Source of the DNA: Microbacterium sp. AZCO
Lineage (GTDB): Bacteria > Actinomycetota > Actinomycetes > Actinomycetales > Microbacteriaceae
NCBI RefSeq assembly: GCF_039614715.1
Contig: NZ_CP154857.1
Location: 1,240,001 to 1,304,000 of the forward strand
DNA length: 64,000 nucleotides
Reading direction: 5' to 3'
Made by a program: the position numbers and the translations under genes
Notes under the pieces: generated by a model
What the model was told of the DNA's origin: nothing
What the model saw: the letters and a program-made list of their open reading frames with translations, nothing else
The model's database searches: none
Part shown: in pieces, positions 1-64,000 of the stretch
Numbering within the stretch: position 1 is the stretch's first letter
Layout of the letters: each line of letters begins with the position of its first letter

Positions 1-1588
1 AGCCGATCGCGGCGAGACGGTCGTGCGCCTGCTCCGTCGACAGCGTGCGCTCCTCGGCGGGGAGAGCCGCGACGGCGGACAGGAGCGGACGGTAGAACAG
101 GCGGACGTGGATGTCGCGCACCTCGCGCTTCACCGACTCCCACACCTGCCACACGGCGGGTCCGTTGTCGGCGAGCCGGGTCGCACGGGCGAGGACCCGG
201 AGCTCCTCGGGTCTGGAGGGCATGAGATGCGTGCGGCGGAGGTTGCGCAGCTGCATGCGGTGCTCGAGCACGCGCAGGATCCCGTAGTCGCGCGCGAACG
301 TGGCGGCCTCCGGCCGCCCGATGTATCCCTCCGTCACGAGCGCCTCGAGCGCCTCGAGCGTGCCGCGCTGCCGGATCCGGTCATCGCTCAGGCCGTGGAC
401 GAGCTGCAGCAGCTGCACGGTGAACTCGATGTCACGGATGCCGCCGGGGCCCAGCTTGATCTGATGCGCGAGCTCGTCGGCGGGGATGTGCTCCGTGACG
501 CGCTCGCGCATGCGCTGCACGCTGTCGACGAAGTTCTCTCGCGCTGCGCTCGTCCAGATCTTGGGCTGGACCGCACGCACGTACGCTTCCCCCAGTGCGG
601 AATCGCCCGCGATCGGCCGCGCCTTCAGCAGCGCCTGGAACTCCCAGCTCTTCGCCCACCGGTCGTAGTACGACAGGTGCGAGTCGAGCGTGCGGACGAG
701 CGCGCCCTGCTTGCCCTCTGGGCGCAGGTTGGCGTCGACCTCCCAGAGGGCCGGCTCGATCTCCGCGCCCGACACGCCTCGCATGGTCTGCACGGCGAGG
801 CGCGTCGCGATGTCGACGATGCGGCTCTCCCCCACCTCCTCGATGAGCTGGTCGTCGGCGCCCCCGACGAAGATGACGTCGACGTCGCTGACGTAGTTGA
901 GCTCCCGCGCGCCCGTCTTGCCCATCCCGATGATCGCGAGCTGCGTGCCGGCGACCTGCTCGCGCGGGAACAGGGCGGCACCCGAGCCGCCCGAGATGCG
1001 CGTGCGGGCGACGCAGAGGGATGCCTCGAGCGCGGCGCCCGCGGCGTCCGCCAGCATCGCCGATACGGCCGCGACCTCGCCGACCGGATCTGCACTCAGG
1101 AGGTCGTAGGCGGCGATGCGAGCGAGCATCGCCCGGTAGCGAACGCGCAGCGCGATCCACGCGCTCTCGCCCCCCTCGGCCGCGAAGCCGTCGACGGCGC
1201 CGACCGCGTCGAGGAGCGCGTGTCGCAGCTCCTCGGCGGACGGGAGGTAGTCGCCCGCGCCTTCGAGATGGACGAGTTCGTCCGGATGCCGCAGGTAGAA
1301 CTCGCCGAAGCCCGTCGACGCTCCGAGCAGGGCCCACAGTGCACGCCAGCCGCGTGCATCGGTCTGCTGCAGGGACGTCACGGGGGCGGGGTTGCGGCGC
1401 ACCACGCGCACCAGCGCGCTGAGCGCGGCATCCGGATCCGCCGCATCGCCGACGTGCGCCGTCAGGGTGTCGCGATCGAGAGCCAGCGCCTGCTCGAGCT
1501 CGGTCAGCAGCGACTCCGCCTCGGTGAGGTCGCTGAAGCCGAGCCGCGCGAGCTCGGTGAGACTCGAAGACCGCTCGCCCGTCGTCAT
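1..1588 (-). CDS. glnE: Bifunctional glutamine synthetase adenylyltransferase/deadenylase, N-terminal part (3' end outside window)
   Basis: GlnE attaches or removes AMP on glutamine synthetase in response to nitrogen status. The 529 visible residues hold the first nucleotidyltransferase domain, with GMGK at 221-224 and the metal-binding SDVD at 234-237, followed by the helical linker (LGPGGIRDIEF stretch) and the start of the region leading to the second catalytic domain. Family members are about 1000 residues, so roughly half the gene is here. The ATG at 1586-1588 lies 16 bp after the glnA2 stop codon, so the two genes are probably co-transcribed, as in mycobacteria. The frame is intact to the window edge. 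Confidence 0.94.
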   Translation of the reverse strand, partial: MTTGERSSSLTELARLGFSDLTEAESLLTELEQALALDRDTLTAHVGDAADPDAALSALVRVVRRNPAPVTSLQQTDARGWRALWALLGASTGFGEFYLRHPDELVHLEGAGDYLPSAEELRHALLDAVGAVDGFAAEGGESAWIALRVRYRAMLARIAAYDLLSADPVGEVAAVSAMLADAAGAALEASLCVARTRISGGSGAALFPREQVAGTQLAIIGMGKTGARELNYVSDVDVIFVGGADDQLIEEVGESRIVDIATRLAVQTMRGVSGAEIEPALWEVDANLRPEGKQGALVRTLDSHLSYYDRWAKSWEFQALLKARPIAGDSALGEAYVRAVQPKIWTSAARENFVDSVQRMRERVTEHIPADELAHQIKLGPGGIRDIEFTVQLLQLVHGLSDDRIRQRGTLEALEALVTEGYIGRPEAATFARDYGILRVLEHRMQLRNLRRTHLMPSRPEELRVLARATRLADNGPAVWQVWESVKREVRDIHVRLFYRPLLSAVAALPAEERTLSTEQAHDRLAAIG

Positions 1589-1604
1589 CGTGCCGCCGGA
1601 GGCC

Positions 1605-2942
1605 TCAGAGCATCTCGAGGTTGCTCTTCAGCTCGAAGGGCGTCACCTGCGTGCGGTACTCCTGCCACTCCGTGCGCTTGTTGAGGAGCACGTAGTTGAA
1701 CACCTGCTCGCCGAGGGTCTCGGCGACGAGCTCGGACTCCTCCATGTACTCGAGCGCATGGTCGAGGCTCGCGGGGAGCGGCGCGTACCCGAGGGCGCGG
1801 CGCTCGGCATCCGTCAGCGACCACACGTTGTCCTCGGCCTCGGGCGGCAGCTCGTACTCCTCCTCGATGCCCTTGAGGCCCGCTGCGAGCATGAGCGCGT
1901 AGGCGAGGTACGGGTTCGCGGCGGAGTCGAGCGCCCGATACTCGACGCGCGAGGACTGGCCCTTGCTCGGCTTGTAGAGCGGCACGCGCACGAGCGCCGA
2001 GCGGTTGTTGTGACCCCAGCAGATGAAGCTCGGTGCCTCGTCGCCGCCCCACAGGCGCTTGTACGAGTTGACGAACTGGTTCGTGACGGCCGAGATCTCG
2101 TTCGCGTGGCGCAGCAGGCCCGCGATGAACTGCCTGCCGACCTTGGAGAGCTGGTACTGCGCGCCCTCCTCGTAGAAGGCGTTCACGTCGCCCTCGAAGA
2201 GCGACATGTGCGTGTGCATGCCGCTGCCGGGCTGACCGCTGAGGGGCTTGGGCATGAACGTCGCGTAGACGCCCTGCTCGATCGCGACCTCTTTGATGAC
2301 GGTTCGGAAGGTCATGATGTTGTCGGCGGTCGCCAGCGCATCGGCGTACCGCAGGTCGATCTCGTTCTGACCGGGTCCGCCCTCGTGGTGGCTGAACTCC
2401 ACCGAGATGCCGAGATCTTCCAGCATCCGCACGGAGCGGCGGCGGAAGTCGTGCGCCGTCCCGCCCGGGACGTTGTCGAAGTAACCGGCGGAGTCGACCG
2501 GCTCCGGGCCATCGGCCCCGAAGGACGACGACTTCAGCAGGTAGAACTCGATCTCCGGGTGCGTGTAGAACGTGAACCCGGCGTCCGCCGCCTTCGCCAG
2601 CGAGCGCTTCAACACGTGGCGCGGGTCGGCCACGGCCGGCTGCCCGTCGGGCGTCGTGATGTCGCAGAACATCCGGGCGGTCGGATCGATCTCGCCCCGC
2701 CACGGCAGGATCTGGAAGGTCGTGGGGTCTGGATGCGCGAGCAGATCGGACTCGTACGATCGCGTCAGTCCTTCGATCGCCGAGCCGTCGAAGCCCAGGC
2801 CCTCGCTGAAGGCCCCCTCGACCTCAGCAGGCGCGATCGCCACCGACTTCAGCGTCCCGATGACATCGGTGAACCAGAGTCGGACGAACTTGACCCCACG
2901 CTCCTCGATCGTGCGCAGAACGAAGTCACGCTGCTTGTCCAT
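1605..2942 (-). CDS. glnA2: Type I glutamine synthetase, GlnA2 class
   Basis: Makes glutamine from glutamate, ammonia and ATP in the cytoplasm; 445 residues, normal for GlnA2. Visible family signatures are the metal-binding THPEIEFYL (127-135), the EGGPGQNEI segment (187-195), GSGMHTHMSL (239-248) and the Arg-rich active-site region after 310. A Tyr at 363 in EEYELPPEAED sits where the adenylylated Tyr of beta-type enzymes lies (NLYDLPPEE in E. coli). A GGGAGAGGA ribosome site precedes the ATG. It follows a small SPOR-like gene by 30 bp and precedes glnE by 16 bp. The neighbourhood matches glnA2-glnE of other actinobacteria, so I call it GlnA2 rather than the main GlnA1. Confidence 0.93.
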   Translation of the reverse strand: MDKQRDFVLRTIEERGVKFVRLWFTDVIGTLKSVAIAPAEVEGAFSEGLGFDGSAIEGLTRSYESDLLAHPDPTTFQILPWRGEIDPTARMFCDITTPDGQPAVADPRHVLKRSLAKAADAGFTFYTHPEIEFYLLKSSSFGADGPEPVDSAGYFDNVPGGTAHDFRRRSVRMLEDLGISVEFSHHEGGPGQNEIDLRYADALATADNIMTFRTVIKEVAIEQGVYATFMPKPLSGQPGSGMHTHMSLFEGDVNAFYEEGAQYQLSKVGRQFIAGLLRHANEISAVTNQFVNSYKRLWGGDEAPSFICWGHNNRSALVRVPLYKPSKGQSSRVEYRALDSAANPYLAYALMLAAGLKGIEEEYELPPEAEDNVWSLTDAERRALGYAPLPASLDHALEYMEESELVAETLGEQVFNYVLLNKRTEWQEYRTQVTPFELKSNLEML

Positions 2943-2972
2943 CTGATCCTCTCCCGGCCGTCGCAGGCCAGA

Positions 2973-3194
2973 CTATTCGGCGTTCTCGCCGGTCGCGCCG
3001 GACGATCCCCAGTCGTCGCTCCGCGCTTCTTCCTCGGCCCATGCGCGCGATCGCTCACGGATCACCTCGGGCGCGTTCGCCGCCTCCTCGGGAGAGTCGA
3101 AGGGGCCGGCCCGGTCGACCGAGGGAGAGACGAATCCCTTCTCGACCCTGCCGGTCTTGAGGTTGTACCAGTACTTCTCGTTGCCGTCCGTCAC
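2973..3194 (-). CDS. Small conserved actinobacterial protein, SPOR-like
   Basis: A 73-residue soluble protein of unknown function. The central part (EKYWYNLKTGRVEKG followed by AGPFDSPEEAANAPEVIRE) has the aromatic, GPF and E-A-A pattern of short proteins usually labelled SPOR-domain in actinobacteria. The tail is acidic. I chose the GTG at 3192-3194 because GGGGAG lies six bases upstream. It is the first gene of the run leading to glnA2 and glnE, and is divergent from ppgK. A role in peptidoglycan binding is only suggested by the SPOR resemblance; no signal peptide or membrane segment is visible. Confidence 0.75.
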   Translation of the reverse strand: MTDGNEKYWYNLKTGRVEKGFVSPSVDRAGPFDSPEEAANAPEVIRERSRAWAEEEARSDDWGSSGATGENAE

Positions 3195-3249
3195 GGTGAC
3201 TCCCCTTCGATCCTGACTCGATCCTACTGATCGGCCGCGTCGCGCTGGA

Positions 3250-3255
3250 TAGGCT
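3250..3255 (+). promoter_or_regulatory. Candidate -10 box of ppgK (leaderless)
   Basis: TAGGCT ends exactly six bases before the ppgK ATG. This would place the transcription start on or next to the A of the ATG, giving a leaderless mRNA. No Shine-Dalgarno sequence precedes the start, which fits. Confidence 0.5.
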
Positions 3256-3261
3256 GAGCGC

Positions 3262-4026
3262 ATGGCATCGAAGACGAATCGAGCGGTGGGCGTCGACATC
3301 GGCGGGACGGGGATCAAGGGGGCCATCGTCGACCTCGAAGCGGGTGCCCTGCAGAGCGATCGCATCAAGGTCCCGACCCCGAAGGGCGCGGAGCCGAAGG
3401 ACGTTCTCGAGGCCGTCAAGCAGGTGCTCGACACCCTCGATGTCGCCGACGATCCCGATGTGCACCTGGGGGTCGCCTTCCCCGCCATCGTGAAGGGCGG
3501 CCGCACGCTCTCGGCCGCGAACGTCTCCGAGAAGTGGATCGGGTTCGAAGCCGAGAAGTTCTTCGAGGACGGCCTCGGACGCGAGATCCACTTCGCAAAC
3601 GACGCCGATGTCGCGGGCGTCGCCGAGGTGCGGTACGGAGCCGCGAAGGGGCGCGACGGCCTCGTGCTGCTCACGACGCTCGGCACCGGCATCGGCTCGG
3701 CGCTCATCTACAACGGCGTCCTCGTGCCGAACAGTGAGCTCGGCCACGTGCAGCGCGCGAAGCACAAGGGCGACGCCGAGTCGTACGCCGCGTACTCCGC
3801 GATGGAGCGCGAAGAGCTGTCCTGGGAGGACTGGGCCGAACGGCTGCAGTGGTACTACAGCTACATCGAGTTCCTCTTCAGCCCCGACCTCATCGTGGTC
3901 GGCGGGGGCGTCTCCAAGCACGCCGACAAGTTCCTGCACCTGCTCGACCTCACGAGCCCCATCGTGCCCGCTGTGCACCGCAACAACGCCGGGATCATCG
4001 GGGCAGCGGCCCTGGCGCTCGGCTGA
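3262..4026 (+). CDS. ppgK: Polyphosphate glucokinase
   Basis: Phosphorylates glucose using polyphosphate (and usually ATP). The protein is 254 residues, in the family's size range. ROK-type features are the N-terminal phosphate loop VGVDIGGTGIKGA, the NDADVAG segment with the catalytic Asp, LLTTLGTGIGSAL in the nucleotide site, the ELGH motif, and a second glycine-rich turn VVGGGVS near the C-terminus. The last 18 bases and the stop codon are the start of a 64-bp sequence repeated at 5154-5219, so this gene end is the left border of the inserted DNA described below. The coding sequence itself is complete. Confidence 0.95.
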   Translation: MASKTNRAVGVDIGGTGIKGAIVDLEAGALQSDRIKVPTPKGAEPKDVLEAVKQVLDTLDVADDPDVHLGVAFPAIVKGGRTLSAANVSEKWIGFEAEKFFEDGLGREIHFANDADVAGVAEVRYGAAKGRDGLVLLTTLGTGIGSALIYNGVLVPNSELGHVQRAKHKGDAESYAAYSAMEREELSWEDWAERLQWYYSYIEFLFSPDLIVVGGGVSKHADKFLHLLDLTSPIVPAVHRNNAGIIGAAALALG

Positions 4027-4069
4027 GCCCGGGGCGGCGGGGGCGAATGGGCCGGCCTGTACGCCGGGT
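4006..4069. repeat. Left direct repeat (candidate att site) at the ppgK end
   Basis: These 64 bases cover the last codons of ppgK, its stop codon and 29 bases identical to the 3' end of the RNase P RNA gene (4041-4069). They match 5154-5219 except for one substitution (4022 against 5170) and a two-base indel in the GGCGG run. Identity ends abruptly at 4070. Confidence 0.85.
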
Positions 4070-4247
4070 ACAAAAGCCGGGGTGGCGGGTCCCTGAGGGT
4101 AGATGGGGGATGTCCCGGTTAATCCCTGGCCGGAATTCCTTTCCCGGGCGGCGAGATCGTGGACGCTCGTGGCAATTCAGGGGCTTCGCGTGACGTCCTT
4201 TGTTCTATCCGTGTTCCGCCAGCGCCCAGAAGCTCCTGAACGACGAA

Positions 4248-4277
4248 GCCCCGCCAACCACCTAAGGGCGGCGGGGC
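4248..4277 (-). terminator. Hairpin downstream of the LysM gene
   Basis: GCCCCGCC at 4248-4255 pairs with GGCGGGGC at 4270-4277 across a 14-base loop, 13 bp past the LysM gene stop codon. On the minus strand it is followed by TTCGTCGTTC, a weak U-tract. Confidence 0.5.
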
Positions 4278-4289
4278 GGTCCTGGGGAC

Positions 4290-4826
4290 CTACGGGTTGA
4301 TCTGCAGCACGTCGCCCGGCTGGATCGTCGCGGCGGGCGGCCACTTGCCGTTCGCGTCGAACAGGGTGACGTAGTCGACGCAGAAGCGCTCACCGATCGC
4401 CATGCCCGCGTCGCCCGGCTGGACGGTGTAGGTCGCCACGCTGCCGTCATCGTTCAGCGTGACCGGGCCTGCCGCGAACTCGCGCGGACCCATGTCCGGC
4501 CGGGGGTCCGCTCTCTTGGCCCCGACGACGCCCGTCCGGGTGTCGTAGTTGCCGACGTGGACGAACGCATCGCAGCCGACCTCATGCGCGCGCCGGGTCA
4601 GCGCGTCCTCGGGGGCGGCGTTGGCCGTCCCGTGGTCCTCGGCGTCCCAGGCCGTCTCGTGGGCGGGCTCGGCGTCCGTCGTGGGCGCGGCGGACGCCCG
4701 CTGGGCCGTCTCGATGATCGGCGCGGCCGCCTGGCCGATGGCGGCGATCGCCGGGGCTGCGAGGGCGACCAGGCCCCCGATGACGACCACCGATGCTCCG
4801 AGGGTGACCTTGCCTGCGAGGTTCAT
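4290..4826 (-). CDS. LysM-domain exported or membrane-anchored protein
   Basis: A 178-residue protein predicted to bind peptidoglycan. Residues 5-35 form a hydrophobic segment (VTLGASVVVIGGLVALAAPA) that can act as signal peptide or anchor. An Ala/Asp/Glu-rich linker follows, and a single LysM domain ends the protein (TYTVQPGDAGMAIGERFCV through TIQPGDVLQINP). The ATG at 4824-4826 is preferred; a TTG nine bases upstream is possible, and neither has a strong ribosome site. It lies inside the repeat-flanked insertion and is oriented towards ppgK. No catalytic domain is present, so a cell-wall modifying or phage-derived accessory role is only inferred. Confidence 0.75.
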   Translation of the reverse strand: MNLAGKVTLGASVVVIGGLVALAAPAIAAIGQAAAPIIETAQRASAAPTTDAEPAHETAWDAEDHGTANAAPEDALTRRAHEVGCDAFVHVGNYDTRTGVVGAKRADPRPDMGPREFAAGPVTLNDDGSVATYTVQPGDAGMAIGERFCVDYVTLFDANGKWPPAATIQPGDVLQINP

Positions 4827-4962
4827 GATCGCCAACGTAACGGCGTCCGCCAGCGGTGGTCCAGCATTCCGGACGCGGTTGTCCGTGTCGCGCTAGCATG
4901 ACCGGGTGAGCAGCCAACGCTAGCCCCATCCAGGGGCCGCGACGATCGAGAGGGACACCCTC

Positions 4963-5142
4963 ATGCGTGGCATGCTCTGCGACACCCTGTTCCGCCTTTT
5001 CGGGCATCACATCTGCTGCGGCCGCATCCCGGCCTGGACGGCCGGCGTGGGCCAGCGCTGGGACACCTGGGACGAGGCACCGTTCAACCTCTACAACGTC
5101 ATCTGGCGCGTCCAGAACTGGGTTCGCTCCGGCATGAGCTGA
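4963..5142 (+). CDS. 59-residue Cys/His/Trp-rich protein, unknown
   Basis: I do not recognise the family. The ATG is preceded by GAGAGGGA at a suitable distance. The product begins MRGMLCDTLFRLFGHHICCG and continues with a Trp-rich half (six Trp in the last 35 residues). The HHICC cluster plus Cys6 could bind a metal. It has no signal peptide. It ends 11 bp before the right direct repeat, so it belongs to the insertion. The size and composition resemble small actinophage orphan genes, but that is an impression, not a match. Confidence 0.5.
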   Translation: MRGMLCDTLFRLFGHHICCGRIPAWTAGVGQRWDTWDEAPFNLYNVIWRVQNWVRSGMS

Positions 5143-5153
5143 TTCAGGTCGCC

Positions 5154-5219
5154 GCGGCCCTGGCGCTCGTCTGAGCCCGGGGCGGCGGCGGGGCGAATGG
5201 GCCGGCCTGTACGCCGGGT
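5154..5219. repeat. Right direct repeat (candidate att site) overlapping the rnpB 3' end
   Basis: Counterpart of 4006-4069. It contains a relic of the ppgK terminus (GCGGCCCTGGCGCTCGTCTGA) followed by the genuine 3' end of rnpB. The right copy is the one continuous with the rest of RNase P RNA. Confidence 0.85.
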
Positions 5220-5582
5220 TCTGTTCCGGGGCTGACGCCCCTTCGACGGTCATCTCTCTCGGCGACACGTTGCCGTGCCGCTCCAGCGGCCTACCCGGGG
5301 ACTCGGCGGGCCGCGTCGTCATCCCCTGTCTGGCCTTGCTCCGGACGAGGTTTACCCTGCGGGTCGCGTCACCGCGACCCCGGTGGTCTCTTACACCACC
5401 CTTTCACCCTTACTCTCCGACCCTTCGACAAGCTCAGGGACCGGAGAGCGGTCTGCTCTCTGTGGCACTGTCTCGCGGATCGCTCCGGGTGGGTGTTACC
5501 CACCGCCCTGCCCTGTGGAGCCCGGACGTTCCTCGGCGCGGCGGCGAAGCCCCGCGACGCGACCGTCCGGCCGACCCATTCG
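5194..5582 (-). ncRNA. rnpB: RNase P RNA, bacterial class A
   Basis: Catalytic RNA that trims the 5' leader of pre-tRNAs. Reading the minus strand, the universal GAGGAACGTCCGGGCTCC lies near the 5' end, AGGGTGAAAGGGTG and GTAAACCTCG occur in the middle, and ACAGAACCCGGCGTACAGGC lies at the 3' end. The ends were set by the P1 helix: CGAATGGGTCGGCC at the 5' side pairs with GGCCGGCCCATTCG at the 3' side (14 pairs, one wobble). The length of about 389 nt fits actinobacterial rnpB. Its 3' portion is duplicated at 4041-4069. Confidence 0.95.
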
Positions 5583-5623
5583 CGTGTCCGAGTCTAGTCG
5601 GGGCCCTTGACGCGCCCCGGCGG

Positions 5624-7351
5624 TCAGCTCTTCTCCGCGGTCTGCGCGATCTTGAGATCGAGGGGGAAGTCGATCGGGAAGTCGCCGAAGAGAAGACGAC
5701 CGGCGGATGCCGCGGCTCCGCGCACCGCGTCGGCGACGGCGTCGGCGTGCTCGGCCGGCGTGTGAACGATGATCTCGTCGTGGAGGAAGAACGCCAGGTG
5801 CGGCATCCTCCCGAAGACGGGTCCTGAGGGAGGCGCCGGCACGCCCGCCGCGGGAAGCGAGGCAAGCCGGCCCCGCAGGTCGGCGAGCCACGCGAGCGCC
5901 CACTCGGCCGCGGTCCCCTGCACGACGAAGTTGCGTGTGAAGCGGCCGCGATCGCGCGCCCAGCGGCGAGCGCGGGTCTCATCGGCTCCGGATGCCTCGA
6001 CCTGGCTCGCCTGCAGCTGCGTGGCGCGCCATCCTGACGACGGAGCCGGCGACGAGCGACCGAGCCACGTCGTGACGACGCCGCCCTGCTCGCCCACGCG
6101 CGCGGCCTGATCGACGAGAGCCATGGCGCGGGGGTAGATGCGCCGCAGGCGCGGGACGAGCCGCCCGCTCTCGCCCGTCGTCGCGCCGTACATCGCGCCG
6201 AGGAGGGCGATCTTGGCCTGCTGCCTCGTCTCGACCGCGCCGCTCTCGACGATGCCGGTGTAGAGGTCGCGTCCGCGCGCGGCTTCCGCCAGCTGCTCGT
6301 CGCGCGACATCGCGGCCAGCACGCGGGGCTCGAGCTGGGCGACGTCCGCGACGACGAGCGTCCACCCCGGATCGGCCCGCACTGCGCCGCGCAGCTGTCG
6401 CGGCACCTGCAGCGCTCCCCCGCCGGCCGCGGCCCAGCGTCCGGTCACGACGCCGCCGGGCACGTAGACGGGCCGGAAGCGCCCGTCGTCGACCCACTCC
6501 TCGAGCCAGGTCCACCCGTTCGCGCTCAGCAGGCGCGAGAGCTTCTTGTACTCGATGAGCGGCGCCACGACGGGATGCTCGTGCTCCGCGAGCTCCCAGC
6601 GGCTCGTCGACTCGACGAGGAGACCGACACGGTGGAGCGATCGCAGGAGCTTCGGCTGCGAGTCGAGACTCGCCCCCGGGTCGCCCAGCTCGCGCCGCAC
6701 GCGGTCGGCGGCATCCTGCATCCGGGTGGGGAGTCCGCCCGCCGTGGGCCGCGATCCGAGGATGTCGGTGAGGATGCGATCGTGCGCCGCGGCATCCCAC
6801 GGCAGGCCCGCTGCCCGCAGCTCGGCGGCGACAAGGGCGCCCGCCGATTCCGCCGCGATCAGAAGGCGCAGGCGGCCCGGGTCTGACGAGTCGGCGATCG
6901 CGGCCTGCTGGCGGGCGAACTCCGCCAGCACGTCGTCGAGGCCGGTCGGCGGGCCTGTCGGCTCAGCCGCGTCCTCGAGGTCGAAGAGGGTGGGCGACGC
7001 ATCACGTGCGTCGCCGGCCGGGGCGGCATCCCACCCCACCGCCGCCCTGAGCTCCTCCGCGCCCTCGACGAGCGCCGAGTCGCGCAGGATCGCGTGACAG
7101 AGCCGCAGATCGTGGCAGCGCGCGATCCGCACGCCCGACGCGAGGAGGGCGGGATACCAGGCCGGCGCGTCGTTCCACACCCAGCGGACGGTCCGGGATG
7201 CCTCGACCTCTGCGATCCAGCCCGCAAGCGCGTCTTGGCCCGGCGAGATCCGCTCGACCTCGTGCGCGGATGTGTCGAGGACCGCGGCGACGGGCTCGCC
7301 CGAGACGAGCCCGAGGACGATCCAGCTCGACTCAGTCTTCGCGGAAACCAC
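5624..7351 (-). CDS. Family-A DNA polymerase paralogue (exonuclease/polymerase-like)
   Basis: A 575-residue relative of DNA polymerase I that lacks the 5' nuclease domain. The polymerase core is complete. Motif A is ADVAQLEPR with Asp336, motif B is R376-K380-YG389, and motif C is HDEII with His524, Asp525 and Glu526. The N-terminal third corresponds to the 3'-5' exonuclease fold, but I see no clear DxE catalytic pair there. Actinobacteria commonly carry this protein besides full PolA; it is usually annotated as a bifunctional exonuclease/polymerase and probably works in repair. The GTG at 7351 is the only reasonable start. It lies 41 bp downstream of the rnpB 5' end and in the same orientation. 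Confidence 0.88.
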   Translation of the reverse strand: MVSAKTESSWIVLGLVSGEPVAAVLDTSAHEVERISPGQDALAGWIAEVEASRTVRWVWNDAPAWYPALLASGVRIARCHDLRLCHAILRDSALVEGAEELRAAVGWDAAPAGDARDASPTLFDLEDAAEPTGPPTGLDDVLAEFARQQAAIADSSDPGRLRLLIAAESAGALVAAELRAAGLPWDAAAHDRILTDILGSRPTAGGLPTRMQDAADRVRRELGDPGASLDSQPKLLRSLHRVGLLVESTSRWELAEHEHPVVAPLIEYKKLSRLLSANGWTWLEEWVDDGRFRPVYVPGGVVTGRWAAAGGGALQVPRQLRGAVRADPGWTLVVADVAQLEPRVLAAMSRDEQLAEAARGRDLYTGIVESGAVETRQQAKIALLGAMYGATTGESGRLVPRLRRIYPRAMALVDQAARVGEQGGVVTTWLGRSSPAPSSGWRATQLQASQVEASGADETRARRWARDRGRFTRNFVVQGTAAEWALAWLADLRGRLASLPAAGVPAPPSGPVFGRMPHLAFFLHDEIIVHTPAEHADAVADAVRGAAASAGRLLFGDFPIDFPLDLKIAQTAEKS

Positions 7352-7390
7352 GTCGCCCGCCCCTGCCCGCGCACACGGCGAGAGGGCGGA

Positions 7391-8122
7391 TCACAGGCCG
7401 GACTCCTCCGTGCGGACGAGGATGGCGCCGCACTCGGGACACGTGACGACGAGGTCGTCGGGTGCCTGACGCAGCGACTGGAGGTCGGTGCCGGCGAGCA
7501 CCATGCGGCAGGCCTCGCACGTGCGGGCGCGGAGCAGAGCGGCCCCGGTCGTGCGCTGCGAGATGCGGTCGTAGAGGGCGAGGAGGTCGGCCGGCACGGC
7601 GCCCGCGACGGCCGCGCGGTCGCGCGTCGCCTGCTCGAACGTGGCGGTCGCGTCGGCGACGGCCTGCTTTCCCTCCGCGCTCAGGCGGCCTCCCTCGGCG
7701 TTCGTCTCGGCGATCAGGGCCTCCTGCTCGGCGACGGCGGCATCGGCCTGCTCGAGGCGATCCATGATCTCGAGCTCGGCGTCCTCGAGGTCGCTCTTGC
7801 GCCGCGCGAGCGAGGCGAGCTCGCTCTCGAGCCCCTGCGCCTCCTTGGGGTTGGTCGAGGCGGCCAGACGGTCCGCGTCGCGGCTGCGCCGCGCGTCGAC
7901 GACGGCGACATCCGACTCGATCCGCTTGAGCTCGATTCGCAGGTCGTCGCGCACGCCGAGGCGGGCGGTGAGCTCCTGGCTCAGCTCCTGGCGCTTTGCG
8001 AGCAGCTCGTTCACCCGCGCGGCCTGAGCGGGGTTCTTGCGGGCGGCGTCGGCGCGACCTATGCGGGCGTCGAGATCGGCGACCTCGAGAAGTCGGCGCT
8101 GGTCTGCGGGGCTGGCGTTCAC
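7391..8122 (-). CDS. Coiled-coil zinc-ribbon protein (CT398/C4-type family)
   Basis: A 243-residue protein. Residues about 10-165 form a long antiparallel coiled coil rich in Leu, Glu, Arg and Ala. The C-terminus is a four-cysteine zinc ribbon (CEACRMV and CPECGAI). This is the architecture of the zf-RING_7/CT398 family, thought to act in RNA or secretion contexts but without a firm function. The start is taken as the GTG at 8120-8122; a TTG three codons upstream is also open. The stop codon lies 39 bp upstream of the polymerase start, suggesting co-transcription. It is divergent from the permease at 8210. Confidence 0.85.
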   Translation of the reverse strand: MNASPADQRRLLEVADLDARIGRADAARKNPAQAARVNELLAKRQELSQELTARLGVRDDLRIELKRIESDVAVVDARRSRDADRLAASTNPKEAQGLESELASLARRKSDLEDAELEIMDRLEQADAAVAEQEALIAETNAEGGRLSAEGKQAVADATATFEQATRDRAAVAGAVPADLLALYDRISQRTTGAALLRARTCEACRMVLAGTDLQSLRQAPDDLVVTCPECGAILVRTEESGL

Positions 8123-8209
8123 GCACCCCAACCTACCGTGGGCCGTCGACGCCGCGACGGTCGCGGACTAGCATGCAACGACCGGCCCCACGAAGGAGAG
8201 GCGCGCCCC

Positions 8210-9751
8210 ATGAGCGTTCTGCGTACGAAGTCGGTCGAACAGGCGATCGCCGACACCGACGAACCGGAGTTCCGCCTCAAGAAATCGCTCAGTGCCCTCG
8301 ATCTGACGGTCTTCGGCGTCGGAGTGGTGATCGGCGCGGGCATCTTCACGCTGACGGGCAGAGCGGCGCACGACGTCGCAGGCCCCGCGATCGTCATCAG
8401 CTTCGTCGTCGCGGCGATCGCGTGCACACTCGCCGCGCTCTGCTACGCGGAGTTCGCCTCGACGGTTCCGGTCGCGGGCTCGGCCTACACGTTCTCGTAC
8501 TCCTCGCTCGGCGAGCTCTTCGCCTGGATCATCGGATGGGACCTCATCCTCGAGATGTTCCTCGGCGCGAGCGTCGTCGCCCAGGGCTGGAGCGCCTACC
8601 TCGGCACGCTCATGTCGCAGCTCGGCGTGCCGATCCCCGAGGCGATCGGGTACGGCGGAACGGTGGATCTCATGGCGATCCTGCTGGTCGTCGTGCTCGG
8701 CGGCCTCATGACGTTCGGCATCAAGGAATCGCTGCGGGTCAATCTCGTTCTCGTCGCCGTGAAGATCTTCATCGTCCTCTTCGTCATCGTGGCGGGGCTG
8801 CTCTTCGTCAATCCGGCCAACTGGGTGCCGTTCGTCCCGCCGGCGCAGCCGACGGAAGCAGTATCGGGCCTCAGCCAGCCCCTGCTGCAGTTCATCTCGG
8901 GGATCGAGCCCACGACGTTCGGTGTCGGCGGGATCTTCGCGGGAGCCGCACTCGTCTTCTTCGCCTACATCGGCTTCGACGTCGTCGCCACGACGGCGGA
9001 GGAGACGAAGAATCCCCAGCGCGACATGCCGATCGGCATCATCGCGTCGCTGCTCATCTGCACTCTGCTGTACTGCGCCGTCTCGCTCGTCGTGACCGGC
9101 ATGGTGCCCTACCAGGAGCTCGACCCGGCGGCGGCCCTCGCGAACGCGTTCGTCTTCCACGGCGCCAACTGGATGGCCACGCTGATCTCGGCGGGCGCGG
9201 TGGCGGGCCTCACGACGGTCGTGCTGACGCTTCTCATCGGCGCCACGCGCATCATCTTCGCGATGTCGCGCGACGCACTGCTCCCTGCGGGTCTGGCCAA
9301 GGTGCACCCCCGGTTCCGCACCCCCTGGGTCATCTCCATCGTGGTCACGGCGATCGTGGCCATCGTGGCGGGCTTCACGCCGATCGGGCTCCTCGAGGAG
9401 ATGGTGAACATCGGAACGCTCTCGGCGTTCGTGCTGGTCTCGATCGGGGTCATCGTGCTGCGCCGCAAGCGCCCCGACCTCAAGCGCAGCTTCCGCGTGC
9501 CGCTCAACCCCTGGCTTCCGGGGCTGTCGGCTCTCGTGTGCGTCTACCTGATGCTGAACCTCACCGTCGAGACGTGGCTGCGATTCCTGATCTGGCTCGT
9601 GGTCGGCTTTGTGATCTACTTCACGTACTCGCGGCGGCACTCCCGCCTGGGTCAGCCGGGGTACGAGGACTTCGCGCTCCCTCACGTGGTGGCGCACACG
9701 CGCGACGACAGCGACGGCGATCCGCGGGGGTCCGGCGAGCGCACGAGCTGA
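8210..9751 (+). CDS. APC-family amino acid permease (cationic amino acid transporter type)
   Basis: A 513-residue integral membrane protein with about 12 hydrophobic segments. The first transmembrane helix contains the APC substrate-binding motif VIGAGIFTLTG, and the fold continues with YAEFASTVPVAGSAY and FFAYIGFDVVATTAEE, both typical of the CAT/YhdG branch. It imports amino acids by proton or exchange coupling at the cytoplasmic membrane; the substrate cannot be read from sequence. GAAGGAGAG nine bases upstream fixes the ATG start, and TAGCAT at 8169-8174 is a possible -10 box. The C-terminal codons and stop lie in the first unit of a 23-bp tandem repeat. Confidence 0.9.
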   Translation: MSVLRTKSVEQAIADTDEPEFRLKKSLSALDLTVFGVGVVIGAGIFTLTGRAAHDVAGPAIVISFVVAAIACTLAALCYAEFASTVPVAGSAYTFSYSSLGELFAWIIGWDLILEMFLGASVVAQGWSAYLGTLMSQLGVPIPEAIGYGGTVDLMAILLVVVLGGLMTFGIKESLRVNLVLVAVKIFIVLFVIVAGLLFVNPANWVPFVPPAQPTEAVSGLSQPLLQFISGIEPTTFGVGGIFAGAALVFFAYIGFDVVATTAEETKNPQRDMPIGIIASLLICTLLYCAVSLVVTGMVPYQELDPAAALANAFVFHGANWMATLISAGAVAGLTTVVLTLLIGATRIIFAMSRDALLPAGLAKVHPRFRTPWVISIVVTAIVAIVAGFTPIGLLEEMVNIGTLSAFVLVSIGVIVLRRKRPDLKRSFRVPLNPWLPGLSALVCVYLMLNLTVETWLRFLIWLVVGFVIYFTYSRRHSRLGQPGYEDFALPHVVAHTRDDSDGDPRGSGERTS

Positions 9752-9802
9752 ACGCCGGCGAGCGCACCGGCTGAACGCCGGCGAGCGCACCGGCTGAACG
9801 GT
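9734..9802. repeat. Three tandem 23-bp units across the permease stop codon
   Basis: Units at 9734-9756, 9757-9779 and 9780-9802, with core GGCGAGCGCACCGGCTGAAC. Each unit contains the TGA that ends the permease in unit one. The array finishes at the 3' end of tRNA-Val. It is too short and lacks spacers to be a CRISPR. Confidence 0.9.
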
Positions 9803-9874
9803 GGGCCCTGCCGGGATCGAACCGACGACATCCACGGTGTAAACGTGGCGCTCTACCAGCTGAGCTAAAGGCCC
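9802..9874 (-). tRNA. tRNA-Val (UAC anticodon)
   Basis: On the minus strand GGGCCTT pairs with AGGGCCC. The D-arm is AGCTCAGCTGGTAGAGC, the anticodon stem-loop is CCACG-TTTACAC-CGTGG giving UAC, and the T-arm is TCGGTTCGATCCCGGC-like. It is 73 nt long and the CCA is not fully encoded. A tandem repeat abuts its 3' end. Confidence 0.96.
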
Positions 9875-9905
9875 CTCCGGCCAGTCTACGGGCCGCCCGC
9901 GCGGC

Positions 9906-9980
9906 TCAGAGCGCCGCGATCGCCTCGCCCGGGCGGGGCTGGGTGACGTCGGGTGCCTGGTCGCCGGGCTCGATCGCCAT
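9906..9980 (-). pseudogene. 24-codon relic resembling the two ends of a peroxiredoxin gene
   Basis: The ATG at 9978-9980 has AGGA seven bases upstream and opens a frame reading MAIEPGDQAPDVTQPRPGEAIAAL then stop when the two halves are joined. The first 13 residues look like the N-terminus of AhpE-type peroxiredoxins (APDFT motif). The last ten look like their C-terminus. The catalytic middle (PxxxTxxC) is absent. The position, divergent from aceE and beside tRNA-Val, is where I would expect a peroxiredoxin in related genomes. I read it as an in-frame internal deletion; a chance short ORF is the alternative. Confidence 0.35.
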
Positions 9981-10104
9981 ACGACAATCCTGTCATCCGT
10001 GGACTCGCTAGGCTGATGCAGGATGCGTTGTCTGTGGCGAACAAAGCCGGCGGCATCCCGTAGCCGATTCCTGGCACGACCTGCCAGACGACGAAAGGTC
10101 TCTT

Positions 10105-12834
10105 GTGACTGTCAACGATCAGGATCCGTACTCCCAGGGACCGCTCGACAGCGATCCGGAAGAGACCTCCGAGTGGCAGGAATCCCTGCAGCAGCTCGTG
10201 CAGGCCAAGGGATCCGGGCGTGGCCGCGAGATCATGCTGAGCCTGCTGCAGACGTCGCACGAGCTGCAGCTCAACGTTCCGCAGGTGCCGACGACCGACT
10301 ACATCAACACGATCGCCCCCGAGAACGAGCCCGAGTTCCCCGGTGACGAGGAGCTCGAGCGCCGCTACCGCCGGTGGATCCGGTGGAACGCCGCGCTCAC
10401 GGTGCACCGCGCCCAGCGGCCCGGCATCGGCGTCGGCGGTCACATCTCGACCTACGCGTCCTCGGCGTCGCTGTACGAAGTCGGCTTCAACCACTTCTTC
10501 CGCGGGCTCGACGACCCGTCCGGCGGCGACCAGATCTTCATCCAGGGCCACGCTTCCCCTGGCATCTACGCGCGCTCGTTCCTGGAGGGACGCCTGAGCG
10601 CCGACCAGCTGGACGGCTTCCGCCAGGAGAAGTCGAAGGCCCCCGACGGCATCCCGTCGTATCCGCACCCGCGCCTGATGCCGGACTACTGGCAGTTCCC
10701 GACTGTCTCGATGGGACTCGGTCCGATCAACGCCATCTACCAGGCGATGACGAACAAGTACCTCACCAACCGCGGCATCAAGGACCTCTCGAACTCGCGC
10801 GTCTGGGCCTTCCTCGGCGACGGCGAGATGGACGAGGTCGAGAGCCGCGGTCAGCTGCAGGTCGCCGCGAACGAGGGACTCGACAACCTCACCTTCGTCG
10901 TCAACTGCAACCTCCAGCGGCTCGACGGCCCGGTGCGCGGCAACGGCAAGATCATCCAGGAGCTGGAGAGCTTCTTCCGCGGCGCCGGCTGGAACGTCAT
11001 CAAGGTCGTCTGGGGCAGCGGCTGGGACCGCCTGCTCGCGAACGACAAGGACGGCGCGCTCGTCCACCTCATGAACACGACGCCCGACGGCGACTTCCAG
11101 ACGTACCGCGCCGAGGACGGAAAGTTCATCCGCGACCACTTCTTCGGTCGCGACGAGCGCACGGCCGAACTCGTGAAGGACTGGACCGACGACCAGATCT
11201 GGGGCGACCTCCGCCGCGGCGGACTCGACTACCGCAAGGTCTACGCGGCGTACAAGGCCGCGACCGAGCACAAGGGTCAGCCCACCGTCATCCTCGCCAA
11301 GACGATCAAGGGCTATGGCCTCGGTCACCACTTCGAGGGCCGCAACGCGACCCACCAGATGAAGAAGATGACGCTGGAAGACCTCAAGCACTTCCGCGAC
11401 TCCATGCGCATCCCGATCACCGACGCGCAGCTCGAGGAGAACCCGTACCAGCCGCCGTACTTCCACCCCGGTGGCGAGGACGAGACGATCCAGTACATGG
11501 TGGAGCGCCGCCGCTCGCTCGGCGGCTTCCTCCCGGAGCGCCGTTCGCACCACGTGCCCATCACGCTCCCCAGCGAGGAGACCTACGCGCTCCCCAAGAA
11601 GGGCTCGGGCACGCAGGAGATCGCCACGACGATGGCGTTCGTCCGTCTGCTCAAGGACCTCCTCCGGGCGAAGGACTTCGGCCACCGGATCGTCCCGATC
11701 ATCCCGGACGAGGCCCGTACCTTCGGCATCGACGCCTACTTCCCGACCGCGAAGATCTACAACCCGAACGGCCAGAACTACACGTCGGTCGACCGCCAGC
11801 TGCTGCTCGCCTACAAGGAGAGCCCGCAGGGCCAGATCCTGCACGTCGGCATCAACGAGGCGGGCGCCCTCGCCGCGTTCACGGGCACCGGCACGTCGTA
11901 CGCGACGCACGGCGAGCCGCTCATCCCCGTCTACGTCTTCTACTCGATGTTCGGCTTCCAGCGGACCGGCGACGCCCAGTGGGCGGCGGGCGACCAGATG
12001 GCGCGCGGCTTCATCATCGGCGCCACCGCAGGTCGCACGACGCTGACCGGCGAGGGCCTGCAGCACGCCGACGGCCACTCGCAACTCCTCGCCTCGACGA
12101 ACCCCGCGACGGTCTCGTACGACCCCGCGTACGGCTATGAGATCGCGCACATCGTGCGCTCGGGCCTCGAGCGCATGTACGGCGGCAACCACCCCGACCC
12201 CAACGTCATGTACTACATGACGGTCTACAACGAGCCGCTCGTGCAGCCCGCCGAGCCCGAGGGCGTCGACGTCGAGGGCATCGTCCGCGGCATGCACCGC
12301 ATCTCGAGCCCCGAGGGCGAGGGCCCGCGCGCCCAGATCCTCGCGTCGGGCGTCGGCGTGCCGTGGGCGCTCGAGGCACAGCAGCTGCTCCGCGACGACT
12401 GGGGCGTGCAGGCCGACGTCTGGTCGGTCACCTCGTGGTCGGAGCTCCGCCGCGACGGCCTCGCCGCCGACGAGCACAACTTCCTCAACCCGACCGCGGA
12501 GCCCCGCTCGGCGTACATCACCGACAAGCTCCGCGACACGTCGGGCCCCGTCATCGCCGTGAGCGACTGGATGCACGCCGTGCAGGACCAGGTGCGCAAC
12601 TGGATCCCGCGCCGCTACGCGACGCTCGGCGCCGACGGCTTCGGCTTCTCCGACACCCGGCCCGCGGCGCGCCGCTTCTTCAAGATCGACGGTCCGTCCG
12701 TCGTCGTGCGGACGCTGCTCGCCCTCGCCGAGGACGGCGTCGTCGACCGCGGTCTCGCCGCGCAGGCCATCGAGAAGTACCGCCTGCACGATGTGACCGC
12801 CGGCACGAGCGGCAACGCGGGCGGCGAGAGCTGA
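10105..12834 (+). CDS. aceE: Pyruvate dehydrogenase E1 component, homodimeric type
   Basis: Decarboxylates pyruvate with thiamine diphosphate and passes the acetyl group to E2 lipoate. The 909 residues are typical of the fused alpha2-type E1 of actinobacteria and enterobacteria. The ThDP/Mg motif starts at GDGEMDE (238-244) and ends at [10 protein letters not shown] about 25 residues later. The GTG start follows AAAGG. In actinobacteria AceE works with a shared E2 (SucB/AceF) encoded elsewhere; none lies in the window. The next gene, a FasR-type regulator of lipid synthesis, begins 8 bp after the stop codon, so acetyl-CoA supply and fatty-acid synthesis sit side by side. Confidence 0.96.
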
Positions 12835-12842
12835 CCCAGCGG

Positions 12843-14063
12843 ATGCCTGCCAGCTCCACTCCGATGGACAAGACCGAGACGCTCGCGTGGCTGCGGCGTA
12901 TCTCGGGAGACCTCGCGACGGCGACGATCAAGCGTCTCGAGGACACCCTCCCGTGGTACGCCGAGATGCCGCCGGCGCGGCGCTCGGCCGTCGGACTCGT
13001 GGCGCAGGCGGGCATCTCGTCGTTCATCCAGTGGTACGACGACCCGGCCTCCACGCCCTGGATCGCGGCCGACATCTTCGCGGCGGCTCCCCGTGAGCTG
13101 CTGCGCAGCGTCAGCCTCCAGCAGACGCTGCAGCTCATCCGCGTCACGGTGGAGGTGACGGAGGAGCGGGTCGCGAGCAAGAGCGAGCCGCTGCGCGAGG
13201 CGATGCTCCTCTACTCCCGCGAGGTCGCCTTCGCGGCGGCCGACGTCTACGCGCGCGCCGCGGAGACGAGGGGATTGTGGGATGCCCGCCTCGAGGCGCT
13301 CGTCGTCGACTCGATCCTGACGGGCGAGGCCGACGAGGAGCTTCCCAGCCGTATCGCTGCGCTCGGCTGGCATGGTCACGGCGAAGTGGCGGTGCTGGTC
13401 GGCACGACTCCCCCGCTGCTCGACGTCGACCAGCTGCGCCGCACGGCGCGCAAGCTCGGCGTCGATGTGCTGATCGGCGTGCAGGGCACCCGGCTCGTGC
13501 TCGTGCTCGGACGCGCGGAGCTCCCCGCCAAGAGCGACGAGATGCAGACGGAGCTGCCGTTCCCCGAGATCGCGCGCCGCCTCGAGCCGGGCTTCGGCAC
13601 GGGGCACCTCGTGCTCGGCCCGGCCGTGCCGGCCCTCGTCGACGCGAGTCAGAGCGCCCGGGCGTCGCTGGCCGGATTCGCCGTCGCGCGCGCGTGGCGC
13701 CACGCGCCGCGCCCCGTCGAGGCGGACGACCTCCTCCCCGAGCGCGCCCTCGCGGGCGATCCGCTCGCGAAGCAGACGCTCGTCGACAAGATCTTCCGCC
13801 CCCTGCAGCAGCACAGCGCCGACCTCGTCGCGACGCTGTGGAGCTATCTCGACAACGGCCGGTCGCTCGAGGCGACGGCGCGTGAGCTCTTCGTGCACCC
13901 CAATACGGTGCGCTATCGGCTCAAGAGGGTGTCCGAGGTCATCGGATGGGATGCCACGGGCCCGCGCGAGGCGCTCATCCTGCAGACCGCGCTCATCCTC
14001 GGTTCGGTCGCGACGGATTCGACGCGCAGACGCCCCACGTCGCCTCGACGCGGGCATGCATGA
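12843..14063 (+). CDS. fasR: PucR-type transcriptional regulator, FasR
   Basis: A 406-residue DNA-binding regulator. The C-terminal PucR helix-turn-helix is visible (LEATARELFVHPNTVRYRL), preceded by a GGDEF-like/CdaR region and a helical N-terminal half. Its place directly upstream of fabD-fabH-acpP-fabF is that of FasR in Streptomyces and mycobacteria, where it activates the fatty-acid synthase operon and senses long-chain acyl-CoA. The start is taken as the ATG at 12843; another ATG at 12864 (MDKTETL) is possible and neither has a strong ribosome site. The 85-bp gap to fabD holds a candidate operator. Confidence 0.9.
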   Translation: MPASSTPMDKTETLAWLRRISGDLATATIKRLEDTLPWYAEMPPARRSAVGLVAQAGISSFIQWYDDPASTPWIAADIFAAAPRELLRSVSLQQTLQLIRVTVEVTEERVASKSEPLREAMLLYSREVAFAAADVYARAAETRGLWDARLEALVVDSILTGEADEELPSRIAALGWHGHGEVAVLVGTTPPLLDVDQLRRTARKLGVDVLIGVQGTRLVLVLGRAELPAKSDEMQTELPFPEIARRLEPGFGTGHLVLGPAVPALVDASQSARASLAGFAVARAWRHAPRPVEADDLLPERALAGDPLAKQTLVDKIFRPLQQHSADLVATLWSYLDNGRSLEATARELFVHPNTVRYRLKRVSEVIGWDATGPREALILQTALILGSVATDSTRRRPTSPRRGHA

Positions 14064-14079
14064 CTCTGTACTCAGTCAA

Positions 14080-14089
14080 CAAAGGTTTG
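14080..14089. promoter_or_regulatory. Candidate FasR operator upstream of fabD
   Basis: CAAAGGTTTG is a short inverted repeat in the fasR-fabD gap, about 60 bp before the fabD start, with a second CAAAC at 14121-14125. Position and symmetry suit a regulator site; the assignment to FasR is inference. Confidence 0.3.
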
Positions 14090-14148
14090 CGGCATATCTG
14101 TGCGCCCGTCGCCAGAAGGCCACAAACGATCCTTGGGAGGATGGATAG

Positions 14149-15063
14149 GTGATCATCGCGGTCTTCCCCGGGCAGGGCTCTCAGTCCCCCGGGTTCCTCG
14201 CACCCTGGCTCGAGCGCGACGGCGCACGAGAGCGGCTCGGCGAGTACTCCGAGTGGTCCGGCGTCGACCTGGTCGCCGCCGGCACGGAGTGGGATGCCGA
14301 TCAGATCCGCGACACGAAGGTGGCACAGCCGCTCATCGTCGCGGCGAGTCTGCTCTCGTGGAACGCCCTCGGCGACCACTCCCAGGTCGCAGGAGTAGCG
14401 GGTCACTCGGTCGGCGAGTTCGCCGCGGCCGCGGCCGCCGGCATCCTCTCCGAAGAGGACGCCCTGCGTCTCGTGGGCCTGCGCGGCCGCGCCATGGCGG
14501 ATGCCGCAGCCGCGGCCGAAACCGGCATGAGCGCCGTCCTCGGCGGCGACCAGGATGCCGTCGTCGCGCGTCTCGAGGAGCTCGACCTCACGCCCGCCAA
14601 CTACAACGGCGGCGGACAGCTCGTGGCGGCGGGTGCGCTCGACGCGTTGCAGCAGCTCGCGGCGGAGCCCGTGCCCGGCACCCGTGTCATCGCGCTCCAG
14701 GTCGCCGGCGCCTTCCACACGCGCTACATGGCCCCGGCGGTCGAGAAGCTGCGCGCCGCGGCGTCGGACGTCGTCACGAACGACCCGCGCGTGCGTGTGT
14801 GGACCAACCACGACGGGTCCGAGGTCGCCTCGGGCGCCGCCTACCGCGACCTGCTCGTCGACCAGGTGGCGTCGCCCGTTCGCTGGGACCTCTGCATGGC
14901 GTCGTTCGCCGACGCCGGGGTCGCCGGCCTCATCGAGCTGAGCCCCGCCGGAACCCTGACGGGCCTGGCCAAGCGCGCGCTGCGCGGCGTGCCCGGCGTC
15001 GCCGTCAAGACCCCCGACGACCTCGCATCCGCAGACGCCCTTCTGACGGGAGCACCCGCATGA
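14149..15063 (+). CDS. fabD: ACP S-malonyltransferase
   Basis: Transfers malonyl from CoA to acyl-carrier protein, feeding chain elongation. The 304 residues contain the nucleophile motif GHSVG with Ser87, the N-terminal FPGQGSQ loop, and the catalytic His190 in GAFHTRYM. The GTG start has GGGAGGA at a good distance. The stop codon overlaps the fabH start (ATGA), so the two are translationally coupled. It is the first gene of the four-gene FAS II operon that runs to the terminator at 17689. Confidence 0.96.
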   Translation: MIIAVFPGQGSQSPGFLAPWLERDGARERLGEYSEWSGVDLVAAGTEWDADQIRDTKVAQPLIVAASLLSWNALGDHSQVAGVAGHSVGEFAAAAAAGILSEEDALRLVGLRGRAMADAAAAAETGMSAVLGGDQDAVVARLEELDLTPANYNGGGQLVAAGALDALQQLAAEPVPGTRVIALQVAGAFHTRYMAPAVEKLRAAASDVVTNDPRVRVWTNHDGSEVASGAAYRDLLVDQVASPVRWDLCMASFADAGVAGLIELSPAGTLTGLAKRALRGVPGVAVKTPDDLASADALLTGAPA

Positions 15064-16061
15064 CCCGCTCGCTCATCCAGACGACCGGCGCCGCCCACAC
15101 GCGCATCTACTCGTACGGAGCCGCCCGCGGCGAGATCGCCGTGCCCAATGAAGACCTCATCGGGCCGATCAACTCGAGCGACGAGTGGATCCGGCAGCGC
15201 ACGGGCATCGTGACGCGCGCCCGCGCGGTCAAGGAGACCGACGCGATCGATCTCGCCACGGATGCCGCGCGCGAGGCGATCGAGCGCTCCGGCGTCGCGG
15301 CATCCGATGTCGACGCCGTCATCGTCGCGACGATCTCCAACCCCAAGCAGTCGCCCTCGGTGTCGGCCATCGTCGCCGATCGCGTCGGCGCCAACCCCGC
15401 GGCGGCGTACGACGTCAACGCGGCCTGCGCGGGCTTCGCCTACGGCGTCGCCCAGGCCGATGCGCTCATCCGCGCCGGCATCGCGAAGCATGTCGTCGTG
15501 ATCGGCACCGAGAAGCTGAGCGACATCGTCGACCCCGCCGACCGCAGCATCTCGTTCCTCCTCGGCGACGGGGCGGGAGCAGTCGTCGTCGGCCCCAGCG
15601 ACACCCCGGGCATCGGCCCGACGGTGTGGGGCTCGGACGGCTCGAAGGCCGACGCCGTCGGCATGGACTACCCGCTCACCGACTTCCGTGACGGCGTCGC
15701 CCCCTGGCCCACCCTCCGGCAGGAGGGTCCGACGGTCTTCCGCTGGGCCGTGTGGGAGATGGTGAAGGTCGCGCGCCAGGCGCTCGAGGCCGCAGGCGTC
15801 GAGGCATCCGATCTCGCCGCCTTCGTCCCCCACCAGGCGAACATGCGCATCATCGACGAGTTCGCCAAGCAGCTCAAGCTGCCCGACACCGTCGTCGTCG
15901 GTCGCGACATCGAGACGACCGGAAACACGTCCGCGGCATCCATCCCCCTCGCGACCCACCGGCTGCTCGAGGAGCACCCGGAGCTGAGCGGCGGGCTCGC
16001 CCTGCAGATCGGCTTCGGCGCCGGCCTCGTCTTCGGCGCACAGGTCGTCGTCCTCCCCTGA
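15060..16061 (+). CDS. fabH: Beta-ketoacyl-ACP synthase III
   Basis: Starts fatty-acid synthesis by condensing acyl-CoA with malonyl-ACP. It is 333 residues long with the complete Cys-His-Asn triad: Cys123 (NAACAGFAYG), His258 (PHQANMRI) and Asn289 (TTGNTSAASIP). The ATG overlaps the fabD stop codon by four bases. FabH choice of primer sets straight or branched chains; the branched-chain preference expected in Microbacteriaceae cannot be proved from these residues alone. Confidence 0.96.
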   Translation: MTRSLIQTTGAAHTRIYSYGAARGEIAVPNEDLIGPINSSDEWIRQRTGIVTRARAVKETDAIDLATDAAREAIERSGVAASDVDAVIVATISNPKQSPSVSAIVADRVGANPAAAYDVNAACAGFAYGVAQADALIRAGIAKHVVVIGTEKLSDIVDPADRSISFLLGDGAGAVVVGPSDTPGIGPTVWGSDGSKADAVGMDYPLTDFRDGVAPWPTLRQEGPTVFRWAVWEMVKVARQALEAAGVEASDLAAFVPHQANMRIIDEFAKQLKLPDTVVVGRDIETTGNTSAASIPLATHRLLEEHPELSGGLALQIGFGAGLVFGAQVVVLP

Positions 16062-16079
16062 CGCGCGAGCACCCGACCC

Positions 16080-16085
16080 TAGACT
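16080..16085 (+). promoter_or_regulatory. Candidate internal -10 box before acpP
   Basis: TAGACT lies in the 76-bp gap between fabH and acpP, 52 bases before the acpP start. An extra promoter here would let ACP be made in excess over the enzymes. No convincing -35 element is seen. Confidence 0.35.
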
Positions 16086-16137
16086 GAACAGCGGCCCGGC
16101 CCGGGCCGGAGATCCCCTAAGAAAGCAGGAGAAACCC

Positions 16138-16386
16138 ATGGCATTCACTAGCGACGAGGTCCTCGCTGGGCTCGCCGAGCTCATCACCGACGAGACCGGC
16201 ATCTCGGCCGACGAGGTCGCTCTCGAGAAGTCGTTCACGGACGACCTCGACATCGACTCGATCTCGATGATGACGATCGTCGTCAACGCCGAGGAGAAGT
16301 TCGGCGTGACGATCCCCGACGACGAGGTCAAGAACCTCAAGACCGTCGGTGACGCCGTCACGTACATCACGTCGAACCAGGCCTGA
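16138..16386 (+). CDS. acpP: Acyl carrier protein
   Basis: An 82-residue acidic carrier that holds the growing acyl chain on 4'-phosphopantetheine. The attachment serine is Ser41 in DDLDIDSISMM. The helical pattern and acidic helix II (EEKFGVTIPDDEV) are typical. GCAGGAGAA precedes the ATG. It stands between fabH and fabF in the operon, with a possible promoter of its own at 16080. Confidence 0.96.
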   Translation: MAFTSDEVLAGLAELITDETGISADEVALEKSFTDDLDIDSISMMTIVVNAEEKFGVTIPDDEVKNLKTVGDAVTYITSNQA

Positions 16387-16444
16387 GCAGACCGGTGGGG
16401 GCGTCCGCGCCCCCACCGGCTCCGAGACCCCCGAGGATCCACAC

Positions 16445-17683
16445 ATGAGCACACCCCGCATCGTCGTCACCGGCATCGGCGCCACCACCCCCCTGGGCGG
16501 AACCGCGCAGGAGAGCTGGTCCGGCCTGCTGAGCGGTGTCTCGGGCGCACACACGCTCGAGTACGACTGGGTCGAGAAGTACCAGCTGCCCGTGACGTTC
16601 GCCGCCGAGGCGGCCGTGCGTCCGGACTCGGTGCTCGAGCGCCCGGTCGCCAACCGTCTCGACCCGTCGGCGCAGTTCGCGCTCGTGGCCGCGAAGGAGG
16701 CGTGGGCGGATGCCGGCGCCCCCGACGTCGATCCCGACCGCTTCGGCGTCGACTTCGCCACCGGCATCGGCGGGCTACAGACGACCCTCGCCGGGTGGGA
16801 CATCCTCAAGGAGAAGGGCCCGCGGCGCGTCATGCCGATGAGCGTGCCCATGCTCATGCCCAACGCGCCGGCCGCGGCGGTGTCGATGCACCTCAACGCC
16901 CGCGCCTACGCGCGCACGGTGGCGTCCGCGTGCGCTTCGAGCACCGAGTCGCTCATCAACGCCTTCGACGCGCTTCGCCTCGGTCGCGCCGACGTCGTCA
17001 TCGCGGGCGGCTCCGAGGCCGTCATCCACGGCCTCACGATCGCCGCGTTCGCCGCGATGCAGGCGCTCTCCAAGCGCAACGACTCCCCCGAAACGGCATC
17101 GCGCCCGTACAGCGTCGACCGCGACGGCTTCGTCATGGGCGAGGGTGCTGCGGCGCTCGTGCTCGAGACCGAGGAGCACGCCGAGGCGCGCGGCGCCAAG
17201 ATCTACGGTGAGGTCGTCGGCGGCGGCGTCACGGCCGACTCGTACCACATCACCGCCCCCGAGCCGGAGGGACTGGGCGCCTCGCGCGCCGTGCGCCGCG
17301 CGCTCGAGGAGGCGGGCGCCTCGCCCGACGAGGTCACGCACATCAACGCGCACGCGACGTCGACGCCCACGGGCGACATCGCGGAGTACAAGGCGCTGAG
17401 GAGCGTCTTCGGCGACCGCATCGACGAGATCCCGGTCTCGGCCACCAAGGCGTCGACGGGGCATCTGCTCGGTGGCACGGGTGCGCTCGAGGCGATCTTC
17501 ACACTGCTCGCGCTGCAGGAGCGTCAGGCTCCTCCCACCATCAACCTGTCGACCCAGGACCCCGAGATCCCGCTGCGCATCTCGGGCGATCCGATCGCCC
17601 TCGGCGAGGGTCCGCAGCTCGCGATCAGCAACTCCTTCGGGTTCGGCGGGCACAACGCCGTCGTGGCGTTCCGGTCGGTCTGA
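16445..17683 (+). CDS. fabF: Beta-ketoacyl-ACP synthase II
   Basis: Elongates acyl-ACP by condensation with malonyl-ACP. The 412 residues carry the Cys-His-His triad at Cys163 (ASACASSTES), His303 (NAHATSTPTGD) and His340 (KASTGHLLGG). The start is the ATG at 16445, 58 bp after acpP. It is the last gene of the fasR-fabDH-acpP-fabF cluster and is followed at once by a strong terminator. No fabG or fabI is present here, as is usual for this locus. Confidence 0.96.
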   Translation: MSTPRIVVTGIGATTPLGGTAQESWSGLLSGVSGAHTLEYDWVEKYQLPVTFAAEAAVRPDSVLERPVANRLDPSAQFALVAAKEAWADAGAPDVDPDRFGVDFATGIGGLQTTLAGWDILKEKGPRRVMPMSVPMLMPNAPAAAVSMHLNARAYARTVASACASSTESLINAFDALRLGRADVVIAGGSEAVIHGLTIAAFAAMQALSKRNDSPETASRPYSVDRDGFVMGEGAAALVLETEEHAEARGAKIYGEVVGGGVTADSYHITAPEPEGLGASRAVRRALEEAGASPDEVTHINAHATSTPTGDIAEYKALRSVFGDRIDEIPVSATKASTGHLLGGTGALEAIFTLLALQERQAPPTINLSTQDPEIPLRISGDPIALGEGPQLAISNSFGFGGHNAVVAFRSV

Positions 17684-17688
17684 GACGC

Positions 17689-17742
17689 GAAGAAGCCCCC
17701 GCCTCCGGCTCGGTTCCTGAGCCATTGGGCGGGGGCTTCTTC
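17689..17742 (+). terminator. Strong intrinsic terminator after fabF
   Basis: GAAGAAGCCCCCGCC (17689-17703) pairs perfectly with GGCGGGGGCTTCTTC (17728-17742). The 24-base loop contains a smaller GGCTC/GAGCC hairpin. It begins 5 bp after the fabF stop codon. Confidence 0.85.
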
Positions 17743-17837
17743 CGTGTCAGGCGGCGATTCGCGTTCCCGCTGTCCGGGATGGTCGGCCTCCGATCACCGG
17801 TAATAGCGCCTCGCTCGCCTGTGTCCGATTCGTGCGG

Positions 17838-18341
17838 CTACCCCACTTTGTGCAGCCACACGACGGGAGCATCGTCGCTGGCGTGCCGGAAGGGCTCCAG
17901 CTCTTCGTCCCAGGCCGATCCCAGCGCGACCTCGAGCTCGCGCTGCAGCTCGAAGGCGTCGCCGGCGGCGACCTCCAGGGCGTACCTGAGACGGTCTTCG
18001 CCGATAACGACGTTTCCCGCAGTGTCGGTCTGGGCATAGTGGATGCCGAGCCCGGGCGTGTGCATCCAGCGACCGCCGTCGCTGCGCGGTGTCGGATCCT
18101 CGCTCACTTCGAAGCGCAGGTGCTCCCACCCGCGGATGGCGGTGGCGAGGGCGGCACCGGTGCCGGCGGGACCCTCCCAGTAGAACTCGGCGCGCCTGCT
18201 CCCCGTGAGGATCGGCTGATCCGCCCAGTCGAAGTTGACGCCGCGCCCGAGGGCACGACCGACCGCCCACTCGAGGTGGGGGCACAACGCGCGCGGCGCG
18301 GAGTGGATGTAGATCACTCCACGCGCTTGTGGTGTCGCCAT
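17838..18341 (-). CDS. DUF3145 family protein
   Basis: A 167-residue soluble actinobacterial protein without known function. It begins MATPQARGVIYIHSAPRALC and contains the WAVGRALG and FDWADQP segments of the DUF3145 family. The ATG at 18341 has GGAGAG upstream; the frame is open further 5' but without ribosome site. It regularly sits beside the FAS II operon in actinobacteria, convergent with fabF here, which hints at a link to lipid metabolism but proves nothing. Confidence 0.85.
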   Translation of the reverse strand: MATPQARGVIYIHSAPRALCPHLEWAVGRALGRGVNFDWADQPILTGSRRAEFYWEGPAGTGAALATAIRGWEHLRFEVSEDPTPRSDGGRWMHTPGLGIHYAQTDTAGNVVIGEDRLRYALEVAAGDAFELQRELEVALGSAWDEELEPFRHASDDAPVVWLHKVG

Positions 18342-18498
18342 GGTCTCTCCGTTCTTCAGGTACGTCTTCCCCAACGACCTGGCGACGGATGCCGCGGCTC
18401 TTCAGTTGTGCTTGGGGCCATTATCGCTCAGGACCCCGCGGAATCACAACAGTGTGATTACAGTCCGCGGTAGGCTCGTGGGGCGCCTTCGGGTGCAC

Positions 18499-18572
18499 GG
18501 GGCGGTGGCCAAGCTGGTCAAGGCAGCGGGCTCATAACCCGACGATCGTGGGTTCAAGTCCCACCCGCCCTA
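18499..18572 (+). tRNA. tRNA-Met (CAU anticodon, elongator type)
   Basis: GGGGCGG pairs with CCGCCCT (first pair G-U). The anticodon loop CTCATAA gives CAU, and the T-arm is GTGGGTTCAAGTCCCAC. It is 74 nt long with discriminator A, and CCA is not encoded. An elongator is favoured because the G1-U72 pair and D-arm differ from the initiator pattern. Confidence 0.93.
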
Positions 18573-18670
18573 CTCAGTCTCCACCCGCCCTGCTTTCCAC
18601 AGGCACCTGTCAATCCCCGATCTCCGGACGCCCTCGCTTGAGAGGATGTTCCGGCGTCGGAGGGAGACGG

Positions 18671-20305
18671 ATGACGGAGCGATCGATCGCGCGGACGGCG
18701 CGCGAGCTGTTCGGCTGGGAGCGCCTGCGCGACGGTCAGGAGGAGGCCGTCTCGGCGCTGCTCTCGGGGCGCGACGTGATCACGGTGCTGCCGACAGGCG
18801 GCGGCAAGTCCGCCGTGTACCAGCTGGCCGGTGCGATGAGCGAGGGGATCACGGTCGTCGTCTCGCCGCTCATCGCGCTGCAGCGCGACCAGCTGGCGCA
18901 GCTGGCCGACACGCCGGACGCGCCGCGCGGCGCAGCGATCAACTCGACGATCGGCGATCGCGCCATCGCGGAGACGTGGGAAGCCCTGGCGAGCGGCGAG
19001 GCCGAGTTCGTGTTCGTCGCCCCAGAGCAGCTCGCGAAGGACGAGGTCGTCGAGCGTCTGCGTGCGATCGGGGTCGGACTCCTCGCGGTGGACGAGGCGC
19101 ACTGCGTCGCGAGCTGGGGGCACGACTTCCGCCCCGATTACCTGCGGCTCGGCGAAGTGCGCGCTTCTCTCGGCTCTCCCGTGACGGTGGCCCTGACAGC
19201 GACGGCCGCTGAGCCCGTCCGCGCCGAGATCGCGTCGCGCCTGCGCATGACCGATCCGCTCCTCGTCGTGAGGGGCGTGGATCGTCCGAACATCGATCTC
19301 ACCGTGCATCGCGAGACCTCGGCGGATGAGAAGCGGGATGCCGTGCTCGACGAGGTGGTCGCCCTCCCGAAACCCGGTCTGCTGTACACCGCGACCCGGC
19401 GCGAGACGGAGGAGTACGCCGAGACCCTGCGGAGTCGAGGCGTGCGCGCCCTGGCATACCACGCCGGGCTCTCCGCGCGGGAGCGGGCCGACACGCACGA
19501 CGCCTTCCTCGAGGACCGCGTCGACGTCGTCGTCGCGACGAATGCATTCGGCATGGGCATCGACAAGCCGAAGGTGCGGTTCGTCGTGCACGCGTCGGTG
19601 CCGGAGTCGCTCGACGCCTACTACCAGGAGCTCGGCCGCGCGGGCCGCGACGGGGAGCCGGCATCCGCCGTCCTGTTCTACCGCCAGGAGGACCTCGGAC
19701 TGCGGAAGTACTTCGTCGCCCGGGGCGTGGATCCCGAGCGGGCAGCGGCCGCGTACCGCGCTGTCGCCGCATCCCCCTCCCCCGTGCGATCCCGCGATCT
19801 GGCCGAGACCCTCGACATCTCCCCGCGCTCCGCGACCGGACTGCTCAATCTGCTCGCCGAGGGCGGTGCCGTCTCGCTCACCCGACGCGGCGCTGCCGCG
19901 CGCGGCGGGTTCTCGGCACAGGAGGCGGCAGCCGCGGCCGATGACGCCTCCGAGCGACGCGAGCGCATCGAGCAGTCACGGCTCGAGGTCATGCGACGCT
20001 ACGCCGAGACGCGCGACTGCCGCAGGCGCCTGCTGCTCGGCTACTTCGGTGAAGAGCTGCCCGAGCCCTGCGGGCACTGCGACACGTGCCGAGCCGGGGC
20101 CGCGAGCGACGACGGGGCCGACGAGGCGCTCGACATGGCGTCGGCGCCGTTCCCGCCGGGAGTCGTGGTCGAGCACGTCGAATGGGGCCGCGGAAGTGTC
20201 GTCGAGGCCGAGAGCGACCGCATCACGGTGTTCTTCGACGACCAGGGCTACAAGGTGCTCGCACTGGAGGCCGTCGAGGAGAACTCCCTCCTGAGCCGGG
20301 TCTAA
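18671..20305 (+). CDS. recQ: RecQ-type ATP-dependent DNA helicase
   Basis: A 3'-5' DNA helicase of 544 residues. Walker A LPTGGGKSA has Lys46, motif II is DEAH at 141-144 followed by the RecQ loop CVASWGHDFRPDY, and the zinc module CRRRLLLGYFG...CGHCDTC is intact. The HRDC domain is missing, and the C-terminus instead ends in a short beta-rich tail (WGRGSVVEAESDRITVFFDD), as in many actinobacterial RecQs. The ATG at 18671 follows GGAGGGAGA. It begins 98 bp after tRNA-Met and lies 12 bp before the next gene. Confidence 0.92.
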   Translation: MTERSIARTARELFGWERLRDGQEEAVSALLSGRDVITVLPTGGGKSAVYQLAGAMSEGITVVVSPLIALQRDQLAQLADTPDAPRGAAINSTIGDRAIAETWEALASGEAEFVFVAPEQLAKDEVVERLRAIGVGLLAVDEAHCVASWGHDFRPDYLRLGEVRASLGSPVTVALTATAAEPVRAEIASRLRMTDPLLVVRGVDRPNIDLTVHRETSADEKRDAVLDEVVALPKPGLLYTATRRETEEYAETLRSRGVRALAYHAGLSARERADTHDAFLEDRVDVVVATNAFGMGIDKPKVRFVVHASVPESLDAYYQELGRAGRDGEPASAVLFYRQEDLGLRKYFVARGVDPERAAAAYRAVAASPSPVRSRDLAETLDISPRSATGLLNLLAEGGAVSLTRRGAAARGGFSAQEAAAAADDASERRERIEQSRLEVMRRYAETRDCRRRLLLGYFGEELPEPCGHCDTCRAGAASDDGADEALDMASAPFPPGVVVEHVEWGRGSVVEAESDRITVFFDDQGYKVLALEAVEENSLLSRV

Positions 20306-20317
20306 ACTCCTCTCATC

Positions 20318-20605
20318 ATGGATGCCTCCGGCTGGGTCTTCGCCGCCGTGCTGGCCGGCGCGACCGTCGCGATGATCGCGGCGGCACCCGCCCTGACGCG
20401 GGACCATCGGCGGCGCCAGGCGGATGGTCGAGCACCTTCGGGCGGACTGGGTTCCGGGCTCGACGCTGTGTGGCGGCCCTCCGCCGAGGAGGCGCACGCC
20501 GACTGGGAGGCTCAGGTCGAGCTGCCCGCTCCCGCGCCCGCGCCGGGCGACAAGGGACGCATGGAGGACGGCCGCATCGTCATCGAGGTGCGCCGCGACG
20601 GCTGA
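20318..20605 (+). CDS. Small single-pass membrane protein, hypothetical
   Basis: A 95-residue protein with one N-terminal hydrophobic helix (WVFAAVLAGATVAMIAAAPAL) and a polar, proline-rich cytoplasmic tail (LPAPAPAPGDKG). I do not recognise a family. It follows recQ by 12 bp in the same direction, so it is likely co-transcribed, and is convergent with the DMT-like transporter. No catalytic or binding motif is visible. Confidence 0.6.
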   Translation: MDASGWVFAAVLAGATVAMIAAAPALTRDHRRRQADGRAPSGGLGSGLDAVWRPSAEEAHADWEAQVELPAPAPAPGDKGRMEDGRIVIEVRRDG

Positions 20606-20666
20606 CGCCCCGCAGCCCTCGTCGAGGTCCGTGCGCCGCGCGGCTGAGGCGCGGCATCCCTTCGTC

Positions 20667-21656
20667 TTAGGACGTTGCGGGGGGCTCGGGCGTCTCGGGC
20701 GGCGTGCTGCCGCGCTGGATGGGCAATCCGCCGCTGTCGGACAGCACCTGCGGGTGATAGCGCGCAAGGGTGATGACGCCCGCCACCGCGATGGCGCCCG
20801 CCACGGCGAAGCCGACGAACGCCCACGGCGGCGCCTTCGCGGCCTCCTGCAGCACGGTGAGGCCGATGAGCACGGCCACGATGGGGTCGATCACCGTGAG
20901 ACCCGCGATGACGAGGTCTGGCGGGCCCACGGCGTAGGCCGTCTGCACGAAGTACGCGCCGACCGTGACGGCGGCCAGCAGCGCGAGGATGCAGAGGATC
21001 GTCAGCCAGTCGAAGTCGTTCGCCTTGACCCGTTCGATGACGACCTTCGCGAGCGTCGCGACGAAGCCGTAGATCATGCCGGAGGCGACGATGTAGAACA
21101 GCGCCTGACCGCGCTTGCGCAGCCAGAGCCACAAGCCTGCGAGCGCGACGATGACGACCGCGAGCAGCTCGAGGATGATGATCGTCTGCAGCTGCGTGAT
21201 GGGGGTTTCCGTCGCGTAGAACGCCGCGATGGTGACGAAGATGAAGATGCCGCCGACGCACGCGATGATCGCCATGATGGAGCGCCGCGTGGGCCGGATG
21301 CCGGTCACGCGGGCGTTCAGCAGGGTCGTGATGACGAGCGAGATCGCGCCGATCGGCTGCACGATGATGAGCGGAGCGAAGGCGAGCGCGCTGAGCTGGC
21401 ACACGATCGCGAGGCCGAGCATGAGCGTGCCGGCCACCCACGACGGTCGTTTGAGGAGGTTGAGCAGCTGGCGTCCCGTGAGCCCTGCGGCACCCGACGA
21501 GCCGCTCAGGCGCTCGACCTTCGTCACGCCGCGGTGCTGGTACTGCGCCCCGAACGACATGAAGACCGCGCCGATGAGGGCGAGCGGGATCCCGATGAGG
21601 ATGGCCGGGTCGCGGAAGAAGCCGATGAGTTCGTTGGTGACGTCATCGACCGTCAT
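20667..21656 (-). CDS. DMT-superfamily membrane transporter-like protein
   Basis: A 329-residue membrane protein with about nine to ten helices, built as two EamA-like halves (IGAVFMSFGAQYQHRG at the start; GLTVIDPIVAVLIGLTVLQE in the second half). This resembles the DMT/NIPA-like branch found in actinobacteria; the substrate is unknown. The ATG at 21654-21656 is chosen; a GTG five codons upstream is open but its GGAGGG lies too close. A proline-rich cytoplasmic tail ends the protein. It is divergent from def, with 56 bp between the starts. Confidence 0.8.
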   Translation of the reverse strand: MTVDDVTNELIGFFRDPAILIGIPLALIGAVFMSFGAQYQHRGVTKVERLSGSSGAAGLTGRQLLNLLKRPSWVAGTLMLGLAIVCQLSALAFAPLIIVQPIGAISLVITTLLNARVTGIRPTRRSIMAIIACVGGIFIFVTIAAFYATETPITQLQTIIILELLAVVIVALAGLWLWLRKRGQALFYIVASGMIYGFVATLAKVVIERVKANDFDWLTILCILALLAAVTVGAYFVQTAYAVGPPDLVIAGLTVIDPIVAVLIGLTVLQEAAKAPPWAFVGFAVAGAIAVAGVITLARYHPQVLSDSGGLPIQRGSTPPETPEPPATS

Positions 21657-21700
21657 TTCCGCCCAGACCACCCTCCGACACTAACCGCACGAGGCCTCGA

Positions 21701-21706
21701 TAGGCT
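21701..21706 (+). promoter_or_regulatory. Candidate -10 box of def (leaderless)
   Basis: TAGGCT is followed by exactly six bases and then the def GTG start, the same spacing as at ppgK. No ribosome site is present. Confidence 0.5.
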
Positions 21707-21712
21707 CGAGGC

Positions 21713-22279
21713 GTGGCCGTACTGCCGATTCGCATCATGGGTGACCCCGTCCTGCACGCCCCCGCGGCGCCTGTCGAGGAGATCACGGAGGAGGTGCGCA
21801 CGCTCGTCGCCGACATGTTCGAGACGATGGATGCGGCGCCCGGCGTCGGTCTCGCCGCGCCTCAGGTGGGCGTCGGCCTGCGGATCTACACGTACACCTA
21901 TCAGGACGACGAGGGTCAGCCCTGGCGCGGCGTCATCATCAACCCCGAGCTGTGGATGCACCCGCTCGTGCCGGGTGACCCCGACCCCGATGAGGAGTCG
22001 GAGGGATGCCTCTCCTTCCCTGGCGAGCGGTTCCCGCTTCGTCGGTCGGAGCGCGTGCTCGTGACGGGCACCGACCTCGACGGTGCGCCCGTGCGCATCG
22101 AGGTGGACGGCTGGCGCGCCCGCATCATGCAGCACGAGTTCGACCACCTCGACGGCATCCTGTACATCGACCGTCTCGACGACAGCGACTGGAAGACGAC
22201 GCAGAAGATCGCGCGCAAGCGCGGCTGGGGACGTCCCGGTCAGTCGTGGACGCCGGGCGTCGACGACATCGAGGCCTGA
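21713..22279 (+). CDS. def: Peptide deformylase
   Basis: Removes the formyl group from the initiator Met of new proteins. The 188 residues show all three motifs: GVGLAAPQVG, EGCLSFPG with metal ligand Cys99, and HEFDHLDG with His141, Glu142 and His145. The GTG start sits six bases after a TAGGCT box, suggesting a leaderless transcript. The C-terminal extension (WGRPGQSWTPG) is common in actinobacterial type I deformylases. Confidence 0.95.
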   Translation: MAVLPIRIMGDPVLHAPAAPVEEITEEVRTLVADMFETMDAAPGVGLAAPQVGVGLRIYTYTYQDDEGQPWRGVIINPELWMHPLVPGDPDPDEESEGCLSFPGERFPLRRSERVLVTGTDLDGAPVRIEVDGWRARIMQHEFDHLDGILYIDRLDDSDWKTTQKIARKRGWGRPGQSWTPGVDDIEA

Positions 22280-22301
22280 CCGACCGCTCGCGGGGAGCTC
22301 G

Positions 22302-22605
22302 TCACGCGCCGGAGCCGGTCATCTCGGGAGCCGGTCCGCTCGGGTGCGACTCGGGAGGCGGGGTCCTCTTCACACCCGCTCGGAGGAAGCGCCGGCCGAT
22401 CTCGGCGCCCGCGAGGAACGGGACGACTGTGTCGATCAGGGCGAACATGAGCGCCGGCGTGAGGTAGGCGCCCTTGTTGCCGAGCACGGTGGAGATGACG
22501 ACGAGGCCGATGGGGGTGAACCTCATCGCGGAGACCATGCAGAATCTGCGCGACGCTGAACGTCATGCTGAGGCCCGTGACCTGCGCGGGAGACAGCGGG
22601 AACAA
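22302..22605 (-). pseudogene. Truncated, frameshifted transporter C-terminus
   Basis: Two overlapping frames on the minus strand join to one hydrophobic sequence. One reads LFPLSPAQVTGLSMTFSVAQ from 22605. The other, from 22538 to 22302, reads RFTPIGLVVISTVLGNKG then LTPALMFALIDTVVPFLAG. Together they resemble the last two or three helices of a BASS-like (bile acid/arsenite symporter fold) protein, broken by a frameshift near 22535-22545. The 5' part is absent; the sequence stops beside the tRNA-Asn terminator. The family call is tentative, and a small functional membrane protein in the second frame cannot be excluded. Confidence 0.4.
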
Positions 22606-22609
22606 GAAA

Positions 22610-22633
22610 GGCCCGGGGGTGGAGCCCCGGGCC
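22610..22633 (-). terminator. Terminator of tRNA-Asn
   Basis: GGCCCGGGG (22610-22618) pairs with CCCCGGGCC (22625-22633). On the minus strand it is followed by TTTCTTGTT, a usable U-tract, 7 bp after the tRNA. Confidence 0.75.
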
Positions 22634-22639
22634 GATCCG

Positions 22640-22712
22640 CTCCCCCACTTGGACTCGAACCAAGAACCTATCGGTTAACAGCCGATTGCTCTGCCAATTG
22701 AGCTATGGAGGA
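22640..22712 (-). tRNA. tRNA-Asn (GUU anticodon)
   Basis: On the minus strand TCCTCCA pairs with TGGGGGA, the anticodon arm is ATCGG-CTGTTAA-CCGAT giving GUU, and the T-arm is CTTGGTTCGAGTCCAAG. It is 73 nt long with discriminator G. A U-tailed hairpin terminator follows. Confidence 0.96.
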
Positions 22713-22768
22713 TCACCCTGCACTCTCGTGCGGGCAACTACACCATCCTATCAAAGCCTCGGGGGTGC

Positions 22769-23554
22769 TCACGACGCCACGAGGCGGTGGTCCGCTGCCG
22801 CACTCGGCGTCCAGAGCAGATCGTGCGTGCCTCGCCCGTACGCGACGGTGTGGCCCGCCCGTAGCACGAGCACGTCGGCGTCGAGGTCGCGCACGACATC
22901 CTTCTCGTTCGTCACGATGAGTGTCGCCATGCCGTGCTCCCTGCGGCGGAGGATGGCCTCGCGAGCCGCCCGGCGCACCTCGACGTCCATGTTGGCGAAG
23001 GGCTCGTCGGCGATGAAGAGGCGGGGTTCCAGCATGAGGGTGCGGGCGAAGGCCACGCGCTGCCGCATGCCGGCGCTCAGTTCGTAGGGATACTTCGCGG
23101 CGGCGCCGAGCGGGAGCATGAGCTCGTCGAGCAGCGTCGCGACGCGCACCGCGAGCGCACGCTGGTTGACGCGGCGGTCCCGGCTCGTGATCGGCTCGGA
23201 GATCACCTCGCCCACCGTCATCCGCGCGGGGAGGTTCGCGCCGGCAGACTGCGCGAGATGGCCCGTGAAGTAGGTGAGCTCGCGAAGCGAGCGACCGGGT
23301 CGCCGCACCGGGATGCCCTCGACCCACGCCTCCCCGCCGATGATGGCGAGGCCCGGCGCATCGATGCCCGCGAGGACGGTCGCGAGGCTCGACTTGCCCG
23401 CTCCCGTCGGACCCATGATCGCGAGGGTCGACGCGTGCGGGAGCACGAACGAGACACCGTCGACGACGCGGACATCGCCGGCCCCGCGAGACGCGCGTGC
23501 GATCGACAGATCGCTGGCGCGGATGGCGACGTCGGGATCTCGTCGGCGGGGCAT
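22769..23554 (-). CDS. ABC-type ATPase without a partner permease
   Basis: A 261-residue ATP-binding cassette protein. Walker A is GPTGAGKS (48-55), the signature is LSAGMRQ (159-165) and Walker B is LFIADEP (179-185). The signature and spacing resemble the Dpp/Opp oligopeptide branch. At the switch position, where His follows the final strand (usually TH), the sequence has TNEKD with Asn216. AGGA eight bases before the ATG supports the start. No permease or binding protein lies nearby, and a 128-bp gap separates it from dnaG upstream. It may serve a distant transporter or be a non-transport ABC protein. Confidence 0.85.
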   Translation of the reverse strand: MPRRRDPDVAIRASDLSIARASRGAGDVRVVDGVSFVLPHASTLAIMGPTGAGKSSLATVLAGIDAPGLAIIGGEAWVEGIPVRRPGRSLRELTYFTGHLAQSAGANLPARMTVGEVISEPITSRDRRVNQRALAVRVATLLDELMLPLGAAAKYPYELSAGMRQRVAFARTLMLEPRLFIADEPFANMDVEVRRAAREAILRRREHGMATLIVTNEKDVVRDLDADVLVLRAGHTVAYGRGTHDLLWTPSAAADHRLVAS

Positions 23555-23682
23555 GGACTCATCCTGCCGTGCGCCGCGGTGGCCCGCCAGCCGCTTGACC
23601 CGTGAGCCTCCATCTGCCTGCCGAGACCTCGGGTGCCGCCCACGCTCTCGGCACTCGGGTGGAGGGCCAGGGTCCGGGGTGG

Positions 23683-25539
23683 CTATGCCTCGGCGGTGAT
23701 CTGCTGACGCGCGACGTCGAGCTCGCGCAGGCGCAGGCGGATCGTTCGGCCCTCCTCCGACGCGGCCGGGACGCGCTGGATCGCGCCGAGCAGCTCGGCC
23801 TTCTCGCGCTCGATGTCGCGCACGATGAGGCGCCGGCAGAGGGAGGATGCGGACGCTGCCGCCTCGTCGTCGGTGAGCGCCGGGAAGTCCGACGTGAGCA
23901 GCTCCGCGGCCAGCGACCGGAAGGGCTCGGGCACGGCGCCGACCGCGTCGGCGGCCCAGCCGAGGCGGTCGACGTTCGCGTTCGGGGCGACCGCCGATCG
24001 GACGGCGTCCAGGGCGGGATGCCGGAAGGCGATGGCGAACGCCTGTTCGCGCAGCGCCGGGTCGATGCGGTGACCGAACTGCAGGAGCCCCATGATCGCA
24101 TCGCGCTCGAGCGCGACGTCCGCCGTGCGCGGCAGCGACGCGAGCGTCACACGGACGACGGGCGCGGCATCCGGATCCTCCTGCGGAGCGACCGGGGCGC
24201 GAGGGCCGCGCTGCTCGCCGCCGGAACGGCCCGCGCGTTCGACCTCCCGCCGCACGTCCTCGGTGTCCATGCCGAGCCGGCGGGCGAGCACGCGGACGTA
24301 CTCGGGTTGCAGCAGGGGGTCGCGGAGCTCCGCCACGACCGGCGCCGCGGCCCGGAGCGCGCCCACGCGCCCCTCGACGCTCGCGAGGTCGAACCCGGAG
24401 ATCCGCTGATCGAGCACGAACTCCACCATCGGCGACTTCGTGTCCATGAGGGCCCGCACAGCGCCGTCGCCGCGCTTGAGACGCAGGTCGCACGGGTCGA
24501 GGCCCTCGGGGCCGACCGCGACGTACGTCTGCGCGTTGAAGCGCTTGGCGTCGGCGAAGGCGCGGAGCGCCGCCTTCTGGCCGGCGGCGTCGGGGTCGAA
24601 GGTGAAGACGACCTCGCCCGCGGCCGAGTCGTCGCCCATGACCCGGCGGAGCACTGTGATGTGGTCGGAGCCGAAGGCCGTGCCGCACGTCGCGATCGCC
24701 GTCGTGACGCCCGCGAGGTGGCACGCCATGACGTCGGTGTAGCCCTCGACCACGACGACGCGATGGCCGCGGGCGATCTCCCGCTTGGCGAGGTCGAGCC
24801 CGTAGAGCACCTGGGCCTTCTTGTAGACGGTCGTCTCGGGGGTGTTCAGGTACTTGGGTCCGTTGTCGTCCTCGAAGAGGCGGCGCGCGCCGAAGCCCAG
24901 CACCTGACCCGTGACGTCGCGGATCGGCCAGACGACGCGCCCACGGAAGCGGTCGTACACCCCACGCTGCCCCTGCGAGACGAGTCCGGCGGCCACCAGG
25001 TCGTCGCGCGAATACCCCTGCTTCGTGAGGGCATCCAGCATTCCCGACCAGCCCTTGGGGGCGTAGCCGACGCCGAAGTGGGCGGCGGCTCCCGCATCGA
25101 AGCCCCGCTCCCCCAGGAAGCGCCGGGCGATGTCGGCCTCGGGGCTCGCGAGCTGGGCGCGGAAGAACTCCGCCGCCGCCGCATTGGCCGCGTACAGGCG
25201 CGTGCGCCCCGTCGTCTCGGGCGCCGCGCCGCCGTCCTCGTAGTGCAGCGTGTAGCCGATGCGCCCCGCGAGGCGCTCGACCGCCTCGGTGAACGACAGG
25301 TGGTCGAGGTTGCGCAGGAACGAGTACACGTCGCCGGACTCTCCGCAGCCGAAGCAGTGGTAGAAGCCGGCCTGAGGGCGGACGTTGAAGCTCGGGCTCC
25401 GCTCGTCGTGGAACGGGCAGAGTCCCTTGAGCGCGCCGACGCCGGCGGACTTGAGTGCGACGCGCTCCCCGATGATGTCGGCGATGTTGGTCCGGGCCTT
25501 CACCTCGTCGACGTCGGCCTGGAGGATGCGGCCCGGCAT
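23683..25539 (-). CDS. dnaG: DNA primase
   Basis: Makes RNA primers at the replication fork. The 618 residues begin with a CHC2 zinc-binding module (Cys41, His44, Cys62, Cys65) and continue with the catalytic TOPRIM core (VVVEGYTDVMA and FTFDPDAAGQKA). A C-terminal DnaB-binding-like helical domain ends the protein. Its ATG shares one base with the dgt stop codon (TGATG), so translation is coupled. This dusB-dgt-dnaG order is conserved in actinobacteria. Confidence 0.96.
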   Translation of the reverse strand: MPGRILQADVDEVKARTNIADIIGERVALKSAGVGALKGLCPFHDERSPSFNVRPQAGFYHCFGCGESGDVYSFLRNLDHLSFTEAVERLAGRIGYTLHYEDGGAAPETTGRTRLYAANAAAAEFFRAQLASPEADIARRFLGERGFDAGAAAHFGVGYAPKGWSGMLDALTKQGYSRDDLVAAGLVSQGQRGVYDRFRGRVVWPIRDVTGQVLGFGARRLFEDDNGPKYLNTPETTVYKKAQVLYGLDLAKREIARGHRVVVVEGYTDVMACHLAGVTTAIATCGTAFGSDHITVLRRVMGDDSAAGEVVFTFDPDAAGQKAALRAFADAKRFNAQTYVAVGPEGLDPCDLRLKRGDGAVRALMDTKSPMVEFVLDQRISGFDLASVEGRVGALRAAAPVVAELRDPLLQPEYVRVLARRLGMDTEDVRREVERAGRSGGEQRGPRAPVAPQEDPDAAPVVRVTLASLPRTADVALERDAIMGLLQFGHRIDPALREQAFAIAFRHPALDAVRSAVAPNANVDRLGWAADAVGAVPEPFRSLAAELLTSDFPALTDDEAAASASSLCRRLIVRDIEREKAELLGAIQRVPAASEEGRTIRLRLRELDVARQQITAEA

Positions 25540-26906
25540 CAGAGACCCTCGAGCGGTTCGGGCAGCGCCCAGGCGTCGGAGGCGATGATCCGGGTGCCGG
25601 GCACCCAGATGCCGATGCTCTCGAGGTCGACCGACCCGACCAGCTGCGAATGCCACGAGATCGCGAAGCGGTCGGTGAGGCTCGCAACCTGGTCGACGAT
25701 GACGCGACGGCGTGCGGCATCCGTCTCGGCACGCGCGAAGTCCTCCGCGTGGATGCGGTCGAGGTGCTCGGGCTGCTCCCACAGGGCCGTCGCGAGTCGC
25801 TTGAGGATCCGCCGCTGCTCCTTGTAGAGGCCCTTCCGGCCCTCGACCGAGACGATGAACGCGCCGATCGTGCCCTTCAGCACCGCCATCTCGGCTTCGA
25901 TGACGCGGGGCACGACCACGTGGCCACGGTAGCGGGTCAGCACGGGAGCGTCGTAGTGCTCCCGCGTCGCCGCCGTCGCGGCGCGGGCGAAGCGGCCGAT
26001 GAGGTCGGACGTCAGGTTCTTCAGCCGTGCGAGCGCGGCCCGCGTGCCGTCGAACGACGTGATCCATTCCGGCATGCGCATGAGTCGATACAGCGCGTCG
26101 TCGAGCTCGTCGCGCGCGAAGTCGTAGCCGACCCAGCTCTGGATCGCCGAGAGGAGGGCCTCGCGCTCGCGCACGTCGGCGAGGCGCGCGGGGTCGATGT
26201 AGCCGTTGACGACGGCGTCCTCGAAGTCGTGCACCGAGTAGGCGATGTCGTCGGAGAGGTCCATGACCTCGGCCTCGATGCACCGCACGCGACCGGGAGC
26301 CCCCTCGCGCAGCCACCGGAACACGCCCTCATCCTCGGGGTAGACGCCGAACTTGAGGCGCCCGCCCGGGTCGGGAACGGGGTGCGCGGCCGTCCACGGG
26401 TACTTGCACGACGCGTCGAGGCTCGCACGCGTGAGGTTCAGGCCGAACGACGAGCCGTCGTCGTCGACGACCTTCGGCTCGAGCCGGGTCAGGATGCGCA
26501 GGGTCTGGGCGTTGCCCTCGAACCCGCCGATGTCGGCTGCCCAGTCGTTGAGCGCCCGCTCCCCGTTGTGCCCGAACGGCGGATGCCCCAGGTCGTGGCT
26601 GAGGCACGCCGTGTCGACGACGTCGGGCGACAGGCGCAGCTCGGTGGCGAGCTCGCGACCGACCTGCGCGACCTCGAGCGAGTGCGTCAGGCGGTTGCGG
26701 GCGAAGTCGGCGGGACTCGCGGGGCTCAGCACCTGGGTCTTCGCGGCGAGACGCCGCAGCGCGGCGGAGTGCAGGACGCGGGCGCGGTCGCGCGCGAAGG
26801 CGTCGCGCTGCGAGCGGTGCTGCTCGTTGTGGAATCTCTCGGCGTCCTGCTCGAGGTAACCGGCCGGGCGGCCGGACGAGACGCCGACGGCCCCGTCAGC
26901 CGCCAC
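25539..26906 (-). CDS. dgt: Deoxyguanosinetriphosphate triphosphohydrolase-like protein
   Basis: Hydrolyses dNTPs to nucleoside and triphosphate and so shapes nucleotide pools. The 455-residue HD-domain protein has the metal ligands in NRLTHSLEVAQVG and CLSHDLGHPPFGHNGE. A later Asp is in the DLSDDIAYSVHD segment. The GTG at 26904-26906 overlaps the dusB end by 11 bp. A second overlap with dnaG follows. Substrate range within this family varies, so dGTP specificity is not certain. Confidence 0.92.
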   Translation of the reverse strand: MAADGAVGVSSGRPAGYLEQDAERFHNEQHRSQRDAFARDRARVLHSAALRRLAAKTQVLSPASPADFARNRLTHSLEVAQVGRELATELRLSPDVVDTACLSHDLGHPPFGHNGERALNDWAADIGGFEGNAQTLRILTRLEPKVVDDDGSSFGLNLTRASLDASCKYPWTAAHPVPDPGGRLKFGVYPEDEGVFRWLREGAPGRVRCIEAEVMDLSDDIAYSVHDFEDAVVNGYIDPARLADVREREALLSAIQSWVGYDFARDELDDALYRLMRMPEWITSFDGTRAALARLKNLTSDLIGRFARAATAATREHYDAPVLTRYRGHVVVPRVIEAEMAVLKGTIGAFIVSVEGRKGLYKEQRRILKRLATALWEQPEHLDRIHAEDFARAETDAARRRVIVDQVASLTDRFAISWHSQLVGSVDLESIGIWVPGTRIIASDAWALPEPLEGL

Positions 26907-28062
26907 TGTGGTCGAGTTCCGCTTCGGCGAGGGCGCAGGATGCCTCGGCACCGAGCTCCTGCGAATCGAGCCAGCCGTCGGGCAGGGCCGGGCGCTTGGG
27001 CGTTCCCGCGCGGCCCCGCTGTCCTTCCGCGGCGGCGCCGGGGTAGGGCGCGTCCAGGTCGAGGGTGGCCAGCAGCTCATCGATCTCGGTGAGGCTCGAG
27101 ACGGTCGCGAGGCGCGCACGCGTGTCCCCACCGACCGGGTAGCCCTTGAAGTACCAGGCGACGTGCTTGCGGATGTCGCGGCATCCACGGTCCTCGTCCT
27201 CGAAGAACTCGACGAGGAGCTCCGCGTGCCGACGGAACGCGGTGGCGACGAAGCCGAGCGTCGCGTCCACCGGAGCGCCGGCCACGGCACCGGTGCGGCC
27301 GAGAGCGCGCGCGAGGTCGCCGAAGAGCCACGGGCGGCCGAGGCATCCACGTCCGACGACGACTCCGTCGCAGCCCGTCTCGGCCATCATCCGCACGGCG
27401 TCGTCAGCCGACCAGATGTCGCCGTTGCCGAGCACCGGCACAGTCGTGACGGTCTCTTTGAGCTTCGCGATCGCCGACCAGTCGGCGGTGCCCGAATAGA
27501 ACTCGGCCGCCGTGCGCGCGTGCAGGGCGATGGAGGCGACCCCCGCGTCCTCGCCGATGCGTCCGGCTTCGAGGTAGGTCAGGTGATCGGAGTCGATGCC
27601 TTTGCGCATCTTGATCGTCAGCGGGACGTCGCCCGCGGCGCGGACGGCGCCCGTGACGATCTCCTGGAAGAGCCGGCGCTTCCAGGGCAGAGCCGCTCCC
27701 CCGCCCTTGCGGGTGACCTTCGGCACCGGGCATCCGAAATTCAGGTCGATGTGATCCGCCCGGTCCTCGGCGACGAGGATCCGCACCGCCTCGGCGACCG
27801 TCGTGGGGTCGACGCCGTAGAGCTGGATGGAGCGCGGCGTCTCGGACTCGTGGTGCGTGATGAGACGCATCGTCGTGGCGTTGCGCTCGACGAGCGCGCG
27901 CGACGTGATCATCTCGCTCACGTAGAGGCCCGCGCCGTATTCGCGGCAGAGGCGGCGGAACGCGGTGTTGGTGATGCCCGCCATCGGCGCGAGCACGACG
28001 GGCGCGTCGAGTTCGATGGGCCCGATGCGCAGCGCGCGCGTCGGGGCTAGGGCAGTCGTCAT
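26896..28062 (-). CDS. dusB: tRNA-dihydrouridine synthase, DusB type
   Basis: A flavoenzyme that reduces uridines in tRNA D-loops. It is 388 residues with the FMN-binding TIM barrel. VVLAPMAGITNTAFR opens the barrel, the catalytic Cys111 is in DLNFGCPVPKVTRKGGGAAL, and the phosphate-binding GNGDIWS and GVVVGRGCLGRPW follow. The ATG is at 28062 with GGAGGG directly upstream. A Pro/Gly/Arg-rich stretch near the C-terminus is variable in the family. It heads the dusB-dgt-dnaG operon and is divergent from the glutathione peroxidase gene. Confidence 0.93.
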   Translation of the reverse strand: MTTALAPTRALRIGPIELDAPVVLAPMAGITNTAFRRLCREYGAGLYVSEMITSRALVERNATTMRLITHHESETPRSIQLYGVDPTTVAEAVRILVAEDRADHIDLNFGCPVPKVTRKGGGAALPWKRRLFQEIVTGAVRAAGDVPLTIKMRKGIDSDHLTYLEAGRIGEDAGVASIALHARTAAEFYSGTADWSAIAKLKETVTTVPVLGNGDIWSADDAVRMMAETGCDGVVVGRGCLGRPWLFGDLARALGRTGAVAGAPVDATLGFVATAFRRHAELLVEFFEDEDRGCRDIRKHVAWYFKGYPVGGDTRARLATVSSLTEIDELLATLDLDAPYPGAAAEGQRGRAGTPKRPALPDGWLDSQELGAEASCALAEAELDHSGG

Positions 28063-28124
28063 CCCTCCATTCTCCCAGACGAAACCGAGCCCTCGCCTGT
28101 GGAGGACGGCATAGCCTGGTGGAC

Positions 28125-28628
28125 ATGACCCAGGCCGTCGACGTCTCGCTCCGCGATATCCCGTTCCAGACAGCAGAAGGCGAGACGAAGACCCTCGCCG
28201 AGTACGACGGCCAGGTGCTGCTCGTCGTCAATGTCGCCTCGAAGTGCGGCCTGACGCCGCAGTACGAGCAGCTCGAGGCGCTGCAGCGCGCGTACGCCGA
28301 TCGCGGCTTCACCGTGCTCGGCTTCCCGTGCAATCAGTTCGCCGGCCAGGAACCGGGCTCCATGGAGGAGATCCTCGAGTACTGCTCCGTCACGTGGGGC
28401 GTCACCTTCCCCGTGTTCGACAAGGTCAAGGTCAACGGCGGCAAGGCGTCTCCCCTGTTCAAGGCGCTGAAGAAGACGCGGGATGCCGAGGGCAAGCGCG
28501 GCCCGGTGCTGTGGAACTTCGAGAAGTTCGTGCTGACGCCGAACGGCGAGCTGCACCGGTTCCGCCCGAACGTGAAGCCCGACGACCCCGCGGTCGTCGA
28601 GATCATCGAGGCGAACCTGCCGCGCTGA
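28125..28628 (+). CDS. Glutathione peroxidase family thiol peroxidase
   Basis: Reduces hydroperoxides; in actinobacteria, which lack glutathione, it probably uses thioredoxin or mycothiol. The 167-residue protein has the catalytic Cys41 in NVASKCGLTPQYEQL, the FPCNQFAGQEPG motif and the WNFEKF tryptophan motif. The selenocysteine position is a plain Cys codon. The ATG at 28125 is seven bases after TAGCCT (a -10-like box); a GTG at 28119 is an in-frame alternative. It is divergent from dusB. Confidence 0.92.
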   Translation: MTQAVDVSLRDIPFQTAEGETKTLAEYDGQVLLVVNVASKCGLTPQYEQLEALQRAYADRGFTVLGFPCNQFAGQEPGSMEEILEYCSVTWGVTFPVFDKVKVNGGKASPLFKALKKTRDAEGKRGPVLWNFEKFVLTPNGELHRFRPNVKPDDPAVVEIIEANLPR

Positions 28629-28648
28629 CCTCGGCCGAGGCGGCCGGG

Positions 28649-29362
28649 TCAGGCGACCTCGACCTCGTCCGCCTCGCGGTGCTCGGCCCACACCTGGCGC
28701 GCGATCTGCGCGAACGCCTCGGCGGGCTGAGCGCCCGACACGCCGTACTTGCCGTCGATGACGAAGAACGGCACGCCGTTGATCCCGTACGCGGAGGCCT
28801 GCGCCTGGTCGGCGCGCACGGCGGCGAGGAAGCGGCCGCTCGTGAGCGCATCGCGGGCGGCGTCGCCGTCGAGACCGACGTCTGTCGCGAGCGAGACGAG
28901 CTCGTCCTCGCGGCCGAGGTGCCGGCCCTCGGTGAAGTACGCGGACATGAGCCGCTCGGCGAGTTCGAGCTGACGGCCCTCCGACTTCGCGAAGTGCAGC
29001 AGCTCGTGCGCCTTGACCGTGTTGGTGTGCTTCAGCACGTCGAACCGGTACTCCAGGCCGGCGTCGGCGGCGACGCCGGTCACGCGGTCGAGCATCTGCT
29101 GCGCCTGCTCGCGCGAGATGCCCTTGTGGCTGGAGAGGTAGTCGGTCTCGCCGCCGTCGAAGTCGACCGGCGTATCGGGCGAGAGCTCGAAGGAGTGGAA
29201 CGTCACCTCGACCTCGGGAGCGTCGTCATCGCCGGATGCCTCGGCAAGACCCTTCTCGAGATTGCGCTTGCCGATGTAGCACCAGGGGCAGGCGATGTCG
29301 CTCCATACGTCGATCTTGATCGGTTCCGTCACTCCGGGTGCAACCCATGCCGTGGGCGTCAT
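28649..29362 (-). CDS. DsbA-family oxidoreductase, FrnE-like
   Basis: A 237-residue cytoplasmic thioredoxin-fold protein. The active site CPWC is at 25-28, the helical insertion and the cis-Pro strand (GINGVPFFVIDG) follow, and there is no signal peptide, as in FrnE. It probably acts in disulfide exchange. The ATG overlaps the stop codon of the upstream membrane protein (ATGA), which settles the start against a GTG ten codons later. It is the third gene of a gadB-YrhK-DsbA run and is convergent with the peroxidase, 20 bp apart. Confidence 0.9.
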   Translation of the reverse strand: MTPTAWVAPGVTEPIKIDVWSDIACPWCYIGKRNLEKGLAEASGDDDAPEVEVTFHSFELSPDTPVDFDGGETDYLSSHKGISREQAQQMLDRVTGVAADAGLEYRFDVLKHTNTVKAHELLHFAKSEGRQLELAERLMSAYFTEGRHLGREDELVSLATDVGLDGDAARDALTSGRFLAAVRADQAQASAYGINGVPFFVIDGKYGVSGAQPAEAFAQIARQVWAEHREADEVEVA

Positions 29363-29988
29363 ATTCCCCGGCGCGAGAGCGCCGCGGCGACGAAGAAGCA
29401 GACTGCTCCGAGGAACGTGCCGAGATTGATCCACTGCACGTTGATGAAGGAGCCCGTCGCGGGCACGACGTAGGCGCCGATGGCGGAGATGCCGAAGGCG
29501 ATCGAGCCGACCATGTTGAGCCACGTCCCGCGCCAGGTGCGGGCATCGGGGTCCCACAGCTCGTGGCGACGGCCGGCGGCAACCAGCGCGAGCGCGCTCG
29601 AGATGAGGAAGGCGGCGGAGCCCCAGGCATCCGGCGTCCAGCCTGCCGCCGGGTCGTCGAGTTGACGGTACGACGCGAGCACGACGGCGAAGGTGCTCAC
29701 ATTGAAGAGCAGGGTGCCCGCGAATTGGATCGCCGCCGCCCACCAGTCGTACGCGTCGGCCGTCGACGCTCCGCGCAGCGGTGGACGTCGACCGCTCAGC
29801 AGGAGCTGGATGAGCCCCGCCATCGTGAAGAAGATCGAGCCGACGAAGAAGGTCAGGGATCCCCACACGGGTCCGACCGCCGCCGCGTACCACGGCACGG
29901 CGCCGACGGCGAAGAACGTGGAGCCCACCATGAAGCCCCACGCCTCGCGCCGCAGGCGCTTCTTGCGCGAGACGGCGGTCGTCGCCAT
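29359..29988 (-). CDS. YrhK-like multi-pass membrane protein
   Basis: A 209-residue protein with about six hydrophobic segments and a short basic N-terminus (RKKRLRRE). The segments FMVGSTFFAVGAVPWY and TWLNMVGSIAFGISAIG look like two YrhK-type repeats, a poorly characterised membrane domain. The ATG lies one base beyond the gadB stop codon, and its own stop overlaps the DsbA start. The tight coupling suggests a joint role with glutamate decarboxylase. I see no transporter signature that would make it the glutamate/GABA exchanger. Confidence 0.75.
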   Translation of the reverse strand: MATTAVSRKKRLRREAWGFMVGSTFFAVGAVPWYAAAVGPVWGSLTFFVGSIFFTMAGLIQLLLSGRRPPLRGASTADAYDWWAAAIQFAGTLLFNVSTFAVVLASYRQLDDPAAGWTPDAWGSAAFLISSALALVAAGRRHELWDPDARTWRGTWLNMVGSIAFGISAIGAYVVPATGSFINVQWINLGTFLGAVCFFVAAALSRRGI

Positions 29989-29989
29989 G

Positions 29990-31384
29990 TCAGTGATGGA
30001 AGGCTCCCGCTTCCTCCTCCGTCATGGAAACCGTGATGGGGTGCTTGTCGAAGTGCGCGATCGCATCACGGTAGTCGTCCATGAGCAGTGCGGCCTCGTC
30101 GCGGCTGAAGCCGACGCGCACGAGGATGCGCTGGATCGGCAGATCCTCCCGGTCCGGCGGCATCGTGTACGCGGGGACCTGCCACCCGCGAGTGCGCAGC
30201 CGGTCGGCGAGATCGAAGAGGGTGAACGGGTGGTCGACGCCCTCTTTCAGCTTCCAGGACACGGCGGGGATGCCCTCGTCGGGGCGCCCCGAATTGATGA
30301 TGTCGAAGTGGCCGAGCTTCTCGATCTCTGTGGCCAGGTACATCGCCGTGTCGTAGCAGGACTGGTGCACCTTGCGGTATCCCTCACGACCGAGCCGCAG
30401 GAAGTTGTAGTACTGCACGACGATCTGGCCGCCGGGACGCGAGAAGTTGAGCGCGAACGTCGGCATGTTTCCGCCGAGGTAATTGACGTTGAAGATGAGC
30501 TCCTCGGGGAGGTCTGCGGCATCCCGCCACACGATCCAGCCGACTCCCAACGGGGCCAGGCCGAACTTGTGTCCCGACGTGTTGATCGACTTGACGCGCG
30601 GCAGGCGGAAATCCCACACGATGTCCGGCGCCGTGAAGGGAGCGAGGAATCCGCCGCTCGCTCCGTCGACGTGGATAGGGATGTCGAGACCCTTCTCGGC
30701 TTGCAAACGGTCGAGCGCCTCGCTCACAGCCTGCACCGGTTCGAAGCCGCCGGTGAACGTGACCCCCAGAGTCGGCACGACGCCGATCGTGTTCTCGTCG
30801 ACCCGGTCGAGGACGACCTCTGGAGTCATCAGGAAGCGGTCGCCCTCCATCGGGATCTCCCGGAGCTCGACATCCCAGTAGCGCGCGAACTTGTGCCAGC
30901 AGACCTGGACGGGGCCGGTGATGAGGTTCGGCTTGTCGGTCGGCCTTCCCGCGGCGCGCTGACGCTTGCGCCAGTTCCACAGCAGGGCCATGCCCCCGAG
31001 CATCGCAGCCTCGCTCGACCCCGTCGTCGAGGTGCCGAGCGTGTTCTGCGCGTCCGGCGAATTCCAGAGGTCGGCGAGGATGTGCACGCACCGCGCCTCG
31101 ATCTCCGCGGTCTGGGGGTACTCGTCCTTGTCGACCATGTTCTTGTCCAGGGTCTCGGCCATGAGCGCGCGGACCTCGGGTTCGAGCCAGGTCTGGCAGA
31201 ACGTCGCGAGGTTCTGGCGCGAATTGCCGTCGAGGAGCAGCTCGTCGGACACCACTTGATACGCGTGCCGCGCGAGGTGCTCCTTCTCCGGGATGCGATA
31301 TTTCGGCATGGAGACGGAGAGATCCGTCGAGGCGAAGACCTCGTCGAGAATCTCGTCACGGACGTTGTCGCGGTGATGCAGCAT
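29990..31384 (-). CDS. gadB: Glutamate decarboxylase
   Basis: Converts glutamate to GABA and CO2, consuming a proton; a classic acid-stress enzyme. The 464 residues match the E. coli GadA/B length. The PLP lysine is Lys273 in [17 protein letters not shown], preceded by the HVDGASGGF cofactor strand. GAGGGGG upstream supports the ATG at 31384. The C-terminus ends in HH, like the pH-sensing tail of GadB. It is the first gene of a three-gene operon; gadC is not in the window. Paired GGTGAACC sites lie about 110 bp upstream. Confidence 0.94.
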
Positions 31385-31492
31385 CGATGAGCCCCCTCGT
31401 CGGGTCGTCGGCGGGCCCATGACGAGGGAACGTCGGCGACGGTACTCCCTCCGGTCTATCGGGCGGGCCGACCCGCCGTCAATCGTCGGGCA

Positions 31493-31520
31493 GGTGAACC
31501 TCGCCCGACCGGGGTGAACC
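31493..31520. promoter_or_regulatory. Paired GGTGAACC sites upstream of gadB
   Basis: GGTGAACC occurs at 31493-31500 and again at 31513-31520, a 20-base period placing both on the same face of the helix. A GTCGGGC/GCCCGAC hairpin (31485-31491 with 31503-31509) overlaps them. They lie in the 154-bp gap between uppS and gadB. Regulator unknown. Confidence 0.35.
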
Positions 31521-31538
31521 CTCGACGCCGCTACCCAC

Positions 31539-32351
31539 CTACAGCGCAGGCGGCTCCGGCTGATCGACCGCGCCGCCGAAGCGGCGATCGCGGTCGAGGT
31601 ACAGACCGATCGCGCGCCACAGGTCGACGCGGCTGAAGTCGGGCCAGAGCGTGTCGAGGAAGACGAACTCGGCATACGCCGACTCCCACAGCAGGAAGTT
31701 CGACGTGCGCTGCTCGCCGCTCGAGCGCACGAACAGGTCGACGTCCGGCATGTCGGGGATGTACAGGCGCCGTTGGATGAGCTTCTCCGACACGGCGCTC
31801 GGGCGCAGGCGCCCCGCCGCGACGTCGTCGGCGATCGACCGCACGGCATCCACGAGCTCGACGCGGCCGCCGTAGTTGACGCACATCGTGAGGGTCAGGG
31901 TGTCGTTCCGCGCAGTCAGCTGCTCGGCGTACTGCAGCTCCTTGATGACCGAGCCCCACAGACGCGGCTTGCGGCCCGCCCAGCGCACACGCACGCCCCA
32001 CTCGTTGAGCTGATCGCGGCGGCGGTGCAGCACATCGCGGTTGAAGCCCATCAGGAAGCGCACCTCGTCGGGTGAGCGCGACCAGTTCTCGGTCGAGAAG
32101 GCGTACACCGACAGGTGCTTCACACCCGCCTGGATCGCCCCGGCGACGACGTCGAGCAGCGCAGCCTCTCCCGCCTTGTGGCCCTCGATGCGCGTGAGAC
32201 CCTTGCGATTGGCCCACCGGCCGTTGCCGTCCATCACGATCGCCACGTGGGCGGGCACGGAGCCCTTCGGGAAGGCGGGCGGATACAGTCCGGTCCAGTC
32301 GATGGGGCGATACGGCACCGCGTCACGGTGCGTGTAGGGCTTCGGCGTCAC
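31539..32351 (-). CDS. uppS: Isoprenyl (undecaprenyl/decaprenyl) diphosphate synthase, cis type
   Basis: Extends farnesyl diphosphate to the lipid carrier used for peptidoglycan precursors. The 270 residues have the substrate motif [13 protein letters not shown] with Asp41, [13 protein letters not shown], and the C-terminal [16 protein letters not shown] segment with the conserved Arg and Glu. The GTG start overlaps the recO stop (GTGA), so both are coupled. Product chain length cannot be told from this sequence. Confidence 0.93.
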
Positions 32352-33091
32352 CGAGCGGCCTCCCAGGGCGAGGATTCGACGTGCGAGAGCGACCGGATGC
32401 CGCGCTCGAGATGCCACTGCGCGTACGCGGCGATGAGCCCCGACGCGGCCGCCGTGGCGCCGTGCGACGCGGCGTCGACGGCATCCCACTCCCCCGCCAT
32501 CAGCGACTGCAGGAGTGACACGGTCTCGGCGCCCACGCGGGCGGCGCCCGTCGGGGCGCACTCGTGGCACACGATGCCGCCGAGCTGCGCGACGAACGTG
32601 TCGTGCGGACCGGGCTTGCCGCACCGCGCGCACTCGTCGAGCGACGGCGCCCACCCCGACAGCGCCATGGCGCGCAGGAGATAGGAATCCAGGATGCTGC
32701 GCGCCGCGTGGTCGCCGCGGGCGAGAGCCCGGAGCCCGCCGACGAGGAGCAGGTACTGCTGCGGGGTCGCCTCGGCCTCGTTGAGCCGGTCGGCGGCCTC
32801 CACCATCGCGCTCGCGGACGTGTAGCGGTCGTAGTGCACGGCGATGTCGGCGCCGTAGGAGCCGATGGACTCGGCCTGCTGCACGATGTCGAGCGAGCGG
32901 CCCTGGTAGAGCTGCACGTCGGCGACCATGAACGGCTCGAGCCGCGACCCGAACCGGGACGACGTGCGACGCACGCCCTTGGCGACCGCGCGGAGCTTGC
33001 CGTGCCGGAGGCTCAGCAGCGTCACGATCCTGTCGGCCTCCCCCAGCTTGTGGGTGCGCAGGACCACGACCTCGTCGCGGTAGGTGGGCAC
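32348..33091 (-). CDS. recO: DNA repair protein RecO
   Basis: Works with RecR and RecF to load RecA on gapped DNA. The 247 residues show the N-terminal OB fold ([20 protein letters not shown]), a helical middle and the C-terminal zinc site CARCGKPG...CHECAP. The start is the GTG at 33089-33091. It is coupled to uppS by a four-base overlap and is divergent from the UPF0126 gene. Confidence 0.94.
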
Positions 33092-33127
33092 TCAACGATT
33101 ATCCCGGGCCGCCACCACAATGGACGT

Positions 33128-33832
33128 GTGAACGAGCCGCTCTTCGTGATCCCGCTCTGGGCAGATCTCACCGCCGTCGGCCTCGGCGGCGTGCAGGGGG
33201 CGCTTTTCGCCTCCGGGTTCCAGGGTCAGCGCCGGCTGGACCTGCTGGGCGTCGCCATCATCGGCATCGTCATGGGCATGGGAGGCGGACTCATCCGCGA
33301 CCTGCTGCTGAACGTGCTGCCGGCGACGCTGCAGAACAACTGGTACCTCCTCACCGCGACCGCCGCCGCTCTCGCCGGGATGCTGCTCGCGAACCTCTTC
33401 CGCCGGATGAACGCCGTCATCGTCGGCCTCGACGCGATCGTCATCGGACTCTTCGGCGCCTTCGGCACGTCCAAGGCGCTCACGCTCGGACTGCCGCCCG
33501 TGCCCGCCGTCTTCGTCGGGGTCTGCTCGGCCGTCGGGGGCGGCATCCTGCGCGACATGCTCATGGGACTGCCCACCGCGATCATGCACGTGGGCTCGCT
33601 GTACGCCGTCGCCGCCGGGGCGGGCTGCGTCGTGGTGGCGGGTGCGCATGCGCTCGGGGCGCCGCTCGTGGCGGCGGCCGCTGCGGGTCTCGTCGTGACC
33701 GCCGTCATCCGGCTTCTGGCCGTGATCTTCGACGTGTCGCTTCCCGAGCAGCGCATGCTCTATCGCCGGAAGGTCGCGGTGGAGACGTCGGCGATCCCGA
33801 TCGTCCGCCCCGGCGACGGCAGCGAGTCCTGA
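33128..33832 (+). CDS. UPF0126/TRIC-like cation channel family membrane protein
   Basis: A 234-residue membrane protein of two tandem three-helix units with the repeated Gly-rich motif MGMGGGLIRDLLL and SAVGGGILRDMLM. This is the bacterial TRIC-type (UPF0126) architecture, thought to conduct monovalent cations. The GTG at 33128 is preceded six bases earlier by CACAAT and has no ribosome site. It is convergent with leuA, with 7 bp between the stop codons. Confidence 0.88.
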   Translation: MNEPLFVIPLWADLTAVGLGGVQGALFASGFQGQRRLDLLGVAIIGIVMGMGGGLIRDLLLNVLPATLQNNWYLLTATAAALAGMLLANLFRRMNAVIVGLDAIVIGLFGAFGTSKALTLGLPPVPAVFVGVCSAVGGGILRDMLMGLPTAIMHVGSLYAVAAGAGCVVVAGAHALGAPLVAAAAAGLVVTAVIRLLAVIFDVSLPEQRMLYRRKVAVETSAIPIVRPGDGSES

Positions 33833-33839
33833 GGAGGGG

Positions 33840-35722
<1,883 letters not shown>

Positions 35723-35728
35723 GGAGTC

Positions 35729-35758
35729 AGGGTACACCCCCTGACGGCGAGGGACGAA
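35729..35758 (-). promoter_or_regulatory. Candidate leuA promoter
   Basis: TTCGTC (35758-35753) and TACCCT (35734-35729) are separated by 18 bases. The predicted transcript would begin at the ATG of the leader peptide. Confidence 0.45.
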
Positions 35759-35884
35759 ACCGCTCCGCCCGCCGCGCGGCGGCACAGCGCGCGGGAGGGC
35801 TCTGGCGGAGGGCTCGAAGCGGCGGCTAGGGTGTGGCCAGGCGCCGCGGTGGGGCGACGCCAACCGGGACGCATGGGGGCGACG

Positions 35885-38107
35885 ATGGCTTCCGAAGACG
35901 AGCGCGCGTTCGAAGCGGTGACACTCGCCAACTCGTTCGTCGATCCGCGAGGTCGTGCTGCGATCGTGCAGTGGTTTCCGCAGTCGGTCGTCGACCTCTA
36001 CGACGCCGTCGTGGCGCGGCCCGACTGGCAGTCCGCGACGACGCTCGCGGAGCGCGCCTTCGTCGTGATCTCGGCCCTGCGCGACGATCCGGAGCTCGAG
36101 GCGCGGTATCGCGCAGACGTCGAGGCGGGAGAGCTCGGGTTCGGAGCCGGGGAGGATGCTGAGGTCGATGCGGCGATCGCCGAGGTGGCGTCGTCGCTCG
36201 GGGCCGTGGCCGCGATGGCGCCGGACGACGGCCTGCTCGGCGGGGGCGGCATCGGCGAGTCGTGGTCGCCGGACTCGACGGCGGCGGTACCGGCGGACGA
36301 CGGCCTGCTCGGCGGAGGCGGCATCGGCGAGTCGTGGTCGCCCGAGCCGGGGGCGGCCGAGCCGCCTCCACCACCCCCTCCGCCGGCGCCTGCGCCGTCG
36401 CCTTCGCCCTCCCCTGCGCCGTCGGCTCAGCCGCCGGCGTCCGCCCCGCCGGCCGAGGCGGCTCCTCCCGACGGTGGTGCTGCCCCGCCGACCGGTGCCG
36501 ACGAGCCGAGTGGCGGCGGTGCCGGGTCCGAGGCGCCCGCCGAGACCGTGCAGACGTGGCTCAATGCCGAGGTGCAGGGCGGTGAGCAGAAGCTCGAGGC
36601 GACGCACAGCTACGTGCTGGCGGTGTTCTTCGGCGAGAAGAGCGAGGAGGCTGCCGGAGCGGCTCCCGCCGCCATCCCCTTCGGACTCGGACAGGCCACC
36701 GTCGACCTCTCGGTGCAGCTCGTGAGCAGCGACTTCACGGTGCCGCCGTTTCCGCAGCAGCTGCGCGTGGGCCGGGACGGAGCATCCATCGGGCAAGCGC
36801 TCTTCCCGATCACGCCGCTCCACGACGGGCACTCGACGCTGAGCGTGCTCGTCGACGTGCAGGGCAATTTCCTGCAGCGGCTCGAGCTCGAGTTCGACAT
36901 CGGCACGACGGCGGCGGTCGATGCGACGGCATTCGGACGCCCCGCGGGCGCCGCGGTCGAGCTTCAGCCGCGGACGGCATCCATGCAGTTCATGCCCGCG
37001 ACCGGCGGCTACCAGCTGTTCGTCAAAGGCGTTACCGACGAGCAGGTGTTCGTCCAGCTCACCGACGACGAGCTCGGAGCCCGGATCGAGGGCGTCCGCA
37101 AGGCCCTCCTCGAGACCGTGAAGGACACGACGTTCGCGCTCGAGATGGACATCCCGCCCGACCTCGCGGCGAAGGCGCTGAAGGCGCTCGCCTTCGCCGG
37201 CTTCCGGCTGTACCAGGCGATCTTCAGCGGTCCGTTCGCCTCCGACGAGCTCAAGAAGGTCGGCGCGTGGCTGCGCGAGAGCCTCGCCGACGATGTCACG
37301 ACACTGCAGGTCGTCTCGCGCGGCTTCCCCGTGCCGTGGGCGCTCATGTACCTGACCGACCGGTTCGCCGACGACGAGCTGGACTGGAAGAACTTCATCG
37401 GCATGCGGCACGTCGTGGAGCAGGTGCCGATGCGTGAGATCTCCGCGCTCCCGCCCGCGGCGACCATCACGTCGACTCCGGATCTCAGCGTGCGCGTCCT
37501 GTATCACGACGGCATCGACGCGACCATGCCGTCGCACCCCGTCGCCGCGCAGCGCGCCTACTGGGAGAACCGCGGCGTCACGCTCGGCGAGGGCACGAAG
37601 GTCGACGACCTCGTGCACAGCGCGCTCTCCCCCACAGCGACCGACAAGGTGCTCTACCTCTACTGCCACGCCGTCTCTTCCAACACCGACTCCGACAGCT
37701 CGTATCTCGTCCTGACCGGCGATCAGCAGATCTCGCTCGGACAGCTCGCCGTCTACGCGCCCATCGAGGATCAGCTGCAGAGCCACCCGCTCGTGGTCGT
37801 GAACGCATGCGAGTCCGGCGATCTCTCGCCGGACTTCTACGACGGCTTCGTCCCGTACTTCCTCGCGAAAGGCGCCCGCGGAGTGATCGGCACGGAGTGC
37901 AAGACGCCCGGGCGGTTCGCGAGCGAGTGGGGCATCGCCTTCTTCGACCGGCTGTTCTCGGGCGAACCGCTCGGCGAGGCGGTGCTCGGCCTGCGTCGGG
38001 ACTTCCTCGAGAAGCACGGCAACCCGCTGGGCCTGCTGTACGGCGTCCACTGCGACACCGATACCCGGGTCGACCCCGCCCTCGCCGCTGCGGCGGCCGG
38101 CCACTGA
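35885..38107 (+). CDS. CHAT-domain caspase-like protease with repeated DDGLLGGG motif
   Basis: A 740-residue protein. Residues 1-110 are helical. Residues 114-153 hold two 24-residue-spaced copies of DDGLLGGGGIGESWSP. A Pro/Ala/Ser linker with an eight-proline run follows to about 215, then a beta-sandwich-like region (about 220-330), and the C-terminal third is a CHAT peptidase. The catalytic dyad is present: His595 in YLYCHAVSSN and Cys642 in VVVNACESGD. CHAT proteases belong to clan CD (caspase-like) and usually cleave a partner on a signal. The next gene, 16 bp on, is a hydrolase with the same short motif. The ATG at 35885 is preferred (GGGGG upstream); an ATG at 35873 is in frame. No signal peptide. 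Confidence 0.8.
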   Translation: MASEDERAFEAVTLANSFVDPRGRAAIVQWFPQSVVDLYDAVVARPDWQSATTLAERAFVVISALRDDPELEARYRADVEAGELGFGAGEDAEVDAAIAEVASSLGAVAAMAPDDGLLGGGGIGESWSPDSTAAVPADDGLLGGGGIGESWSPEPGAAEPPPPPPPPAPAPSPSPSPAPSAQPPASAPPAEAAPPDGGAAPPTGADEPSGGGAGSEAPAETVQTWLNAEVQGGEQKLEATHSYVLAVFFGEKSEEAAGAAPAAIPFGLGQATVDLSVQLVSSDFTVPPFPQQLRVGRDGASIGQALFPITPLHDGHSTLSVLVDVQGNFLQRLELEFDIGTTAAVDATAFGRPAGAAVELQPRTASMQFMPATGGYQLFVKGVTDEQVFVQLTDDELGARIEGVRKALLETVKDTTFALEMDIPPDLAAKALKALAFAGFRLYQAIFSGPFASDELKKVGAWLRESLADDVTTLQVVSRGFPVPWALMYLTDRFADDELDWKNFIGMRHVVEQVPMREISALPPAATITSTPDLSVRVLYHDGIDATMPSHPVAAQRAYWENRGVTLGEGTKVDDLVHSALSPTATDKVLYLYCHAVSSNTDSDSSYLVLTGDQQISLGQLAVYAPIEDQLQSHPLVVVNACESGDLSPDFYDGFVPYFLAKGARGVIGTECKTPGRFASEWGIAFFDRLFSGEPLGEAVLGLRRDFLEKHGNPLGLLYGVHCDTDTRVDPALAAAAAGH
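36223..36342 (+). repeat. 48-bp direct repeat, period 72 bp, inside the CHAT gene
   Basis: 36223-36270 and 36295-36342 differ at one base. They encode the two DDGLLGGGGIGESWSP copies. The near identity suggests recent duplication or selection for the exact peptide. Confidence 0.9.
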
Positions 38108-38123
38108 TTCGGAAGGAACTCCC

Positions 38124-39452
38124 ATGGCCCTTCGACGCATCCCCGGGAAGTCGCAGTCGTACCACCTCATCGCCTACGACGGAAAGGGCCGCGAACAGCG
38201 CGACGACGACGGGTCGGTCGCGAGCGACCTCGCGCTCGAGGCCGTTCGCGCGCCCGGCGTGACCGACGTCTTCGTGCTCAGTCACGGCTGGCAGGGCGAC
38301 TACGTCGACGCGATCAGCCAATACGACCGGTGGGTCGGCGCCGGCGATCCCGATCAGGCCGGCGACGGCATCCATCCCCTCGTCATCGGTCTGCACTGGC
38401 CGAGCAAGGCCTGGAGCGACCGGGAGCTCACCGGCGGACCGTCGGGCCTGCTGGGCGACGAGCCGGAGCAGGATGCCGTGACGGTGGATGCAGCCGTCGC
38501 CGAGTTCGCGGACCGCCTCGGGGACGACCCGCAGACTCGCGACGCGCTGCACACGGTGCTCTCGTATGCGGCGTCCATCCCGTCGGATCAGGATGCCACC
38601 GAGGCCGACGCCCTCCCGGGCGACGTCGCCGACGCGTATCAGGTGTTGCTCGCGCGGCTCGGCGCGACGGGTGACGACGGCGGTCTGCTCGGCGGCGGCT
38701 GGGATCCGGACGCCGTCTTCGCCGAGGGGCTTCAGGTCGAGGCGGACGACGGGCTGCTGGGCGACGGCTTCTTCGCCAGACTCCGCGAGGCCGTGCTGCG
38801 GCCGTTGCGGCAGCTGACGTTCTGGAGCGGCAAGAATCACGCCCGCGAGTTCGGCGAGGGCGCCGCAGCGACGCTCGTGAGACGGATTCAGGATGCTGCG
38901 CCCGTGCGCGTGCACCTGATGGGGCACAGCTTCGGCACGATCGTGATGTCCGGGGCCGTGCGCGGCGCGCATGCCACTCCTCCCCCGCGTCCCATCGACT
39001 CGCTCTTCCTCGTGCAGGGGGCGGTGTCGCTGTGGGCGTACGCCGAGTCGGTGCCGCCGGACATCGGCGGCGGACGCGGCTACTTCGCCGATGTCGTGCG
39101 CCCCGAGTTCGTGTCGGGGCCGATCGTCGTGACGCGGTCGAAGTGGGACTACGCCGTGGGCAGGTTCTATCCCCTCGCTGTGCGGGTCGCGGGCCAGTAC
39201 CTGCTGGGCGACGAGCCCCCGAAGTTCGGCGGCATCGGCACGTTCGGCGCTGAGGCGGTGCCGGGCGCCGTCGAGCTCCCCGCCCTGCGGGCGGGTGCCT
39301 TCGAGGACCCGGGCCTCGAGGCGGGGACGCTCTACAACCTCGACGCGAGCGCGGTCATCGCGAAGCTCGACGGCGCGTCGGGTGCGCACAACGACATCGG
39401 GCATCCCGAGCTGACCTGGCTCGCCTGGCACGCGGCCCGGGCCGGGCGCTGA
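38124..39452 (+). CDS. Alpha/beta hydrolase partner of the CHAT protease
   Basis: A 442-residue serine hydrolase of the lipase/esterase fold. The nucleophile elbow is GHSFG with Ser269, the oxyanion loop is probably LSHGWQGD near 53-60, and a late His in NDIGHPEL can complete the triad. A long insertion before the elbow (about 100-220) carries SGLLGDEPE (107-115), DDGGLLGGGWDPD (184-196) and DDGLLGDG (208-215), which echo the DDGLLGGG repeats of the CHAT protein. GGAAGGA precedes the ATG, 16 bp after the CHAT stop codon, so the two form an operon. No signal peptide; substrate unknown. A membrane-lipid target would fit an effector role but is inference. Confidence 0.75.
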   Translation: MALRRIPGKSQSYHLIAYDGKGREQRDDDGSVASDLALEAVRAPGVTDVFVLSHGWQGDYVDAISQYDRWVGAGDPDQAGDGIHPLVIGLHWPSKAWSDRELTGGPSGLLGDEPEQDAVTVDAAVAEFADRLGDDPQTRDALHTVLSYAASIPSDQDATEADALPGDVADAYQVLLARLGATGDDGGLLGGGWDPDAVFAEGLQVEADDGLLGDGFFARLREAVLRPLRQLTFWSGKNHAREFGEGAAATLVRRIQDAAPVRVHLMGHSFGTIVMSGAVRGAHATPPPRPIDSLFLVQGAVSLWAYAESVPPDIGGGRGYFADVVRPEFVSGPIVVTRSKWDYAVGRFYPLAVRVAGQYLLGDEPPKFGGIGTFGAEAVPGAVELPALRAGAFEDPGLEAGTLYNLDASAVIAKLDGASGAHNDIGHPELTWLAWHAARAGR

Positions 39453-39456
39453 CCGC

Positions 39457-39493
39457 GGCGGGGATCAGCTCGCCGAACGGCATCCTCCCCGCC
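39457..39493. terminator. Hairpin between convergent hydrolase and Ig-like genes
   Basis: GGCGGGGA (39457-39464) pairs with TCCCCGCC (39486-39493) across a 21-base loop, in the 48-bp gap between the two stop codons. No U-tract on either side. Confidence 0.4.
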
Positions 39494-39500
39494 GGCCGGC

Positions 39501-41360
39501 TCACGGGGCGGGTGCGATCGGCGGGCCGTCGGCGCTGTCCGAGACCCCGGGCACGTATCCGAGCCGGAGGCCGAAGGTCTTCACGTCGATCCGTGCGCCC
39601 TCATCGGCCGCTACCACGGTGTACCGGCGAGACACCGCCCCGGGTATCGCGACCCCGTCGCGGCGCCACTCGTAGATGACGCTGCCGGGCTCGGGCGACC
39701 AGCCCTCGGTATGCGCGGTCAGCACGCCGCCGACGCTGCGCACACCCGACACCGTGGGCGCGGGAACGACGGCGAAGGTTGCCAGACCGACGCGGGCCGT
39801 CGGCGCGGAGGTGCGCTTCTCGACCGGTGTCGCATCGACCGTCGTCACGCGGAAGGAGATGCGCGCGCCGAGATCGGCGACGCCGACGCGGTAGGTCGCA
39901 CCGACTGCGCCGCTGATGGGCTGTCCGTCCCGCAGCCAGCGGTAGTTCAGTCGTCCGCCCGGCGAGAAGCGTCCGGGGTCGCCCGTGAGCACGGCATCCA
40001 CGACGGGAGTGCCCGTGATGCGGGGGTCGCCGGTCACGACGGTCTCCGTGGGCGGGCCGGTCCGCGTGAGCGGCACGTAGCCGTCCTTCGATCCGGTCAC
40101 CTGTGCAGCGAGCCGATATCCCACGTCCGCGGCCTGCACTAGGTAGGTGACGGACGTCGCATCGGGGATCGGCGTCGATCCCCGCAGCCACTGGTAGCTC
40201 AGCTGAACAGGTGCAGGGCCCCACACCCCTGGCTCTACGGTGAGGTACGCGCCGACAACGGCCTCGCCCGAATAGCCGATCGGCGTGGACAGCGTCACGT
40301 ACTTCAGCTGCGGCTCTTCAGCGGATCCGCACACCGGGTCGTCGATCGTCCGGAGGTTGTCGAGCAGCACGACGGAGTCGGCGGCCTCGTCGCCGATGTC
40401 CTGGATCGACACGACCACATCGGTCGAACCGGCGCCCAGCGGGATCAGGGCAGTCAGCTTCGGAGACCACCGGTCGATGCCGTTCCCCGGAATGGGGGCG
40501 AGGTCTTGACTGTCGGCATTCAGCTGCTGGCCATGGGAGTCGAAGGCCCGGTTATGAGGAGCGATGACGTGCTCGTGGTCATCCGCGATCGACAGCTGCG
40601 ACGTCGGCGACTCGATCGTGAGCACGTCCTTCGTATAGGTGCCGGCCTTCTCCTCGGTGGCGAAGGCGTAGTCGAGCGCGAGGCACGTCGAGGCTCCCGG
40701 CGGGTCGAACGAGACGGTGATCGTGCTCATATCCCAGCCTCCGACGCCCTGAGGGGCCGTCTCGAGGCCCGTCGAGATCGCCCCTCCCGTTCCCGGCGGG
40801 AGGGTGCGCAGCGCGTCTCCGGCGCGTCCGGTCGACAGTACGACGTAGCTCGAGCCGGCCGTCGGGAACCCGTCGATCAGGGCGCTTCCGACGGTCACGG
40901 CCTCGGGGGCGAACCGGCCGGTGATGGTCGTCGTGGCGTCGGCGTCCATCGCCTCGAGCAGACCGTCGAAGGAGATCACCTGGAAATACCGGCTGTTCGC
41001 GGTGTAGTCGGGATACCCCGCCTTGTGCGCCGTCACGGCAACCCGGTAGATCGCGTCGTCGCTGGGGCTCGCATCCACGGGCAGTGTGTACGTCTGGCTC
41101 GTGGCACCGCTGATCGGTCCGGGTCGCTCCCATTGGTAGGTGAGCGAGTCCGGCGTCGGCACCCACGAGCCCGGGTCTGCCGTCATCGTCGATCCCGCGG
41201 TCGGGGTGCCCGCGACAGTCGGTTGTCCGACCGTCTGCCAGAAGACTGCCGCAGTGTCGTCCGTGCTCTTGACTGCGGCGCCCGCCGGAGCAGCGGATGC
41301 CAGGGCGAGTGCGAGGACGACCGCGGAGACCAGAAAGCTGAAGACACGACCGAGGAACAT
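39501..41360 (-). CDS. Secreted multi-domain Ig-like protein with choice-of-anchor L-like domain
   Basis: A 619-residue exported protein. Residues 1-29 are a signal peptide ending at AGAA. One Ig-like unit follows (about 45-128). A domain at about 140-330 contains LDYAFATEEKAG and VSIQDIGDEAADSVVLLDNL, like choice-of-anchor L domains. Three further Ig-like units end the protein (about 343-430, 438-525, 533-619), each with the pattern GxW-P-YQWLR-G-IP-A-YxV-DxG. There is no LPXTG or terminal membrane helix, so it is probably released or held non-covalently. AAGGAG supports the ATG. It is convergent with the CHAT unit; the 171 bp upstream towards era hold no gene. Confidence 0.8.
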   Translation of the reverse strand: MFLGRVFSFLVSAVVLALALASAAPAGAAVKSTDDTAAVFWQTVGQPTVAGTPTAGSTMTADPGSWVPTPDSLTYQWERPGPISGATSQTYTLPVDASPSDDAIYRVAVTAHKAGYPDYTANSRYFQVISFDGLLEAMDADATTTITGRFAPEAVTVGSALIDGFPTAGSSYVVLSTGRAGDALRTLPPGTGGAISTGLETAPQGVGGWDMSTITVSFDPPGASTCLALDYAFATEEKAGTYTKDVLTIESPTSQLSIADDHEHVIAPHNRAFDSHGQQLNADSQDLAPIPGNGIDRWSPKLTALIPLGAGSTDVVVSIQDIGDEAADSVVLLDNLRTIDDPVCGSAEEPQLKYVTLSTPIGYSGEAVVGAYLTVEPGVWGPAPVQLSYQWLRGSTPIPDATSVTYLVQAADVGYRLAAQVTGSKDGYVPLTRTGPPTETVVTGDPRITGTPVVDAVLTGDPGRFSPGGRLNYRWLRDGQPISGAVGATYRVGVADLGARISFRVTTVDATPVEKRTSAPTARVGLATFAVVPAPTVSGVRSVGGVLTAHTEGWSPEPGSVIYEWRRDGVAIPGAVSRRYTVVAADEGARIDVKTFGLRLGYVPGVSDSADGPPIAPAP

Positions 41361-41531
41361 GGTGGCTCCTTGACGAGCGCGGCTGCGATCTCGCAACCGC
41401 GACCCACGGTAGCGGAGTCGAGCGTTCGAGGCACCCGATCCGGCGCCTCCTATAACGTGGCGCCGGCGTCGGGAAGCGAGGCCCTGCCCTCGTCGACGGC
41501 TGCCGTCACGAGGCCCGGTCTCGAAGCAAGG

Positions 41532-42428
41532 TCAGAAGCCGAGGCGGCCGAGCTGCTTCGGGTCGCGCTGCCACTCCTTCGCCACACGCACGTGCAGCTT
41601 CAGGAAGACCTTCGTGCCGATCAGGGGCTCGATCTGCTCGCGCGCGCGGGCGCCGACATCGCGCAGGCGTGATCCCTTGCGCCCGATGATGATCGCCTTC
41701 TGGCTGTCGCGTTCGACGACGATGTTCGCGTAGACGTCGGTGAGCGAACCGGTCTCGCGCTCCTCGATGTCTTCGATCGTCACAGCGATCGAGTGCGGCA
41801 GCTCGTCGCGCACGCCGTCGAGGGCCGACTCCCGGATGATCTCGGCGATGCGGTCCTCGAGCGACTCGTCGGTGACGACGCCTTCGGGATACAGCGCAGG
41901 TCCGGTCGGCATGAGCGCGAGGAGCTCGTCGGTGAGCACGTCGAGCTGCTCGGCCGTGAGCGCCGACAGCGGGATGACGGCGGCCCAGTCCTCGCGCAGG
42001 CTGTCGACCTCGACGAGGCGCTCCGTGATCTGGTCGCGGGCCGCGGCATCCGTCTTCGTCACGATCGCGACCTTCTTGGCGCGCGGATAGCCGGAGAGCG
42101 ACTCGGCGATGCGGCGATCGCCGGGACCGACCTTCTCGGTCGCCGGCACGCAGAATCCGATGACGTCGACATCGCCCAGCACCTGCTCGACGAGGTCGTT
42201 GAGGCGCTGACCGAGCAGTGTCCGGGGCTTGTGGAGACCGGGGGTGTCGACGATGACGAGCTGGCCGGCGGGGCGATTCAGGATGCCGCGGATCGCGCGC
42301 CGGGTCGTCTGCGGCTTGTCGCTCGTGATGGCGACCTTCTCGCCGACGAGCGCGTTCGTGAGCGTCGACTTGCCGACGTTGGGGCGCCCCACGAATGTGA
42401 CGAAGCCGGAGCGGTGTTCCTCAGCCAT
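41532..42428 (-). CDS. era: GTPase Era
   Basis: Ribosome-assembly GTPase that binds the 3' end of 16S rRNA. The 298 residues have the P-loop GRPNVGKST (14-22), the DTPGLHKPR switch, TKTD as the base-recognition motif, and the C-terminal KH domain with AIIIGRKGSRLRDVG. It is the last gene of the chain lepA...era and overlaps the preceding CBS protein by 8 bp. Together with ybeY and the phoH family it forms a conserved ribosome-maturation cluster. Confidence 0.96.
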   Translation of the reverse strand: MAEEHRSGFVTFVGRPNVGKSTLTNALVGEKVAITSDKPQTTRRAIRGILNRPAGQLVIVDTPGLHKPRTLLGQRLNDLVEQVLGDVDVIGFCVPATEKVGPGDRRIAESLSGYPRAKKVAIVTKTDAAARDQITERLVEVDSLREDWAAVIPLSALTAEQLDVLTDELLALMPTGPALYPEGVVTDESLEDRIAEIIRESALDGVRDELPHSIAVTIEDIEERETGSLTDVYANIVVERDSQKAIIIGRKGSRLRDVGARAREQIEPLIGTKVFLKLHVRVAKEWQRDPKQLGRLGF

Positions 42429-43818
42429 TGCGTTCCTTCTTGGTCTTCGTCTTCGTCTCACCCGTCGTCGGGGGGACGATCCTGATCGGCTCGGTGCGCG
42501 GCCTCGAGAGGTTGACCTCCGCTGTCCGGGGGCGACCTCCGAACGCCTCATCCGCCGACTCCAGCGTCTCGGAGCGCTCGACGAACACACTGGCGAGCCC
42601 GCGTCCGCGTCCGCGCGAGGCGCCGCCGGTCATGACGAGACCCGCGTACTCCGCCGTCGCACCCGGCTGGGGCACTCGTCCGAGCGCCTTGCCGAGCAGG
42701 CCCCCGATCGAGTCCACGTCCTCGTCGTCGAGCTCGATCCCGAAGAGGTCGCCCACTTCGTCGAGCCCGAGCCGCGCACTGACCCGGAAGCGGCCGGGCT
42801 CGAGCTCGACCGCCTCCTCGGCGCGCGGGTCGTACTCGTCGGCGATCTCGCCCACGAGCTCCTCGATGAGATCCTCGAGCGTCACGAGCCCCGAGATGCC
42901 GCCGTACTCGTCGACCACGAGGCACACGTGAACGGCATCCCGCTTCATCTGCTGCAGCAGCGTCTCGGCCTTCATCGACTCGGGCACGAAGACGGCGCGG
43001 CGCGTGATGCGGTTGATCGGGGCATCCCGCCATCCGGTTTCGTCGCGGAACCCGAACTGGACGAGGTCCTTGAGGTACAGCATCCCGACCACGTCGTCGG
43101 CGTCGTCGTCGACGACCGGGATGCGCGAGACCCCCTTGTCGAGGAAGATCGCCATCGCGGCGCGCGTCGTGGCCGCGGCATCCACCGTCACCATGTCGGT
43201 GCGCGGCACCATGACCTCGCGCACGATCGTGTCGGTGAATTCGAACACCGAGTGGATGAGCTCGCGGTCGTCCTCCTCGATGAGGTCCTGCGACGCCGCC
43301 TCGTCGACCATGTCGAGGAGCTGCTCCTCGCTGGCGAACGACGCGCCGCGCGCGACGCCGGGTGTCACGCGTGCGCCGAGGGCCACGAGCCCGTGCGCGA
43401 GCGGGCCGAGGATGAGCCGGACGCCGCGGATGATGGGCGCCGTCCCCGCGAGGAGGCGCTTGGCGTGCTGCCGGCCCCACGTCCGCGGGCTCGCGCCGAC
43501 GATGACGAACGAGATGCCGGTCATGATGACGGCGGCGGCGAGCATAGCCCACCAGATGCTGTCGAACAGCAGCGTGAAGGCGACCGTGACGAGCACCGCG
43601 GCCGTCGTCTCCGCGAGGACCCGGATGAAGACGACGGCGTTCGAATGCACTTCGGGGTCGTCCGAGATCTTGCGCAGCGCCTGGGCGTTGCGGCCCCCGA
43701 GGGCGAGTTCGTAGAGACCCTGCCGCGACGTCACGGCGAGTGCCGCATCGATCGCGGCCATGAGACCGCCGAACACGACGAGCAGGACGGCGGCGACGAG
43801 CAGCAGAGCCGGCGTCAT
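42421..43818 (-). CDS. Hemolysin-like CNNM/CBS/CorC_HlyC membrane protein
   Basis: A 465-residue protein. The N-terminal CNNM (DUF21) membrane domain has four helices, followed by a pair of CBS domains (REVMVPRTDMVTVDA and CLVVDEYGGISGLVTLEDL). A CorC_HlyC domain comes next, and the tail is basic and Lys/Thr-rich (TKTKTKKERNG). Relatives transport or sense Mg2+/Co2+; the hemolysin name is historical. Its ATG overlaps the ybeY stop codon and its end overlaps era, so it is firmly within the operon. Confidence 0.92.
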   Translation of the reverse strand: MTPALLLVAAVLLVVFGGLMAAIDAALAVTSRQGLYELALGGRNAQALRKISDDPEVHSNAVVFIRVLAETTAAVLVTVAFTLLFDSIWWAMLAAAVIMTGISFVIVGASPRTWGRQHAKRLLAGTAPIIRGVRLILGPLAHGLVALGARVTPGVARGASFASEEQLLDMVDEAASQDLIEEDDRELIHSVFEFTDTIVREVMVPRTDMVTVDAAATTRAAMAIFLDKGVSRIPVVDDDADDVVGMLYLKDLVQFGFRDETGWRDAPINRITRRAVFVPESMKAETLLQQMKRDAVHVCLVVDEYGGISGLVTLEDLIEELVGEIADEYDPRAEEAVELEPGRFRVSARLGLDEVGDLFGIELDDEDVDSIGGLLGKALGRVPQPGATAEYAGLVMTGGASRGRGRGLASVFVERSETLESADEAFGGRPRTAEVNLSRPRTEPIRIVPPTTGETKTKTKKERNG

Positions 43819-44285
43819 GCGCGGCTTCGTCGGCGTTCGGAGTGCTGGAACCCCACGATGAGGTCCTTCTGCAGCCCGAACATCTCGCGCTCCTCCTCGG
43901 GCTCGGCGTGATCGAAGCCGAGGAGGTGGAGGAGGCCATGCGTCGTGAGCATGATGAGCTCGTCCTGCGTCGAGTGCTTCGCCGTGACCGCCTGCGTCTC
44001 GGCGACCTGCGGGCACAGCACGATGTCGCCGAGGAGTCCGGGCGGGGTCGGCATGTCCTCGGTGCCGGGGCGCAGCTCGTCCATGGGGAAGCTGAGGACG
44101 TCGGTGGGTCCGGGCTCGTCCATCCACTGCACGTGCAGCGCCTCCATCGCGCCCTCGTCGACGAGGACGATCGCGACGTCGGCGTCGGGGCTCACGTGAA
44201 GCTCCGCGAGGTTGTACTCCATGAGCCGCAGGAGCACCGTCTCGTCGACGGGGACGCCCGACTCGTTGTTGATCTCGATCGTCAT
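43815..44285 (-). CDS. ybeY: Endoribonuclease YbeY (rRNA maturation factor)
   Basis: A 156-residue metalloprotein that processes the 3' end of 16S rRNA and acts in ribosome quality control. The zinc-binding motif HGLLHLLGFDH gives His116, His120 and His126. The start ATG overlaps the phoH stop codon by four bases (ATGA), and the end overlaps the CBS gene start in the same way. Confidence 0.95.
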   Translation of the reverse strand: MTIEINNESGVPVDETVLLRLMEYNLAELHVSPDADVAIVLVDEGAMEALHVQWMDEPGPTDVLSFPMDELRPGTEDMPTPPGLLGDIVLCPQVAETQAVTAKHSTQDELIMLTTHGLLHLLGFDHAEPEEEREMFGLQKDLIVGFQHSERRRSRA

Positions 44286-45361
44286 GAGCGGCCTCGCTTC
44301 GGAAGGTGGTCACGCGGACCTGAGGTGCGCGTGGCCGAGCGCCGCTCGGCCCGGTTGGCGAACTCGGATGCCTCGTCCCGCTCTCGGCGGGCTGCCAGCC
44401 TGCGCTCGTCGAACTCGCTGTACGCATCGACGATGCGTCCGACGAGCGTGTGGCGCACGACGTCGTCGCTCGTGAGGTAGGAGAAGTGGATGTCGTCGAT
44501 GTTGCCGAGCACGCGGGTGACGAGTCGCAGACCGGACGCGCCCTGCGGGAGGTCGATCTGCGTGATGTCGCCGGTGACGACCATGCGCGTGCCGAAGCCG
44601 AGACGCGTGAGGAACATCTTCATCTGCTCGGGCGTCGTGTTCTGCGCCTCGTCGAGGACGACGAACGAGTCGTTGAGCGTGCGACCGCGCATGTAGGCGA
44701 GCGGGGCGACCTCGATCGTGCCCGTCGCCATGAGCTTGGGCACGAGCTCGGGGTCCATCATCTCGTTGAGCGCGTCGTAGAGCGGCCGCAGGTAGGGGTC
44801 GATCTTGTCCGTCAGGGTGCCCGGGAGGAACCCGAGCCGCTCCCCCGCCTCGACGGCCGGGCGGGTCAGGATGATGCGGCTGACCTCCTTGCGCTGCAGC
44901 GCCTGCACGGCCTTCGCCATGGCGAGGTAGGTCTTTCCGGTGCCGGCGGGGCCGATGCCGAAGACGATCGTGTTCTCCTCGATCGCGTCGACGTAGGCCT
45001 TCTGCCCCAGGGTCTTGGGGCGGATGATCTTGCCGCGCGACGACAGGATCGCCTCGCCGAGCACCTCGGACGGGCGAGGGCCGCCCTCCGTCCTCAGGAT
45101 GCGGCTCGACGACGAGACGTCGGCGGGCCCGAGGTCCTGGCCAGCCTTCGTCATGGCCAGAAGCTCATCGACGAGCGACTTCGCGGCGGCGACGGCCGCG
45201 GCATCCCCCGTCAGCGTGATCTCGTTGCCGCGCACGTGCACGTCGACTCCGGGGTGCTCTCGTTCGACCACGCGCAGCAGCCGATCCTGCGGGCCGAGGA
45301 GCTGCACCATGGCAACCCCGTCGGCGTAGACGCGTTCGACCGAGGGCGTATCGTCAGGCAC
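44282..45361 (-). CDS. phoH: PhoH-family ATPase/RNA helicase-like protein
   Basis: A 359-residue ATPase. The Walker A GPAGTGKT is at 137-144 and the Walker B region is FVVLDEAQNTTPEQM; an N-terminal KH-like stretch (RGNEITLTGD) precedes them. PhoH proteins sit beside ybeY in most bacteria and are linked to RNA turnover and rRNA maturation. The GTG at 45359-45361 overlaps the HIT gene end by 8 bp. An internal ATG at 45310 (MVQLLGPQ) is the alternative start. Confidence 0.9.
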   Translation of the reverse strand: MPDDTPSVERVYADGVAMVQLLGPQDRLLRVVEREHPGVDVHVRGNEITLTGDAAAVAAAKSLVDELLAMTKAGQDLGPADVSSSSRILRTEGGPRPSEVLGEAILSSRGKIIRPKTLGQKAYVDAIEENTIVFGIGPAGTGKTYLAMAKAVQALQRKEVSRIILTRPAVEAGERLGFLPGTLTDKIDPYLRPLYDALNEMMDPELVPKLMATGTIEVAPLAYMRGRTLNDSFVVLDEAQNTTPEQMKMFLTRLGFGTRMVVTGDITQIDLPQGASGLRLVTRVLGNIDDIHFSYLTSDDVVRHTLVGRIVDAYSEFDERRLAARRERDEASEFANRAERRSATRTSGPRDHLPKRGRS

Positions 45362-45701
45362 CGAGTGTCTTCTCCTCCAGTCCTCCGGCGAGGACGTGCG
45401 CGTGCACATGGAACACCGTCTGTCCCGCGTGCGGGCCCGTGTTGAACACGAGCCGGAAATCGCCGTCGGAGTGCTCCGCGGCGAGGCTGTTGGCGAGGCC
45501 GACGAGCTCGGCCAGGAGGGCGGGATCGCCCGCGGCGAGCTCGACGACGTTGCGGAACTCCTGCGACTTGGGGATCACCAGCAGGTGCAGGGGCGCCTGC
45601 GGGTGGATGTCGCGGATGGCGAACGCGTTCTCGGTCTCGGCGATGATCTCGGAGGGGATCTCGCCCTCCAGGATGCGCGTGAAGATCGAGGGTTCGCTCA
45701 T
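45354..45701 (-). CDS. HIT-family nucleotide-binding hydrolase
   Basis: A 115-residue histidine-triad protein of the HINT branch. The triad is His98, His100 and His102 in FHVHAHVLAGG. Such proteins hydrolyse nucleoside phosphoramidates such as adenylyl-lysine. It lies 23 bp after rsmE and overlaps phoH by 8 bp. Confidence 0.93.
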   Translation of the reverse strand: MSEPSIFTRILEGEIPSEIIAETENAFAIRDIHPQAPLHLLVIPKSQEFRNVVELAAGDPALLAELVGLANSLAAEHSDGDFRLVFNTGPHAGQTVFHVHAHVLAGGLEEKTLGA

Positions 45702-45724
45702 GCCGTCAGTCTAATGGCGGCCTC

Positions 45725-46456
45725 TCACCAGCGGCCCAGGATCCCGCTCACGACGGAGATCGCGGCGGGACCGGCCGTCGAGGTGCGCAGCACCGTGTCG
45801 CCGAGGCGCACGAGGGTGGCCCCCGCCGCCTGGAGGCGGTCGAGCTCATCCCCGTCGAAGCCGCCCTCGGGTCCGACGACGAGGACGATGTCCCGATCGT
45901 CGCCCGGGTCGAAGCCGAGTGCCGTGAGGCGCTCGTCGGCCGTCGGCTCGAGGACGAGGACACGGGATGCCGCGGCCCGCCGCTCCAGCTCCGCCGTGGA
46001 TGCGAGGGGACCGACCTCGGGCAGCCACGCCCGGTGCGCCTGCTTCGCGGCCTCGCGGGCAATCGTCGCCCAGCGGGCGCGGCCCTTCTCGGCCTTCGCG
46101 TCCCAGCGCGAGACGCTGCGCGCCGACTGCCACGGGACGATCTCGTCGACGCCGAGCTCGGTCGCCGCCTGCACCGCGAGCTCGTCGCGGTCGCCCTTGG
46201 CGAGCGCCTGCACGAGCACCAGCCGCGGGGTCGGCGCCGCGATCTCGCGGCGGGCGATGATCCGCACGACGACCTCCGCCGGCTGCGCGCTCTCGACCTC
46301 GCCCGTGAGCCAGGCTCCCCTGCCGTCGCCGACGGTGACCTCCTCGCCGGGCCGCACCCGACGGACGACGGCCGCGTGCTTCGCCTCCGCGCCGGTCAGC
46401 GTGACGGCGTCGCCGCGCTGCGCACCGGCATCCTCGACGACGAAGTGGAGAGGCAT
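45725..46456 (-). CDS. rsmE: 16S rRNA (uracil1498-N3)-methyltransferase
   Basis: Methylates U1498 of 16S rRNA. The 243 residues contain the SPOUT/trefoil-knot AdoMet site VVGPEGGFDGDELDRL and LGDTVLRTSTAGPAAI. An N-terminal PUA-like domain binds RNA (LTGAEAKHAAVVRRV). It starts 4 bp after the dnaJ stop codon. Confidence 0.94.
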   Translation of the reverse strand: MPLHFVVEDAGAQRGDAVTLTGAEAKHAAVVRRVRPGEEVTVGDGRGAWLTGEVESAQPAEVVVRIIARREIAAPTPRLVLVQALAKGDRDELAVQAATELGVDEIVPWQSARSVSRWDAKAEKGRARWATIAREAAKQAHRAWLPEVGPLASTAELERRAAASRVLVLEPTADERLTALGFDPGDDRDIVLVVGPEGGFDGDELDRLQAAGATLVRLGDTVLRTSTAGPAAISVVSGILGRW

Positions 46457-46460
46457 CCGG

Positions 46461-47576
46461 TCAGCCGTTCCGGAAGCGGTCGCGCAGCTTCGAGAACAGT
46501 CCCTGGTGGAACTCGGCGAGCCGAGGGGACGGAGCCTTCGTGCGCCGCGCGAACTCCTCGATGAGCTGGCGCTCCTTGTGGTCGAGGCGCGTCGGGGTCA
46601 CGACGTGCACGCCGACCCGGAGGTCGCCGCGCTGCGTGCCGCGCAGCGGGGTGATGCCGCGGCCCTTGATCGTGAGCACGTCGCCGGCCTGCACCCCCGG
46701 CCGCACCTCGAGCTCGACGGGGCCGTCGAGGGACTCGATCGTGGTCGTCGTGCCGAGGATCGCGTCGGGCATCGACACCTCGAGCGTCGCGAGCAGGTCA
46801 TCTCCCTCGCGGCTGAAGACCTCGTGCGGCTGAACGGTCACCTCGATGTAGAGATCGCCGTTGGGGCCGCCGGCGGGGCCGACCTCGCCCGACCCGGGAA
46901 GCTGCAGGCGCAGACCCGTCTCGACACCCGCCGGGATGTCGATCGACACCGTGCGCCGCGCCCGGACGCGGCCCTGCCCCTGGCAGGTGGCGCAGGGGTA
47001 CGGGATGGTCGTGCCGTAGCCCTGGCAGACGTTGCAGGGCTGGCTCGTCACGACGTTGCCGAGGAGGCTCCGCACCTGGCGCTGCACGTTGCCCGTGCCG
47101 TGGCAGATGTCGCACGTGACGGGCGACGTGCCCGGCTGGCAGCACGACCCCTGGCACGTGTCGCACAGCACGGCGGTGTCGACGTCGAGGTCGCGGTGAG
47201 CGCCGAAGACGACGTCCTTCAGCTCGAGCGTGACGCGCACGAGGGCGTCCTGACCGCGCTCGCGCCGCGAGCGGGGACGACCCTGGCGGCCGCCTGCCGC
47301 GGCTCCGAAGAACGTCTCGAAGATGTCGCTGAAGCCGCCGAAGTTCGCCCCCGCGCCGCCGAACGGAGAGTCGCTGCCGCCCATGTCGTAGCGGGCACGC
47401 TGGTCGGGGTCGCTCAGCACGTCGTAGGCGTGCGTCACGAGCTTGAAGCGCTCGGACGCCTCCTCGCCGGGATTGACGTCCGGATGCAGCTCGCGCGCGA
47501 GCCTCCGGTACGCCTTCTTGATCTCGTCCGGTGTCGCGTCGCGCGAGACACCGAGGACCTCGTAGTGGTCAGCCAC
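46461..47576 (-). CDS. dnaJ: Chaperone DnaJ (DnaJ2 type)
   Basis: Co-chaperone that stimulates DnaK. The 371 residues have the J domain with [12 protein letters not shown], a Gly/Phe-rich link and four cysteine pairs for zinc. The first pair reads [12 protein letters not shown], where the usual last Gly of CxxCxGxG is Cys; the others are [16 protein letters not shown] and CATCQGQG. The GTG start has GGAAGG upstream. It follows hrcA by 51 bp, as in other actinobacteria, where this copy is separate from the dnaK-grpE-dnaJ1 operon. Confidence 0.95.
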
Positions 47577-47627
47577 AATCGCCTTCCTGCCCGCGTCGTG
47601 CGCGGGATCGTCTGGTGGAGGACGCCG

Positions 47628-48668
47628 TCAGCGGGCGTTCTCGTCGTCGTCGAGCATCCTGCTCAGGTAGCGGGCCACCGCCCGCACCGCCGCGAGGTTG
47701 CTCGGATAGTCCATGCGCGTCGGGCCGAGCAGCCCGATGCGGGCGCGCGAGCCGGTCGCGTCGTAGTCGCTCGCGACGATGGATGCCTCGACCAGCCCGA
47801 ACGGCGCGTTCTCGCGCCCGATGCTGGTCGCGAGCCCGTGCTCGTCGGCGACCATCTCGCTCATGAGCCGCAGCAGCGTCACCTGCTCCTCGATGGCTTC
47901 GAGGAGCGGATAGATGCTGCCGCGGAAGTCGGATTCGCGGCGCGCGAGGTTGGCGGCGCCGGCCATGACGAGCCGGTCCTGACGGAACTCGTCGAGCTCT
48001 TCGGCGACGAACCGCACGATCGCGGTGATCGCGGCGTCGTCGCGGCGGGCGGGGTCGTCGGCGGTCGACAGGAACTCCTCGACCCGCTGGACGCCGTCGC
48101 GGACGGATCTGCCGACGATCAGGTCGCCGACCGTCGTGCGGGCGCGCGTCATGACGACGTCGTCCAGCTCTTCGCGCAGGAGCACGAGGCGCTGCGACAC
48201 CCGGCCCGTGTCGGTGACGAGGATCACGATGAGCCGCCCCGCGTCGAGCGGCACGAGCTCGACGTGCGACACGCTCGCCCGCGCGAACGACGGGTACTGC
48301 ACGAGCGCGACCTGCCCCGTCAGCTGCGTGAGCGCGCGGACGGTGCGCACGAGCAGGTCGTCGAGATCGCCGGGGCCGTCGAGGAACGATGCGATGGCGT
48401 GCCGCTGCGCCGGGGTGAGGGGCCGGAGCCCGGCGAGGTGGTCGACGAAGACCCGGTACCCCTTGTCGGTCGGCACGCGGCCGGACGACGTGTGCGGCGC
48501 GGCGATCAGGTCTTCATCCTCGAGGAGCGCCATGTCGTTGCGGATCGTCGCGGCCGAGACGCCGAACGCGTGCCGCTCGACGATCGACTTGCTGCCGACC
48601 GGCTCGTGCGTGTCGACGTAGTCCTGCACGATGGCCCGCAGAACCTGGAGTCCCCGATCGGTGACCAT
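47628..48668 (-). CDS. hrcA: Heat-inducible transcription repressor HrcA
   Basis: Represses heat-shock genes by binding CIRCE. The 346-residue protein starts with a winged helix (SAATIRNDMALLEDEDLI) followed by the GAF-like dimerisation domain. GGAGGG precedes the ATG. A CIRCE element sits 31 bp upstream, so hrcA and dnaJ are autoregulated; HrcA folding depends on GroEL in known systems. Confidence 0.95.
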   Translation of the reverse strand: MVTDRGLQVLRAIVQDYVDTHEPVGSKSIVERHAFGVSAATIRNDMALLEDEDLIAAPHTSSGRVPTDKGYRVFVDHLAGLRPLTPAQRHAIASFLDGPGDLDDLLVRTVRALTQLTGQVALVQYPSFARASVSHVELVPLDAGRLIVILVTDTGRVSQRLVLLREELDDVVMTRARTTVGDLIVGRSVRDGVQRVEEFLSTADDPARRDDAAITAIVRFVAEELDEFRQDRLVMAGAANLARRESDFRGSIYPLLEAIEEQVTLLRLMSEMVADEHGLATSIGRENAPFGLVEASIVASDYDATGSRARIGLLGPTRMDYPSNLAAVRAVARYLSRMLDDDENAR

Positions 48669-48698
48669 CCGCCCTCCTCACGCCGCATCCGCCTGGGC

Positions 48699-48723
48699 TG
48701 GCACTCCCAGGAGTGGAGTGCCA
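48699..48723. promoter_or_regulatory. CIRCE operator
   Basis: TGGCACTC, nine bases, GAGTGCCA. This matches the CIRCE arm consensus (GCACTC-N9-GAGTGC) with a perfect inverted repeat of eight bases per arm. It is between hemW and hrcA, the expected site for HrcA autoregulation. Confidence 0.92.
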
Positions 48724-48743
48724 ATTCTATCGGACGTACCCGC

Positions 48744-49961
48744 TCAGTCGGTCAGGGCGCGCACGACGGCGTCGGCGAGGAGGCGGCCGCGCCGCGTCAG
48801 CACGATCGTCCCATGGAGCGCCGCCGGACCCTCGATGAGTCCATCGGCGATGAGCGCCGCGACGGCGTGCCGGCCCTCGCCGAGCAGCTCCGCGATCGGG
48901 AAACCCTCGCGGATGCGCGAGCGCAGCAGCACGCTCTCGAGAGCGCGAGCCTCGTCATCGGGTCGCTCCCGCCCTGCCGCGGGAGACTCCCCGAGCGCGA
49001 GTCGCTGGGCGTAGGCCGCAGGATGCTTGACGTTCCAGAAGCGCACGCCGCCGACATGGCTGTGCGCGCCCGGACCGTAGCCCCACCAGTCGTGCCCCTG
49101 CCAGTACGCCAGATTGTGCCGGGAACGGTGAGCGTCGTCGCGCGCCCAGTTCGACACCTCGTACCACTCGTATCCGGCCGCGCCGAGCAGATCGTCGGCG
49201 AGCTCGTACATGTCGGCCTGAACGTCGTCGTCGGGGGCGGGCACCTCGCCGCGGCGGATCTGGCGGGCGAGCTTCGTGCCGTCCTCGATGATGAGCGCGT
49301 AGGCGGAGACGTGGTCGGGCTCGAGGGCGATCGCCGTCTCGAGCGACCGACGCCAGTCGTCGAGGGACTCCCCCGGCGCGCCGTAGATCAGGTCGAGGCT
49401 CACGTCGAGCCCGGCGCGGCGCGCGGCGGCGACGGCGGTGGCGACGTTGAGGGGATCGTGCGTCCGGTCGAGCGCCGCGAGGACGTGGGGCACCGCGGAC
49501 TGCATGCCGATCGAGAGGCGGGTGACTCCGGATGCCGCGAGCTCGGCCGCGACGGCATCCGTCACGGTGTCGGGGTTGGCCTCGACCGTCACCTCTGCGC
49601 CATCCGCGATGCCGAACGTGTCGCGGACGCCGGCGAGCATGCGAGCCAGGTCGCCCGGCGGCAGGAGCGTCGGCGTGCCCCCGCCGAAGAAGACCGTCGT
49701 CGCAGCCCTGAGCCCACCGGCGGCCTCGAGCACTCCGCGCGAGAGCGCCACCTCGCGCAGCAGCGTGTCGGCGTATTCGTCCTGCCGCGCGCCGCGCAGC
49801 TCACCCGATGTGTAGGTGTTGAAGTCGCAGTAGCCGCAGCGGACCCGGCAGAACGGCACGTGCAGATAGACGCCGAAGGGCGTCGCCGCATCGATGCGGA
49901 CGGTGGCGGGAAGCGCCCCGTTGGCCGGAGCGGGCTCGCCGATGGGGAGTGCCGAGCCCAT
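48744..49961 (-). CDS. hemW: Radical SAM coproporphyrinogen III oxidase-like protein HemW
   Basis: A 405-residue radical SAM protein. The Fe-S cluster cysteines are Cys38, Cys42 and Cys45 in PFCRVRCGYCDF, and GGGTPTLL and the TVEANPDT strand follow. HemW proteins act as heme chaperones rather than true oxidases; the extra Cys of HemN is absent. The ATG shares one base with the DUF1990 stop codon (TGATG). Confidence 0.93.
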   Translation of the reverse strand: MGSALPIGEPAPANGALPATVRIDAATPFGVYLHVPFCRVRCGYCDFNTYTSGELRGARQDEYADTLLREVALSRGVLEAAGGLRAATTVFFGGGTPTLLPPGDLARMLAGVRDTFGIADGAEVTVEANPDTVTDAVAAELAASGVTRLSIGMQSAVPHVLAALDRTHDPLNVATAVAAARRAGLDVSLDLIYGAPGESLDDWRRSLETAIALEPDHVSAYALIIEDGTKLARQIRRGEVPAPDDDVQADMYELADDLLGAAGYEWYEVSNWARDDAHRSRHNLAYWQGHDWWGYGPGAHSHVGGVRFWNVKHPAAYAQRLALGESPAAGRERPDDEARALESVLLRSRIREGFPIAELLGEGRHAVAALIADGLIEGPAALHGTIVLTRRGRLLADAVVRALTD

Positions 49962-50611
49962 CAGGCGGGTGTCGTGTACAGCGGCGAGATCGCGCGGAGG
50001 TAACGGGTGAAGAGCTCCCGGCGGCGGCGTCGGGCGAGCGTCGGCAGCATCCGGTACAGCATCGAGACCGGGCGGTCGAACGCGCGCACGGTGAACCACA
50101 CCTCGTCGTTCTCGTGCCACTCGAGCATGAACGACTCCTCGCCGCTGACGACGGAGTCACCGACGGTGCCGAGCGCGAAGCCGACGCGGCGCGGCTCCTC
50201 GACGGCGAAGATGACGCGCAGCTCGCCGTCGGCCTTGTAGCCCTTGACGCGCCCCTCGACCACGACGGTGGACCCGGCGGCGACGTACGGCGTTCCGTCG
50301 GAGTCGAAGCGCTGCTCGGTCTCGCTGCGGCTCGGCGCGATGGGGTTGCCCTCCGCGTCGAAGCTCACGCCCGAGTACATGGGGCCGGATGCCGGGCGCA
50401 CGTCCTTGATCGTCAGACCGGCGCCGCGAAGCGCCGACCACGACAGGAGCGCCTCGCTCGCGGTCTGGAACCGGGCGTCGCCGCTGCCGATGCGCCACGA
50501 CTCCTCCGCCGGCAGGCTGCGCTCCGGCGGATACTGCATGAGGTCCGGCGCCTGCGTCGCCCCGACGGCGGCGTAGTCGACGGTCTCGTCCTTGAACGTT
50601 CCGCGGCGCAT
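49961..50611 (-). CDS. DUF1990 family protein
   Basis: A 216-residue protein without known function. It begins MRRGTFKDETVDYAAVGAT; DUF1990 features include the Tyr/Pro segment near the start, the paired strands GFALGTVGDSVVSGEESF, and the WFTVRAFDRP strand. The fold is probably START-like. It lies 10 bp after lepA and overlaps hemW by one base. Confidence 0.85.
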   Translation of the reverse strand: MRRGTFKDETVDYAAVGATQAPDLMQYPPERSLPAEESWRIGSGDARFQTASEALLSWSALRGAGLTIKDVRPASGPMYSGVSFDAEGNPIAPSRSETEQRFDSDGTPYVAAGSTVVVEGRVKGYKADGELRVIFAVEEPRRVGFALGTVGDSVVSGEESFMLEWHENDEVWFTVRAFDRPVSMLYRMLPTLARRRRRELFTRYLRAISPLYTTPA

Positions 50612-50621
50612 GGGTTCCAGG

Positions 50622-52487
50622 CTACTTCTGCTTGCCCTCGACATCCCCTGAGAGAGCGGCGATGAACGCCTCCTGAGGGACCTCGACACGACCGACCATC
50701 TTCATGCGCTTCTTGCCCTCCTTCTGCTTCTCGAGGAGCTTGCGCTTGCGCGTGATGTCGCCGCCGTAGCACTTGGCCAGGACGTCCTTGCGCATGGCGC
50801 GGATGTTCTCGCGAGCGATGATGCGGGCGCCGATCGCGGCCTGGATCGGCACCTCGAACTGCTGGCGAGGGATGAGCTTGCGGAGGCGCTCGGTCATCAT
50901 CGTGCCGTACGCGTACGCCTTCTCGCGGTGCACGATCGAGCTGAAGGCATCCACCTTGTCGCCCTGCAGGAGGATGTCGACCTTCACCAGGTCGGCCTCC
51001 TGCTGGCCGGCCGGCTCGTAGTCGAGGCTCGCGTAGCCCTGCGTGCGCGACTTGAGCTGGTCGAAGAAGTCGAAGACGATCTCGCCGAGGGGCATGTTGT
51101 AGCGGAGCTCGACCCGCTCCTCGCTGAAGTACTCCATGCCGAGGAGCTGTCCGCGGCGGCCTTGGCAGAGCTCCATCACGGTGCCGACGTAGTCCTTCGG
51201 GAGAAGGATCGCGGCCTTCACCATGGGCTCCGACACCGAGGCGACGCGCCCGTCGGGGTACTCGCTCGGGTTGGTCACGGTGACGTGCTCGCCCGTGTCG
51301 GTGAGCACTTCGTAGATGACGCTCGGGGCCGTCGTGATGAGGTCGAGGTCGAACTCGCGGGCGAGACGCTCGGTGATGATCTCGAGGTGCAGAAGACCGA
51401 GGAAGCCGCAGCGGAACCCGAAGCCGAGCGCGACCGAGGTCTCGGGCTCGTACTGCAGTGAGGCATCCGACAGCTTGAGCTTGTCCAGCGCTTCGCGGAG
51501 GTCGGCGTAGTCGCTCCCGTCGATCGGGTAGATGCCCGAGAAGACCATCGGCTTGGGATCGGTGTAGCCGGGCAGGGCGTCGGTCGCGGGCTTGCGGAGG
51601 TTGGTGATCGTGTCGCCGACCTTCGACTGGCGCACGTCCTTCACGCCGGTGATCAGGTACCCGACCTCGCCGACGCCGAGGCCCTTCGAGGGCGTCGGCT
51701 CGGGGCTGGAGACACCGATCTCGAGGAGGTCGTGCGCGGCCTTCGTCGACATCATCTGGATGCGCTCGCGCGGCTCGAGCTTGCCGTCGACCATGCGCAC
51801 GTACGTCACGACGCCGCGGTACGAGTCGTAGACGGAGTCGAAGATCATGGCGCGGGCCGGGGCATCCGCGTTCCCCTGGGGTGCCGGGATCTGCTCGACG
51901 ATCCGGTCGAGCAGCGTCTCGACGCCCATGCCCGTCTTGCCGCTCACGCGGAGGACGTCGTCGGGGTCGCCGCCGATCAGGCTGGCGAGCTCGGCCGCGT
52001 ACTTCTCGGGGTCGGCCGCGGGAAGGTCGATCTTGTTTAGGACGGGGATGATCTGGAGGTCGTTCTCCAGCGCGAGGTAAAGGTTTGCGAGCGTCTGGGC
52101 CTCGATGCCCTGCGCCGCGTCGACGAGGAGGATCGCACCCTCGCAGGCGGCGAGCGAGCGCGAGACCTCGTACGTGAAGTCGACGTGACCGGGGGTGTCG
52201 ATCATGTTGAGCGCGAACGTGGTCGCCGAGCCCGTCGAGGGGTCGACGGACGACCACGGCATCCGCACCGCCTGGGACTTGATCGTGATGCCGCGCTCGC
52301 GCTCGATGTCCATGCGGTCGAGGTACTGCGCGCGCATGTCGCGCTCGGCGACGACGCCCGTGATCTGCAGCATGCGGTCGGCGAGGGTCGACTTGCCGTG
52401 GTCGATGTGGGCGATGATGCAGAAATTGCGGATCGCCTCGGGAGCCGTGGCAGACGGCTCGAGGGGCTTCAGGGCGCGCGGGGACAT
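50622..52487 (-). CDS. lepA: Elongation factor 4 (LepA)
   Basis: A translation GTPase that can back-translocate ribosomes. The 621 residues show the G1 motif AHIDHGKST (26-34), [14 protein letters not shown] and NKID in order, followed by domains II, III and the LepA-specific C-terminal domain ([18 protein letters not shown]). It is the first gene of the run through DUF1990 and hemW. Confidence 0.96.
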
Positions 52488-52510
52488 ATCCGGCCCAGTC
52501 TACCGGCGGG

Positions 52511-53677
52511 TCACCCCGCGGCCCGTGCCGGAACGGATGCCGGAACCGGGAGTCGGCTGAGTCCTTCGAGCAGCTCCTCGCGGCGGGCGGCGCAGCACAC
52601 CCGGATCCAGCCCTCGCCGGTGCGGCCGAAGGCGCTCCCCGGCGCAACGGCGACGCGCTGGTCGTGGAGGAACGCCTCGGCCCACGCGGCGACATCCCCG
52701 TCGGTCGCGTGCGACACGTCGATCCACAGGTAGAAGGCGCCCGTCGGCGTGAGGTACGTGAATCCGCGCTCGTCGAGGAGTGCCGATGCGGCCGCGAGGT
52801 TCTCGCGGTAGTGCGCGGCGGCGGCGCGGACGTGATCCTGGGGGCCGGAGATCGCCTCGAGCGCCGCGTACTGCGCGGGCATGTCGACGCACGACACGGC
52901 CGACTCCTGAACGCGCAGCATCGTCGAAGTGAAGCCCTTCGGCGTCACGAGCCAGCCGACGCGCGCGCCCGTCATCGCATACGTCTTCGAGGTCGAGAAG
53001 ACCGAGAACACCCGGTCGTCGCGATCGAGCGAGGCGGGGCTGACGTGCGGGATGCCGTACGTGAACGCCTCGTAGCACTCGTCGCTCAGGAGCCACAGGT
53101 CGTGGCGTGCGGCGAAGTCGAGGAGCGCCCGCAATGTCTCGAGATCGAACGTGGAGCCGAGCGGATTGGACGGCGAGTTGACGATCAGCAGTCGCGTCCG
53201 GTCGGTGACGAGGGCTTCGAGCTGCGCGAGGTCGGGCTGGAAGCCCTTCGCCGGGCTCAGCTGATAGGGCACGGGCACGGCCGACAGCATGTGCGCGTTC
53301 ATCGTGAAGGTCGTGTAGCCGGGGTCCGGCACGAGCACCTCGTCGCCGGGCGCCAGGGTCATCGCCATCGCCTGGTGCAGCGCCTGGGTCGCGCCCACCG
53401 TCACCCACACCTGCTCGAGGTCGGGGCGGAAGCCGTTCACGGCGTCGAGCTTCTCGACGATCGCCTGACGCAGGGGAAGGATGCCGCCGTTCGGCGCGTA
53501 GCGCGTCAGGCCCGCCTCCCACGCACGCGCGGCCGCGGCGCGGATGGCGGGTGCCGGCTCCTCCCCCGGCTCCCCCACCGCGAGGATGATCGCGTCGTCG
53601 AGGCGGAGCGCCTGTTCGAGGATGTGCCGCACCCCCGAACCGGGCATGCCGAGGATGTGGTCGGCGAGTCGAGGCAT
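52511..53677 (-). CDS. PLP-dependent class I/II aminotransferase
   Basis: A 388-residue fold-type I aminotransferase. The PLP lysine is Lys231 in FSTSKTYAMTGARVGW, and the cofactor site also includes NSPSNPLG and the SDECYEAF strand. The substrate is not clear; such enzymes include aspartate, aromatic and methionine aminotransferases. It lies 23 bp from lepA in the same direction, so it may be upstream in the same transcript, and is divergent from the hydrolase at 53721. Confidence 0.85.
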   Translation of the reverse strand: MPRLADHILGMPGSGVRHILEQALRLDDAIILAVGEPGEEPAPAIRAAAARAWEAGLTRYAPNGGILPLRQAIVEKLDAVNGFRPDLEQVWVTVGATQALHQAMAMTLAPGDEVLVPDPGYTTFTMNAHMLSAVPVPYQLSPAKGFQPDLAQLEALVTDRTRLLIVNSPSNPLGSTFDLETLRALLDFAARHDLWLLSDECYEAFTYGIPHVSPASLDRDDRVFSVFSTSKTYAMTGARVGWLVTPKGFTSTMLRVQESAVSCVDMPAQYAALEAISGPQDHVRAAAAHYRENLAAASALLDERGFTYLTPTGAFYLWIDVSHATDGDVAAWAEAFLHDQRVAVAPGSAFGRTGEGWIRVCCAARREELLEGLSRLPVPASVPARAAG

Positions 53678-53708
53678 TCCCCCAGCCTACGAAAGCGCGC
53701 CGCCCTCG

Positions 53709-53714
53709 TACGCT
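53709..53714 (+). promoter_or_regulatory. Candidate -10 box of the hydrolase gene (leaderless)
   Basis: TACGCT is followed by exactly six bases and then ATG, with no ribosome site. Same spacing as at ppgK, def and the leuA leader. Confidence 0.5.
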
Positions 53715-53720
53715 GGCACC

Positions 53721-54446
53721 ATGACCGTCCAGGTTGTCCTCGTCCACGGCATCCGGACGTCCGCGACGATGTGGCGGTCGCAGGTCGAGTATCTCCGCGC
53801 GCGCGGCAACGGCGTGACGGCCGTCGATCTCCCGGGCCACGGGTCGCGCATGACCGAGGAGTTCACGCTCGCGTCGGCCTTCGCGACGATCGACAGAGCC
53901 GTTCGGGATGCCGCGAAGCGCGGTCCCGTGCTTCTCGCGGGCCACTCCATGGGAGGCCTGCTGAGCATCGAGTACGTCGGCGCCGAAGAGCCCCCGCCCG
54001 TCGCAGGCTTCATCGCGGCATCCTGCACCGCCATCCCTCGGGGGGTGGGTCTTCAGACCTACCGGTTCCTGGCCCGTCGGCTGGACGCTCTCCCCGACCG
54101 CGGGATGTGGCTCACGGACCAGATGCTCGACCGGATCCTTCCCGTCGAGACGCGCGACGACTTCGGCGCAGGCGGATACGCGCTGGACACGCAGGACATC
54201 GCGCTGCGGAGCCTTTCGGTGCTCGACCTGCTCGCCGCGGTGCGCCGCATCGAGGTGCCGCTGTGGTTCGTCAACGGACAGTACGACCAGCTCCGCATCA
54301 ACGAGCGGCTCTTCCTGCGTCTCGCTCCGCACGCCGAGCTCGTCGTCGTGCCCCGCACGACGCACCACGTCACGGTGATGCGTCCTCGGGTCTTCAACGC
54401 GCTGCTCGAGGTCGCCCTGACGACCCTCGAGGCATCAGACGGCTGA
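53721..54446 (+). CDS. Alpha/beta hydrolase
   Basis: A 241-residue soluble hydrolase. The oxyanion motif is LVHGIRTS near the N-terminus, the nucleophile elbow is LLAGHSMGG, the acid is likely in NGQYDQ and the His is in TTHHVTV. The fold is that of small esterases or lactonases, and the substrate is unknown. The stop codon overlaps the end of the convergent MFS gene by 12 bp, which is unusual. Confidence 0.88.
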   Translation: MTVQVVLVHGIRTSATMWRSQVEYLRARGNGVTAVDLPGHGSRMTEEFTLASAFATIDRAVRDAAKRGPVLLAGHSMGGLLSIEYVGAEEPPPVAGFIAASCTAIPRGVGLQTYRFLARRLDALPDRGMWLTDQMLDRILPVETRDDFGAGGYALDTQDIALRSLSVLDLLAAVRRIEVPLWFVNGQYDQLRINERLFLRLAPHAELVVVPRTTHHVTVMRPRVFNALLEVALTTLEASDG

Positions 54447-55685
54447 CGCGGCGCGGGCGGGGGTGCGGATCGCGTAGGTCATGAGGCCGCCCGCGACCGA
54501 GAGGACGCCGCCGACGAGGAACAGCAGCCAGAACCCCCCGACGAGGGCGACGAGACCGGCGCCGATGAGCGGTCCGAGCAGCTGCCCGAGGCTCGCGGAG
54601 ACATTGACGAAGCCGAGGTCTCGGGCGTGGTCCTCGGGGAACGGCAGCAGGTCGGTGCCGAGCGCGAGGCCGACCGACATGTACGCGCCGTAGCCCACGC
54701 CGAGGAGGGCGGCCGCGATCATGGCGCTCGTGAGGGACGGCGCGACGACGAGGATGATCGACGCGGCGCCCTGGATGATCGCCGACCAGACGACGAACGG
54801 GACCCGCCTGCCGGTGCGGTCGGAGATCCAGCCCGAGACGATCGACGCCGCCACGACGAACAGCGTGTAGACGAGGATCAGCATGAGCAGCTCGTCCTCG
54901 GCGGTCGAGGCATCCCGATGCAGTCCGTACAGGAGGAAGAACAGCAGCAGGCCCGTGCCGAGCGCATTGCCGATGTTGACAGTCAGGCGACCGGCGAGGA
55001 GCCACGCGAAGTCGCGATCCCGCAGCGCCGCGAGGCGCTCGCGCAGCGTGCGCACCTCGCGTGCCGCCGAGACCTCGCCGTGCGCGGGCGGGTCGGGCAG
55101 GAGGAGCGCGGCGAGCGTTCCCACGAGCGCGATGAATCCGGCGAGCACGAGATAGCCGACGATCACGCCGAGCTCGAGGAGCACGATGACTCCCACGCCG
55201 ACCACGATGCCGAGGGCCTGAGACGACGAGACGGCGGCGGATGCCGCGCCGCGCTGGGTCGTCAGCTGATCCGCGATGAGCGCCGTGAACGCCGCCGATG
55301 CCACGGCGACGCCCACCGAGACCCCGACCCACGCGAGGCCGACGCCCCACGGGCCCTCCGCGAAGGCGATGCCGACGAGCGAGAGCGCGGCGAGCCAGGT
55401 GCCGCCGAGGGACCATGGCCGGCGGCGCCCCGCGCGCCCGCGCGTGCGGTCGGACAGGCCGCCGGCGACAGGTGCCGCGATGACGCCGGCGATCCCGCCG
55501 ACGGCGAGCACGAGTCCCGACGATACGACGCCGGAGATCCAGCCCGAGGCGTCGTCGGGCGTGTTGAGCTGCAGCGGGATGAGGAGCTGCAGGGGCGTGA
55601 GCTGCACCGTCCAGATGGCGAGCCAGGCGAGGGTGAAGAGGATGAACCAGCTGGCGCCGACCTTGGCGTCCGGGCGAGCGGTCAC
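54435..55685 (-). CDS. MFS transporter, sugar-type partner of the beta-glucosidase
   Basis: A 416-residue protein with 12 hydrophobic segments. GGLSDRTRGRAGRRRPW after helix 2 and SGWISDRTGRRVP after helix 8 are the duplicated MFS loop motif. The pattern resembles the SLC45/GPH-like sugar transporters. The GTG start overlaps the stop codon of the beta-glucosidase by four bases (GTGA), so uptake and hydrolysis of a beta-glucoside are probably linked. The 3' end overlaps the convergent hydrolase gene. Confidence 0.87.
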   Translation of the reverse strand: MTARPDAKVGASWFILFTLAWLAIWTVQLTPLQLLIPLQLNTPDDASGWISGVVSSGLVLAVGGIAGVIAAPVAGGLSDRTRGRAGRRRPWSLGGTWLAALSLVGIAFAEGPWGVGLAWVGVSVGVAVASAAFTALIADQLTTQRGAASAAVSSSQALGIVVGVGVIVLLELGVIVGYLVLAGFIALVGTLAALLLPDPPAHGEVSAAREVRTLRERLAALRDRDFAWLLAGRLTVNIGNALGTGLLLFFLLYGLHRDASTAEDELLMLILVYTLFVVAASIVSGWISDRTGRRVPFVVWSAIIQGAASIILVVAPSLTSAMIAAALLGVGYGAYMSVGLALGTDLLPFPEDHARDLGFVNVSASLGQLLGPLIGAGLVALVGGFWLLFLVGGVLSVAGGLMTYAIRTPARAASAV

Positions 55686-57040
55686 GAGCGTGCCTCCGAG
55701 ATGAGCGAGCGGTACCAGTCGAACGAGGCCTTCGGGGTGCGCTCGGCCGTGTCGACGTCGACGTGGACGAGACCGAAGCGCTGCGTGAAGCCGTCGGCCC
55801 ACTCGAAGTTGTCGAGCAGCGACCAGACGGTGTACTCCCGGACGTCGACCCCCGCGGCGATCGCGGCCCCGACCGCGTCGATGTGGCCCGCGAGATAGGC
55901 GATGCGGTCGTGGTCGGGAACGGGTCCTTCGACGTGCGCGGGCTCCGGGAAGGACGCACCGTTCTCGCCGATGACGATGGGCGGGAGCCGGTCGCCGTAG
56001 CGGTCGCGGAAGTCGATCAGAAGGTCGGTGAGCGCCGAGGGAACGATGGGCCACTCGGGCCCGAAGCCGGTCACCGGCGCTCCCGGCGTCGGGACGATCT
56101 CGAAGGGGATGGGACCGTCGGCGGGGGCCGCGGCGACCGTCGTCGGGTTGTAGAAGTTGATGCCGTAGAAGTCCGCCGGTGCGGCGATCAGGTCGAGATC
56201 GCCCTCCTCGGCGGGCATCGGGGGGATGCCGAACGCCTCGAGATCGGGATAGGCGCCCGTGAGCACGGGGTCGGCGAAGATCCGGTTGTGGAGGAGGTCG
56301 TACACGGCGGCGGCGCCGAGGTCGGCATCCGTCTCCCCTGCCGGGGTCACCAGCGTGTGGTTGTTGACGATGCCCGCCTCCTCGGCGCCCGCTGCGCGCA
56401 CCGCGCGCAGCGCGAGACCATGCGCGAGCAGCTGGTGGTGCGCCGTGGGGAGCGACTCGAAGAGCAGCTGCCGACCGGGGGCGAGCGTGCCGACGGCATA
56501 ACCCTGGAGGGAGGTGGAGACGGGCTCGTTGATCGTGTACCAGTGGCGGATGCGGTCGCCGAGCGCCGTCGCGACGATGTCGGCGTAGTCGCCGAATCGG
56601 AGCGCCGTGTCGCGCGTCAGCCAGCCTCCGCGCTCTTCGAGGACGCTCGGCAGATCCCAGTGGTAGAGCGTCGCGAACGGCGTGATGCCCGCCTCGAGGA
56701 GATCGTCGGCCAGGCGCCGGTAGTAGTCCAGCCCCGCTTCGTTCGGCGCGGCGCCCGGCTCGGGCTGCACGCGCACCCACGAGATCGAGAAGCGGTACCG
56801 GTCGACCCCCAGCCGTGCGAGGAGAGCCACGTCCTCCCCCGACCGGCGGTAGCTGTCCGGCCCCGGATCGGCGACGGAGCCGTCGCGCACCAGACCCGGA
56901 GTGTCGACGAAGTCGTCCCAGATGGATCGGCCTCGCCCGTCGGCCGTGCGCGACCCCTCCACCTGGAACGCGGCGGTGGCCGACGACCAGCGGAACCCCG
57001 GCGGAAACGGCGAGAGATCGGCGAGGGGATGTTCGGGCAC
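55682..57040 (-). CDS. Beta-glucosidase, glycoside hydrolase family 1
   Basis: Hydrolyses beta-glucosides by a retaining mechanism. The 452 residues carry the acid/base Glu172 in [10 protein letters not shown] and the nucleophile Glu359 in [10 protein letters not shown]. The N-terminus [19 protein letters not shown] is typical. The GTG at 57038-57040 has GAAGGAG six bases upstream; the longer open frame lacks a ribosome site. No signal peptide, so it acts in the cytoplasm on sugars imported by the coupled MFS protein. Confidence 0.93.
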
Positions 57041-57276
57041 GCGGACTCCTTCGTCGCGAGCTGCGCACTCGGGTGGGCGTGCGCACCGCTCGCGTCGATC
57101 ATGCATCATCGGAGGGTCGTTCTCCGACCGGTTCGCCGAGTCGGTGGATGGATGAGCTAGCTGGTAGACTCGGTGATTGGTTTGCGCGTGGGTCCCACCC
57201 TGCGCGCGCCGGAGGCGCCCCTCTACCGCTGGCCGGCAATCATCCGATTCACTCCGAAACGAAAGAACGTCGACAC

Positions 57277-57537
57277 GTGGCGAACATCAAGTCGCAGATC
57301 AAGCGCAACAAGACCAACGAGAAGGCGCACGAGCGCAACAAGGCCGTCAAGAGCGAGCTGAAGACCGCTGTGCGCCGCACGCGCGAGGCGATCACGGCCG
57401 GCGACAAGGCCGCCGCTGAGAAGGCTCTCGGCACCGCGACCAAGAAGCTCGACAAGGCCGTGAGCAAGGGTGTCATCCACCAGAACCAGGCGGCGAACCG
57501 CAAGTCGGCCATCGCCAAGCAGGTCGCGGCGCTCTGA
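57277..57537 (+). CDS. rpsT: 30S ribosomal protein S20
   Basis: An 86-residue basic helical protein ([20 protein letters not shown] at the start, [15 protein letters not shown] near the end) that binds 16S rRNA early in assembly. The start is GTG, the rare-start pattern often linked to S20 autoregulation. A GAAAG element lies upstream. The 236-bp region before it has a TAGACT -10-like box near 57166 and no other gene. Confidence 0.96.
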
Positions 57538-57558
57538 CGCTTCCCGTCAGCTGACATC

Positions 57559-57590
57559 CGAAGGCCCGTCCCGAGAGGGGCGGGCCTTCG
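57559..57590. terminator. Bidirectional terminator between rpsT and holA
   Basis: CGAAGGCCCGTCCC (57559-57572) pairs with GGGGCGGGCCTTCG (57577-57590), one wobble pair, tetraloop GAGA. It is 21 bp past rpsT and 18 bp before the convergent holA stop codon. Confidence 0.85.
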
Positions 57591-57608
57591 TCGTTCCGGC
57601 GGCGCCGA

Positions 57609-58646
57609 TCAGGAGCCGTACGGCGCGCGTGTCGAGATGACGGTCACGAGTCGCTCGAGCGCGAACACGGAGTCGCGCGACGCGCCCTTGACCTCGGCAT
57701 CCGCTCGTGCGGCCGCCTGGATCGCCATGCCGAGGGTCGTCTCGGTCCAGCCCGAGAGGTCACGACGGGCGCGGTCGACCTGCCAGTCCTTCAGCCCGAG
57801 CCGCCCGGCGAGTGCGGCCGCCGGCTCGCGGCTTCCCGCGACGCGGGCCATCGTGCGCAGCTTCGAGGCGATCGCCGCGACGAGCGGCACCGGGTCGGCG
57901 CCCGAGGCGAGTGCGTGCCGGAGCGCGATGAGCGCCTCGCCGTAACGGCCGGCGATCGCCGTGTCTGCGACGGTGAAGGCCGACGTCTCGACGCGGCCGC
58001 CGTAGTAGCGCTCGACGACCTGCTCGGTGATGTCGCCGGGGACGTCGGCGATGAGCTGCTGACACGCCGCGGCGAGCTCGGTGAGGTCGTCCGCGAAGGC
58101 GGAGACGAGCGAACGGAGCGCCGCGGGTGCGATGCGCTTTCGGGCGGTCTGGAACTCTCCCGCGGCGAAGTCGAAGCGATCGCTGTCTCGCTTGACCGCG
58201 GGGCACGCGATCTCGGCGCCGCCGCCCTGCCCCGCACGGATCGCGTCGAGGAGCTTCTTGCCGCGGACGGTGGCACCGGTGTGGCGCAGCACGACGGTCG
58301 CGCCGTCCTGCGGCGCCGCGAGGTACGACAGTGCTTCGTTCAGGAAAGCGTCGGAGCACTTCTCGACCCCTGACACCCGCACGAGGCGCGGCTCGCCGAA
58401 CAGTGACGGCGACGTCACGGCGAGGAGCGTGCCCTGCGCGTAGTCGTCGGCGCGGATGTCGGACACTTCGAGACTCGGATCCTCGGCGCGCAGGTAGTCG
58501 CGGAGCCCCGCGATGGCGCGCTCGGCGCACACCTCTTCGGGCCCGGACACGAGCACGATGGGCGCCGGCTGCGGCTCGCGCCAGGACAGCTGCGGAATGG
58601 CGCTCCGCGTCTTGGCGGGGGCGGAGCGTCGCGCGGTCGGGGCCAT
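57609..58646 (-). CDS. holA: DNA polymerase III subunit delta
   Basis: Opens the sliding clamp within the clamp loader. The 345 residues have the HolA signature PAPIVLVSGPEEVCAERA with a degenerate P-loop, the FGEPRLVRVSGVEK segment and the helical C-terminal collar. It lies 9 bp downstream of comEC. The comEA-comEC-holA order is standard in Gram-positives. Confidence 0.93.
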   Translation of the reverse strand: MAPTARRSAPAKTRSAIPQLSWREPQPAPIVLVSGPEEVCAERAIAGLRDYLRAEDPSLEVSDIRADDYAQGTLLAVTSPSLFGEPRLVRVSGVEKCSDAFLNEALSYLAAPQDGATVVLRHTGATVRGKKLLDAIRAGQGGGAEIACPAVKRDSDRFDFAAGEFQTARKRIAPAALRSLVSAFADDLTELAAACQQLIADVPGDITEQVVERYYGGRVETSAFTVADTAIAGRYGEALIALRHALASGADPVPLVAAIASKLRTMARVAGSREPAAALAGRLGLKDWQVDRARRDLSGWTETTLGMAIQAAARADAEVKGASRDSVFALERLVTVISTRAPYGS

Positions 58647-58655
58647 TCGTCCAGC

Positions 58656-60980
58656 CTAGCCAGGGGCACCGACGCGAGCCCGTCGCTCGCGCCACACCTC
58701 GAGCCCGTGGTCCGCGAGCCAGAGCGCCACGGTCCCCTCGAGGTCGGTGCGGGCGACGATGGCGCCGACGTCGGTCAGGACGTCGAGGGTCTCCTGACGC
58801 GGATGCCCGTAGTCGTTGCCGAGACCGACGGAAATGAGGGCCAGGCTCGGTCGGGCCGCGACGTAGAGGCCCGGGTCCTGATCCGCGCTGCCGTGGTGCG
58901 CGACCTTGACGACGTCGTAGGGCGGATCGAGCATCCCGGACGCCTCGATCGCACGCTGCGGCGATGCGGAGAGGTCGCCGAGGAACAGCGACGCCGGCAC
59001 TCCCCCGCCTCGGATGTCGATCGTGACGCTCGAGTCGTTGCCGGGCGCGTAGGCGCGGCTCTCCGCGCGCGGCCAGATCACGCGGTACGTCGCGGAGCCG
59101 AGAGCGCCCTGCATGCCCGCGTCGGCGTCCACGAGCTCGGCGCCACCGGCTGCAAGGGCGTCGAGCACGCGCTGGTGCACCGCCGTGTCGACGGGACCGT
59201 GCAGCACGCGATCGACCCGCCCGACGACCGCATCGACGCCACCCGCGTGGTCTGCGTCGTAATGGGTGAGTACGAGGAGGTCGAGATGATGGATGCTGGT
59301 GCGGGCGAGGCATCCCTCCAGCGCTTTCGGATCGGGTCCCGTGTCGACGAGGGCGACCGCGCCGCCCGACCGGACGAGCACCGCGTCGCCCTGGCCGATG
59401 TCGCACGCGAGGATCGCCCACGACGACGGCAGCGTGAGGGGCCCTGCCGGCCCGGCGAGGGCGGCACCTCCCGCACAGACCCCGACGACTACGGCGACGA
59501 TCGCGCCGGCGGCGAACCGCAGCGCACGCCGCGATCCGGGCGCGAGGAGAACCGCCACGGCGGCGCCCAGCATCGCGAGGAGAGCGAGCCCCGGCCAGCC
59601 CTCGAGCCACGACACCTGCCCGCCCGGCAGCTCAGCGAAGGTGTGCGCGGTCCCGGCGATCCAGGCGGCGGGCGCCCACGCGAGCACCGCGAGGCCCGAC
59701 TGCAGCGCGGGGAACGGCAGCGCGAGGCACGCGGCGAGTCCCACGACCGTCGCGACCGGCGCAGCCGGAGCCGCGAGGAGGTTCGCCACGACGCCGTAGA
59801 GCGGCACTGTCGGGGCGATCAGCACGAGGAGCGGCCCGCAGGCGAGCTGCGCGGCGAGCGGCACCGACAGTGCGAGGGCAAGGGCGCGCGGCATCCATCG
59901 CTGCAATCCGGCGGCGAGCGGCCTCGCCAGCAGCAGGAGTGCTGCCGTCGCGACCGTCGAGAGCGCGAAGCCGAGGGACGTCGACAGCCACGGGTCGAAG
60001 GCGAGCAGCCCGGCCACCGCGAGGCACAGCACCGCCACCCCGACGGCAGGGCGTCCCACCGCGACCGCGAGCATCGCGACGGCGGCCATCGCGGCGGCCC
60101 TCGCGACGCTCGGCTCGGGCGTCACCAGCACGACGAAGCCGCCGAGGGCGGCGACACCCACCGCGACCCGCACTCCGCGCCGGGCGCCGAGCAGCGCCGC
60201 ACCGGCGAACGCGAGCCCGACGACGAGCGCGCAGTTGGCCCCCGACACGGCGGTGAGATGCGACAGCGACGACGCCTTCATGGCCGCGTCGAGGTCGGGA
60301 TCGACGCGGCTCGTGTCCCCCACGGCGAGGCCGGGGATGAGACCGCCTCCCGGGTCGGGAAGGCCGCGCGTCGCCGCGACGAGCCCCTTGCGCAGCGTGC
60401 CGGCGAGCGCTTCGAGACCACGAGGGCCTGACACGACCTCGAGGCCGCCGGACGCCGTGAGCAGCACCACGGAGCGCTCCCCTGCGTCCGCCGCGCGAGC
60501 CGTGCCGCGCAGGACGACCACGGCGCCGACGTCGAGGTCGCCGATCCCCTCGACGTCGTCGGGCTGGGTGGCGACCGACACGGGCAGGTCGACCGCGAGC
60601 TCAGCCGGTCCGGCCGAAACCCGCGACGCCACTGCGTCGAACACGAGCTGTCCCGTCGAGGCCCGGCGCTCGACCTTGCCGACGACGCGGGCGGTGACCT
60701 CGATGGCGCGCCCGCCGTCGAGGGCGAGCGCCGACAGCGCCGTCCGCGCCGGCTGCGCGAGCGCGACGTGCGAGGCGACGACGGCTGCGAAGGCGAGCGC
60801 GAGCACCACGACGACGCCCGACGGGCCGCGACGGCGCACGAGCACCAGCAGGGCGACGAGGGTCGCGCCCCACGCGCCGATCGCGAGTGCCGGCGACCAG
60901 GACGGCGCGAGCGTCGCCGCAGCGGCCGTCGCCCACGCCGCCGCGGTGACCGGTACGAGGCGGAAGCGGCGCATCGTCAT
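58656..60980 (-). CDS. comEC: ComEC/Rec2 family DNA-uptake channel protein
   Basis: A 774-residue membrane protein. The N-terminal membrane and OB region leads to the competence domain with SLSHLTAVSGANCALV, followed by many helices. The C-terminal metallo-beta-lactamase-like domain has LTHYDADHAGGVD, with the Asp and His ligands intact. It forms the DNA channel in transformable bacteria. Its ATG overlaps the comEA stop codon. Whether this organism is competent cannot be decided here, as pilin and ComG genes are not in the window. Confidence 0.92.
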   Translation of the reverse strand: MTMRRFRLVPVTAAAWATAAAATLAPSWSPALAIGAWGATLVALLVLVRRRGPSGVVVVLALAFAAVVASHVALAQPARTALSALALDGGRAIEVTARVVGKVERRASTGQLVFDAVASRVSAGPAELAVDLPVSVATQPDDVEGIGDLDVGAVVVLRGTARAADAGERSVVLLTASGGLEVVSGPRGLEALAGTLRKGLVAATRGLPDPGGGLIPGLAVGDTSRVDPDLDAAMKASSLSHLTAVSGANCALVVGLAFAGAALLGARRGVRVAVGVAALGGFVVLVTPEPSVARAAAMAAVAMLAVAVGRPAVGVAVLCLAVAGLLAFDPWLSTSLGFALSTVATAALLLLARPLAAGLQRWMPRALALALSVPLAAQLACGPLLVLIAPTVPLYGVVANLLAAPAAPVATVVGLAACLALPFPALQSGLAVLAWAPAAWIAGTAHTFAELPGGQVSWLEGWPGLALLAMLGAAVAVLLAPGSRRALRFAAGAIVAVVVGVCAGGAALAGPAGPLTLPSSWAILACDIGQGDAVLVRSGGAVALVDTGPDPKALEGCLARTSIHHLDLLVLTHYDADHAGGVDAVVGRVDRVLHGPVDTAVHQRVLDALAAGGAELVDADAGMQGALGSATYRVIWPRAESRAYAPGNDSSVTIDIRGGGVPASLFLGDLSASPQRAIEASGMLDPPYDVVKVAHHGSADQDPGLYVAARPSLALISVGLGNDYGHPRQETLDVLTDVGAIVARTDLEGTVALWLADHGLEVWRERRARVGAPG

Positions 60981-61582
60981 ACCGTCACGAGGTCGCGGAG
61001 GGCCTCGAGCATCTTGTCGCCGATGCCGGGCACCGCGAGGAGGTCCTCGACGCTCGTGAAGCGCCCGTTGGCCTCCCGCCAGTCGATGATGCGCTGCGCC
61101 ATGGCCGGCCCGACGCGTGGAAGGGTGTCGAGAGCTGCCGCGTCGGCGGTGTTGAGGTTGACGCGCCCATCGCCCGCGGCGGGCGCGGCTCCCCCGCCTT
61201 CCGCAGCGGTGGGGACGGCGCCCACGACCGGCACGACGAGCTGCTCTCCGTCGCTCAGCGGGCGGGCGAGGTTGACGGCATCCTGATCCGCCTCGGGGGC
61301 GAAGCCTCCCGCCACACCGATCGCGTCGACGACGCGCGCGCCGTCCTCGAGCACGTACAGGCCGGGCACCGCGACGGCTCCCGAGACGTGCACATAGAGG
61401 GATGCCGGGGACGCGGCATCCCTCGACTCGTGAGAGGCCGTGGGAACGGACTCGGCCGGCGCGCCCGCACCCCGAGCGATGCCGATCCCGACCGTGATCG
61501 CGAGGGCTGCGAGCACGACGACGATCGCCGCACCGATTCCGAGCCGACGGCGGGGAGGGGCCGGTTCTCCGGGTGCGGTCAC
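60977..61582 (-). CDS. comEA: ComEA-like DNA-binding competence protein
   Basis: A 201-residue membrane-anchored DNA receptor. A single N-terminal hydrophobic helix (about 12-35) is followed by an SLBB domain (SLYVHVSGAVAVPGLYVLED) and a linker. A helix-hairpin-helix pair ends it (VNLNTADAAALDTLPRVGP and RFTSVEDLLAVPGIGDKML). It is translationally coupled to comEC. Confidence 0.93.
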   Translation of the reverse strand: MTAPGEPAPPRRRLGIGAAIVVVLAALAITVGIGIARGAGAPAESVPTASHESRDAASPASLYVHVSGAVAVPGLYVLEDGARVVDAIGVAGGFAPEADQDAVNLARPLSDGEQLVVPVVGAVPTAAEGGGAAPAAGDGRVNLNTADAAALDTLPRVGPAMAQRIIDWREANGRFTSVEDLLAVPGIGDKMLEALRDLVTV

Positions 61583-61674
61583 CCGCTCACGCTAGAAGCG
61601 GCTCGCTCCCGGCGACCGCCCGCGCCCGCCGGCGGTGGACGAGCAGGAGAAATCGGCGCCTGGGGAGGAGCGCG

Positions 61675-64000
<2,326 letters not shown>

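Follow-up and report, generated by a model that had tools for sequence, protein, structure and literature searches.

The DNA analysed here, a window of 64,000 nucleotides from Microbacterium sp. AZCO, contains two adjacent genes, for a CHAT protease and an alpha/beta-hydrolase, whose products carry the same short Leu-Leu-Gly motif. What would a protease and its neighbor share such a motif for? The answer that we favor, somewhat better than an even bet given the sequences and predicted structures, is a two-gene, protease-gated zymogen: a clan CD partner would cut the cap out of the hydrolase, at sites that would change with the protease, and the unit would probably serve in immunity.

The CHAT gene (35,885..38,107, plus strand, ATG at 35,885) encodes 740 residues. 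The Pfam CHAT domain (PF12770) matches residues 577-709 (E 2.4e-11, 44 bits, cutoff 24), and His595 and Cys642 are invariant in 66/66 aligned CHAT sequences, the window protein included. By domain and His-Cys dyad, the protein is a member of the clan CD CHAT proteases, for which proteolysis is predicted. Its AF2 model (mean pLDDT 86.2) consists of a helical N-terminal domain (residues 1-111), a low-confidence linker (112-218), a beta-sandwich (220-351) and the CHAT fold, which extends to the C-terminus; the best Foldseek matches of this model are Csx29/TPR-CHAT (E 3e-9, TM about 0.32). The linker, with pLDDT below 50 at residues 115-160, is probably disordered to judge from the model. It contains DDGLLGGGGIGESWSP at residues 114-129 (36,224..36,271, plus strand; predicted bond L118-G119) and again at residues 138-153 (36,296..36,343, plus strand; predicted bond L142-G143), where autocleavage might occur. 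A preliminary description of the locus had pointed to both copies; they are present, but not independent, because both stem from one 72-bp tandem duplication.

The hydrolase gene (38,124..39,452, plus strand) begins with an ATG 16 bp past the CHAT stop codon and encodes 442 residues. The GHSFG elbow and the model identify the candidate effector as an alpha/beta-hydrolase, and the features of a lipase-like member of this class are all found: the fold, Ser269 in a GxSxG elbow, and the conserved Asp342 and His422. The GHS269FG elbow is kept in 99-100% of 149 hydrolase sequences. A sequence search of solved structures with the hydrolase profile found no relative, and a scan for promoters and terminators gave nothing useful. 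Translation, which was also used to check the motif positions in both genes, together with Pfam and alignments bore out the two reading frames, the dyad, Ser269, the 16-bp spacing and the LLG motifs of the preliminary description.

In the hydrolase, two conserved copies of the motif, L109-L110-G111 and L211-L212-G213, flank a helical segment of about 100 residues. The first copy (site 1, SGLLGDEP, residues 107-114, 38,442..38,465, plus strand) has its predicted bond at L110-G111, and the second (site 3, DDGLLGDG, residues 208-215, 38,745..38,768, plus strand) at L212-G213. The putative removable cap thus spans residues 111-212 (38,454..38,759, plus strand), and in the AF2 model four helices (121-132, 136-151, 166-179 and 195-204) separate the two sites. 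An extra copy (site 2, DDGGLLGGGWDPD, residues 184-196, 38,673..38,711, plus strand) occurs mainly in Microbacterium-type hydrolases. Sites 2 and 3 have low confidence, with pLDDT below 50 at residues 206-216, and site 1 may be partly ordered, since its pLDDT is fair (76-79). Remote homologues (L104, L105 and L108) lack the segment equivalent to the cap or have it strongly shortened. In the alignment of 149 hydrolases, Leu occupies position 110 in 94% and position 212 in 95%, and Gly position 213 in 93%; positions just beyond the motifs are mostly conserved at 13-42%.

A back-translated pattern with up to two mismatches matched the window six times, four times inside the CHAT and hydrolase genes, versus 0.04 expected. 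The pattern DDG(L/F)(L/F)G has five exact matches in the whole 4.23-Mb genome, three of them in these two genes. The other two were considered as a third host protein with DDGLLG and set aside as chance; they fall in reading frames that resemble, by eye, an inositol-monophosphatase type protein and EtfB. The motif also recurs in orthologous proteases: a strict linker motif is present in 35/46 linkers of hydrolase-CHAT fusions (1.4 in shuffles) and in 52/79 linkers of split CHAT proteins (2.9 in shuffles; 27/79 are without it), 16 of 95 split linkers having been left out beforehand as shorter than 20 residues.

Two homologue searches gave 1040 and 179 matches, of which the analysis covered the 120 listed in each case. 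The hydrolase family occurs in Actinomycetota, Pseudomonadota, Cyanobacteriota, Acidobacteriota and others. The counts cover 83 hydrolase loci, a remote homologue locus (L004) having been dropped beforehand. A protein of the same CHAT family as the window protein is adjacent or fused to the hydrolase at 22 loci (the CHAT class), and a Peptidase C25-type (gingipain-family) protein takes its place at 53 (the C25 class). Because these classes are two deep clades in the hydrolase tree, the exchange of LL for SF amounts to about one event and a caspase exchange to a second, and the counts, made with motif expressions written after viewing the sequences, are not independent: in the CHAT class, LL(G/S/A) stands at site 1 in 20 loci, at site 3 in 20 and at both in 18 (mean of loop shuffles, 2.3 and 3.5), and in the C25 class LL stands at site 1 in none, at site 3 in four and at both in none. 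The C25 class has instead (F/Y)(G/A/S/D), at site 1 in 51 loci, at site 3 in 49 and at both in 47, although this SF pattern is loose, with shuffles giving 15.1 and 25.3 of 53, and also fits CHAT-class loci (8/22 at site 3, 1/22 at site 1). In both site types, a small residue follows a hydrophobic one. LL occupies the site 2 columns in 5/22 CHAT-class loci.

All 12 CHAT-hydrolase gene pairs are adjacent reading frames within 46 bp of each other or overlapping, and the 10 further CHAT-class loci are fusions; the co-occurrence of the two genes expected from the preliminary description is therefore found, as is the motif in orthologous pairs. A C25 reading frame lies at most 300 bp from the hydrolase in 44/53 C25-class loci. 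CHAT and C25 partners occur together in 0/83 loci within the DNA examined round each, and a C25 query that matched 5/8 other genomes found nothing in 18 genomes of the CHAT type, which contain 18 of the 22 loci. Site 1 has been lost in a cyanobacterial clade whose partner is caspase-STAND, and most members of this clade have neither LL-G nor SF-G (here and below, the hyphen marks the predicted cut). In three of four genomes of the clade C25 is encoded at another place, and the surrounding DNA examined there contains no hydrolase of the same family. Locus L040 retains the aromatic motif at site 3, and C25 was found neither in the locus nor in its genome. Taken at face value, the sequences suggest that the hydrolase family swapped its protease partner at least once or twice, with the site motifs altering alongside. 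The rule that a C25 partner mostly goes with the other motif at both sites appears to make a stronger case than the preliminary model, beyond which it goes.

The C25 proteins carry no SF motif of their own, the count in 52 proteins being 24, below the 38 expected, so C25 self-processing would not be general. Separately, a gingipain-family C25 protease was observed to sit with CHAT and STAND proteins. Among the 149 aligned hydrolases, LL is missing from both sites in eight, namely P0079 and the seven members of the P0104 group. In genomes, this group is matched most closely by CHAT fusions (60-62%), and searches for close matches in plasmids, viral contigs, 399 genomes of one order and 369 of one class returned only known fusions; a plasmid search with P0216 gave nothing close. 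Two short CHAT proteins, P0222 and P0234, were considered as partners of the motif-less hydrolases and rejected, as they share 78 and 87% identity with the CHAT part of the fusion P0207 and are probably fragments.

By sequence comparison, the core common to both proteins is (G)(L/V)L-(G/S), narrower than the preliminary description had it. That account had extended the motif to W-x-P(D/E) and likened LLGG to LxGG protease sites, and neither extension survived. Hydrolase residues 193-195 are (F/W/L)(D/N)(P/A) in nearly all loci, P195 is present in 17/22, 46/53 and 8/8 loci by class, and WDP is a helix-cap position retained in all classes; in the proteases, W-x-P occurs within 16 residues after GLLG in 24/51 split CHAT linkers and 0/31 fused linkers. 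As for LxGG, site 1 has D, A, G or E directly behind the third motif position, and in 13/33 fusions site 1 is VLS. What stood was the protease-hydrolase unit itself, with a motif kept in both partners where the protease could release something.

From the computed motif, its positions and conservation, its dependence on the partner and the predicted fold, we infer cleavage at particular bonds, activation, a lipid substrate and a role in immunity, as follows. The hydrolase would be produced as a zymogen, with the helical cap preceding the Ser269 elbow. Once triggered, the CHAT protease would cut (L/V)L-(G/S) behind its second Leu, at sites 1 and 3, and in Microbacterium-type members at site 2 as well. 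The double cut would release the cap and expose the lipase-type active site. At its linker motif the CHAT protein may process itself, which would release the catalytic part from a sensor or adaptor domain; in natural hydrolase-CHAT fusions, self-processing at the linker motif may separate CHAT from the hydrolase. Once free, the hydrolase would harm the cell in a suicidal act of defence, with lipids as the most likely target. The sites would follow the protease, LL-G with CHAT, SF-G with C25 and, in most cases, neither with caspase-STAND. The broader generalization, that a single lipase-like zymogen family has two fixed points of lid excision whose cut sites were rewritten for each clan CD protease (LL-G for CHAT, SF-G for C25, another for caspase-nSTAND1), is more tentative, and we place it a little short of an even chance.

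Rather than serving in immunity, the unit could be a housekeeping or developmental proteolytic switch, such as one for envelope lipid remodelling, an alternative that bears on the role and leaves room for cleavage. By Pfam, the five genes scanned on the flanks are leuA, era, recO, uppS and one with a weak Ig-like domain, with no defence gene among them, and at E 0.001 PADLOC matched neither of the window proteins, all of which would suit such a switch. Yet presence is patchy, at 4/98 relatives (a count that takes in the genome analysed here and one remote match) and 7/299 in the family (five of them remote), and the leuA-era interval is variable. The partner proteins of relatives, moreover, carry immune-type sensor domains: SEFIR, NNH1 and a NACHT-type NTPase, or Trypco2, and in further cases nSTAND1-WD40 and SIR2, or caspase and nSTAND1. 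We therefore regard a housekeeping switch as unlikely, and an immune role, judged from this architecture, as plausible.

A second reading dispenses with cleavage and treats LLG as a docking motif that binds CHAT or another domain and keeps hydrolase and protease joined or inhibited. Shortness, a location mostly within low-confidence segments and occurrence in both partners would all suit such a motif, and fusions do hold the partners together. Mere binding, however, would not require a copy at each border of the cap, which is absent from remote homologues; in fusions the motif also lies between the two enzymes, and in the C25 class the same two borders are occupied by another motif, again hydrophobic-small. 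Docking accordingly seems to us unlikely. Hydrophobic lids are frequent in lipases, and the motifs could be plugs that seat the cap loops in the active site, for folding or substrate mimicry, with linker copies as by-products of Gly/Ala-rich sequence, as the fair model confidence at site 1 and the C25 proteins without an SF copy would allow, but this is quite improbable, given that within one enzyme family the partner goes with the choice of LL or SF at the two sites and that fused-linker copies far exceed shuffles, though the window linker has no confident fold.

The proposed protease-gated excision of the cap has several known counterparts. Like Csx29/TPR-CHAT of the type III-E CRISPR system (Craspase), the closest solved fold, the window protein would be a CHAT protease with another protein as its target. 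Csx30 is the substrate of Csx29; here the predicted substrate is the hydrolase. The window protein gave no TPR match in a Pfam scan, and its model has a short N-terminal helical domain, the linker and the beta-sandwich instead. Among nuclease-protease pairs, HamM-HamA, AVAST and Canu have the gene of an effector proenzyme adjoining that of its protease, as proposed here, and several protease families (there trypsin and caspase) go with one effector family (PMC12799240). HamM becomes active when cut twice, behind I118 and behind I218; the cuts fall in insertions apparently blocking its active site, and the two conserved sites, like the predicted L110 and L212, are about 100 residues apart (PMC12799240). 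The effector in those systems is an MBL-fold nuclease rather than an alpha/beta-hydrolase, the proteases here are of CHAT, C25 or C14-STAND type, and cleavage and phage defence, shown in those systems (PMC12799240), are predictions here.

For the VMAP ternary conflict systems, comparative genomics found the caspase-superfamily domain of the VMAP to have an alpha/beta-hydrolase neighbor in every case, and joint action was suggested (Kaur et al. 2020, PMC7159879). The main text of that paper does not contain the words CHAT, C25 or gingipain, and its passages on these systems do not mention cut sites. These systems include MoxR ATPase, vWA and VMAP proteins; a Pfam scan of five flanking window genes gave no match to MoxR or vWA. 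According to a commentary on bacterial gasdermins (PMC9079055), a caspase-like protease cuts the Runella gasdermin behind the P1 residue L247, with glycine at P1'. Like the bonds predicted here, this is a Leu-Gly bond in a loop, where the cut removes an inhibitory C-terminal part; the gasdermin, however, is a pore-former cut once, and the hydrolase an enzyme with two predicted cuts (PMC9079055). A literature search found no paper describing such a motif exchange, which is not proof of absence, as subscription journals were mostly outside its scope.

If the proposed mechanism is true, the principle of the protease-gated effector, lately shown for nucleases, would reach a lipase-like enzyme and three types of clan CD protease. 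The exact scissile bonds of the CHAT and C25 proteases of this group would be predictable from sequence alone, and motif swaps at two fixed loops could be a readout of protease specificity across uncharacterised conflict systems. On the broader generalization, C25 proteases would gain an immune role, and the family would preserve in nature the joint evolution of protease specificity and substrate within bacterial immunity.

The CHAT protease gene (35885-38107, plus strand) and the alpha/beta-hydrolase gene (38124-39452, plus strand) are separated by 16 bp on the same strand, and every motif listed for them in the preliminary description was found in the two proteins. CHAT was the sole Pfam match of the protease, and the lipase-like hydrolase had nothing above cutoff; among the matches listed, the closest named homologues were from Microbacterium. 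Pfam analysis of five flanking genes returned leuA, era, recO, uppS and a weak Ig-like domain. A neighboring protein outside the unit (39501-41396, minus strand) had an AIR9 Ig match only, below cutoff. The leuA and era genes were near each other in all 8 relatives compared, and the interval between them (33840-42590 in the window; loci L125-L132) varied among related genomes. In two of these (G012 and G008), 0.8-0.9 kb lay between the leuA and era matches, and no ORF of at least 100 amino acids was found there with the filter used. In G010 and G011, the interval contained the gene pair, as in the window's own genome (G000), plus additional DNA, and the remaining relatives had different DNA at this position. 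The pair was matched in 4 of 98 relatives (including its own genome and one remote match) and, across the family, in 7 of 299 genomes (including its own genome and five remote ones). Given this variable interval and sparse presence, the pair is accessory.

The hydrolase has a Leu-Leu-Gly motif on either side of a putative cap (residues 111-212), at sites 1 (L109-L110-G111) and 3 (L211-L212-G213). In an alignment of 149 hydrolases, counting the hydrolase halves of hydrolase-CHAT fusions, L110 was Leu in 94%, L212 was Leu in 95% and G213 was Gly in 93%; G111 was Gly in 56% and Ser in many others, and conservation immediately outside the motifs was mostly 13-42%. Residue tables, built on 121 (site 1) and 109 (site 3) distinct sequences, defined the core as (G)(L/V)L(G/S) and placed it in 134 and 135 of the 149 proteins, respectively. 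Counted by alignment columns, the motif occurred in 133 and 139, and eight proteins (P0079, P0104, P0108-P0111, P0118 and P0119) lacked LL at both sites. For the seven of the P0104 group, no genomic context was found in plasmids, viral contigs, 399 genomes of one order or 369 of one class. An earlier suggestion that the motif resembles LxGG protease sites can be set aside, because the residue following the core is unconstrained. The strict core pattern was also present in 52 of 79 linkers of split CHAT proteins (vs 2.9 in shuffles) and in 35 of 46 fusion linkers (vs 1.4), with some near-copies among the rows. A looser pattern, used without a shuffle control in 33 fusions, was found at site 1 in 31, at site 3 in 31 and in the linker region in all 33. 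Many CHAT orthologues (P0127, P0132, P0155 and others) have AGLLGFGAGED or a similar stretch ending the helical N-domain at about residue 80, where the window protein has GELGFGAGED instead; this stretch may be one more site or a structural loop.

Named genomes were searched with a profile, which yielded 141 loci. The best 80 of these and three from relatives, with the remote locus L004 removed, gave 83 hydrolases, which were classed by the partner gene in the surrounding DNA. Twenty-two loci had a window-type CHAT partner (10 fusions and 12 with a CHAT ORF overlapping or at most 46 bp away), 53 had a homologue of a Peptidase_C25 protein (identified by Pfam on two proteins), 8 were unclassed, and none of the 83 had both partners. 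The C25 ORF lay within 300 bp of the hydrolase in 44 of the 53 loci and shared its strand in 52; the C25 His and Cys were invariant in the 52 better-scoring proteins. By similarity, 42 of the 53 also matched the CHAT or STAND part of a large protein of locus L019, the matches in L071 being CHAT-SIR2 and nSTAND1-WD40 proteins. CHAT proteins in C25 loci belong to another family than the window CHAT. The C25-class operons at L019:9350-16471 and L071:2207-10777 combine Peptidase_C25 with CHAT-STAND, CHAT-SIR2 and nSTAND1-WD40 proteins; PADLOC had no match to the L019 C25 protein at E 0.001.

The motif type followed the partner. Among CHAT-class hydrolases, 20/22 had LL(G/S/A) at site 1, 20/22 at site 3 and 18/22 at both (2.3 and 3.5 of 22 in shuffled loops at sites 1 and 3); the corresponding C25-class figures were 0/53, 4/53 and 0/53. 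The C25 class carried an aromatic motif (VSFD, ASFA, GSFG etc.) at site 1 in 51/53, at site 3 in 49/53 and at both in 47/53. The aromatic pattern is loose, matching 15.1 and 25.3 of 53 shuffled loops at the two sites as well as 1/22 and 8/22 CHAT-class hydrolases, and both patterns were composed after the sequences were inspected. L139, a locus from a later genome outside the count, fits the rule: C25 adjoins a hydrolase with VSFA at site 1 and ISFG at site 3. Since CHAT and C25 hydrolases fall into two clades that part deep in the tree (midpoint root, support 99), the main partner exchange counts about once; the weight of the rule is that each motif is held at two separate loops across a large divergence.

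Among unclassed loci, four cyanobacterial hydrolases point to a further partner exchange, nested within the first: they formed one clade inside the C25 side (support 100), with the aromatic motif missing at site 1 in 4/4 and at site 3 in 3/4. In three (L028, L030 and L031), a Peptidase_C14-nSTAND1 protein, by eye running on into WD40-like repeats, is encoded directly 3' of the hydrolase; the fourth (L020) stops at a contig end. A C25 gene occurred elsewhere in three of the four genomes, once near a contig end, and no family hydrolase was found in the 11-12 kb of DNA spanning each of these genes. L032 and L045 have a contig end beside the hydrolase, the aromatic motif at both sites and C25 elsewhere in the genome. 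L047 is frameshifted, groups with the CHAT class in the tree and has neither motif type and neither partner. L040 keeps the aromatic motif at site 3, and C25 was not found in its genome; this locus counts against a strict partner rule and, with the aromatic matches within the CHAT class, slightly lowers our confidence in the main reading.

The simplest reading of the motifs is that they are proteolysis sites. In both types a small residue comes after a hydrophobic one, and a caspase-like protease is described as cutting Runella gasdermin between Leu247 and a P1' Gly (PMC9079055). HamM reportedly becomes active when its gating insertions are cut at two places, and defence by Canu is abolished by mutation of either predicted site (PMC12799240). 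By analogy, the cap would be excised and the N- and C-terminal hydrolase parts would remain associated as the active enzyme. Motif copies in the CHAT linker may serve self-processing, a step that is not general, as C25 proteins have no motif copies. Overall, we lean toward a gated zymogen whose cap is cut out at the LL sites by the CHAT partner, probably in immunity.

We infer the immune role from sensor-like partners of relatives, which carry SEFIR, NNH1, a NACHT-type NTPase, Trypco2, nSTAND1-WD40 and SIR2. At L026:4087-8004, immediately 5' of the hydrolase, a window-family CHAT is fused to SEFIR, NNH1 and the NTPase (NPHP3_N above cutoff, NACHT below); Trypco2 is found on the L010 partner, and L071 partners have nSTAND1-WD40 and a SIR2 with a ThsA-like match. 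The L026 fusion has the layout of an NLR-like receptor with the protease as output, and a second window-family CHAT lies on the opposite strand. At L081:5907-7985 (Microbacterium fluvii), the CHAT gene occupies two overlapping frames and looks frameshifted, with the hydrolase intact. In P0189, a window-family CHAT protein, a chitinase-type domain (glycoside hydrolase 19) occupies the N-terminus. Several hydrolases (P0017, P0029, P0030 and others) bear the UniRef name "Serine-threonine protein kinase", apparently a misannotation.

Pairing of caspases with alpha/beta-hydrolases in conflict systems was already noted in 2020 (PMC7159879), and dual-site gating was demonstrated for nucleases in 2025 (PMC12799240). 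New here are a lipase-like putative zymogen with two predicted sites, natural hydrolase-CHAT fusions carrying a linker site, and a motif that changes with the partner protease.
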